Source of the DNA: Nitrospira sp.
GTDB lineage: Bacteria > Nitrospirota > Nitrospiria > Nitrospirales > Nitrospiraceae
DNA length: 39,335 bases
Assembly: GCA_005116745.1 (NCBI GenBank)
Contig: SWDS01000004.1
Coordinates: 1 to 39,335 of the forward strand
Direction: 5' to 3'
The translations under genes were made by a program, and so were the position numbers. A model generated the notes under the pieces. It saw nothing but the letters and a program-made list of their open reading frames with translations. It made no database searches and had not been told where the DNA came from. Shown here in pieces: positions 1-39,335 of the stretch (positions within the stretch are counted from its first letter, which is position 1; every line of letters begins with the position of its first letter).

Positions 1-71
1 CTACGCGCAGTGGCGCCTTCATTCACCCGTTGCACTTGGAACTTGAAACCGCCCTCCCATTGAAGATCCAA
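1..71 (-). CDS. Possible 5' end of an unrecognised gene (partial)
   Basis: After the sigma-factor stop, the minus strand stays open to the window edge from a TTG at 71-69. The first residues read roughly LDLQWEGGFKFQVQR. The alternating pattern with WEGG is reminiscent of the start of OsmC-type proteins, but only 23 codons are visible, there is no ATG and no clear ribosome binding site. Same strand and only 7 bp beyond the sigma gene, so it could be a fourth gene of that operon. Confidence 0.22.
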   Translation of the reverse strand, partial: MDLQWEGGFKFQVQRVNEGATAR

Positions 72-78
72 ACTATGC

Positions 79-1338
79 TTATGCCCTAGACTGTATTTCT
101 GCGAGCCGCTTCTCCAGAAACCGTCGTTCCGGCTCTTGTTTCGCGAGAGCAAGCGCACGTTCGTATGAGGCACGGGCATCGGCCTTCCTATCCAGACGAC
201 GACAGAAATCAGCCCGTGTCGCGTGTGCCAGATGATACTGGGCCAACTCACCGCGCTCCAGAAGCGCATCGACCAACGCCAAGCCTTTGGCTGGTCCATC
301 GCGCATCGCAACCGCGACCGCCCGGTTCAACTCGATGATGGGCGAAGGTTCCGTTCGCAACAGGAGATCGTACAAGGCGACAATCTGTGCCCAGTCCGTT
401 TCTCCTGCGCTGGGAGCTTCTGCATGGACAGCGGCGATGGCGGCCTGCAAAGTATAGGGGCCGATGCGTTTTGATGCGAGTGCCCGTTCGACGAGGGTGA
501 TACCTTCTTTAATAAGATCGTGGTTCCACAATGACCGGTCCTGTTGCTCTAACAGCACGAGATCACCGCTGGCCGAGGTTCGCGCCGCTCTTCGCGATTC
601 GTGCAAGAGCATCAACGCGAGCAGTCCCATGACTTCTGAGTCAGAGAGCAATTGTAAGAGGAGTCTCCCCAGCCTAATTGCTTCACTGGAGAGATCCGCT
701 CTGGTGAGCGATGGGCCGAATGATGCTGAGTACCCTTCATTGAACACCAAATACACCACGCGCAAGACAGCCTCAATGCGTTCCGGCAACTCTGATGGTG
801 GAGGAACCTCGTAGGGGATGCGCGCATCGCGGATCTTCGCTTTGGCACGGACAATTCGTTGCGCAATCGTTGTTGGTTTGGTGAGGAAGGCACGGGCGAT
901 TTCCTCCGTTGTCAGATTACAGACCTCGCGCAGCGTCATGGGGAGTTGTGCGTCCTGTGAGAGGGCCGGATGGCAACAGGTGAAGATCAGGCGCAGGCGG
1001 TCATCCTCGATGGGCTCGTCTGTCTGTTCCAATGGATCGCTGGTGGTGGTCTCGATGTGTTTGGCGAGTTCGTTCAACGATGCATCATAGCGAGCGCGTC
1101 GTCTCATGCCGTCGATGGCCTTGAACCGTCCGGTGGAGACGAGCCAGGCCAGGGGATTGGCCGGGATGCCGTCGTGTGGCCATTGCTCCAGCGCAACCGC
1201 GAAGGCTTCCTGTAAGGCCTCCTCAGCTGCATCGAAATCACCGAGCAGCCGGATCAACGTGGCAAGCACCTGCCGCGATTCAGACTGGAAGACCTCGTCA
1301 ATCTTGACGCGGGCTCTTGTTGATGTGTCGTCATTCAT
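79..1338 (-). CDS. ECF sigma factor with C-terminal extension (ECF42 / DUF6596 type)
   Basis: RNA polymerase sigma factor that would redirect transcription to a small stress regulon. The N-terminal ~170 residues hold sigma region 2 (LIRLLGDFDAAEEALQEAF, then NPLAWLVSTGRFKAID) and region 4 (PMTLREVCNLTTEEIARAFL). After this comes the family-typical segment DDRLRLIFTCCHPAL between the two regions and a ~200-residue C-terminal extension beginning with RVVYLVFNEGYSAS and ending in TPR-like helices. At 419 aa it is about twice a plain ECF factor, as expected for ECF42. It is the last gene of a minus-strand operon, 7 bp after a YCII/DGPF gene, so it is probably translationally coupled; its ATG has no good Shine-Dalgarno of its own. 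ECF42 factors are known to sit beside DGPF-domain proteins and have no classical anti-sigma factor; none is seen here. Family assignment is firm; the inducing signal is unknown. Confidence 0.93.
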   Translation of the reverse strand: MNDDTSTRARVKIDEVFQSESRQVLATLIRLLGDFDAAEEALQEAFAVALEQWPHDGIPANPLAWLVSTGRFKAIDGMRRRARYDASLNELAKHIETTTSDPLEQTDEPIEDDRLRLIFTCCHPALSQDAQLPMTLREVCNLTTEEIARAFLTKPTTIAQRIVRAKAKIRDARIPYEVPPPSELPERIEAVLRVVYLVFNEGYSASFGPSLTRADLSSEAIRLGRLLLQLLSDSEVMGLLALMLLHESRRAARTSASGDLVLLEQQDRSLWNHDLIKEGITLVERALASKRIGPYTLQAAIAAVHAEAPSAGETDWAQIVALYDLLLRTEPSPIIELNRAVAVAMRDGPAKGLALVDALLERGELAQYHLAHATRADFCRRLDRKADARASYERALALAKQEPERRFLEKRLAEIQSRA

Positions 1339-1345
1339 ACGACCG

Positions 1346-1705
1346 TTAGTCTGCGCACCCCAATTCCTTCATTGGACGGACTTCCACGCTGCCGAAGCGA
1401 GCAACTGGAAAATGGGCAGCGATACGGATCGCATCATTTAGGTCCGGGACATCGATCATGAGAAACCCGCCTAACTGTTCCTTCGTCTCGGCAAAGGGCC
1501 CATCGGTAGTCGATGTCTTGCCTTCTCGGACTCGTATGGTCGTGGCTGTCTCCACTGGGTGTAGGGGGGAGGCGGCAAGCAACTGGCCAGCTTTCTGTAA
1601 CTTCCCGCAGTAGGACATCGCTTCATCCGAGATCGCACGCCGCTCATGGCTTGGAAATCCATTCAAGATTTTTTCTTCGAGATACACGAGGCAGAGATAT
1701 TTCAT
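1346..1705 (-). CDS. YCII-related (DGPF-domain) protein
   Basis: Small ferredoxin-fold protein of about 119 aa. It starts MKYLCLVYLEE and carries the signature TDGPFAETKEQLGGF in the middle, followed by the IRIAAHFPVARFGSVEVRP tail usual for the family. The in-frame extension further upstream is rejected: the ATG at 1705 has AGAGG four bases before it and matches family starts. It lies between a VOC gene (48 bp upstream) and the ECF42 sigma gene (7 bp downstream). DGPF proteins are the standard genomic partners, and often the targets, of ECF42 sigma factors. Its biochemical activity is not established. Confidence 0.9.
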   Translation of the reverse strand: MKYLCLVYLEEKILNGFPSHERRAISDEAMSYCGKLQKAGQLLAASPLHPVETATTIRVREGKTSTTDGPFAETKEQLGGFLMIDVPDLNDAIRIAAHFPVARFGSVEVRPMKELGCAD

Positions 1706-1753
1706 ATGGCCTCTAGGGCGATGGGTGTATATGAGGTAAATCAATGCTTCCAG

Positions 1754-2167
1754 TTACTTGGCTCGTTCGTTCGGTTCCCATAGCGCAAAGACGTTTTCTT
1801 CCTGATCCGCACAAATTGCGAAATAACCCATCTCCGGCACTGCCGTTTTCCCCGTGCAGACGGTTCCTCCTAGTTTCTTAACCTTGGCCATGGCCTTGTC
1901 GACCGACGGCACGGATACATAGACGGTGATGGTCTGCTTCGGATGCATGCGTGGGAAAACCCCTCCGTCCGGTGAAGCATCTTTCCCGCCGGTGTCGATA
2001 TGCCAATAGTTCTGTACGGCAGCCGGTAGTTTGGCAAACTTCCAACCGAACAACGACCCGTAGAATTTCTTCGCCCGTCCCAAATCATCGGCGGGTACTT
2101 CGAACCAGCAGATACTTGCCGGAATTTTCGAGTTCTTCGCTTTGCGTTTCTGTACGTTCTTTGCCAT
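1754..2167 (-). CDS. VOC-family (glyoxalase/bleomycin-resistance fold) protein
   Basis: A 137-aa protein with one vicinal-oxygen-chelate unit pair. After a basic N-terminus the core begins with PASICWFEVPADDLGRAKKFYGSLFGW, the classic VOC opening, and closes with GYFAICADQEENVFALWEP. The start is secure: AGGAGGGG lies four bases before the ATG. It is the first gene of the VOC-YCII-sigma operon. VOC proteins may be metal-dependent lyases, dioxygenases or drug-binding proteins; no substrate can be read here. Its presence with DGPF and ECF42 genes suggests the three form one stress-response unit. Confidence 0.88.
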   Translation of the reverse strand: MAKNVQKRKAKNSKIPASICWFEVPADDLGRAKKFYGSLFGWKFAKLPAAVQNYWHIDTGGKDASPDGGVFPRMHPKQTITVYVSVPSVDKAMAKVKKLGGTVCTGKTAVPEMGYFAICADQEENVFALWEPNERAK

Positions 2168-2347
2168 ATTGCCCCTCCTGTCAGTGATGTAAACATTGTG
2201 GTCGTAGCGTATAGCATTTTGCAGAAGCTGGCATCGCTGTGCTCGTCCGGGCCATACGCTATAGGCTAGTGGCCATCGGCTGCCTCCCTAAGATAGTCGT
2301 CCGAACCGGTCAAAATCGACATCGAGCTGTTGTTCGCCAGGACTGGC

Positions 2348-2458
2348 TTGAACTACACGTGTAAGTGCCTGATATTCTTCGTGGGCATCGTCCTTTTAGT
2401 CGGTTGCGCTGATAATCCATGTGGGGCCAGTCTCATCTCATGCCGAAGAGATGTGTAA
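2348..2458 (+). CDS. Candidate 36-aa cysteine-rich lipoprotein
   Basis: In the otherwise empty 2168-2541 interval, a plus-strand frame starting at TTG 2348 encodes a short basic start, a hydrophobic run (LIFFVGIVLLVG) and a lipobox LVGC at residue 20. It ends with a 16-residue tail containing two more cysteines (ADNPCGASLISCRRDV). AGGA precedes the TTG by five to six bases. The organisation is that of a tiny lipoprotein of entericidin-like design. There is no ATG and the frame is short, so this is a candidate only. The remaining intergenic bases on either side show no other coding or RNA signal. Confidence 0.38.
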   Translation: MNYTCKCLIFFVGIVLLVGCADNPCGASLISCRRDV

Positions 2459-2541
2459 GAAATTCATGCGGTGACCGACAACCACTATCAACATTGCACT
2501 CGATCCGAGACTCGGATTAGCATGACCGACCCATCGTTATC

Positions 2542-3174
2542 ATGGCATTAGATCGCTCACAAGAATCTTCCACCGATATGGACGATGTCTCTCGGGTCAA
2601 CTCACGGTACTGGATCGACGAACACGGAGACTATTTGTACCGGTTCGCCCTCGTGCGTGTCCGCGATTCAACGGTGGCTGAAGATCTGGTTCAGGAGACA
2701 TTTCTTGCCGCTCTTCAGGGGACCCATCGTGAGAGTGGCCCGACGGCTGAGCGTCGCTGGATGGTGGGCATCATCAAACACAAGATCGTCGACTATTTTC
2801 GTCGAATCGTTCGTGAGCCGTTGCGCGAGGGCGATCCCTCCGACATTCCCTCTGGCGACGACGATTTCGTGGTGGACGGTCATTGGAAGCCGGAGGCTGG
2901 GGCCGGTTCGAGCTGGCCGGAGAATCCCGATGGATTGCTCGAGCGGAAGCAATTTTGGGACGCCTTGGCCAGCTGTCTCGACAAGCTGCCGTCCCGCACG
3001 GCGCAAGTCTTCACCCTCCGCGAGGTGGACGAGATGGAAACGGACGAGATCTGCCGACTGTTACACCTGACTCAAACGAACCTCGGCGTGATGCTGCACC
3101 GCGCGCGAAAACAGCTTCGCAACTGTTTGTCTGTTCGATACTTCGGTCAGACCGGAGAGGGAGCACGTCCATGA
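2542..3174 (+). CDS. ECF-type RNA polymerase sigma factor (RpoE-like)
   Basis: A 210-aa sigma-70 family protein. Region 2 is visible in HGDYLYRFALVRVRDSTVAEDLVQETFLAAL, and the region 2.4-like helix in MVGIIKHKIVDYFRR. An acidic linker (DDDFVVDGHWKPE) follows, then region 4 (LPSRTAQVFTLREVDEMETDEICRLLHLTQTNLGVMLHRARKQLR). The stop overlaps the ATG of a zinc-binding anti-sigma gene by four bases (ATGA), a typical sigma/anti-sigma arrangement. No strong Shine-Dalgarno precedes the ATG at 2542; a second ATG at 2578 is an alternative start. The secreted YHS gene 120 bp further on may be part of its regulon, but this is inference. Confidence 0.92.
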   Translation: MALDRSQESSTDMDDVSRVNSRYWIDEHGDYLYRFALVRVRDSTVAEDLVQETFLAALQGTHRESGPTAERRWMVGIIKHKIVDYFRRIVREPLREGDPSDIPSGDDDFVVDGHWKPEAGAGSSWPENPDGLLERKQFWDALASCLDKLPSRTAQVFTLREVDEMETDEICRLLHLTQTNLGVMLHRARKQLRNCLSVRYFGQTGEGARP

Positions 3175-3446
3175 ATTGGTTTCCACCTCTCGCCTCGACC
3201 TGCCAGGAGATGGCTCGATTGCTCTCCGACGCCATGGACCATCGGTTGCCGTGGCACGCGCGGATACGGATGCATGTCCATCTTGGGATGTGTCAGGTCT
3301 GCAAGAGCTATCAGCGCCAGCTGGTACTTCTTCGCCATCTCCTGCGACGCACGCCACACAGCGAGGCAGAGCCGACAGTACAGCCCCAGCTGTCGGCTGA
3401 AGCCAAAGAGCGCATCCGCCGGGCCCTCGACTCGTCCCATTCATAA
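3171..3446 (+). CDS. Zinc-finger anti-sigma factor (zf-HC2 type), soluble
   Basis: A 91-aa protein whose ATG overlaps the sigma-factor stop codon. It contains the ZAS motif HLGMCQVC (His-x3-Cys-x2-Cys) near residues 37-44, preceded by an N-terminal Cys in STCQEMARLLSDAMD and a helix of the usual spacing. There is no transmembrane segment, so it is probably a cytoplasmic, possibly redox- or zinc-responsive anti-sigma factor that holds the upstream ECF sigma. The same frame is open much further upstream, but the coupled ATG at 3171 is clearly the start. Confidence 0.85.
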   Translation: MNWFPPLASTCQEMARLLSDAMDHRLPWHARIRMHVHLGMCQVCKSYQRQLVLLRHLLRRTPHSEAEPTVQPQLSAEAKERIRRALDSSHS

Positions 3447-3568
3447 CGCAGTTCTCTTAGCATCACTGTCGTCGTTCAGAAATTGGTGTGCCGTTCTCCG
3501 TAATAAATGGGGCGCCTGCACGACAAGCCATTAAGCGTTTCTCACATCAATTCACAAGGAGGCAACTC

Positions 3569-4030
3569 ATGCAGAGGTTCACAAGACAGATTCTTCTCAG
3601 CCTTATGCTGGTCCTCGGCCTTGGCGCTGGTCAGTCCTTCGCCGCTGACGTACGACACAGCACCCCGGGCTTGAGTGGGTACGACCCGGTCGCCTACTTT
3701 ACTGACGGTAAGGCGGTGAGGGGCTCGGGGTATCACGTGATGGAGCATGACGGCGTCACCTATACCTTTGCCCGTGAAGAACATCAGAAGATGTTTGCGG
3801 AAAACCCCGGCAAGTATCTACCGGCCTTCGGGGGCTACTGTGCCTATGGCGTGGCCGTTGGCAAGAAGTTTGTCTCTGATCCGGAGGTCTGGAAGATTGT
3901 GGAGGGGGTGCTCTACCTAAACTTGGATAAGGGGATTCAAGGCCAGTGGGAAAAAGACATTTCTGGCCATATCAAGAAGGCGAATACCAATTGGACGCAG
4001 ATTCAAGAGAAAAGTCCAAGAGGACTCTAA
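3569..4030 (+). CDS. Exported YHS-domain protein
   Basis: A 153-aa protein with a cleavable signal peptide (basic MQRFTRQ, then LLSLMLVLGLGAGQSFA, likely cut before ADV). The mature part has the YHS signature: GLSGYDPVAYFTDGKAVRG, TYTFAREEHQKMFAENPGKYLPAFGGYCAYGVAVGKK. This is the family often catalogued as YHS-domain (seleno)protein; the position that can be selenocysteine is a plain Cys here (GGYC). YHS domains are associated with metal binding, but the role of this periplasmic type is unproven. AGGAGG lies seven bases before the ATG at 3569, which beats an in-frame upstream ATG. Confidence 0.9.
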   Translation: MQRFTRQILLSLMLVLGLGAGQSFAADVRHSTPGLSGYDPVAYFTDGKAVRGSGYHVMEHDGVTYTFAREEHQKMFAENPGKYLPAFGGYCAYGVAVGKKFVSDPEVWKIVEGVLYLNLDKGIQGQWEKDISGHIKKANTNWTQIQEKSPRGL

Positions 4031-4039
4031 GCTCAGCAT

Positions 4040-4075
4040 GATCGGCCCGCCGCATGGTTGTGCCGCGGGCCGATC
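4040..4075 (+). terminator. Hairpin after the YHS gene
   Basis: Ten bases after the YHS stop, GATCGGCCCGC (4040-4050) pairs perfectly with GCGGGCCGATC (4065-4075) around a 14-base loop. The stem is strong and GC-rich, but there is no T-run after it, so termination is likely but not certain. Confidence 0.6.
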
Positions 4076-4199
4076 GGTTGAATCGAGCCAGACAGGTTAG
4101 GAGTGTAAGTCGACGTATCGAAATGGGATATAGCTGGCGGTGTCCCGGCAGGCCTGAACTAAGACGACTCATTCATTCATCACACGAAGGAGATTGCAC

Positions 4200-4505
4200 A
4201 TGTATGAAATGACGAACATCAAGAAACTACCGAAGCTTGGGTCTAAAGCCAGCGAAGCGTGGCAAACCTTTGTCGCGTTCGACAAGGCGGCGCTAGCTGA
4301 TGGCGCCATTCCTAAGAAGTACAAGGAGCTCATGGCCATTGCCGTCGCCTTGACCACCCAGTGCCCCTATTGCATCGAGATCCATGCTGATGCGGCCCGC
4401 AAGGCTGGAGCGAGTGAGGAGGAGCTGGCTGAAACCGGTTTTGTCGCGGCAGCCTTGAGAGCCGGTGCCGCCGTGACGCACGCGACTCATCTGATCAAGG
4501 ATTGA
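4200..4505 (+). CDS. Carboxymuconolactone decarboxylase-family (AhpD-like) protein
   Basis: A 101-aa all-helical protein of the CMD/AhpD superfamily. The redox/catalytic motif is CPYCIEIH (Cys-x2-Cys-x3-His) within ELMAIAVALTTQCPYCIEIHAD, followed by the usual AGASEEELAETGFVAAALRAGAAV. These residues match the AhpD-type alkylhydroperoxidase active site, so a peroxide-reducing or disulfide-reductase activity is plausible. The ATG at 4200 has AAGGAG eight bases before it; a TTG six bases upstream is less likely. It follows the YHS gene on the same strand but behind the hairpin, so it is probably its own transcript. Confidence 0.9.
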   Translation: MYEMTNIKKLPKLGSKASEAWQTFVAFDKAALADGAIPKKYKELMAIAVALTTQCPYCIEIHADAARKAGASEEELAETGFVAAALRAGAAVTHATHLIKD

Positions 4506-4514
4506 GGGGTGACG

Positions 4515-4540
4515 CTGAGGAGGCGGGGAAGCCTCCTCGG
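4515..4540 (+). terminator. Hairpin after the AhpD-like gene
   Basis: GAGGAGGC (4517-4524) pairs with GCCTCCTC (4531-4538) around GGGGAA, extendable by two weaker pairs. It lies ten bases after the stop. There is no long T-run, so factor-independent termination is only probable. Confidence 0.55.
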
Positions 4541-4640
4541 CGGTCCGTCTTCGTGAAAATCTGGACGTGCTGGCTGTCGACGACATCGTCATCGTTCAGA
4601 AGTCGATAGCCGGCAGCTTCCATTTGGTGCTGGACCTCTC
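4541..4640 (-). pseudogene. Remnant: 3' end of a SAM methyltransferase gene
   Basis: About 90-100 bases here are a diverged copy of the 3' end of the intact methyltransferase gene at 14366-14995. Read on the minus strand, the fragment gives MEAAGYRLLNDDDVVDSQH and then VQIFTKTDR, against MEAAGYQLLNDYDVVDSQH and FQIFAKAER in the intact gene. The normal stop codon is lost and nothing recognisable of the upstream domain remains. It is a decayed paralogue or duplication relic between the AhpD-like gene and the DUF2630 gene. Confidence 0.75.
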
Positions 4641-4750
4641 GCAGCGCGCCGGGGAATACACGTTGGCTAGAACATCAGTTGACCGCAGTTTCGGGTGAGC
4701 GTAACATCACAACGTGACGGTTCCGATCACGTTGCGTTGGAGGATTCAGG

Positions 4751-4996
4751 ATGGACGATCAAGTCGAAGATCAGCCGGTCCTCAATCATATTCAACGCCT
4801 TGTTGCAGAAGAACATCGTTTACACGAGCAAAGGGCACATCCCAAAGCCGATCGCAAGCGGCTCGAGCAAGTTCAGGTTGAGCTCGATCAGTGCTGGGAC
4901 CTCTTGCGCCAGCGACGCGCCCTTCGTGAGGTCGGCCTTGACCCGAACGACGCGGAAGTTCGCCCGCCACAGGTTGTTGAAAATTATGAGCCGTAG
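4751..4996 (+). CDS. DUF2630 family protein
   Basis: An 81-aa charged, helical protein. It shows the whole DUF2630 pattern: MDDQ start, VLNHIQRLVAEEHRLHEQ, then LEQVQVELDQCWDLLRQRRALREVGLDPNDAEVRP. GGAGG stands seven bases before the ATG, supporting expression. Function of the family is unknown. It is the gene immediately upstream (104 bp) of the glutamine synthetase gene on the same strand; whether they are cotranscribed is not clear. Confidence 0.85.
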   Translation: MDDQVEDQPVLNHIQRLVAEEHRLHEQRAHPKADRKRLEQVQVELDQCWDLLRQRRALREVGLDPNDAEVRPPQVVENYEP

Positions 4997-5100
4997 AGAT
5001 AGAGATGGGGTGAGCACGAACCAAGCACGCTCGACCGACATGCGCTACGAAATGGGTTTCGGCGCTGGTGTATTTCCGGAAATTCAGAAGGATCATATTC

Positions 5101-6546
5101 ATGAAGACCATGGCTAAACGTACATCCGATGACCTAAAGAGTTTCCTTGAGATGCCGTATGACGAGCTCGAAGCAATGAATCTCAAGGCAATGCAGCGTG
5201 CTGAGACGGCCGGAGCCAAAGAGCTGGAAGAGGAATATACCTCGTGGCTTAAGAAGGAAAAGCACATCAAGGCCGTGACCTTATGCTTCTCCGATATCGA
5301 AGGCCGACTGCATATGCTCGATTACGACAAGAAGTACCTGCTGGAGTCGTTGGGCAATCTGACCTTTGATGGGTCGTCCATCCGTGGGTTCACACCACAA
5401 CATGAGTCGGACCTGCGTCTTGCCGTCGACTGGTCCTCCATCCGATATCTTCCGGCCGATGTGATTGGCGCAGGGAAGGTGATTTTCTTTGCGTCTGTGT
5501 TGAATAGCGATCGGACGCCGTATCACAGCGACTTCCGCGGGATGTTGAAATCCTATACGGAGGGCCTCAGGAAGAAGGGTATTACAGCGAACGCTGCCAG
5601 TGAAATTGAAGGCTTCCTTGTGGCAGGGCAGAATGCCGAGCAACGGTACGGTGAGAACGGGTTTACGCTCATCTCAACGGGTGGGTACTATCACTCACTC
5701 CCGCTGGACACGCTCCGTCAGTTTATTGATAAGTCGGCGGAGGCACAGCGCGCCCTGGGCTTCAAGAATGAAAAAGATCATCCAGAGGTCGCGCCGTCAC
5801 AGTTCGAAATGAACTTTTCCTATGCCGATGTGGTGCGCGCTGCGGATCACGTGCAGTTGTACAAGCTGATCTGCCGCCAGGTGGCTCGATCCATGGGGCA
5901 CACGGCGACGTTCCTTCCAAAGCCATTCGTCGGGATCAATGGATCCGGCATGCACACCAACTTTTCGCTGAGCAAGAATGGTAAGAATATTTTTCACGAC
6001 GTGAAGGGGAAAAATGGGCTTTCCGATGTGGCCTGGGACTTCATTCTCAAACTCTTGAATCATGCGCCAGAGATCTGCCTGGTGTTTAACCCGTCGGTGA
6101 ATGCGTACCGCCGCCTCGATCCGCACTTTGAAGCACCGAACCAGATCAAGGTCTCAGCGATCGATCGCGGCTCCATGATCCGCATTCCGATGGCGAATCA
6201 AAAGACGGCCCGTATCGAATTGCGTTCGGTCGCTCCTGATGCGAATCCCTACCTTGTGCTGTACACGATGCTCAAGACTGGCTTTGAAGGGGAGCGCTTG
6301 GAGAAGCAAGAAACAGCAGGCGACCGCGCACGATTCCTTCCGAGTAGCATCAATGACGCTATCGTGCTGTTTAATGAGTCGAAGTTTATCACCGACATTC
6401 TTGGCGAGGACAGCAAACAGAAATATTCCAGCTTCAAGCAGTTAGTGGCAGATCGATCCCCGAAAGAACTTGGTACGATCGTGAAGGCTTCTGAAGTGCT
6501 CTTTCATCACGAAGTTTCCAATCAAATGCTCTGGAATCAGTTCTAG
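5101..6546 (+). CDS. glnA: Glutamine synthetase, class I type
   Basis: Cytoplasmic ATP-dependent ligase that joins ammonia to glutamate. The 481-aa protein has an N-terminal beta-grasp segment with NLTFDGSSIRGF (around 87-97). The catalytic barrel has metal/substrate motifs ASEIEGFL, HPEVAPSQFEMNF, FVGINGSGMHTNFSL, NPSVNAYRRL and ARIELRSVAPDANPYLVL. The adenylylation loop of enterobacterial GSI (NLYDLPPEE type) is not found in the C-terminal part, so control by the adenylylation cascade seems unlikely; feedback or transcriptional control is more probable. AGAAGGA eight bases before ATG 5101 decides the start over an in-frame upstream codon. It is a variant GSI and may not be the only GS of the genome. 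Confidence 0.93.
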   Translation: MKTMAKRTSDDLKSFLEMPYDELEAMNLKAMQRAETAGAKELEEEYTSWLKKEKHIKAVTLCFSDIEGRLHMLDYDKKYLLESLGNLTFDGSSIRGFTPQHESDLRLAVDWSSIRYLPADVIGAGKVIFFASVLNSDRTPYHSDFRGMLKSYTEGLRKKGITANAASEIEGFLVAGQNAEQRYGENGFTLISTGGYYHSLPLDTLRQFIDKSAEAQRALGFKNEKDHPEVAPSQFEMNFSYADVVRAADHVQLYKLICRQVARSMGHTATFLPKPFVGINGSGMHTNFSLSKNGKNIFHDVKGKNGLSDVAWDFILKLLNHAPEICLVFNPSVNAYRRLDPHFEAPNQIKVSAIDRGSMIRIPMANQKTARIELRSVAPDANPYLVLYTMLKTGFEGERLEKQETAGDRARFLPSSINDAIVLFNESKFITDILGEDSKQKYSSFKQLVADRSPKELGTIVKASEVLFHHEVSNQMLWNQF

Positions 6547-6590
6547 TCAACGTTGGATCCACTTTAGCGATCAACTCGCTTTTCTTCAGG

Positions 6591-6704
6591 TCACGCCGGG
6601 CGACTCCCAAATCTGAACCTCAGGATCTCTTCGCCCGGCAGATCAAAGATGACGCGGACTGCTTTATTCTCAGGACAACGCACGAGTACCGTGGCGGCAT
6701 TCAT
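6591..6704 (-). CDS. Small 37-aa protein at the end of the PDH/lipoate operon
   Basis: Thirteen bases after the lipoate-ligase stop there is an ATG at 6704 with AGGAG seven bases upstream. The frame encodes 37 residues beginning MNAATVLVRCPENKAVRV, with FDLPGEEILRFRFGSRPA at the end, and stops at 6591. The amino-acid composition looks protein-like and the ribosome binding site is good, so it is probably expressed as the last gene of the minus-strand operon. I do not recognise a family; one cysteine, no signal peptide, no membrane segment. Confidence 0.5.
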   Translation of the reverse strand: MNAATVLVRCPENKAVRVIFDLPGEEILRFRFGSRPA

Positions 6705-6717
6705 GATCCTGCTCCTG

Positions 6718-7437
6718 TTACGGGTCTTCCAGGCTCCGTGTGAGCACGGTCGCGATGGTGCGCGGCATGCGGACTTTGGGCCATTCATGGTCCATCGGCA
6801 TGGCGTTCCATGCGGAGGCAATGGCTTGTTTCATGGCCTGAGGCGGAGCATTGAGTGTCCGCAAAAACATCCTGTGAGGTCGGTCCGAACGGTAGTCCGG
6901 TTGTCGCAAGGGGTGCTTGAGATACCGTGCGACAAGATCGGCCCTCATGCCATGCAGAATGGTCCCGTGAAAGAGCAGTGCGTGCCTGGTTCGTCGTTGC
7001 GCGTTGCCGGAAATCTTCCTGTCGCCGATTGCGAGGTCGCTAATCCCTCGAAAGCTCGTGGTCGGCTCCCATTGACGAAGCGCTACGGCTATCCGTTCCA
7101 GAATAAATCGATTGGTAGTGCGAATGCTCGCGAGGTCGGGATGCCAATCGAGCGGCAGCACAACGGCATAGGAGAGACAACCTGGGCCCTGCAAGACGGT
7201 CCCGCCGCCGCTTGCGCGTCGCAGGATAGGCAGGCCGTCTTTTTCGCAGGTGGTAAGATCGACATCGTCGGCCACGCGAGAGGCGCGACCTAACACGACG
7301 AACGGACGATCGCTCTCCCAAAATCGAAGCATAGGAGCTCCACCCCGCTCATCCAATTCTTCCAATAATACTTCATCCAGCGCAAGATTCTCGGCGGGAA
7401 AAGGGAGGGTCAGATCGAGCAACCGGAACGTGCGCAT
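6718..7437 (-). CDS. Lipoate-protein ligase A / lipoyl(octanoyl)transferase family protein
   Basis: A 239-aa BPL/LPL-fold enzyme that would attach lipoate or octanoate to the lipoyl lysine of E2 proteins. Motifs: FVVLGRASRVADDVDL, the lipoyl-AMP loop LRRASGGGTVLQGPGCLSYAV, and GDRKISGNAQRR with the conserved lysine. It lacks the small C-terminal accessory domain of E. coli LplA, so it could be a LipM-like octanoyltransferase or a two-part ligase. The ATG at 7437 comes one base after the lpd stop, implying coupled translation. Position at the end of the pyruvate dehydrogenase operon fits a dedicated role in lipoylating the E2 encoded two genes upstream. Confidence 0.87.
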   Translation of the reverse strand: MRTFRLLDLTLPFPAENLALDEVLLEELDERGGAPMLRFWESDRPFVVLGRASRVADDVDLTTCEKDGLPILRRASGGGTVLQGPGCLSYAVVLPLDWHPDLASIRTTNRFILERIAVALRQWEPTTSFRGISDLAIGDRKISGNAQRRTRHALLFHGTILHGMRADLVARYLKHPLRQPDYRSDRPHRMFLRTLNAPPQAMKQAIASAWNAMPMDHEWPKVRMPRTIATVLTRSLEDP

Positions 7438-7438
7438 G

Positions 7439-8854
7439 TCATGACCGGTTCGGCATGAAGAGATGTGTTGGTGATCCATCGAATGATTCAGCCGCTTCCA
7501 TGATGGTCTCGCTCAACGTCGGATGTGGATGGATCGAGGAAGCCACATCTTCTGCGACTGCACCCATCTCGACTGCTAGGACTCCTTCGGCGATCAACTC
7601 GCCTGCACCGACGCCGCAAATCCCCATGCCGAGGACGCGTCCGGAGTCCGCATCGAGTACGAGCTTGGTGAGGCCTTCGTTGCGGCCCAATGTCGTCGCG
7701 CGCCCCGAGGCTGCCCAAGGAAATCGCGCCACCTTCACAGCTTGTCCAGATCCATTGGCCGCTTCTTCTGTCAGTCCGCACCAGGCGATTTCAGGATCGG
7801 TAAAGATGACGGCTGGGATCGCCGTCGCATCGAGCGCTGCTGGTCGTCCGGCGATCACTCTGGCGGCGACCAGCCCTTCATGCGTGGCCTTGTGGGCGAG
7901 CATCGGCTCTCCCACTACATCGCCAATCGCGTAGATGGTCGGTTCGGTCGTGCGCATCTGCCGATCGACTTGCACGAAGCCGTTCGGTGCGATGGCAACT
8001 TTTGTGTGCTCGAGTCCAAGCTGGTCGCTATTGGGTCTTCGTCCTACGGCAACGAGCACGCGGTCGAACATCTCGGTGCTGGTTCCTTCAGAATCTACGA
8101 AGGTCACCGCCAGACCTTCCGTCACCGCATCCAGTGTTTTCACGGTGGTGTTGAGCTTGATGGCCTTGAAACGGCGTTGCATGCGCTGATGGAGCGGTCG
8201 CACGAGATCCGCATCGACGGCGTTCAACAGGCGCGGCAGCGCTTCGACCACTGTGACCTCGGAGCCGAGCGCCTGATAGACAGTGCCTAACTCGAGGCCG
8301 ATGTAGCCACCGCCGACGACCAGCAGGCGTCTGGGGACATCAGGCAACTGGAGTGCGCTCGTGGAATCCATGACGCGTAGATCGTCGAGCCTGAGCGCAG
8401 CCGGGATCACGGGCTTCGAGCCGCTCGCGAGAATCGCATGACCGAATGAGAGTTCGTGCGACCCGGCGGTGCCGGAGAGCTGTAAGGTCGTCGCATCCTT
8501 GAACATGGCCCGCGCATGGATGACCTCGACCTTCCGGCTACCTGCCAGGGTCCGCACGCCTTTCGTCAGTTTGCCGATGATCGCGTGCGCGCGGTTGCGA
8601 AATGCCTCCAGGTCCACCCGTGGCTTATCATAATGGATGCCCCAGGCAGCCGCTTCTTCAGCATCGGTGAGTAAGCGAGCGGCGTGAAGCAAGGCTTTGG
8701 AGGGAATACAACCGCGCAACAAGCAGGTCCCACCCAGTTGTGGATCCTCATCGATCAGCGCCGTGCGTAAGCCGAGATCTGCAGCCTGGAACGCGGCTGC
8801 ATAGCCGCCTGGACCGGCGCCGATCACCGCCACATCAACTCGAGAGGGAGCCAT
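7439..8854 (-). CDS. lpdA: Dihydrolipoyl dehydrogenase (E3)
   Basis: FAD-dependent disulfide oxidoreductase that re-oxidises dihydrolipoamide with NAD+ in the pyruvate dehydrogenase complex. N-terminal FAD fold VAVIGAGPGGYAAAFQAADLG; redox disulfide GGTCLLRGCIPSK; NAD fold LLVVGGGYIGLELG; second FAD motif TIYAIGDVVGEPMLAHKA; and the C-terminal catalytic HPHPTLSE. About 471 aa from the ATG at 8854, which matches family starts; an in-frame ATG at 8881 would add nine residues and neither has a strong Shine-Dalgarno. It lies 81 bp after the E2 gene and directly before the lipoate ligase gene. Confidence 0.95.
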   Translation of the reverse strand: MAPSRVDVAVIGAGPGGYAAAFQAADLGLRTALIDEDPQLGGTCLLRGCIPSKALLHAARLLTDAEEAAAWGIHYDKPRVDLEAFRNRAHAIIGKLTKGVRTLAGSRKVEVIHARAMFKDATTLQLSGTAGSHELSFGHAILASGSKPVIPAALRLDDLRVMDSTSALQLPDVPRRLLVVGGGYIGLELGTVYQALGSEVTVVEALPRLLNAVDADLVRPLHQRMQRRFKAIKLNTTVKTLDAVTEGLAVTFVDSEGTSTEMFDRVLVAVGRRPNSDQLGLEHTKVAIAPNGFVQVDRQMRTTEPTIYAIGDVVGEPMLAHKATHEGLVAARVIAGRPAALDATAIPAVIFTDPEIAWCGLTEEAANGSGQAVKVARFPWAASGRATTLGRNEGLTKLVLDADSGRVLGMGICGVGAGELIAEGVLAVEMGAVAEDVASSIHPHPTLSETIMEAAESFDGSPTHLFMPNRS

Positions 8855-8935
8855 CGAATCCCCGGCTACAATGTCAAACATGAATCGTTAGCTTGATAAC
8901 AGCGCGCTGCTTGTCGTGCCATTCCACCAAGCCTA

Positions 8936-10204
8936 TTAGAGCCCAAGAAACATGCCCTGGAAATCTTCCAGCACTTTGACGATCTCGTTGATAAAGCGTG
9001 CGCCGATCGTCCCGTCGACCAGCCGATGGTCATAGGCCACGCACAATTGCAGTACCCGGCGCGGCACGAACTGGCCTTCACGATACACTGGCGTCACCTG
9101 AGCCTTACCGACACCGAGAATGCCGACTTGAGGCGGATTGATGATCGGCAGGAACGGACCGGCACCGATCCCTCCCATGTTGCTGAGCGTGAACGTCGCT
9201 CCGCGCAGCTCTTCCAACTTGATTTCTCGTTTGCGGGTTCGCTCGGCGAGATCGGCCAGCTCCAGCGAAATTTGGAGAAGATCTTTCTGGTCCACCTGGT
9301 GAACGACCGGCACGATCAGTCCAGCCGGTGTGTCGACTGCCACGCCGACGTTGTAATAGTCCTTGTAAATCACCTCGCCGTTGGTGAGATCGAGGGTTGC
9401 GTTCAGCTGCGGGTATAGTTTGAGTGCATGGACGATCGCTTTCAGGAAGAGGCTGCTCAACGTCAGCGTGGCGCCTTTCTTTTTAAATTCAGGCGCATAC
9501 CGCTTATGCAGCGCCATGAGATCGGTGATGTCGGCATCCTGGAATTGATGAACGTGCGGGATGGTCGTCCAAGCTTGTATCATGTTCGCGGCGATCTTCC
9601 GACGGGTTGACGAGAGCGGCTCTCGCCGTTCAGACCCATAGGGGGTGGAAAAGATATTCCCGCCTACGCCCGGGGTGGTGCCGCGTGTGCTCCGTTCCCG
9701 CACGAAGACTTTCACGTCTTCAGCAGTGATTCGGCCACCGGCTTCCGATCCTTTGACCTGTGAAAGGTCCACGCCCAGTTCCCGTGCGAGCCGACGAACG
9801 GATGGAGGGGCTGGGATGGTTGTACCCGCTGACGGTGGACTGACCACGGCAGGTTTCTGCTCCACGACCGGTCGATCTGGTGCCGGCAGTGGCGTAGTCG
9901 GTCTGGTCTGTGGGACTGGCGCCAACTCCGGCTTCCCCAGCGCCGAGGTCGCAGCCTTCTGCGCCTCACCCTCAGCTTCGTTCAGCTCGATGATCGCCTG
10001 TCCGACCTTCACGTGATCGCCTTGGCGAACGAGGAGGCGGGCAACAGTTCCTCCGGTGGGCGCCGGCACGGGCACGGTGGCTTTTTCGGTCTCCAGCTCG
10101 ATGAGCGATTGTCCCTCGCTCACCTGATCGCCCTCGCGCACCAGCAGTTGGACAACGTCGCCGCCTTCGATACCTTCCGCAAGAAATGGGAGCTCGACTT
10201 TCAT
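8936..10204 (-). CDS. aceF: Pyruvate dehydrogenase E2, dihydrolipoamide acetyltransferase
   Basis: Transfers the acetyl group from E1 to CoA. Domains in order: one lipoyl domain (about 1-75) with the lipoylated lysine at residue 41 in ETEKATV; a proline/alanine-rich linker; a peripheral subunit-binding domain (SVRRLARELGVDLSQVKGS, GGRITAEDV, about 133-170); and a catalytic domain with the active-site motif AYDHRLVDG near the C-terminus. At 422 aa with a single lipoyl domain it is shorter than the three-lipoyl enterobacterial E2. AGGA eight bases before the ATG supports the start. It follows aceE by 35 bp. Confidence 0.95.
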   Translation of the reverse strand: MKVELPFLAEGIEGGDVVQLLVREGDQVSEGQSLIELETEKATVPVPAPTGGTVARLLVRQGDHVKVGQAIIELNEAEGEAQKAATSALGKPELAPVPQTRPTTPLPAPDRPVVEQKPAVVSPPSAGTTIPAPPSVRRLARELGVDLSQVKGSEAGGRITAEDVKVFVRERSTRGTTPGVGGNIFSTPYGSERREPLSSTRRKIAANMIQAWTTIPHVHQFQDADITDLMALHKRYAPEFKKKGATLTLSSLFLKAIVHALKLYPQLNATLDLTNGEVIYKDYYNVGVAVDTPAGLIVPVVHQVDQKDLLQISLELADLAERTRKREIKLEELRGATFTLSNMGGIGAGPFLPIINPPQVGILGVGKAQVTPVYREGQFVPRRVLQLCVAYDHRLVDGTIGARFINEIVKVLEDFQGMFLGL

Positions 10205-10239
10205 GTCATATTCCTAACATGATGAATAGCCGGTCTCGG

Positions 10240-12891
10240 TCACCGGTGCCAAGGGGCCTCTCCATCGGTCGAAACCTCGAGATCACGCGCAGCCTGCGTG
10301 ACCAGGTTCGCCGCCACGGCTCCCTGACGACATAGCGTATAGAGCGTTGCCACGACCAGATGTTCGGCGTCAACTTCGAAGAAGCGCCGTAACGCCTTGC
10401 GGGTATCGCTCCGGCCAAAACCGTCCGTTCCTAAAGCGAGTAACCCGCCGGGAATCCAGGGCGCAATCTGCTGCGGAACCAGGCGCACATAGTCGCTGAC
10501 GGCTACGCAAGGGCCATCGAACTCCCCAACGGTCCGCTGCAGGAAACTTGTACGAGGTGCTGATTCTGGGTGCAGCAGATTCCAGCGCTCGGCCTCGAGC
10601 GTGCTCATCCGCAGCCGCTTGTAGCTCGTCACGCTCCACACATCGGAGGCCACTCCGTAGCGCAAGAGCAGATCCTGTGCGCGCACCGCTTCGTTCACCA
10701 ACGGACCGCTTGCGAGGAGATGTGCGCGGTGCTTGGCTCGTTCCGGTGCGGATCGGAATCGATACAGACCTTCTCGGATACCTTCCTCCACATTCGGCGG
10801 CATAGCCGGCATCGGGTAGGATTCGTTGTAGAGCGTGATGTAATAGGACAAGTTTTCCTGATCATGGTACATCCTCTGTAGTCCATCCTGGAGAATGACC
10901 GCCAGCTCAAACATGAAGGCCGGATCGTATGCTGCAATCGTCGGATAGGCGGCGGCAAACAGGTGGCTCTGTCCGTCCTGATGCTGCAGGCCCTCTCCTT
11001 CCAGCGTCGTACGCCCCGCGGTGGCGCCCAGCAGAAAGCCGCGCGTGCGCATGTCGCAGGCGGCCCAGATCAAATCGCCGATCCGTTGAAACCCAAACAT
11101 CGAGTAGAAGATGTAGAACGGAATCATGTTGACGCCGTGTGTTGCGTAGGCGGTGCCAGCAGCAATGTACGAAGACATGGCACCCGCTTCCGTAATACCT
11201 TCCTCAAGAATCTGGCCGTGTTTCGCCTCGAAGTAGTACAGAAGGGAACTCTTGTCCACCGGTTCATACAGCTGGCCGGCGTGCGAGTAGATGCCGTATT
11301 GCCGGAAGAGCGCCTCAAGTCCAAAGGTGCGCGCTTCGTCGGGAATGATCGGTACGAGATATTTCCCGAATTCCTTCATGCCGAGCAGGCGACTCAGCAT
11401 TCGGGCGAACCCCATTGTGGTGGAGACCGAACGCTCCCCCGACCCTTCGAGAAACTCCTTAAACTGGTCGAGCGCCGGTGTCTCGAGCGATTCGACGTTG
11501 ACGCGCCGCTCCGGGATGGGACCGCCCATCGCTTTGACACGCTCGGCAAGGTATGCCGCCTCGGGACTGTCGGCTGGCGGCCGGTAGAACGGGGTCGACG
11601 TCAGTTGCTCATCCGGCACCGGCACGCTGAACCTTGTGCGGAACTCGCGCAGCTCCTGTTCGTTCATCTTCTTCTGCTGATGCGAGACGTTGCGACCTTC
11701 GCCGGCCTCGCCGAGGCCATAGCCTTTGATTGTCTTAGCCAGGATCACAGTGGGTTGTCCCTCGTGCTCCACGGCGGCCTTGTAGGCGGCGTAGAGTTTT
11801 CGCGGATCGTGGCCGCCCCGCAGCATCTTGTGGATCTGCTCGTCGGAATAGCTCTCCACCAGCTTGAGCAGTCGCGGATCAGCACCGAAGAAATGCTGTC
11901 GTGTGAAGGTGCCGCCTTCCACCACATACTTTTGATACCAGCCATCCACGACCTCGCCCATCCGCTTGACCAGCAGGCCTTCGTTGTCCTTTGCCAGCAG
12001 CGGGTCCCAGTCGCTGCCCCAGATGACCTTGATGACATGCCATCCGGCGCCGAGGAAGATGGCTTCCAGCTCTTGGATGATTTTGCCGTTACCGCGTACG
12101 GGACCGTCTAGACGTTGAAGATTACAGTTGACGACCCAGATGAGATTGTCGAGCCGTTCGCGGGAGGCGAGTGAGAGGGCGCCGAGACTTTCCGGTTCAT
12201 CGGTTTCGCCGTCGCCGACGAAGGCCCACACCCGTTGTTGGCTCGTGTCCTTGATGCCGCGGTCCTGCAGGTAACGGTTAAAGCGCGCCTGATAGATCGA
12301 CAGGATCGGTCCTAGGCCCATCGAGACCGTGGGAAATTCCCAGTAGTCGGGGAGCAGCCAGGGGTGTGGATAGGACGACAAACCCCGTCCGTCGGGGGCC
12401 AGTTCGGCACGGAAGTGGTGGAGCGCTTCCTCCGGGAGACGTCCCTCGACGAACCCGCGGGCGTAGATCCCCGGCGCGGCGTGACCTTGAAAATAGACAT
12501 GGTCACCGCCTTGCGGTCCCTCTTTGCCGCGTAAAAAATGATGCAGAGCCACTTCATAGAGGGTGGCTGCCGAAGCAAAGGTCGAAATATGCCCGCCGAT
12601 GCCAGGACGCTCTTGGTTCGCCTTGACGACCATCGCCATGGCATTCCAGCGGACCAGGCTGCGGATTCGGCGTTCTAGTTCGAGGTTGCCTGGGTAGGGC
12701 GGTTGTCGAGAGGTGGGAATTGTGTTGACGTACGGAGTGTTGACCGATTGGGCGACCTGAGCACCGCGTTCGTCCAGTCGATCCCGAAGCCGTTCGAACA
12801 GATACGTTGCCCGCTTGATGCCGTGTTGCTCAAGTACGTACTCGAGGGAGTCGAGCCATTCGCGCGTTTCCTGTGGATCGGTGTCGCTCAT
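10240..12891 (-). CDS. aceE: Pyruvate dehydrogenase E1, homodimeric type
   Basis: Thiamine-diphosphate enzyme that decarboxylates pyruvate and acetylates E2. The 883-aa length and single-chain layout are those of the AceE type, not the alpha/beta type. ThDP/Mg motif FVGDGETDEPE...VVNCN; other AceE landmarks are HVYFQGHAAPGIYARGF, GQILEEGITEAGAMSSY and GRTTLEGEGLQHQDGQSH. The start is the ATG at 12891 with GAGGA seven bases upstream; the frame is open for 69 more codons upstream but those read as non-coding. First gene of the operon aceE - E2 - lpd - lipoate ligase - small ORF, which therefore encodes the complete complex plus its lipoylation enzyme. Confidence 0.96.
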   Translation of the reverse strand: MSDTDPQETREWLDSLEYVLEQHGIKRATYLFERLRDRLDERGAQVAQSVNTPYVNTIPTSRQPPYPGNLELERRIRSLVRWNAMAMVVKANQERPGIGGHISTFASAATLYEVALHHFLRGKEGPQGGDHVYFQGHAAPGIYARGFVEGRLPEEALHHFRAELAPDGRGLSSYPHPWLLPDYWEFPTVSMGLGPILSIYQARFNRYLQDRGIKDTSQQRVWAFVGDGETDEPESLGALSLASRERLDNLIWVVNCNLQRLDGPVRGNGKIIQELEAIFLGAGWHVIKVIWGSDWDPLLAKDNEGLLVKRMGEVVDGWYQKYVVEGGTFTRQHFFGADPRLLKLVESYSDEQIHKMLRGGHDPRKLYAAYKAAVEHEGQPTVILAKTIKGYGLGEAGEGRNVSHQQKKMNEQELREFRTRFSVPVPDEQLTSTPFYRPPADSPEAAYLAERVKAMGGPIPERRVNVESLETPALDQFKEFLEGSGERSVSTTMGFARMLSRLLGMKEFGKYLVPIIPDEARTFGLEALFRQYGIYSHAGQLYEPVDKSSLLYYFEAKHGQILEEGITEAGAMSSYIAAGTAYATHGVNMIPFYIFYSMFGFQRIGDLIWAACDMRTRGFLLGATAGRTTLEGEGLQHQDGQSHLFAAAYPTIAAYDPAFMFELAVILQDGLQRMYHDQENLSYYITLYNESYPMPAMPPNVEEGIREGLYRFRSAPERAKHRAHLLASGPLVNEAVRAQDLLLRYGVASDVWSVTSYKRLRMSTLEAERWNLLHPESAPRTSFLQRTVGEFDGPCVAVSDYVRLVPQQIAPWIPGGLLALGTDGFGRSDTRKALRRFFEVDAEHLVVATLYTLCRQGAVAANLVTQAARDLEVSTDGEAPWHR

Positions 12892-13144
12892 GCAGGGTCC
12901 TCGGGAGATTCGTCTTTCACATCCTACCTTATTTTGAGCTCGTGAGTCGCTTGTTGCCTTTGACCTGTGCCTCAACACCAGCGGTTGCCGGTGGGGCATG
13001 TGCGCGTCTTTCGTTTGCATTCGTCCTAGTCGCAGGTCGCAGATAGAGATATATTCGCACGAGGAAACGGGCAGACCGAACAGGCTTGCCTCGCTCATTC
13101 TGATGGAGGTATTATCTAGAGTCTTACCTCATTAAGGAGGTGCC
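12892..13144 (+). promoter_or_regulatory. Divergent promoter region aceE / CBS gene
   Basis: A 253-bp interval between two divergent genes that must hold both promoters. A very strong ribosome binding site (AAGGAGGTG) ends it on the plus side. I see no convincing dyad or coding signal in it. Confidence 0.5.
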
Positions 13145-13915
13145 ATGACTACGACGCGCACCATTCCCAAATCGACACGGATTTCCCTCGACCGCAGCAT
13201 TGAACGGATGCGAAAGCAGTTGGCTGAACTGGCCCAGTTTTTGGGCAAGGGGACGCCGACTCGCAGTCTGGAGGAATTTGATCTGGAAACTGAACGGTTG
13301 ATCGGCGATCTACTAGGGCAGGCCTCCGACATGCTGCATGCGTATGAATACGCCGAACTGGGCGAGGCCGGCGGGTTGGTGAATATGACGGACGAGGCGC
13401 CGGAAGGCACCGGCATGGACAGCCATCGGCAGAGTCTCTTGCAACGGTATCGGGTGTTGGAAAGCTGCGTGTCGGAGCTCGAAGCGCGTCGGGCCGCCGA
13501 GCCGAAACAGAAGAAAGTTGGGCGGACTCTCATCGGGCCACAGATCGCAGAGCATATGTCGGCGGAAGTCCGGAGTCTCTCACAGGAGGCCACTCTGCGC
13601 GAAGCGGGGCAGCTCATGCAGAAGTGGAAGCTCGGCTCACTCCTCCTGACCGACAACCAGTCCTATGTCGGCTTCATCACGGATTCGACGCTGGCGCGTG
13701 AGGTGGTGGCCAACGGGGTGAATCCCAACACTACTCCTGTCAAGACGTGCATGCGCAAGCCGGTCGTGGCCATCGAAGGTGATCGTCCGATCATTGATGC
13801 CGTGCGCATGATGAAAGACCAAGCAACCCGGCATCTGGCCGTGACGCAGGACGGCCAAATTATCGGCGTGATTTCCGTCTCCAATATTCTCCGCTATTAT
13901 TCAGGTGTGGTCTAA
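13145..13915 (+). CDS. CBS-domain pair protein
   Basis: A 256-aa cytoplasmic protein. Residues about 15-120 are helical and unrecognised. Residues about 135-255 form a tandem CBS (Bateman) module: AEHMSAEVRSLSQEATLREAGQLM with GSLLLTDNQSYVGFITDSTL, then TCMRKPVVAIEGDRPIIDAVRMM with HLAVTQDGQIIGVISVSNIL. Bateman modules commonly sense adenine nucleotides or related ligands. AAGGAGGTGCC directly precedes the ATG. It is transcribed away from aceE and is followed after 31 bp by a zinc-ribbon protein, so the two probably act together. Sensing energy charge near the pyruvate dehydrogenase operon is an attractive but unproven reading. Confidence 0.9.
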   Translation: MTTTRTIPKSTRISLDRSIERMRKQLAELAQFLGKGTPTRSLEEFDLETERLIGDLLGQASDMLHAYEYAELGEAGGLVNMTDEAPEGTGMDSHRQSLLQRYRVLESCVSELEARRAAEPKQKKVGRTLIGPQIAEHMSAEVRSLSQEATLREAGQLMQKWKLGSLLLTDNQSYVGFITDSTLAREVVANGVNPNTTPVKTCMRKPVVAIEGDRPIIDAVRMMKDQATRHLAVTQDGQIIGVISVSNILRYYSGVV

Positions 13916-13946
13916 CCAGCTTCACGTCAATCGGGGAGGTGCAATG

Positions 13947-14306
13947 ATGGGACCGACCAAAGTGATCGTGAACGGCAGTGGCTTGTACGAGGCAGTGTCC
14001 GGCAAACTGATCAAAGACGGTTTCACGAGTCGTGGCGAGCTAGAGGACTACGTGAACCATCATTACCTCGTCTTGCCCGTGATCGACAATGCAGGCAAAT
14101 CATGGCTGCTTTACGGGAAACCGGTGTACTGTCTACACGGAGTGCAATACGAAACGGTGAATGATCAGAAAGTTCACCTCACCCGGTGTCCGGATTGTGG
14201 CGGCATGGGTATCCGTTCCGACGAATTCACGGTGGAGTCAGATTGCATCCGGTGCACGGCCTGCGGACACGAGTTTGATCCTCGGTTAGAAATGATGGAG
14301 ACGTAG
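13947..14306 (+). CDS. Zinc-ribbon protein of unknown function
   Basis: A protein of about 119 aa. Residues 1-75 form an unrecognised domain (GPTKVIVNGSGLYEAVSG, ELEDYVNHHYLVLPVIDN). The C-terminal 40 residues contain two Cys-x2-Cys knuckles, CPDCGG and CTACGHEFD, about 23 residues apart, which should bind zinc. GGAGG is four bases before ATG 13944 and seven before ATG 13947; the second is preferred. It lies in one transcript with the CBS gene. No family is recognised. Confidence 0.78.
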   Translation: MGPTKVIVNGSGLYEAVSGKLIKDGFTSRGELEDYVNHHYLVLPVIDNAGKSWLLYGKPVYCLHGVQYETVNDQKVHLTRCPDCGGMGIRSDEFTVESDCIRCTACGHEFDPRLEMMET

Positions 14307-14315
14307 GAAGGGATA

Positions 14316-14342
14316 GCTTGGTCAAAACCTCTGTGACCGAGC
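14316..14342. terminator. Hairpin between convergent genes
   Basis: GCTTGGTCA (14316-14324) pairs with TGACCGAGC (14334-14342), with one G-T wobble and a 9-base loop. Its place ten bases after the zinc-ribbon stop and 23 bases before the opposing methyltransferase stop suggests a bidirectional terminator. Confidence 0.5.
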
Positions 14343-14365
14343 CGTGCACCTAGAATAACTGGCTC

Positions 14366-14995
14366 CTACCGCTCTGCCTTCGCGAAAATCTGGAAGTGCT
14401 GGCTGTCGACGACATCGTAATCGTTCAGAAGCTGATAGCCGGCGGCTTCCATTTCGCGTCGGACCTCTTCTTTCGGGGTTCTGTACCCAAACATATCGGA
14501 AAAGAACCCTCGAGGATGAAAATCGAGAATCGCGACGCGACCGCCCGGTCGTAGCGATGAGGCGAGGGACCGAAAATAGCCCACTCGATCGTTTATGTCA
14601 TGATAGCCATCGCAACTGAATACCAGGTCGACCGGCTCCGGAAGTCTTGGATTGTGTGGCTCGGCCCGGACCGGTCGGACATTCGGGGTCCCTCGGGAAA
14701 CCATTTCCTTGATGATCATGTTGATCGAGCTCTCCTTGATATCAACGGCATAGACCGTTCCTCTGGCCCCGACCGCCTTAGCCAGGTGCCAGGTAAAGTA
14801 GCCTCCGCCGGCACCCAAGTCTGCCACCCGAGCTCCCCGCGCGAGGGACAGTTTTTCAACGACCCCTTGTGGTTTCTGCCATACATCCCGTGAGGGGTCG
14901 CTCAGGTCTTGATAGTTCCATTGGGCGCAACCGGTGAGCACTAGGATAACAATCAAGAGTACGTTGATCTGTGCAGGCAGGAGTTTGTGGATCAC
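14366..14995 (-). CDS. SAM-dependent methyltransferase with lipoprotein signal
   Basis: Class I methyltransferase fold: SAM motif I VADLGAGGGYFTWHLAKAVG, acidic motif II GTVYAVDIKESSI, and post-motif LRPGGRVAILDFHPRGFF. Starting at the GTG 14995, preceded by AGGAAGG, the protein (about 209 aa) begins with a short basic region and a hydrophobic stretch INVLLIVILVLTGC, a good lipobox, so it would be exported and lipid-anchored. An ATG start at 15130 would add 45 unstructured residues and has no ribosome binding site. An exported methyltransferase is odd because SAM is cytoplasmic; such proteins do occur in databases but their substrates are unknown. A decayed copy of its 3' end is present near 4.6 kb. 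Confidence 0.85.
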   Translation of the reverse strand: MIHKLLPAQINVLLIVILVLTGCAQWNYQDLSDPSRDVWQKPQGVVEKLSLARGARVADLGAGGGYFTWHLAKAVGARGTVYAVDIKESSINMIIKEMVSRGTPNVRPVRAEPHNPRLPEPVDLVFSCDGYHDINDRVGYFRSLASSLRPGGRVAILDFHPRGFFSDMFGYRTPKEEVRREMEAAGYQLLNDYDVVDSQHFQIFAKAER

Positions 14996-15246
14996 GGCAC
15001 CTTCCTTTCCTAAGACTGCGACCAAGTGTCGGCTACATCGATGATCGGTGTCCCGACGAACGTAATGCTGTCTCATCTCAATTGTCCTTCGAACCTTGCC
15101 ATATATTGATTGCCGCGGCAAGACGCTCATTCGTGTTCACACGGAAATGCCTTCAATCATGGACAAGTTCTGAAACTCACGTCTGTGCAACGTGGCTGTG
15201 GCATGGCAATGTCCCGCTATTCCAGGCTGCGACTGCCGCACATGCA

Positions 15247-15265
15247 ATTACAACGCACTTGTAAT
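15247..15265. promoter_or_regulatory. Perfect hyphenated dyad upstream of the DUF6502 gene
   Basis: ATTACAA, five bases (CGCAC), TTGTAAT: a perfect 19-bp operator-like dyad about 55 bases before the DUF6502 start codon. The rest of the 14996-15318 interval has no coding signal. The dyad could bind a dimeric regulator, possibly the DUF6502 protein itself; the binding protein is not known. Confidence 0.45.
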
Positions 15266-15318
15266 GAGAACCTAAGGAGGTTGTATACTCCCCCCTTAAA
15301 TTAAGGCTCAGTCTCAAT

Positions 15319-16143
15319 ATGGCTCAGTCCAAGCACGGACAAGCACTTTCTAGCGCCACCCTCCAGCTTCTTCGACCGTTGGTGCGGATTCTTCTTCGGA
15401 ACAATGTGTCCCATCGGACGTTCGCCGAGCTGGCCAAGCAGGTCTACGTGGAGGTTGCAAACGCTGAGTTTGGAATTCATGGTAAGAAGCAGACGGTGTC
15501 GCGGATCGCGATCCTCAGTGGATTGACGCGCAAGGAAGTGCAACGGATCTTGACGCTCCCGCCTCATTCTCGATCCATTATAAATGAAGAGTACCATCGA
15601 GCTTCACGAGTGATCACCGGCTGGATCCGGGACTCCGATTTCGGAGATGGAAAGGGCCATCCTCGACCACTTCGAATGGAGGGGCGGGGAGCTTCATTCA
15701 GTGTGTTGGTGAAACGCTACAGTGGAGACATCCCGGTGAGGGCCTTGTTGGATGAGTTGTTACGGGTCGGTGCGGTGAAGCAATTGAAAGATGGGCGAAT
15801 TTGTCTGCTCTCTCGCGGCTACGTTCCTCAGAAAGGTTCGGCTGAAAAATTGCAGGTACTTGGAGCCGATACTGCTGATCTTATTTCAACCATCGATCAT
15901 AACGTCCATCTGAAGCCGTCGAAGCCTCGGTTCCAACGCAAGGTCATGTATGACAACGTCTCGTTAGAGACCGCGAAGGAATTTCGCACGCTGGCGTCTG
16001 CAGAAGGACAGGAACTCTTAGAGAAGTTCGATCGGTGGCTCTCTCATCGGGATCGTGATATGAACCCAGCATCAAAGGGGAGCGGTCGCGTGCGCGTGGG
16101 GCTAGGGATCTATCATTTTGAAGAACAAGAACGATCTGACTGA
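15319..16143 (+). CDS. DUF6502 family protein
   Basis: A 274-aa cytoplasmic protein. The N-terminus LQLLRPLVRILLRNNVSHRTFAELAKQVYVEVA and the following helix-turn-helix-like segment KKQTVSRIAILSGLTRKEVQRIL are characteristic of DUF6502. A winged-helix-like part follows (ALLDELLRVGAVKQLKDGRICLLSRGYVP). The build suggests a DNA-binding regulator, but this is not established. It is 28 bp upstream of a DUF5666 lipoprotein gene, a pairing I recall as recurrent. The dyad at 15247-15265 may be its own control site. Confidence 0.85.
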   Translation: MAQSKHGQALSSATLQLLRPLVRILLRNNVSHRTFAELAKQVYVEVANAEFGIHGKKQTVSRIAILSGLTRKEVQRILTLPPHSRSIINEEYHRASRVITGWIRDSDFGDGKGHPRPLRMEGRGASFSVLVKRYSGDIPVRALLDELLRVGAVKQLKDGRICLLSRGYVPQKGSAEKLQVLGADTADLISTIDHNVHLKPSKPRFQRKVMYDNVSLETAKEFRTLASAEGQELLEKFDRWLSHRDRDMNPASKGSGRVRVGLGIYHFEEQERSD

Positions 16144-16171
16144 TTTCAGCCTGAATAAATCCCTCGTCATA

Positions 16172-17275
16172 ATGCAGAAGCTCGATCAAAACTTTCTTGG
16201 GGCGATCGCCCTGTGCCTCTTACTGGCATCGTGCGGTCCGGGTCCACAAGCCGGAGGTGGGATCGGTGGGACAGGCCAGATCGCGTCGGTAGTTTCTGGG
16301 GCAATCACCGGGTTCGGCAGTGTGTTTGTCTCCGGATACGAGTACGAGACCGGCAGTACGTCGATGATGGTCGATGGGAAATCCGGCAGCCTCACTGATC
16401 TCAAAAAGGGGATGCTGGTGCGTGTTAACGCGACGGTAACGGAGCGTTACGATACACATGACGTGCTGCAGCGCGCGGCGAACACATTGCTGTACGAGGA
16501 TACGGTCGAAGGGGTCGTGCAATCGGTAGCCTCGGATGGGTCAAGCCTGGTTGACTTGGGTCAGACCGTCGCCATAACGACGTCGACGGTTGTCGATGCC
16601 AGTATTCCTGGACGTAATGTTCTCAGTCTCATGCCAGGTCGAGATCTCGTAGAGGTCAGCGGGTTTGTCACGGGGGATGGTGCGATCATGGGAACGTTCA
16701 TAGAGTTGAGAACTCTCGATATGAACACGCAGGTTCCTGACTATGAGGTCAAAGGTTTCATCAAGAACCACAATGCTGCTCAAAAAACCTTCGAGATCGG
16801 CGCCCTGACCATCGAGTACAGCGATGCGAGGTTGAACGACATGCCGGGCCAAATAAGCGGCGATGATTGGAACGGGTTGTTAGTCGATGCGACAGGAGAC
16901 CAGGTGTCGTCTGGAGACCCAGGTTCGTCCGGCGTTCGTATGAAAGCGAACCTCGTATGGCCAGAAACGCTGGGTTCAAAGGATAGTGAGAACGCCAAAG
17001 TGGAAGCATTTGTGACCCACGTACGTGATTTAAGCGACTTTTCGATGGGCATTGTCCGTGTACAGACAAGTCCCGGGACAGTATTCGAAGGCGGAACCCC
17101 GAGCGACGTTCAAGTCGGCATTCGCCTGGTGGTAAACGGTCCGTTAGTCGACGGGGTTGTGAATGCGACGAAAGTGAAGTTCGAAAGAGAAGAAGAGGAT
17201 CACGCCGAACCGACAATGGTCAATTCAACCGGCGCTCGCTTGCCTTGCGGGGATTCAACGGTCCCTGTTTGCTGA
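16172..17275 (+). CDS. DUF5666 lipoprotein
   Basis: A 367-aa predicted lipoprotein. The signal FLGAIALCLLLASC ends in a lipobox, and a glycine-rich linker (GGGIGGTGQIA) follows. At least three repeats of a small beta-barrel unit come next, with the DUF5666 pattern: GAITGFGSVFVSGYEYE...LKKGMLVRVNATV, VEGVVQSV...RDLVEVSGFV, and VKGFIKNHN...TFEIGALTIEY. The ATG at 16172 fits the signal peptide; a frame-compatible codon at 16118 would overlap the DUF6502 gene and give a poor signal. It is expected in the inner leaflet of the outer membrane or exposed in the periplasm; function unknown. Confidence 0.87.
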   Translation: MQKLDQNFLGAIALCLLLASCGPGPQAGGGIGGTGQIASVVSGAITGFGSVFVSGYEYETGSTSMMVDGKSGSLTDLKKGMLVRVNATVTERYDTHDVLQRAANTLLYEDTVEGVVQSVASDGSSLVDLGQTVAITTSTVVDASIPGRNVLSLMPGRDLVEVSGFVTGDGAIMGTFIELRTLDMNTQVPDYEVKGFIKNHNAAQKTFEIGALTIEYSDARLNDMPGQISGDDWNGLLVDATGDQVSSGDPGSSGVRMKANLVWPETLGSKDSENAKVEAFVTHVRDLSDFSMGIVRVQTSPGTVFEGGTPSDVQVGIRLVVNGPLVDGVVNATKVKFEREEEDHAEPTMVNSTGARLPCGDSTVPVC

Positions 17276-17709
17276 TTCCATGGGAGGCTAACTGTCCGCC
17301 CCTAGTCGTCTCCCGACGCAGTGACAATCATGATATAGGGCAGATCGTCTCCTCTTCGGACCTCGACTTCGAACGTTCCAGCAGAGAGGCTCCTGCCGAG
17401 GCTCGTCCTGCATCAGTGACTCACGGAAATAGTCCTAGCTGCCATCTGCAATTGCAGAAGATCGGTCCGCCGATGCTTTGGCTTGAACGTCCGATGGAGG
17501 TCGGGCCTTGATAGCTTACTGCGTCCATCCTTTCAGGGCAAGTTCTCCTCTCCGTTACATCTACATCTCACGCGCGCGCCTAGCGGTTCTGGCTCTTCCA
17601 TTGTTTTGCTCCCAAGGCGATGGCTGCACGCTCGTGCGCGTCATTCGAAGTGTATACACACGTCAGGCGGGACTGTGTACGTATCATTGCCTGTGAGACT
17701 GCGGATATG

Positions 17710-17735
17710 CAATATGGGAAAATTATCCCATATTG
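17710..17735. promoter_or_regulatory. Dyad 1, perfect 10-bp arms
   Basis: CAATATGGGA (17710-17719), six bases AAATTA, then TCCCATATTG (17726-17735). Operator-like, or a short hairpin. It is followed by GAAAAT, as is the second dyad 196 bp downstream (there after two extra bases). No gene starts within reach on either side. Confidence 0.5.
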
Positions 17736-17905
17736 AAAATTGAAGTCAATCGGGAAATGTTCATGACGGTCTCGCGGTTGTGTATGGAGCGGTTGTTCTG
17801 GTGTATGCAGTTCCCGACATGTTGTGGAGCAGCAACGCGCACGCATTGTTCGGCACGGTTCTTTCTGGCTGGGTGTCCGCCCTGGAATACGTAAGCGGTT
17901 ATAAA

Positions 17906-17925
17906 ATTGGGATAGTAATCCCAAT
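17906..17925. promoter_or_regulatory. Dyad 2, perfect 8-bp arms
   Basis: ATTGGGAT (17906-17913), AGTA, ATCCCAAT (17918-17925). It shares the GGGA...TCCC core and a following GAAAAT with the dyad at 17710. Both are followed some 30-35 bases later by TGACGGT, suggesting a diverged tandem copy of one site. Confidence 0.5.
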
Positions 17926-18118
17926 AGTGAAAATCGTGAACCCGTTTCGATTTGTGAACTGACGGTGTGTGTATCGCTCGATCCTGGTGTGCGGCTGTAG
18001 TTCTTGCCATGCGATAGTCGTATCGCGAAATGCTCTACGTATCTTCCTGGTATTCACATCCTTCGTGGATGTATGGACTCGTAACTCCTTGAGAGTATTA
18101 AGATCGTACGTCGATATT

Positions 18119-18134
18119 CGTGATGTGCGTCACG
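18119..18134. promoter_or_regulatory. CRP/FNR-like site
   Basis: CGTGA, six bases, TCACG: symmetric and matching GTGA-N6-TCAC, the core of CRP/FNR-family operators. It lies about 100 bases left of the IS remnant; any gene it once served may have been interrupted. A single match of this length can occur by chance. Confidence 0.35.
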
Positions 18135-18226
18135 CATGCATTCAGCGCGGCATCGCACTTGCGTGTAGATACTCCAAGCATGTGTTGATCAGTACTAACC
18201 GTAGAGGTGTCGAGTTATGCTTAATT

Positions 18227-18900
18227 GTTGGGTATGGAGGGAATGAGGGACGCGGCGTATGCTGATGGTCGCCCAGGATCATCAATCGTGTGGCACATAC
18301 TGGAAGGAGACGCCGTGGGAACGAAGACGGTCAACGAGTTCACGAATCCAGGGATTCCTGTTCCGGCGTCGGATGCCTTGACCGACGTGTTGCGGGAAGG
18401 GGCAAGACGAATGCTGAAGGAGGCTGTGGAAGCGGAAGTGCAGGAGTTTCTGGACCGCCATGCGCCACTGAAAGACGGCAACAACCGTCAACGGGTGGTG
18501 CGGAATGGCTATTTACCGGAACGGACGATCCAGACCGGGCTGGGGGACGTCGCCGTCACGGCGCCCCGCGTGCGAGACCGGGAGGGAGCGATCCGGTTCT
18601 CATCTCAGATCCTTCCGCCCTACCTGCGGCGCACCAAAAGTCTGGCCGAATTGTTGCCGTGGCTGTACCTCCGGGGGATCTCCACGGGAGACTTCAGTAC
18701 CGTGCTCACCAGTCTTCTGGGACAGGATGCCCCCGGGTTATCCGCCACGACGATCCAGCGACTGAAGGAGTCCTGGAAGGAAGACCACCGCCAGTGGGCG
18801 ATACGGGACCTGTCGAAGACCTACGTGTATCTCTGGGCTGAAGGCATCCATTTCAACGTCCCATCAGAAAGCGCTATTCCCTAAAGGCTGCATACCCAAC
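18227..18900 (+). mobile_element. Internally deleted IS256-family element
   Basis: A truncated IS256 (Mutator-type) transposase gene is bracketed by a 10-bp inverted repeat, GTTGGGTATG at 18227-18236 and its complement CATACCCAAC at 18891-18900. A shared AGGGAAT lies a little further inside each end. The span is 674 bp, about half of a normal IS256-family element, so the distal half of the transposase has been deleted while both ends remain. The 8-9 bases outside the ends do not match, so no target duplication is visible. It should be immobile by itself but could be moved by a related transposase. Confidence 0.7.
18315..18884 (+). pseudogene. Truncated IS256-family transposase
   Basis: From a GTG at 18315 with AAGGAG just upstream, the frame encodes about 189 residues of IS256-family transposase. 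Landmarks are DVLREGARRMLKEAVEAEVQEFL, NGYLPERTIQTGLGDV, SLAELLPWLYLRGISTGDF and LSKTYVYLWAEGIHFNV. It then runs into unrelated PSESAIP and stops. The normal protein is about 400 residues; the catalytic domain after the first acidic position is missing. That first position, normally Asp in WADGI, reads Glu here. Not functional. Confidence 0.85.
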
Positions 18901-19230
18901 ATTTGACATTATCTCAGAGGTGTCTTGTCATGCCTGGTGTGTTTACGTAGCGCCAATCATCGATCCGCGTAAGAGACAACTAAGCCAAATAAGCGTGATT
19001 GGACTGGTGCGTGTGGGGTGATCATGTTTGAAAATGATCGTATCCCGTGCAGGGATTGCTCTGTCTCTCTCTAGACATGCCCGACCGAGACGAGCCCATG
19101 CACGCCAAACAAAGGAGAGGTGGCCTGCATCTGGTGCCAGGGCAATCGGGAAGTTTCGACCTGGAATAGGCACCGCGGACTTCTTCTTTAATAACGATCA
19201 ATAGAGGTGTCCATAAGGAGGGAGGACAAC
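18901..19230 (+). promoter_or_regulatory. Upstream region of the cytochrome cluster
   Basis: About 330 bp without a gene. It contains a dyad GATCAT (19020-19025), eight bases, ATGATC (19034-19039), roughly 190 bp before the cytochrome gene. It ends in a strong ribosome binding site, AAGGAGGGAGGA. The promoter for 19231-21784 should lie here; no clear -35/-10 pair can be named. Confidence 0.45.
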
Positions 19231-19653
19231 ATGAATGTTAGACATTTGAGCCTTTCAGTGTTAGGCGCGGTGATCATGGCGTGGCCGACAGCAGTCATCG
19301 CCGGAGATTTTAAGACCCCGGTTGCTCCGGAGGAAGTCCTCAAGACGTCGAACCCGATACCGCCGACTTCAGAGGTGGTGCAGGAGGCTCCGAGCATTTA
19401 TGAAAACAAGTGCAGCAAATGTCATGGGGACAAGGGCGATGGGAAAGGGTCTGCCACGAAAGGATTGGATGTCAAACCGAGAAATTATCGGGACAAAAAC
19501 GTGATGGAGAAAATCCCGGATGGGCAACTCTTCTGGATCATCGCGAACGGGAGTGATCCGGAGGCGACTGAGATGTCCGGATACAAGAAAAAGCTCTCTG
19601 AGGAACAGATGTGGGCGCTGGTCCACTACATTCGAAAATTTACGATGCAGTAG
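19231..19653 (+). CDS. Periplasmic monoheme c-type cytochrome
   Basis: A 140-aa class I cytochrome c. Signal peptide of about 24 residues (LSVLGAVIMAWPTAVIA, cut before GDF); heme-binding motif CSKCH at 61-65 within YENKCSKCHGDKGDGKGSA; likely axial methionine at 115 (ATEMSGYKKKLSEEQ); and the usual C-terminal helix WALVHYIRKF. GGAGGGAGGA lies directly before the ATG at 19231. It is a small soluble electron carrier. It starts a three-gene unit with an outer-membrane cytochrome-barrel protein 33 bp downstream and a lipoprotein, so it may accept or donate electrons for that protein. Confidence 0.93.
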   Translation: MNVRHLSLSVLGAVIMAWPTAVIAGDFKTPVAPEEVLKTSNPIPPTSEVVQEAPSIYENKCSKCHGDKGDGKGSATKGLDVKPRNYRDKNVMEKIPDGQLFWIIANGSDPEATEMSGYKKKLSEEQMWALVHYIRKFTMQ

Positions 19654-19686
19654 TTATGAATGATGAAGACAGAGAGGGGAAACAGA

Positions 19687-20907
19687 ATGCGGATGAGAAT
19701 GTTGTTGTGTGCGGTTGTGCTGAGCGTGATGGCGTCAGGGTTATCGGCAGTCATAGCGCCAAAGACGGCAGAAGCTATTCCTGCGTTCAGTCGGCAGACA
19801 GAAAAGTCCTGTTCGACCTGTCACCAAGCTCTACCTAAGCTGAACCAAACAGGTCAAAGCTTTCGCATGAACGGATTCCGATTTCCGGAGGATAAAGAGT
19901 GGACCGATGTTCAAGATATGAAGCACGTGCCTGTCTCCGCGCGAATCATCGTAGAGGCCGAATACAACAACGCGGATGATAGCCGCCCAACGTCAAAGCT
20001 GAGCGTTGCCACGATTGAGCTTATGGCCGGAGCTCCATTGGGGAAGACTGGCATATTTTCGCCCTATGTCGATATCGGGTATGCGAATAGGACGATTGCG
20101 GTCAATCAGGCCTATGGCCAAATCAACGATCTGCTTGGCCCAACCGGACATGGCTTACTGAACGTCCGATTCGGTCAGTTTGATATCGCGCTCCCATTTC
20201 TGTCGCATTCGCAACGGGTGATCAGACAACGATACTTTGCCCAGAGCGCACTCGGTGTAGTCGGGGCTCGAGCACAGACTATCGCGCCGGCAGGGGTTCC
20301 GGTTGCAGACGAAGCATTGGAATTCTACAACACGGCTGTTGAGCTGAACGGGCAACTGCTCGGTGAGATTATCTCACATCGATACATGATCGGAATGTTT
20401 CAGCCTCAACAACTCACTGAGGTAAGCAGATTGGAGAATCCGGGCTTCTATGCAACGTATGCTGCTACGTTCTTTGATAATTACCAGATCGGAGCGATTT
20501 ACAAGCGTGATACCGTGAACAATCCGTTTCCGGGTCACCCAAACAGCAACAGGGCGTTGGACAAGTGGGGTGTCGCAGGGGAAGCAAAGATGGGGCCGTT
20601 TGTAGTCACGGCGGGGTATTTTAGAGCCGCATCCCTTGATCAGCGAGATCTTCAGAATGTGATGGTGGAGGGTTTCTATATCCCCAACAAGACGTGGGTT
20701 GTGGGCGCTCGGTGGGATCACTTGAAGCAAGAGTCGGCCCCGTCAGGCTCGCGAACGACCGCCATGATACGGTATCACATCTCTTCCAGCGTCTACATCC
20801 AAGGAGAATGGCGTGTGACGGATTCATTTAATGCGGGGCAACCCAATCCAGTGCAATTCGAACAAGACTCATTGCAAGGAAGGTTGTTTGTGAATGCCGG
20901 CTTTTAG
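19687..20907 (+). CDS. Outer-membrane beta-barrel with N-terminal heme motif (Cyc2-like fused cytochrome-porin candidate)
   Basis: A 406-aa exported protein. Signal peptide of about 30 residues (cut after AEA). The mature N-terminus IPAFSRQTEKSCSTCH has one heme motif (C42-x2-C45-H46) followed by PKLNQTGQSFRMNGFRF. The remaining ~330 residues alternate polar and hydrophobic residues in strand-like blocks separated by charged turns, with aromatic girdles, and the chain ends in Phe, as outer-membrane barrels do. This one-heme-then-barrel layout is that of the fused cytochrome-porins of which Cyc2 (outer-membrane iron oxidase) is the known member. The F-x-RQT..SC..CH..LP.LN..G..F context also resembles Cyc2, though spacing differs slightly, so orthology is uncertain. 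Start chosen at 19687 with GAGGGG upstream. Its partners are a periplasmic cytochrome and a lipoprotein. Confidence 0.72.
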   Translation: MRMRMLLCAVVLSVMASGLSAVIAPKTAEAIPAFSRQTEKSCSTCHQALPKLNQTGQSFRMNGFRFPEDKEWTDVQDMKHVPVSARIIVEAEYNNADDSRPTSKLSVATIELMAGAPLGKTGIFSPYVDIGYANRTIAVNQAYGQINDLLGPTGHGLLNVRFGQFDIALPFLSHSQRVIRQRYFAQSALGVVGARAQTIAPAGVPVADEALEFYNTAVELNGQLLGEIISHRYMIGMFQPQQLTEVSRLENPGFYATYAATFFDNYQIGAIYKRDTVNNPFPGHPNSNRALDKWGVAGEAKMGPFVVTAGYFRAASLDQRDLQNVMVEGFYIPNKTWVVGARWDHLKQESAPSGSRTTAMIRYHISSSVYIQGEWRVTDSFNAGQPNPVQFEQDSLQGRLFVNAGF

Positions 20908-20950
20908 CCCGATCTTATTCACATCAATGCGCTACACTGAGGCACGGCGC

Positions 20951-21784
20951 ATGGCTGCTTTAATCCGCATTTCCCACAGAAAATTCCAGCTGAGTATTTT
21001 AATCTTGGCCAGTGTGATGTGGCTGGTCACGAGTGCATGTTCCCTCATCCAGTCCAAGATTGTGGATGAGGTGCTGGTCGATGGCCCACAGGGGGCGGTA
21101 TTGCTTCAGAAAGCCGAGGACGGATGGTTCGGAACGGCCCATCCACTTTCCCTGAGCTCTGCGGTGGTTTCTTCTGTGTTTCAAGGCGTGCAAGTTCAGA
21201 CTTCGCTGATAGATAAGGCTCCCGGGGAGCGTGTGTTTTCCGATGAAGATATTGAGTTTCTTACCCCGTTGGTTCGTACCGCCTTGTCTAAGGCGACGAA
21301 GAGCCAGGTGGTGGGATTTCGAGTGCTGCACGACACCGAGTCTAGGCAGGAGACGACTGGGGGAATTCTGTACATCCAAGGGCGGTTACTCCATCTGACT
21401 CTCACGCACTATCGTGCACGGCAAGAAGGGACGGGTCAGGATGGTGCGCTACGTCGTCTCGCTCTTAATCCAACCGGGTTGGAGAAGCACCAAATCACGT
21501 TCAGCCCTGAGGCTGCCAGGCTGTCGAGCCGGAATGAACAACCCGATGTCACCGCTGCGACGCCATTGGCTTCACTGGTTCTTGACTATGAAACGCTGAC
21601 CGTTGGGTCGCCACGTCCGTCAACACTGAACGCAGTACCTGTTGACGAGAATCGTGAGAGTCAGGTGCCGGTCATGAAGAAGGAGACGGAGACGGAATTA
21701 GAGGCACTCAAGGAAGAGATGCGCCAACTTCAGCGGCGTCTTGATGATCTCGATCGCGGCAGGTCGCGCCCGACAACGCCGTAA
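20951..21784 (+). CDS. Lipoprotein with C-terminal coiled coil
   Basis: A 278-aa predicted lipoprotein: a hydrophobic signal LSILILASVMWLVTSAC with lipobox Cys at 30, then a ~200-residue unrecognised domain (VFSDEDIEFLTPLVRTALSKA, GGILYIQGRLLHLTLTHYR). It ends in a short coiled coil (ELEALKEEMRQLQRRLDDLDR). The start at 20951 is weakly supported by GAGG eight bases before; in-frame ATGs at 20894 and 20927 exist. It follows the cytochrome-barrel gene by 43 bp and is presumably part of the same transcript. No family recognised; anchoring or assembly of the outer-membrane partner is a guess. Confidence 0.75.
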   Translation: MAALIRISHRKFQLSILILASVMWLVTSACSLIQSKIVDEVLVDGPQGAVLLQKAEDGWFGTAHPLSLSSAVVSSVFQGVQVQTSLIDKAPGERVFSDEDIEFLTPLVRTALSKATKSQVVGFRVLHDTESRQETTGGILYIQGRLLHLTLTHYRARQEGTGQDGALRRLALNPTGLEKHQITFSPEAARLSSRNEQPDVTAATPLASLVLDYETLTVGSPRPSTLNAVPVDENRESQVPVMKKETETELEALKEEMRQLQRRLDDLDRGRSRPTTP

Positions 21785-21827
21785 GTATACCGAGCGGCTG
21801 TCGCCGAAGGAAAAAGTATTCAACGGT

Positions 21828-24800
21828 TTAGACTTCGGCCCTTGCCAGCAGCAGCGGCGATTCTTCTCGTGCGTCGCTCGGTTCCAGCGGTGAATGTTCT
21901 GCGGCAATCAGCGAATAAAAAACGGGTACGACGAAGAGGGTGAAAATCGTGCCGACGGTCATGCCGGTGACCAACACCATGCCGATACTGTTACGGGCTG
22001 CCGCACCGGGACCCATCGCCAAGACGAGGGGGAGGTGACCAAAGACAGTGGCAGCTGAGGTCATCAGCACCGGCCGCAGTCTCGTCAGCGAGGCCTCGCG
22101 CACCGCCGTCAGCCGAGAGTATCCGCGAGCCTGCAGTTGATTGGCGAACTCCACGATGAGGATGCCGTTTTTGGCGATCAATCCCACCAGCGTGATCAGC
22201 CCGACTTGGGAGTAAATATTGATTGTGGTGAGATCGAGAAAACTCACCACCAGGGCGCCGGACATTGCAAGTGGGACCGAGCCTAGCAAGACGATCAAGG
22301 GATCGCGGAAGCTCTTGAACTGAGCCGCCAGTACCAAATAGATCAGGACTACCGCGAAGCCAAGCGTGACGGTGAGCGCCGCTCCTTCCTGGCGGAGTTG
22401 CCGTGACTCGCCGGCATAGTCCATGACCACGCGCGGGCCACTTGAGGCTGCCGCGGTTTCAAGCACACGGAGCCCCTCTTCCTTGGTGAAGCCGGGTTTT
22501 AGACCTCCGAAGATGCGGACGGCGTTGCGCTGCTGGAAGCGATTCAATGCGCGCGGCGCAGTGCTTGTTTCGATATGGGTGAATGTCGACACCGGAACCA
22601 ATTGGCCGCCCGGTGTCTTGATTTTGAGATCAAGCAGTGGATCGACCGTTGCGCGATCCTTGTCCCCGAGTTGAGGAATGACCTTGTAGCTGCGGTCGAA
22701 GTAGTTGAACCGGTTGACGTACCCGCCGCCGAGCATCGTGCCCAGCTCACGACCGACTCCAGCCAGGTCGAATCCCAAATCCGCGAGCCGCTCACGATCT
22801 AACACGACGCGGGCTTGGGGGAGGTCGATTTTGAGGTCGGTGTCCACATACAAGAACTTGCCGCTCTGCCAGCCTGCGCCCAGGACGGACCCGACTGCTT
22901 CAAGCATCTGTTCGGCCGGTGCATCGCTCTGCACGATCAACTCCACGTCGTACTGACCAGGGGTGGGGAGCGGCGGGTCTAGTCTGGGGAATACACGGAG
23001 TCCCGGTATTTGCGACACCGCGCCGAACACGTCGTCGTACATCTCCTCGGTCGAGCGAGCGCGATCGTGCCAATCCTTCGCGACTACGCCGCCGAAGCCG
23101 CCCCATGCCGTGGTGAGCGACCAGGTGTAGTCCGCCCCAGGGATGGCCGTGAGGGCGTTGACGATCCGGAAGTGTTGCCGGTTGGTGGCCTGGACCGTGG
23201 AGTCCGGCGACGCTTCGAAGAAGAGGCTGATGTGGTTCTGATCTTCTACGGGAGCCAACTCTTGACGTGAGAAGTGATAGAGCGGCCAGGCTGCGAGCAC
23301 GATCAGGAGCGCGGCCACCACAACCCCCCACCGCATAGTGAGAGTGCTGTCGAGGAGCCTGGCGTAGATCCCGCGCGCTTCCTCGAAGCGCCGATTGACG
23401 AATGCCGTTAAGCGACCTTCTTTGCCTCGCGGATGGACGAATCGCGAGCTCATCACCGGCGACAGCGTGATCGCGACGACACCGGAGAGCACGACGGCCA
23501 CGGCCAGTGTGATCGCAAACTCCAGGAATAAGGAACCAGTTAGCCCGCCTTGGAAGCCGATGGGGGCATAGACGGTCGCGAGCGTGATCGTCATCGCAAT
23601 GATCGGGCCCAGCAGCTCCCGGGCGGCGGCTTGCGCGGCCTCGATTCGAGATTGGCCCAGACGCACATGCCGTTCCACGTTCTCAACGACCACGATGGCA
23701 TCGTCTACCACGAGACCGACGGACAGCACGATGGCGAGCAGGGTGAGAAGATTCAGGCTGAATCCGAACGCGGCCATGAAGAGGGCGGTTCCGATCAACG
23801 ATATCGGGATGGCCACGAGCGGCACAATGGCCGTGCGGACCGATCCCATGAACAGGAACACCACGAGGGCGACGATCAGGATCGTTTCGGATAACGTTTT
23901 GGTGATTTCCGTCAGGGCGTTCCGGATGAACATCGTGCCGTCCCAGACGAGTTTCATGTCGATATCGCTCGGGAGGGTCGGCCGGATACGTTCGATCTCG
24001 TCGCGTAGCCGGTGTCCGACGTCGATTTCGTTCGCGCCGGGCACCGACCAGATGCCGAGATACACGCCTTCCGTCTCATCGTACTTCGCAATGATCGTGG
24101 CTTCTTCGGCTTCCCGTTCGATTCGCGCGACGTCCTTGAGCCGCACGATGGCCCCGTTCCGATCGGCGACGATCAGCTCCTCAAATTCAGCCGTGGAACG
24201 AAGATCGGTGTTGGCAAGCAAGTTGACCTGGACCTGATTGCCTTTTGTGCGGCCGACCGCCGCCAAATAGTTGTTTCGACGCAGCGCGCCCTGGACGTCG
24301 CCGGGCGAGAGGTTGAGGGCCGCGAGTCGGTCAGGGTCGATCCAAATACGCATGGCGACCTGTCGCTCCCCTTCGAACGTGACTCGTTGGACGCCGGGTA
24401 ACGTTGCGAGCTGGGGTTGTAACGTGCGTAGCAGCCAATCAGTGACGGCGGGGACCGGACGCTCCGTCGAACTAAAACTCAAGTAGAACGAGGCGTAGGG
24501 TCGATCGGCTCGCTGGATCTCGATCACCGCTGGCTCGGCTTCCGGAGGCAGTTCCGATCGTACCTGCTGGAGTCGTGCGGTGACCTCTGCCAGTGCTGCC
24601 GTACTGCTGTGGTTTAATTTGAGATGGACGGTCACGGTGCTGACTCCAGCGCGGCTGGTCGATTCGACATAGTCGACACCGCTGATTGCCGAGACGACCC
24701 GTTCGATCGGCGTACTGATGAACCCACGAATAGTTTCGGCGCCGGCGCCGTAGTAGAGGGTGGTGATGACGACCAACGAGTTTTCGATCGTGGGATACTG

Positions 24801-24926
24801 CTGGACCGGGAGTGATGTCATCGCGCGCCAACCGGCAAGGAGGATGACCAGGTTGACGACGATGGCCAACACAGGATGTTTGATGAAGACGTCGGTGAAC
24901 GATGTTCGGGTCGTGTCGTGCGGCAT
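21828..24926 (-). CDS. RND efflux pump, inner-membrane subunit (HAE-1 type)
   Basis: A 1032-residue proton-driven exporter of the AcrB/MexB superfamily. TM1 follows SFTDVFIKHPVLAIVVNLVIL; the first periplasmic loop has VQQYPTIENSLVVITTLYYGA. The TM4 proton-relay pair Asp-Asp is in SVGLVVDDAIVVVENVERH, and the second half repeats the layout and ends in TLFVVPVFYSLIA. Twelve membrane helices and two large periplasmic loops are expected. The ATG at 24926 lies ten bases after the adaptor stop, so translation is probably coupled; upstream in-frame codons overlap the adaptor gene. No outer-membrane factor gene accompanies this pair. Confidence 0.95.
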   Translation of the reverse strand: MPHDTTRTSFTDVFIKHPVLAIVVNLVILLAGWRAMTSLPVQQYPTIENSLVVITTLYYGAGAETIRGFISTPIERVVSAISGVDYVESTSRAGVSTVTVHLKLNHSSTAALAEVTARLQQVRSELPPEAEPAVIEIQRADRPYASFYLSFSSTERPVPAVTDWLLRTLQPQLATLPGVQRVTFEGERQVAMRIWIDPDRLAALNLSPGDVQGALRRNNYLAAVGRTKGNQVQVNLLANTDLRSTAEFEELIVADRNGAIVRLKDVARIEREAEEATIIAKYDETEGVYLGIWSVPGANEIDVGHRLRDEIERIRPTLPSDIDMKLVWDGTMFIRNALTEITKTLSETILIVALVVFLFMGSVRTAIVPLVAIPISLIGTALFMAAFGFSLNLLTLLAIVLSVGLVVDDAIVVVENVERHVRLGQSRIEAAQAAARELLGPIIAMTITLATVYAPIGFQGGLTGSLFLEFAITLAVAVVLSGVVAITLSPVMSSRFVHPRGKEGRLTAFVNRRFEEARGIYARLLDSTLTMRWGVVVAALLIVLAAWPLYHFSRQELAPVEDQNHISLFFEASPDSTVQATNRQHFRIVNALTAIPGADYTWSLTTAWGGFGGVVAKDWHDRARSTEEMYDDVFGAVSQIPGLRVFPRLDPPLPTPGQYDVELIVQSDAPAEQMLEAVGSVLGAGWQSGKFLYVDTDLKIDLPQARVVLDRERLADLGFDLAGVGRELGTMLGGGYVNRFNYFDRSYKVIPQLGDKDRATVDPLLDLKIKTPGGQLVPVSTFTHIETSTAPRALNRFQQRNAVRIFGGLKPGFTKEEGLRVLETAAASSGPRVVMDYAGESRQLRQEGAALTVTLGFAVVLIYLVLAAQFKSFRDPLIVLLGSVPLAMSGALVVSFLDLTTINIYSQVGLITLVGLIAKNGILIVEFANQLQARGYSRLTAVREASLTRLRPVLMTSAATVFGHLPLVLAMGPGAAARNSIGMVLVTGMTVGTIFTLFVVPVFYSLIAAEHSPLEPSDAREESPLLLARAEV

Positions 24927-24936
24927 GATGATCGGT

Positions 24937-26064
24937 TTAGGGCGTCCCGGCCTCGTGAGTTTCTTTTGAGTTCTTCCCGACAGATTCAGCGACTGCCACG
25001 AGGATTCCGTCACGAAGCTTAAACGAGCCCACGGCGGCGATGTGCTCACCTGCCGTCAGACCAGCATGGATCACAATCTCGTCGCCGATCATGGGGCCGC
25101 TTTCAACCTGGCGGGTATGGACTCGGTTGCGGCCATCGTTGCTTGGTGCAACGATAAACACCTGGTCGCCTCCAGGTCCCTTGCGCAACGCGCTGACCGG
25201 GATGGCGACGACTGTACGCGGAGGACCAACCGGAACCCGGACGCGTACCGACGCTCCGGGTGATGGGACATTGCGGGTGCCTTCGATTCTGGCACGGATC
25301 ATGGCGTTCCGAGTGGTCGGATCAACGCGGGCGTCAAGCGCGACAATCTTGGCCACGATAGCGGAAGAATCACTGGCTGCAAATATCTCGACGGATTCGC
25401 CGGCCCGTAATCCAGCCGCGACCTGCTGGGCGACCGTGAAGTCCACATGCACAGCCTCGCTCACGCCCTGAAGTGTTGTCAGCAATGTTCCTTCATCCAA
25501 GTACTGACCGGGATGGACGTCCGCGATGCCTACCCTCGCACGGAAGGGGGCGCGGATCGTCTTTTTGGCAATGATCGCCTTGGTGCGTGCAATCTGGGCC
25601 TGTGCCACATCCAAGTCTGCGCGCGCTCGATCGACTTCTTCTTGAGTGGTCGCGAATTCCTGGCTGAGGTGTTGTCGGCGATTGAGGACGGTCTTGGCGA
25701 GCGCGACCTGGGCCTCTTGTGCCCGAAGTTCAGCTTCTTCGACCGAGACATCGAGTGCGACGAGTAGTGTGCCTGCTTCGACAATCTGTCCGGGTGTGAG
25801 CCTGACTTCGCGGACTGTTCCTGCCAGTTCGTTCTTCAGCGTAATTGAACGGAGGGCGAGGACCGTTCCGATCGAGGTTGTGGTCTGGCGATGGTCGATG
25901 GCTCGTGCGACAGCGATGGTCACGGACTCCATCGGCTCCGGCTGATTCGCCGAGGTCGCCTGTTCGCCCTGGATGGATTCGTATTTCCACGCGCCCAGAC
26001 CGATACCGATCAGGAGCACAAGCGAAACAAGTAAGACTGACCCGAGCCAATTCTGACGATTCAT
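24937..26064 (-). CDS. RND periplasmic adaptor (membrane fusion protein)
   Basis: A 375-aa HlyD/AcrA-type adaptor. One N-terminal anchor (LGSVLLVSLVLLIGIGLGAW), no lipobox. A biotinyl-lipoyl-like half motif (GTVREVRLTPGQIVEAGTLLVALD) is followed by an alpha-hairpin rich in Ala, Glu and Arg, the second half motif (IRAPFRARVGIADVHPGQYLDEGTLL) and a beta-barrel/membrane-proximal domain. ATG 26064 is preferred over a TTG six bases upstream; neither has a good Shine-Dalgarno. It is transcribed divergently from the marR gene and followed by its RND pump after 10 bp. Confidence 0.93.
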   Translation of the reverse strand: MNRQNWLGSVLLVSLVLLIGIGLGAWKYESIQGEQATSANQPEPMESVTIAVARAIDHRQTTTSIGTVLALRSITLKNELAGTVREVRLTPGQIVEAGTLLVALDVSVEEAELRAQEAQVALAKTVLNRRQHLSQEFATTQEEVDRARADLDVAQAQIARTKAIIAKKTIRAPFRARVGIADVHPGQYLDEGTLLTTLQGVSEAVHVDFTVAQQVAAGLRAGESVEIFAASDSSAIVAKIVALDARVDPTTRNAMIRARIEGTRNVPSPGASVRVRVPVGPPRTVVAIPVSALRKGPGGDQVFIVAPSNDGRNRVHTRQVESGPMIGDEIVIHAGLTAGEHIAAVGSFKLRDGILVAVAESVGKNSKETHEAGTP

Positions 26065-26301
26065 GAGCAATATGCTGAAGCAGGTGCCGACGAGGGTGTT
26101 GATTGTAACAACATTGATCGCATCTGATACTCCAGGTTCCCTCTACTCCTACACTATCCATACCCAGAAAGAAAACGGATGGTCCATGTATTACGACGGT
26201 CTTGTGGGAACAGGGTACCAAATTCTGAGGCTCCTAGACTTCAGATCGCAGTGCCATCGGACCGTCTGCTCCGCCCCTCTTTCTTACTCCCAAGTTTTTT
26301 C

Positions 26302-26334
26302 TTGACGCCATATAGTTGCATATGCAACTATATG
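26302..26334 (+). promoter_or_regulatory. marR promoter with 26-bp perfect palindromic operator
   Basis: A -35-like TTGACG at 26302-26307 is followed by a perfect palindrome at 26309-26334 whose half is CATATAGTTGCAT, continued by its exact reverse complement. The palindrome covers the spacer and -10 area, so a bound dimer would block RNA polymerase. The size and symmetry are typical for MarR-family operators, and the marR gene starts 19 bases downstream. A near-copy precedes the next gene. Confidence 0.8.
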
Positions 26335-26352
26335 GTCAGTGAGGTACCAGTC

Positions 26353-26802
26353 ATGAAACACAATAAAGATATTCTTGAACAGATAGGATGTGAGTGTCTG
26401 TTGAGTCGTGCACGTGTACTCACACGTGTTCTCACAGGGATCTACGATAATGAATTACGTTCCTATGGTCTGAAAGCAACACAACTTAATCTCCTGGTCG
26501 TTGTGGCCAGAATCGGCCCCGTTCGACGTATCGACATTGGAAAGCGTCTTCACCTCGATCCATCAACGCTGACCCGTAATCTCAAGATAATGCTGACCAA
26601 TGGTTGGATAGAAGAGCGTATCGATGGAGAAGACGGTCGAGGCTCGCCGTTGCAGGTCACTGCAAAAGGTCGTGATCTTCTGAATCAAATCGTTCCGTCT
26701 TGGCAAAAGGCGCAGGATCGTGCGCGAACGCTGATCGGGGATGAGGGTGAGACACTGTTAAAAAGCCTCGGAGCCAGCAAGTTCGGATTTCCGACGAGGT
26801 AG
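26353..26802 (+). CDS. MarR-family transcriptional regulator
   Basis: A 149-aa winged-helix regulator. The MarR core is LLSRARVLTRVLTGIYDNELRSYGLKATQLNLLVVVARIG, the recognition helix lies in DIGKRLHLDPSTLTRNLKIML and the wing in GWIEERIDGEDGRGSPLQVTAKG. C-terminal helices complete the dimer domain. ATG 26353 with GAGG eight bases upstream is preferred; an ATG at 26332 lies inside the operator. It stands between two efflux operons, one divergent and one downstream, and most likely represses its own gene and at least the downstream pump, with release by a pump substrate. Confidence 0.92.
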   Translation: MKHNKDILEQIGCECLLSRARVLTRVLTGIYDNELRSYGLKATQLNLLVVVARIGPVRRIDIGKRLHLDPSTLTRNLKIMLTNGWIEERIDGEDGRGSPLQVTAKGRDLLNQIVPSWQKAQDRARTLIGDEGETLLKSLGASKFGFPTR

Positions 26803-26812
26803 ACGAGTTTTT

Positions 26813-26846
26813 TTGATTTTGTAATTGCATATACAACTATATACCA
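26813..26846 (+). promoter_or_regulatory. Second MarR-type operator, in front of the fused efflux operon
   Basis: TTGATT at 26813 resembles a -35. At 26822-26843 the sequence matches the central and right part of the marR palindrome at 19 of 22 positions, with the TTGCATAT and CAACTATAT blocks intact. It lies 44 bases before the adaptor ATG. The near-identity of two sites about 500 bp apart argues that the same MarR protein binds both. Confidence 0.75.
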
Positions 26847-26886
26847 TTTGCACTTACCGGGCACGAAACCACGAGGGAGAGACAAT

Positions 26887-28161
26887 ATGACAAAACCAAG
26901 AAAGTTGATCACGGCAGCGCTCGAGAAAATTTGGTTCCAAGCCGCACTGCTCCATCTCGAGAAGGAGTCTCTGATATGTGCTTATGCAAAACGACGAGCA
27001 GACTTCTGGCGGTCTTCGATCTTGGGAAACACACCATTGTCCTCGATCGTGCACGTGCGAGGCAAATTACTTGCTTGCCTGCTGCTGCCACTCATGATGT
27101 TTCTTGGGTGCACCCCTCAAGACAAACAACCACATCAGATTGTACGGCCCGTGAAGGTCGTACGAATCGGCGATGAGGCTGCCGCAGGGGTGATGAGTTT
27201 CGCTGGGGAAGTACGGGCACGATACGAAACGACCTTAGCCTTCCGGGTATCCGGCAAAATGATTGACCGTCTCGTTGAGGTGGGTGATCGCGTGCACAAA
27301 GGTCAGCGCTTAGCGAGGCTTGATTCCAACGATTATCAACTTGGAAGGGACGCGCTGAACGCCCAGCTCAAATCCGCTCGAGCGGAACAGGATTTTGCGC
27401 GGGATGATCTGACTCGTTACCGCGAACTCCTCAACGAGCGGGTCATTAGTCCAGCCGAGTTCGACCGGCATGACACCGCATACATCACCGCGCGAGAACG
27501 GGTAGCAGTGCTGCACGCACAACTGAACCAAGCGACCAACCAATTACAGTACACCGATCTGCTGGCGGATCGGGACGGGGTGGTGACCGCACTGGAAGCC
27601 GAGATCGGAGAGGTAGTGACCGCCGGTCAGCCGATCGTCAAGCTGGCCCGGCTTGATGAGAAGGAAATCCATATCGATATTCCCGAGCAGCGCGTGGCGG
27701 AAATCGAACTCCATCAGAAAGTCCGCGTGACTTTGTGGGCCAGCGGCGACAAACAAATCCAGGCTCGTATACGCGAGATCGCGGCAGCGGCCGACCCGGC
27801 CAGCCGCACCTATCGCGTCAAGGCGACCGTGCTTGAGGGACAGGATGAAGTACGACTTGGGAAGACAGCGACGGTGTGGATTCCTGTAACAACATCGCCT
27901 CGTCTCGCTGTACCGCTCTCGGCCGTATTCACCCCTCAGAATGAGCCTGAGCGCCCGCGTGTGTGGTTGGTGAACGAAGAGGCAAGCACGGTCAGATCCG
28001 TACCGGTTCAGCTGGGCGAGTCCCTGGACGGAGAGCACATCGTCGTCGCGGGAGTCCGGTCCGGACAATTGGTCGTCAGTGCCGGGGTCCAACGCCTGGC
28101 TGAGGGACAGGCGGTGCGCTTGCCGGAACAGGTCGCAGGCAGCAAGGAGGATCGGCCATGA
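26887..28161 (+). CDS. RND periplasmic adaptor, lipoprotein type
   Basis: An adaptor of the HlyD/AcrA class. Hydrophobic signal KLLACLLLPLMMFLGC with lipobox, lipoyl-like halves (GKMIDRLVEVGDRVHKGQRLARLD and LADRDGVVTALEAEIGEVVTAGQPIVKLA), a short alpha-hairpin, and barrel domain ending in LVVSAGVQRLAEGQAVRLPE. From ATG 26887, supported by GAGGGAGAG upstream, about 75 residues precede the lipobox Cys, which is long for a signal peptide; a GTG at 27049 would give a normal-length signal but has no ribosome binding site. Its stop overlaps the next gene's ATG by four bases (ATGA). Confidence 0.9.
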   Translation: MTKPRKLITAALEKIWFQAALLHLEKESLICAYAKRRADFWRSSILGNTPLSSIVHVRGKLLACLLLPLMMFLGCTPQDKQPHQIVRPVKVVRIGDEAAAGVMSFAGEVRARYETTLAFRVSGKMIDRLVEVGDRVHKGQRLARLDSNDYQLGRDALNAQLKSARAEQDFARDDLTRYRELLNERVISPAEFDRHDTAYITARERVAVLHAQLNQATNQLQYTDLLADRDGVVTALEAEIGEVVTAGQPIVKLARLDEKEIHIDIPEQRVAEIELHQKVRVTLWASGDKQIQARIREIAAAADPASRTYRVKATVLEGQDEVRLGKTATVWIPVTTSPRLAVPLSAVFTPQNEPERPRVWLVNEEASTVRSVPVQLGESLDGEHIVVAGVRSGQLVVSAGVQRLAEGQAVRLPEQVAGSKEDRP

Positions 28162-31100
28162 AGGATTTCAATCTAAGCGAGTGGGTACTCACACATCGCT
28201 CCACCACCGGGTTTCTCATGGTGCTGGTGCTGTTCGGGGGGATTTTCGCCTATTTCCAGCTGGGACAAAGGGAAGACCCGGAGTTCACTTTCCGGGTGAT
28301 GGTCGTGAAAACCCTTTACCCCGGGGCGACCGCTGCGGAAACGGAGCAACAGGTGACCGACCGCTTGGAAAAGAAAATCCAGGAACTGCCCAACCTTGAC
28401 ATCCTCCGTAGTTACTCGAAATCCGGCGAATCGGTGATTTTCGTTACGCCTCGCGAGGACACGCCGCCCAAGGAGATTCCGAATCTCTGGTATCAAGTTC
28501 GCAAAAAAGTCGGTGATATCCGCCTAAGCTTGCCGGCGGGCATCGTCGGTCCCTTTTTCAACGACGAGTTCGGCGACACCTATAGCCTCCTCTATGCCTT
28601 TTCTGGGAGAGGTTTCAGCTATGCCGAGTTGAAAACTGCGGCAGATTCGGCTCGCCAGCAGATCTTGCGCGTCAAGGATGTCGAGAAAGTCGATCTCATC
28701 GGCGTCCAAGACGAAAAGATTTATGTCGAGTTTTCCGACAAGAAGCTGGCCGAATTGAATCTGGACACTGCGGTGGTCGCCCAGGTGCTCCAGGCGCAGA
28801 ATAGCATGGTGCCAGCGGGAACCGTGTTTTCTTCACAACATAACCTCCCCATACGACTGACGGGCTCCTTCGACTCGGTGGATAGCGTGGCAAACCTGGC
28901 GGTGCGCATCGAAGGTCGGACCATCAGGGTCAGTGATTTCGCCAAAGTGACCCGGGGCTACACTGATCCACCGGAATTCAAGATGCACTTCAACGGCAAG
29001 GCAGTCATCGGGCTCGGCGTCACCATGAACAAGAAAGGCGATGTGTTGGAGCTCGGGAAAGCACTGGAAACCACCATATCCCACGTTGAGAGCGAACTGC
29101 CGATGGGCATCGATATCAACGTGGTCGCCAATCAGTCGCAGGTCGTGAAAACCCAGATGTGGGAATTTTCGAGTACGTTCTTCGAGGCACTGACCGCCGT
29201 GCTACTCGTTGGCTTTCTGAGCCTCGGATTTCGAACCGGCTCCGTCGTCGCCCTCACCGTACCCCTGGTGCTGGCCAGCACCTTACTGTGTATGCTGCTG
29301 TTCGGAATCGATCTGCACCGGATATCCCTGAATGCCTTGATCCTCGCACTGGGGCTTCTCGTCGACGACGGCATGATCGCTGCCGAAATGATGGCGCGTA
29401 AACTCGAAGAGGGGTTGGATCGGATGCAGGCCGCGACGTTTGCCTATAGCGCGACGGCCTTCCCGATGTTAACCGGTACCATGCTCACTATTGTCGGTTT
29501 TCTGCCGGTGGGCTTGGCCAAAACGCAGGCAGGCGAATATACCGTCTCGATTTTCCAGGTTGTGGGCATCGCGCTACTTCTTTCCTGGATCGGGGCAGTA
29601 ATCTTTACACCCTATTTGGGGTTTCTGATGCTCAAGACCAAGGGCAGCAGCGACAGGTCCAGCCACGATCTTTTTGACACGGGGTTCTATAACCATCTGC
29701 GCTCCTGGGTGGATCGTTGCGTGGAACATCGCAACAAAGTGATTCTCGGGACCGTGGCCCTGTTCGGTGTGGGCATCGCGACCCTCACACAAGTTCCCCA
29801 ACAGTTTTTCCCGCTGTCCAATCGGCCAGAAGTCATCATTGACCTCTGGTTGCCGGAGGGGAGTTCCTTCGCAGAAACCGAAGCGGTTGCCAAGCGCATG
29901 GAAGCGCTGCTTGCCAAGGACGAAGATGTACTGAATTATGCGACCTATATCGGCGGCGGCAGTCCGCGGTTTTTCCTGCTGATCGTGCAACAACTGGCTA
30001 ATATCAATCTCGCCGAATTCGTCGTAATGACCCGTGACAATGTGGCGCGCGAACGCGTCATGCAACGTCTTCGACTCGTCTTCGCCACCGATTTCCCGGA
30101 AGTGCGCGGACGTACCATGCGCCTGAACGTCGGACCACCGATGGATTATCCGCTCGTGTTCAGGGTATTCGGTGAAGATCCCAAGATCGTTCGTGGCATC
30201 GCCGACCGGGTAGCCGAGGTCGTGCGCGCTAACCCCAACGCGGTCGATGTAAATGACGACTGGCATGATCGCATTCCTTCGTCTCGCCTTGTCCTGGATC
30301 AAGACAAAGCACGTGCACTTGGTGTCGCAACTTCGAGTTTGTCGCAAGCCTTGCAAGCACATTATACGGGAATTCCCGTTGGACAGTTCCGCGAGGATGA
30401 TAAGCTCATCGACATTATTTGGAGGGCGCAAAAGAACTTGCGCGGCGCCGCCGATGATTTGCCCAATGTCACTGTTCGGACGGCCAACGGTAGATCGGCA
30501 CCACTGGCGCAGTTCGTCACATTCGAAACTGTCTTCGAAGACGGCGTCCGCTGGCGCCGCAACCGCTTCCCGGCGATCTCGGTACGAGCCGATGTGATAG
30601 ATGGGATGTTGGCGCCCGATGTAGCGACGCAGATCATTCCGAAGCTCGAGCTCATCAAAGAGAGCCTCCCGGCCGGCTATTTCATTGAGACCGGTGCAGC
30701 CAAGGAAGATGCCTGGATCGCGCAGAAGTCGATCCTGATCTGGATTCCCCTGGTGGTGATCATCACGCTCATTCTGCTGATGATGCAGTTACAAAACCTA
30801 TCTCGAACGTTTCTCGTATTCGTCACGGCGCCTTTGGGTGTGATCGGGGCCGCATTCGCCCTGTTGCTGTTCGATGCTCCTTTTGGTTTTGTGGCCTTGT
30901 TCGGCATCATCGCCTTGGCCGGCATGATCATGCGAAACTCCTTGATTCTGGTGGACCAGATCGAACAGGACGAAAGGGCCGGGCGGGATACCTGGACTGC
31001 CATTGTAGAATCGACCGTCCGGCGGTTCAGACCCATTCTGTTGACTGCGGCGGCGGCGATCCTGGCAATGATTCCATTGTCACGCAACGATTTCTTCGGG

Positions 31101-32756
31101 CCGCAAGCTATCGCCATCATGGGCGGACTCACCATCGCGACCATACTGACCGTGTTCTTCCTGCCCGCGTTGTATGCGGCCTGGTTTCGGGTCACACGGA
31201 ACCGTGCTCACGCTGATGGGTCGCCGGCAGGGTCGAATGAAATTCTATTCCCCAGGGATTCAGTCCAGGTTGATGGAGCGATTGCCGCGACGACGCGCCA
31301 TTCACTGCCGCTTGTCGTCCTGATGATCTTCATGTTCGCAGGGTGTACACCGACCCGGATGAGTGATCGGGTGCCAGTATCGACTCCGACGGATTGGTCG
31401 CATGCCCCAGTTGTTCAAGACAATTCCAATCAGGCTGATCTCAAAGAATGGTGGCAAGGATTTCACGATCCACTTTTGAACGAGTTGATCAGCCAAGCAT
31501 TAGCCGCGAACCACGATCTTAGAATCGCAACGGCTCGCGTTCGCGAGGCCAACGCGATCATCACTGTCGCGGAATCAGCACTCTATCCCAGCGTTGATTT
31601 TTTTACGTCGGGCGGGCGAGAAAAGCGGATTGACCGCATTATCCCGGTACCGGGCAGGCAGGGGATAGAGCTAACCACCCCCACCGCGAATGTCATTACC
31701 GGTGGTCTTGCTGCACGGTGGGAGATCGATATTTTCGGTGCGAGGCGTCTTGAGGCTGAGGCAACAGGTGCTCAGGCCGCTGGAACCAAAGAGGAACGGC
31801 ATGGAGTGCAAGTGGGATTGCTCGCTCAGGTGGCGACGAACTATCTGGAACTACGCGGCGCACAGGAACGGACAGCGATTCTGCGCGAAAACATCGACAT
31901 CCAGCGGGAAAGGCTCAGAACTCTGCGGGCGTTTTATCGTGCGGGTTTAACGAACGAAACCGAAGTGTTCCGGCAGGAAACCTTACTCCATAGCACCGAG
32001 AGTGCTCTTCCTGGATTGAAGGCAGCGGAGGTCACTCTGATCCATCGCCTCAGCGTGTTGCTGGGCGAATCTCCGGCGAAACTTGAACACCGGCTTATTG
32101 CTGCAACAGCTCATCCTTCCGACCTGCCCGGTATCCCAAACATGTTACCTTCAAGCCTGCTACTACAACGGCCTGATCTGCGCCTCGCGCAAACCGAAGT
32201 GAGTGCAGCAGCGGCCAGCCTTGGTGCAGCGCGGGCCGATTTGTTCCCGAAAGTATTGCTGTCGGCGAGCGGTGGGATCGGCGCACTGGCCATCGGCGGA
32301 TTTCCGACTCTGGTGGAGAGTGTGTATGCGCTGGGGGCGGGCCTCACGGCTCCGATATTCAACGCGGGACGCATTCGGGCTCACATCGCTGCCGCGGACG
32401 CGCGGCTGGATCAAGTCGCGGCAAAGTACGAAAAAACCTTCCTCCTCGCCTTGGAAGACGTGGAAAATGCCTTTGTTGCCCATGCCTCGTCGAAGGAGCG
32501 CCGCGAACAATTATTGAAGGCCGAAACAGCAGCAGAGAAAACGTATCGCTCCTCCGAAGCCTTGTATCAGAGGGGAGCGAGTGATTATTTATCCGTGCTG
32601 GATGCCCAACGCACCAAACTTTCCATCAACGACGAGCGGGTTAAAGCTGAAACCGCCGTGCGTGTTTCGTTGGTCTCGCTTTCCAGGGCATTTGGTGGTG
32701 GTTGGACCATGGACAGCTCAGTAAGCCGTGTAAGTGATAATGACCCGGGGAAATAA
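28158..32756 (+). CDS. RND efflux pump fused to a NodT-type outer-membrane factor
   Basis: One uninterrupted 1532-codon frame encodes two proteins normally made separately. Residues 1 to about 1020 are a full RND exporter: LSEWVLTHRSTTGFLMVLVLFGGIFAY, REDPEF, the TM4 Asp pair in LALGLLVDDGMIAAEMMARK, and final helices ending ILTVFFLPALYAAWFRV. After a ~25-residue linker comes a hydrophobic segment and lipobox, SLPLVVLMIFMFAGC, with the cysteine at 1063. Residues 1063-1532 are a complete outer-membrane factor of the NodT/OprM family: WWQGFHDPLLNELISQALAANHDLRIA, GGLAARWEIDIFGARR, LLLQRPDLRLAQTEVSAAAASLGAARADLFP, GLTAPIFNAGRIRA, YQRGASDYLSVLDAQR. No in-frame ATG, GTG or TTG precedes the internal signal segment closely enough for a separate start, so it appears to be a true fusion. 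Confidence 0.93.
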   Translation: MKDFNLSEWVLTHRSTTGFLMVLVLFGGIFAYFQLGQREDPEFTFRVMVVKTLYPGATAAETEQQVTDRLEKKIQELPNLDILRSYSKSGESVIFVTPREDTPPKEIPNLWYQVRKKVGDIRLSLPAGIVGPFFNDEFGDTYSLLYAFSGRGFSYAELKTAADSARQQILRVKDVEKVDLIGVQDEKIYVEFSDKKLAELNLDTAVVAQVLQAQNSMVPAGTVFSSQHNLPIRLTGSFDSVDSVANLAVRIEGRTIRVSDFAKVTRGYTDPPEFKMHFNGKAVIGLGVTMNKKGDVLELGKALETTISHVESELPMGIDINVVANQSQVVKTQMWEFSSTFFEALTAVLLVGFLSLGFRTGSVVALTVPLVLASTLLCMLLFGIDLHRISLNALILALGLLVDDGMIAAEMMARKLEEGLDRMQAATFAYSATAFPMLTGTMLTIVGFLPVGLAKTQAGEYTVSIFQVVGIALLLSWIGAVIFTPYLGFLMLKTKGSSDRSSHDLFDTGFYNHLRSWVDRCVEHRNKVILGTVALFGVGIATLTQVPQQFFPLSNRPEVIIDLWLPEGSSFAETEAVAKRMEALLAKDEDVLNYATYIGGGSPRFFLLIVQQLANINLAEFVVMTRDNVARERVMQRLRLVFATDFPEVRGRTMRLNVGPPMDYPLVFRVFGEDPKIVRGIADRVAEVVRANPNAVDVNDDWHDRIPSSRLVLDQDKARALGVATSSLSQALQAHYTGIPVGQFREDDKLIDIIWRAQKNLRGAADDLPNVTVRTANGRSAPLAQFVTFETVFEDGVRWRRNRFPAISVRADVIDGMLAPDVATQIIPKLELIKESLPAGYFIETGAAKEDAWIAQKSILIWIPLVVIITLILLMMQLQNLSRTFLVFVTAPLGVIGAAFALLLFDAPFGFVALFGIIALAGMIMRNSLILVDQIEQDERAGRDTWTAIVESTVRRFRPILLTAAAAILAMIPLSRNDFFGPQAIAIMGGLTIATILTVFFLPALYAAWFRVTRNRAHADGSPAGSNEILFPRDSVQVDGAIAATTRHSLPLVVLMIFMFAGCTPTRMSDRVPVSTPTDWSHAPVVQDNSNQADLKEWWQGFHDPLLNELISQALAANHDLRIATARVREANAIITVAESALYPSVDFFTSGGREKRIDRIIPVPGRQGIELTTPTANVITGGLAARWEIDIFGARRLEAEATGAQAAGTKEERHGVQVGLLAQVATNYLELRGAQERTAILRENIDIQRERLRTLRAFYRAGLTNETEVFRQETLLHSTESALPGLKAAEVTLIHRLSVLLGESPAKLEHRLIAATAHPSDLPGIPNMLPSSLLLQRPDLRLAQTEVSAAAASLGAARADLFPKVLLSASGGIGALAIGGFPTLVESVYALGAGLTAPIFNAGRIRAHIAAADARLDQVAAKYEKTFLLALEDVENAFVAHASSKERREQLLKAETAAEKTYRSSEALYQRGASDYLSVLDAQRTKLSINDERVKAETAVRVSLVSLSRAFGGGWTMDSSVSRVSDNDPGK

Positions 32757-32844
32757 CAGAGAATGACTAAGTCGTGCGATGCCGAAACGTAAATCGGTGA
32801 ACCCTGATGTGCCGAGAACGCGCGCCCAGCTCAAAACCGACGGG

Positions 32845-33237
32845 TTAAGACGCCTTTACGTCCGCTGCCCACGACACACTGGCCGGGCACCATTGCCAGA
32901 TTCCGAGGGTGATGATGCGAGTCAATCCGGCCGGAATGCACGCGGTACGGTTCACCTCCACCTTCCGGTTGATCAACCTGGTTGGATCGCCGCAGCGCTT
33001 CAAATACTCATCGGCCTTGATGTCATGAAGATCGACGTGGGGCACGACGAAGGCCACCACCGGAACGGGCAGCACGGCGATGGAGGAATCGTCTGCACCC
33101 TGCGAGCCTGAACAATGGGCACCAGTTTGTGGGTACTTGACGTCGTCATGGACAAGAGCCGTTGTGCAGCCTGCCAAGAGAAGTGACGCACTTGCCACTA
33201 GGGCTAACACTCCGTGGAAACCTTGCGTGTGATACAT
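32845..33237 (-). CDS. Small lipoprotein, weakly Bor-like
   Basis: A 130-aa predicted lipoprotein. Signal GVLALVASASLLLAGC, then CTTALVHDDVKYPQ and a mature domain with three further cysteines. The C-terminal TRIITLGIWQWCPASVSW loosely recalls the ITLGIYTP segment of Bor/Iss lipoproteins, but the match is too short to assign. AGGGAGG lies six bases before ATG 33237, which decides the start. It is convergent with the fused pump gene and divergent from the EamA gene. The plus-strand frame across the same bases is a shadow. Confidence 0.75.
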   Translation of the reverse strand: MYHTQGFHGVLALVASASLLLAGCTTALVHDDVKYPQTGAHCSGSQGADDSSIAVLPVPVVAFVVPHVDLHDIKADEYLKRCGDPTRLINRKVEVNRTACIPAGLTRIITLGIWQWCPASVSWAADVKAS

Positions 33238-33368
33238 AACATACCTCCCTGTTGACCTGTCTTGTTTGTTAGACGAACGCGACGTGGATAGGTAAACGCT
33301 GTCAATCAACCTGGATTGTCGTGGAATACCCCTTGACGGCGAGCCAGAACGACGGTATCCCAGTTACT

Positions 33369-34271
33369 ATGAGTCAACCCTCCACGACGATGGCCTACGG
33401 ATCTGTCATCCTGGCAGCCGTACTATGGGGCGGGTCGATCGTGGCACAGAAGATGGCGCTCGGCTCGTTCTCTGCCGTCGAAGCCTCGGTTCTTCGTGAT
33501 ATCGGAGGACTGGCAATCTTATTGGCGACCTGGTGGTCGAAGGAGGGTGGTGCACTCACGATAAGCCGCGGCGACATGGGGTTGCTGGGGCTTCTGGGGC
33601 TTGGCGTCTTGGGGAACCATCTGCTCATTATGATGGGTCTGAACTACGTCAGCGGTGCGGTCGGCGGTGTGATCATTGGGGCAAGCCCTGTCGTGACGGC
33701 TCTGCTCTCGGCCATATTGAGTCGAGATGTGCCGTTGCGTGCCGTGTGGGCTGGCGCACTGCTGTCGTTCGCAGGTGTCGGACTGGTCTCTGTCGCAGGC
33801 TTTCAAGCAGCCGGCGAGCATCCGCTACTGGGGAGTATGTTGGTCTTTCTCGGGGTCGTGAGCTGGGCGCTCTATAGTATCGGCAGCCGCGCGCTCATGG
33901 AGCGGGTGTCGGCCCTCACGGTCAACTGGACGACGCTGCTCGTGGCAACCGTTCTTCAAATTCCACTGCTCTGGACCGACCACAAGGTCATGAATGCCGG
34001 GATCGGATCGGTGACGACGTCCGATTGGCTGGCGCTCGGCTACCTGATCGTCTTCGCGACGGCAGTCGCGCAACAGGCTTGGTTGTTTGGCGTCAAGGGG
34101 GTCGGCCCTTCACGGGCGTCGGTTCTGGGCAATCTGACGCCGGTTGCCGCCATTGGGCTATCAGCCTTGATTCTAGGGGAAGCCATCGGACTGATTGAAC
34201 TGATCGGTATCGGTCTCATCCTGGCCGGGGTATGGGTGGTGAACCGGCAAACGGCTGAGAGAAATAACTAG
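33369..34271 (+). CDS. EamA/DMT-superfamily transporter
   Basis: A 300-aa inner-membrane protein with ten predicted helices in two EamA repeats: YGSVILAAVLWGGSIVAQKMAL opens the first and GSMLVFLGVVSWALYSIGSRAL the second. The characteristic ends LGVLGNHLLIMMGLNYVSG and LGNLTPVAAIGLSALILGEAIGLIELIGIGLILAGVWVV are present. It is a drug/metabolite exporter family of broad, unpredictable specificity. The ATG at 33369 is chosen; a GTG at 33321 and an ATG at 33390 are alternatives, none with a clear Shine-Dalgarno. Confidence 0.92.
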   Translation: MSQPSTTMAYGSVILAAVLWGGSIVAQKMALGSFSAVEASVLRDIGGLAILLATWWSKEGGALTISRGDMGLLGLLGLGVLGNHLLIMMGLNYVSGAVGGVIIGASPVVTALLSAILSRDVPLRAVWAGALLSFAGVGLVSVAGFQAAGEHPLLGSMLVFLGVVSWALYSIGSRALMERVSALTVNWTTLLVATVLQIPLLWTDHKVMNAGIGSVTTSDWLALGYLIVFATAVAQQAWLFGVKGVGPSRASVLGNLTPVAAIGLSALILGEAIGLIELIGIGLILAGVWVVNRQTAERNN

Positions 34272-34415
34272 GAGTGTGGTTCCACCAATCCATTCTCGAT
34301 CCCGATCCTTGTTTCAGGGTATCATGCACGGTCTGGCGGCAGAGGGAGTTGGTGCGTCGTCGTGTAGCCATCGTCGAACGACAGGTGGTCATGTCGTTTC
34401 AGATCGCGGACTGTC

Positions 34416-35279
34416 ATGAACAGTAACTATGCCCGAGCACTGATTCCGTTGATCCTGGCTGGGACGTTCCTTCTCGATGTGTTCATGCCGTGGGGATATG
34501 CGGTCTGGGTTGTGGGAGATGTGTTTGGCGCGATCTTGACCCTCTGGATTGAGTGGCCGATTGCCCCGTATCTCGTTGCGACCATCGGGACGGTTCTTGC
34601 GTACCTGGGGCACACACTGTCTCCTCCTTTCATTCCGGTAGACATTGCCGGCTTCAATCGTGTTGTGGGCATCGCCCTCCTGTGGATGACGGCATGGCTC
34701 GTGGCGCGAGCGAGAAGGGCCAAACTCGACGATGCCACCAGGCGACTGGGTGCGATCGTGGAGAGCAGTAGCGACGCCATTTTGAGCGTGACCCCCGACG
34801 GATTCGTGACGTCGTGGAATGCTGGTGCGGAGCGTCTTTTCGGGTATACCGCCAACGAGATGATCGGCCGCTCGACTCTCACGATTATTCCAGCCCATCT
34901 CTCTCGGGACAGAGCCTGGGAGCTGGCCACAGTGCGGGGAACCCATGATATTCAAAGTTATGATGCCGTACGGCTGACCAAGGACGGCCGATATATCGAT
35001 GTGTCAGTCACATTGTCGCCGCTCAAGGACGAGGTTGGTCAGTTTGTAGGGGTCTCGAAGGTCATCAGGGATATCAGCGATAGAAAGAGGGGGGAGGTCC
35101 TTCTGAGGCAAGCGCACGAGGCATTAGAAATACGAGTGAAGGAGCGAACCGCCGAATTGAGTGCCGCCAACCATTCCCTCCGGATACTGTCCAACCGATT
35201 GATGCAAGTACAGGAGGAGGAGCGAAGTCGGACAGTTGCTGACGGCCCTGAAGATCGACTTGCAAGATATCCAGCATAG
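34416..35279 (+). pseudogene. PAS histidine kinase, N-terminal part (frameshifted)
   Basis: The sensor half of a NarX/DegS-class kinase. Three or so hydrophobic segments in the first 90 residues (LIPLILAGTFLLDVFMPWGYAVWVVG, YLVATIGTVLAYLG, VVGIALLWMTAWLVARA) are followed by a PAS domain (IVESSSDAILSVTPDGFVTSWNAGAERLFGY to VGVSKVIRDISDRKR). A coiled coil (LEIRVKERTAELSAANHSL) and the start of the HisKA_3 dimerisation helix, LMQVQEEERSR, come next. The frame then shifts and ends in nonsense at 35279. The H-box that should follow (I-A-R-E-L-H-D-E) is missing from all frames, so the phospho-acceptor histidine is gone. Confidence 0.85.
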
Positions 35280-35844
35280 TGAGGTCGGGGAGGCTCGGCT
35301 CGGCTCGCTCACGGATAGCCTTGAGCTGGTGGATCGCCTGCTGACTCAAGTGCGGAGCCTGGCGTTGGATCTCCGGCCGTCGCTTCTCGACGATTTAGGT
35401 CTGGTGCCCGCACTCCGGTGGTATGTGAATCGGCAGGCAGCGCGGAATGGGTGGATCCTGTCACTGTCTCTTGAGAGAATCGCAGAGCGAATTCCTGCTC
35501 CTATCGAGGTCAGCTGCTTTCGGGTGGTGCAAGAAGCGCTGACCAATATCGCGAAGTACGCGAAGGCGAAGACGGTCGATCTGACATTGTGCCGACAGGC
35601 GCAGAATATCACGCTTATTATCCAAGACGACGGTGTTGGATTTGACGTCATGTTGGCAAAACAGCGTGCACTGGGCGGACAAAGTATCGGATTGCTCGGC
35701 CTGGAAGAGCGTGTACGGCTGGCCGGCGGCAGCTTTGCCATCTCATCAGTGCCGAGTGAAGGGACCAGGCTCGAGTTGTGCTTTCCGCTCACAGAGCAAC
35801 AACTGACAACGCCGGAGGTCACGGCTGAGGTCATATCGCCATGA
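35236..35844 (+). pseudogene. Histidine kinase, C-terminal HATPase part (frameshifted)
   Basis: Continuation of the same kinase in another frame. Upstream of the nominal start the frame reads E-V-G-Q and then LLTALKIDLQ, the residues that normally follow the H-box. The dimerisation helices continue (VDRLLTQVRSLALDLRPSLLDDLGLVPALRWYV), and the ATPase domain has its N-box VVQEALTNIAKYAKA and G-boxes DDGVGFD and GLLGLEERVRLAGGSF. The stop overlaps the response regulator ATG by four bases. Alone it cannot autophosphorylate on histidine, and no start with ribosome binding site is apparent, so it is probably not expressed as a kinase. Confidence 0.83.
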
Positions 35845-36494
35845 GCCCTATCCGGATTCTGATCGTGGAAGATCATGCGTTAGTGAGAGCTGGTATGAAG
35901 GCCCTCCTGCAAAAAATCGAGGGGATCGAGGTGGTTGGGGACATGGGGGATGGGTTAGAGGCTGTCAAGTCTGTGCAGATGGACGCGCCGGATCTTGTCT
36001 TGATGGATATTGCCATGCCGGGATTGAACGGACTCGATGCGACCGCCCGGATCGTGAAGGATTCGCCGACCACACGCGTGATTTTGCTGTCGATGTATGC
36101 CAATGAAGAATACCTCCAACAAGCATTGCAGGTGGGCGCTTCAGGCTATCTGTTGAAAGGTGCAGAATTGGCTGAACTAGAGTTGGCCCTCAAGACGGTC
36201 GCCAGGGGGGAGAAGTACCTGACCCCGGCGGTTGTGAAGTATGCCATCGAAGCTTACCGCGAAAAGTCTGAAGGGCAGACCGGTCCGCTGGCCAAACTGA
36301 GCATGCGCCAACGCGAAATCCTGCAGCTCGTCGCAGAAGGGCAAACGACGAAAGATATTGCCCAACGTCTGAATGTGAGCGTGAAAACCGTCGAAACCCA
36401 CCGCAGCCAATTGATGGAACGGCTCGACATTCATGATGTGCCCGGGCTCGTTCGCTTTGCGATGCGTGTCGGATTGATTCAGCCCGATTCCTAG
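35841..36494 (+). CDS. NarL/FixJ-family response regulator
   Basis: A 217-aa two-component regulator. Receiver domain with acidic pocket (VEDHALVRAG), phospho-accepting Asp at 56 in LVLMDIAMPGLNG, the Ser of ILLSMYA and Lys of GYLLKGA. The C-terminal LuxR-type HTH is LSMRQREILQLVAEGQTTKDIAQRLNVSVKTVETHRSQLMERL. It is intact although its cognate kinase just upstream is broken. Part of this gene (about residues 128-160) and the sequence after its stop are duplicated beyond the permease gene. Confidence 0.93.
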   Translation: MSPIRILIVEDHALVRAGMKALLQKIEGIEVVGDMGDGLEAVKSVQMDAPDLVLMDIAMPGLNGLDATARIVKDSPTTRVILLSMYANEEYLQQALQVGASGYLLKGAELAELELALKTVARGEKYLTPAVVKYAIEAYREKSEGQTGPLAKLSMRQREILQLVAEGQTTKDIAQRLNVSVKTVETHRSQLMERLDIHDVPGLVRFAMRVGLIQPDS

Positions 36495-36496
36495 TT

Positions 36497-36618
36497 CTTT
36501 GCCGATTCATCTGCATTCCCACGTTCTTTCAGTACACTCGACGGCCCCTCTCAGGGATCTCCCGCCATTCTTTCAGGATTTTCCCGATAGGGCTACGCCA
36601 TCTATTATGAGATACCTG
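36497..36618 (+). repeat. Duplicated intergenic segment, copy A
   Basis: About 120 bp after the response-regulator stop match 38984-39110 at roughly 85%. The shared blocks include GCATTCCCACGTTCTT, CAGTACACTCGA, TCTTTCAGGATTT, CCCGATAGG and GAGATACC. Copy A stands upstream of the NCS1 permease gene, copy B upstream of the Tat-signal gene. Retention of the blocks in both places suggests a promoter or regulator binding region. The rest of the interval to 36936 shows only a doubtful minus-strand fragment (36806-36910). Confidence 0.75.
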
Positions 36619-36936
36619 ACATTACACAGGGGGCAGAATGATTCGCGCAGCATCCAAGAAAGAACAGGTCCAAGGGAGCTATCACTACGGCTACCGACTC
36701 ATTAAGAGGATGGACAAGAACATCAATCGGGCAGTTGGCAACTTACGGCAGGCGAATAAGGTAGCACCTCGCCAGGGTCGAGGAGACGAGGCTCAGAAGC
36801 CAGCCTTATTGCATCGTCCGCCCGATCCATATCACCGCGTAGATCCCCATGGCGAGCACCACCGACGCCGCAATCAGCGATTTAGCTCGCAGTGGGAACA
36901 CGAGTGTCACATGACGGAAACCAGGAGGTCCTAGCT

Positions 36937-38631
36937 ATGACCACCATGACGCAAAAGCCCAGCAGGAAACCAGGAATGGACGAGGCGGACCTCGACACCA
37001 TGACGGCCAGCAAGGAAACCATGGAGGATTACACGCTGCGGTTCGCGCCGCGTAGTTACCGCAAGTGGTCGACAGGGGTCGTCGGCATCTCGGCACTAGG
37101 CGGCATTGCCTACCTCGCCGACTTCGCCATCGGCGCCAACGTCGGTATCTCGTACGGCACGACGAACGCGCTGTGGGGGATTCTCATCTTCGCGATCGTC
37201 ATCCTTGCCACCGGCTTTCCCGTCGCCTACTACTCGGCGCGGTACAACATCGACCTTGACCTCGTCACGCGCGGCAGCGGGTTTGGCTATTACGGCTCGG
37301 TCGTCACCAACGTTATCTTCGCGACCTTCACCTTCATCTTCTTCGCGCTCGAGGGCTCCATCATGGCCCAGGGACTCGAACTCGGGCTCGGCATCCCGCT
37401 ATGGATGGGGTACGCAGCGTCGACGCTCGTCATCTTCCCGTTGGTGATCTACGGCATGAAAGTGCTTTCGACGCTGCAGGTCTGGACGACGCCCCTGTGG
37501 CTCATTCTGATGGTCGCGCCGTTCGTCTATCTGGTTGTCAGTCACCCGGAGTCGGTCGGCCAGTTCTTTGCCTACGCCGGTGAGAGCGGCAAGGCCGGGT
37601 TCGACCTCGGCTCGACATTGTTGGCTGCAGGCGTCTGCTTGTCGCTGATTGCGCAGATTGCCGAACAGAACGACTACCTGCGCTTCATGCCGCCGCTGAC
37701 CCCGGAGAATAAGCGCACCTGGTGGACCTGGCTGATCCTGGCCGGGCCAGGCTGGGTATTCTTCGGCGCGATCAAACAGGTCGTTGGACTGTTCCTGGCT
37801 GTGTACCTGATCACCAATGTTGTGGGCAGCGCCGGCATCGCCAATCAGCCTGTGCACCAGTTCCTGGAAATCTACCAGAACTTCTTGCCGGGCTGGCTCG
37901 CGATGACGCTGGCGGTCGTGCTCGTGGTGATCAGCCAGATCAAGATCAACGTGACCAATGCCTACTCGGGATCCCTGGCATGGACGAACGCGTTCACCCG
38001 CATGACCAAGCACTATCCGGGCCGCATCGTATTCCTCGCCGTGAACCTGCTGATCGCATTGATCCTGATGGAAGCGAACATGTTTGACTTCCTGAACACC
38101 ATCCTAGGGTTCTACGCCAACTGCGGCATGGCCTGGGTCGTGGTGGTGGCCTCGGACATCGTCTTCAACAAATACCTGCTGCAGCTTTCACCAAAAGCGC
38201 CGGAGTTCCGTCGTGGGATGCTGTACGACTTCAATCCCGTGGGCTTCGGGTCGATGCTGATCGCCGCCGGTCTGTCCGTTATCGCATTCTTTGGCGGGCT
38301 CGGTGAAGCAGTGCGGCCATACTCACCACTGGTGGCGATTGGGCTCGCACTGGTGCTGCCACCCATCATTGCTATTGCGACGAAGGGCAAGTACTACTTG
38401 CGGCGCACCGACGACGGCATCGCCCTGCCCATGTACGACATGTACGGCAACCCGTCTGGAGAGCACCTGAAATGCCATGTGTGCCACCATGATTACGAGC
38501 GTCCGGACATGACCAAGGCCGCCGTTCACGCAGGCTATATCTGTTCGCTCTGCTTGTCCACGGACAAGACCGGCGAGCACGTACTGCCCGAGCAGACCTC
38601 GCTGGTGACGGCGAAGACGATCACCGCGTAA
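36937..38631 (+). CDS. NCS1-family permease with C-terminal cysteine-rich tail
   Basis: A 564-aa membrane transporter of the nucleobase-cation symport-1 family (cytosine, purine, allantoin, hydantoin, thiamine and related substrates). The N-terminus DYTLRFAPRSYRKWSTGVVGISALGGIAYLADFAIGANVG, the RYNIDLDLVTRGSGFGYYGS block and the TNAYSGSLAWTNAF segment in TM8 are typical; about 12 helices. Unusually, the last ~70 residues are soluble and contain CHVC and CSLC pairs with histidines (KCHVCHHDYERPDM, GYICSLCLSTDK), a probable zinc ribbon. GGAGG eight bases before ATG 36937 fixes the start. Base and codon use look more GC-rich at third positions than in the neighbours, hinting at transfer. Substrate is unknown; the next gene encodes a Tat-exported protein. 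Confidence 0.9.
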   Translation: MTTMTQKPSRKPGMDEADLDTMTASKETMEDYTLRFAPRSYRKWSTGVVGISALGGIAYLADFAIGANVGISYGTTNALWGILIFAIVILATGFPVAYYSARYNIDLDLVTRGSGFGYYGSVVTNVIFATFTFIFFALEGSIMAQGLELGLGIPLWMGYAASTLVIFPLVIYGMKVLSTLQVWTTPLWLILMVAPFVYLVVSHPESVGQFFAYAGESGKAGFDLGSTLLAAGVCLSLIAQIAEQNDYLRFMPPLTPENKRTWWTWLILAGPGWVFFGAIKQVVGLFLAVYLITNVVGSAGIANQPVHQFLEIYQNFLPGWLAMTLAVVLVVISQIKINVTNAYSGSLAWTNAFTRMTKHYPGRIVFLAVNLLIALILMEANMFDFLNTILGFYANCGMAWVVVVASDIVFNKYLLQLSPKAPEFRRGMLYDFNPVGFGSMLIAAGLSVIAFFGGLGEAVRPYSPLVAIGLALVLPPIIAIATKGKYYLRRTDDGIALPMYDMYGNPSGEHLKCHVCHHDYERPDMTKAAVHAGYICSLCLSTDKTGEHVLPEQTSLVTAKTITA

Positions 38632-38693
38632 GGCGCTTCTGTTGCGGTGGATCGGGAGAAAGGCTTAGGCACCTAGGACAAGGAGGACACGCT

Positions 38694-38711
38694 ATGAAGG
38701 CCTGGATCTAG
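38694..38711 (+). pseudogene. Five-codon start of a lost gene
   Basis: A perfect ribosome binding site (AAGGAGG) precedes an ATG whose frame is only MKAWI before a TAG. The quality of the start signal, 62 bp after the permease stop, suggests that a gene once followed the permease and was deleted. The ten bases CCTGGATCTA at 38701-38710 recur at 38796-38805, a possible deletion or insertion scar. Confidence 0.4.
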
Positions 38712-38747
38712 CGAAGGACTAATCGCCCGTTCATGTATCAGGAATAG

Positions 38748-38779
38748 CGACGCCGCAAGCGATTGTGCTTGCGGCGTCG
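38748..38779 (+). terminator. Strong hairpin downstream of the permease
   Basis: CGACGCCGCAAGC (38748-38760) pairs perfectly over 13 bases with GCTTGCGGCGTCG (38767-38779) around a six-base loop. It is the natural end of the permease transcript. The following bases are not T-rich, so termination may need Rho or be incomplete. Confidence 0.65.
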
Positions 38780-38867
38780 TGTACTCATTTGCAACCCTGG
38801 ATCTATATCCAGAGACTGGGTACAAAGTTTTTACTCTGCTTGAGTTCTAACTCGAAGCGCAAGACTA

Positions 38868-38975
38868 TGAACCCGACGGTTGTGAAGTATGCCATCGAAG
38901 CCTACTGCGAAAGGTCTGAAGGGCCGACCGGTCCGCTGGTCAAACTGAGTATGCATCAACGCGAAATTTTGTAGC
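38868..38975 (+). pseudogene. Decayed fragment of the NarL-type response regulator
   Basis: Reads PTVVKYAIEAYCERSEGPT, GPLVKLSMHQREIL and then a stop. It corresponds to PAVVKYAIEAYREKSEGQT and GPLAKLSMRQREIL in the intact regulator at 35841-36494, i.e. the linker and the first helix of the HTH. The receiver domain and the rest of the HTH are absent. Immediately after it comes copy B of the intergenic segment, so about 165 bp of the original gene end have been deleted. Confidence 0.85.
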
Positions 38976-38983
38976 TTAATACT

Positions 38984-39110
38984 TCCCTCATTCATTCGCA
39001 TTCCCACGTTCTTCCAGTACACTCGATGGCCCCACCTCTCTAGGGGATTTCCCGACAATCTTTCAGGATTTCCCCGATAGGTCTATGCCCTCTTATGTGA
39101 GATACCAGGT
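38984..39110 (+). repeat. Duplicated intergenic segment, copy B
   Basis: Partner of 36497-36618. It lies about 105 bp upstream of the Tat-signal gene start. It contains GCATTCCCACGTTCTT, CAGTACACTCGATGGCCCC, a GGGGATTTCCC block and TTTCAGGATTTCCCCGATAG. Probably carries the promoter of the Tat-signal gene. Confidence 0.75.
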
Positions 39111-39214
39111 TCAATAAGGAAGGCCGAAGCGAGTCGTCCCCGAATAGTTTCTCGTTAACAACGCATCAATAGTAACGTCTGCACCTCACCACACACCAAA
39201 AGGAGTGATGCAAC

Positions 39215-39335
39215 ATGGACAAGAACACTTTACAGACTACCCCAGAGGTCACGGACGCAGGAATACCGACCGACGCCCCTGGGTCGTCGCGACGAGAATT
39301 TCTCGGCCAGAGCGGGCGCGTGGCGGCCGGCGTCG
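39215..39335 (+). CDS. Tat-exported protein, 5' end only
   Basis: AAAGGAG about ten bases before an ATG starts a frame that is open to the window edge. The first 40 residues are a polar lead (MDKNTLQTTPEVTDAG...) and then SRREFLGQSGRVAAG, a twin-arginine signal (R-R-x-F-L) at the start of its hydrophobic core. The protein is therefore exported folded, usually with a cofactor. Its identity cannot be read from this part. It follows the permease and a copy of the regulatory repeat. Confidence 0.75.
   Translation, partial: MDKNTLQTTPEVTDAGIPTDAPGSSRREFLGQSGRVAAGV

Follow-up and report, generated by a model that had tools for sequence, protein, structure and literature searches.

The systems closest to the locus described here are sensor kinases of the HisKA_3 class (NarX type) with their NarL/LuxR-type response regulators and, as far as the lesion is concerned, pseudogenes formed by slipped-strand deletion between short repeats. 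According to an excerpt of PMC3510030, the phosphatase activity of NarX requires a DxxxQ motif, which appears highly conserved among HisKA_3 kinases. For mycobacteria (smegmatis), and to a lesser extent for E. coli, an excerpt of PMC3519483 describes perfect deletion of the DNA lying between direct repeats. The window, by which we mean the whole stretch of 39,335 nucleotides analysed, is the entire contig C4 (G000:C4:1-39335) of a 3.86 Mb Nitrospira genome in 32 contigs. Like the NarX-type systems, its kinase locus has a PAS domain, a DHp (here a remnant) and HATPase_c, and next to it lies a regulator with receiver and GerE domains. However, the window copy has neither the H-box nor a single reading frame, whereas inspected orthologues carry LARDLHDE(V/I)GQ. 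From slipped-strand pseudogenes, in which one repeat copy and the spacer are lost together with the frame, the locus does not differ in any essential respect; the site merely happens to lie on the active-site histidine. We consider it likely that this is a HisKA_3-type sensor kinase recently inactivated in Nitrospira by slippage between short repeats.

A kinase gene in two frames

The broken gene and its surroundings are summarized in Table 1. Frame A is open from stop to stop between 34368 and 35279, and the 5′ piece begins with a stretch that by eye resembles membrane helices, followed by the PAS domain and the start of the DHp helix. It runs up to ...MQVQEEERSR, continues for 15 out-of-frame residues and then stops. 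Frame B, overlapping frame A at 35203-35279, reads EVGQLLTALK... and supplies the remaining DHp and HATPase_c without the H-box; its first in-frame start codon is TTG 35236. The coordinates at which the earlier note let the two frames overlap, and its readings of them (EEERSR and EVGQLLT), are correct, and the nonamer CGAAGTCGG is indeed read at the junction as RSR and (D)EVG in shifted frames. With Pfam at an E-value of 0.001, PAS and HATPase_c were both matched on the pieces, and HisKA_3 on neither. The H-box with its phospho-acceptor His is encoded in neither piece, and no single continuous reading frame spans the window kinase. A search of its own genome returned a single match to the kinase; the sequence following the junction has one exact match there and another place, on C6, with 3 mismatches.

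Table 1. Coordinates of the split kinase gene and the adjacent regulator in the window
Feature	Position	Strand	Description
Kinase gene, broken, HisKA_3-type	34416-35844	+	1426 bp; two frames
5′ kinase piece, frame A	34416-35279	+	287 aa from ATG at 34416; PAS 4.1e-15
Deletion junction CGAAGTCGG	35223-35231	+	single remaining repeat copy; RSR in frame A, (D)EVG in frame B
3′ kinase piece, frame B	35203-35844	+	HATPase_c 2.5e-12
NarL/LuxR-type response regulator	35841-36494	+	complete, 217 aa; Response_reg 5e-30, GerE 3.9e-18

Twenty-nine missing bases and their repeats

The kinase DNA matched 30 of 59 genomes in a first search and 55 of 79 in a survey of the genus, its own genome being counted in both. 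Twenty of the 21 full-span orthologues from the same genus (window excluded) measure 1455 bp, that is, 1426 + 29, and the remaining one (L107) 1452 bp. When 23 same-genus sequences (the window and 22 others) were aligned, the window was the only one of those spanning the site to show a 29-column gap; L022 begins inside the gap and thus does not span it in this alignment. At each of the 37 inspected loci that these searches yielded, the H-box LARDLHDE(V/I)G lies in an open frame, the set being defined without the genus-survey kinases G084, G092, G089, G070, G071, G063, G062 and G100 and without weak partial matches. The 29-base deletion at the H-box put forward in the earlier note, together with the loss of the histidine and of the frame, is therefore well founded, although the motif itself reads L-A-R-D-L-H-D in relatives rather than the I-A-R-E-L-H-D given there. 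A second, overlapping collection held 67 loci, of which 35, with at least 56% identity, were kept; they come from records named Nitrospira, Nitrospiraceae, Nitrospirae and, once, Nitrosospira. The 32 weaker matches that were dropped include L092, a Nitrospira record at 31%. Open kinases of 483-486 aa with the H-box are present at 34 of the 35 kept loci.

In the 35th, L061, a run of N interrupts the kinase frame, and the H-box stands in another frame. This locus was taken at first for a second broken orthologue (249 aa) and was rejected as such on these grounds; given the loss of frame at the N run, automatic annotation could wrongly label this kinase a pseudogene. Within L061:4001-5600, runs of N occur in both the kinase and the regulator.

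Comparison with relatives also brings out the repeat. In the kinase of L033 the sequence CGAAGTCG occurs twice, with an offset of 29, at the deletion site; L002 has the identical context, and the two are 89% identical to the window at the DNA level. Direct repeats of at least 8 bases at offsets 5-100 number two in the L033 kinase, CGAAGTCG being one of them, and 18 of 134,928 possible deletions (position, length 5-100) would have junction homology of at least 8 bases, so the repeat at this site goes beyond chance. An offset-29 run of 8 bp was found in 3 of 44 distinct contexts among relatives (L002/L033, L022 and L049/L115), and one of 9 bp in none of the 44. For a repeat of 9 bp, the lost copy would have to contain a CGG codon, and CGG together with the second copy occurs in 0/44 contexts. 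Thus, the direct-repeat structure proposed in the earlier note exists in relatives, and orthologues contain the extra 29 bases, but the second copy is demonstrated at a length of 8 bp at most (L002/L033) instead of 9. A nonamer pair at 29-base spacing (nine fixed bases before, four after) returned no stretch in a search of genome contigs, from which the own genome may have been excluded. Simulation from codon usage gave runs of at least 8 in 0.29% and of 9 in 0.07% of cases; the observed 3/44 is higher, and site-specific codon preference or shared ancestry therefore seems to play a part.

The closest relatives by identity have shorter runs, 6 in G067/L031 (91%) and 5 in G102/L032 (90%). With the 6-base version of L031, 254 of the 134,928 deletions have equal homology, among 35 repeats of at least 6. 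The 18 bases after the junction in the window are the same as in L032 and L033 and differ from those of L031, L036 and L037, a match that favours the longer repeat. An ancestral repeat of 8-9 bp we can only infer, because the two closest relatives carry the runs of 6 and 5. The window itself retains one repeat copy, the other copy and the spacer being gone, as seen from the 29-column gap and the junction. In the scenario that we prefer, the ancestor would have had two short direct repeats, most likely of 8-9 bases, 29 bases apart, and slipped misalignment between them would have removed one copy and the intervening bases. The loss of the 29 bases took away the frame and the active-site His, which would leave the kinase inactive and its intact regulator uncoupled from the sensor and perhaps less translated. 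Repeat slippage as the cause of the deletion is well supported, the slippage step itself being inferred.

Age of the deletion and competing explanations

In a tree of the kinase pieces, L031 (Nitrospira sp. RSF12) is the sister of the window. Changes specific to the window were counted at codons where L033, L031, L036 and L037 agree. In the kinase there are 0 nonsynonymous and 13 synonymous ones (0/11 in the 5′ piece, 0/2 in the 3′ piece), and in the part of the regulator common to all five sequences 0 and 4, respectively. Counted in this way, the L033 kinase has 5 nonsynonymous and 15 synonymous changes, and that of L031 has 2 and 19, respectively. Without constraint, about three quarters of codon changes are nonsynonymous, and 0 of 13 thus indicates that the kinase was under selection for nearly the whole branch. 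By a rough hand calculation, the deletion dates to the last tenth of the window branch. The loss of the kinase accordingly looks recent; the codon pattern is also compatible with an artefact or with a minority strain.

As a control, 20 window genes were compared at 60% identity or more with the open frames of G102, G067/L031, G007 and G101, each gene against 1-4 genomes and one gene covered only by a 40-residue end. The kinase was split in every comparison and was the sole gene of the 20 broken against all relatives compared. The other two-frame flag, at the end of the frame 28158-32756, appeared against G007 alone. Flags for the regulator (stretch 38867-38971) and for the gene 14369-14989 (stretch 4540-4647) are second matches, not breaks.

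On the plus strand, 28158-32756 is a single open frame of 1532 aa in which an RND pump (ACR_tran) and an outer-membrane efflux protein (OEP) are fused. The frame continues through the junction at all six loci L120-L125, the window being one of them; the match of L124 contains a single TAA. The junction keeps a lipoprotein-type signal with its Cys (MFAGC, MLAGC, MLGGC, MLVGC or GGWGC). In L127 a stop lies between the pump and the efflux protein, and in G024, G073, G084 and G090 the matches to the two are at separate places. Lipoprotein signal peptidase may cleave the product, which would then be a polyprotein; a literature search gave no paper on such a fusion, judged by title. Its end, at 32504-32530, aligns in another frame against G007 and not against G102 or G101. 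Further downstream, a large membrane-like protein (36946-38664) had no Pfam match at E 0.001, and its G067 homologue aligns 11 codons beyond the window's stop at 38631. The stretch 38867-38971 is 74% alike to part of the C-terminal half of the regulator and perhaps belongs to a second LuxR-type regulator.

The deletion might be absent from most cells, having arisen as an assembly or amplification artefact or having entered the consensus as a variant of a minority strain. The lack of nonsynonymous changes among the 13 in the kinase is what would be expected if selection persists, many of the relatives are MAG records, so the window genome may be a MAG as well, and deletions bounded by repeats can also arise during amplification. 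On the other hand, a 9-base repeat is far below the word size of assemblers, which makes simple repeat collapse unlikely, none of the other 19 among the 20 compared genes is broken against every relative, and no second, intact copy of the kinase was found in the genome. On balance, we regard such an origin as unlikely. Far less probable still is a working gene in two pieces, in which the half with PAS and the half that binds ATP would be separate products, the second one started at TTG 35236 or by re-initiation, and would still influence the regulator. Both pieces are otherwise undamaged and free of window-specific nonsynonymous changes, and AGGAGG is present at 35212 and 35215, upstream of the TTG. 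Yet the phospho-acceptor His is missing from both pieces, and none of the inspected relatives has the split arrangement. Moreover, the 15 bases between the end of the second AGGAGG and the TTG are long for a ribosome site, the usual distance to the start being less than that.

The overlap of the frames at 35203-35279 might point to programmed frameshifting or to a switch that turns the gene on and off reversibly; this reading was rejected and strikes us as scarcely credible. Frameshifting cannot bring back a histidine that is encoded in neither frame. For a switch, the unique bases, once deleted, could not be restored from within, the kinase having its one match in the own genome, and a repeat of at least 8 occurs in just 3 of the 44 contexts. 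Recent inactivation by repeat slippage remains the explanation that we favour.

Consequences for the regulator and the organism

Two residues of the H-D-x-x-x-Q stretch go with the deletion, the phospho-acceptor His and the Asp. Judging from the motifs, the window kinase should have lost autophosphorylation, because it has no His, and phosphatase activity, because it has no Asp of DxxxQ. The ATG of the regulator overlaps the stop of the kinase in the window and in all 10 relatives in which the regulator is covered (11 were examined; L043 ends too early). Translation of the kinase now ends at 35279, about 560 bases upstream of the normal stop, and expression of the regulator could fall because early termination would break translational coupling at the overlap. 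The downstream regulator, called intact in the earlier note, is so as a gene, but its expression may be lowered. It would now be uncoupled from its own sensor. Seven other HisKA_3 (PF07730) matches are present in the own genome, none of them on C4, and these kinases are possible candidates for cross-talk with the regulator. That the loss was adaptive, with the conserved NarL-type regulator freed from its sensor (or the halves kept as modulators) and answering another HisKA_3 kinase, seems to us quite improbable.

The genome has a strong match (2.7e-99) to AMO (PF02461), which we take to be the ammonia monooxygenase subunit A family. Because of this match, and because the nearest relatives are mostly Nitrospira, the organism is probably a comammox Nitrospira. 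Most likely, the locus represents a gene loss that is clean, recent and of an ordinary kind, and not a new mechanism. It offers an example of how codon choice that creates a short repeat can delete the active site of an enzyme, and it cautions that a regulator should not be called "unaffected" if its start codon and the stop codon of the broken gene overlap. If the deletion is fixed in the population, this species lacks a sensor that remains under constraint in its relatives.
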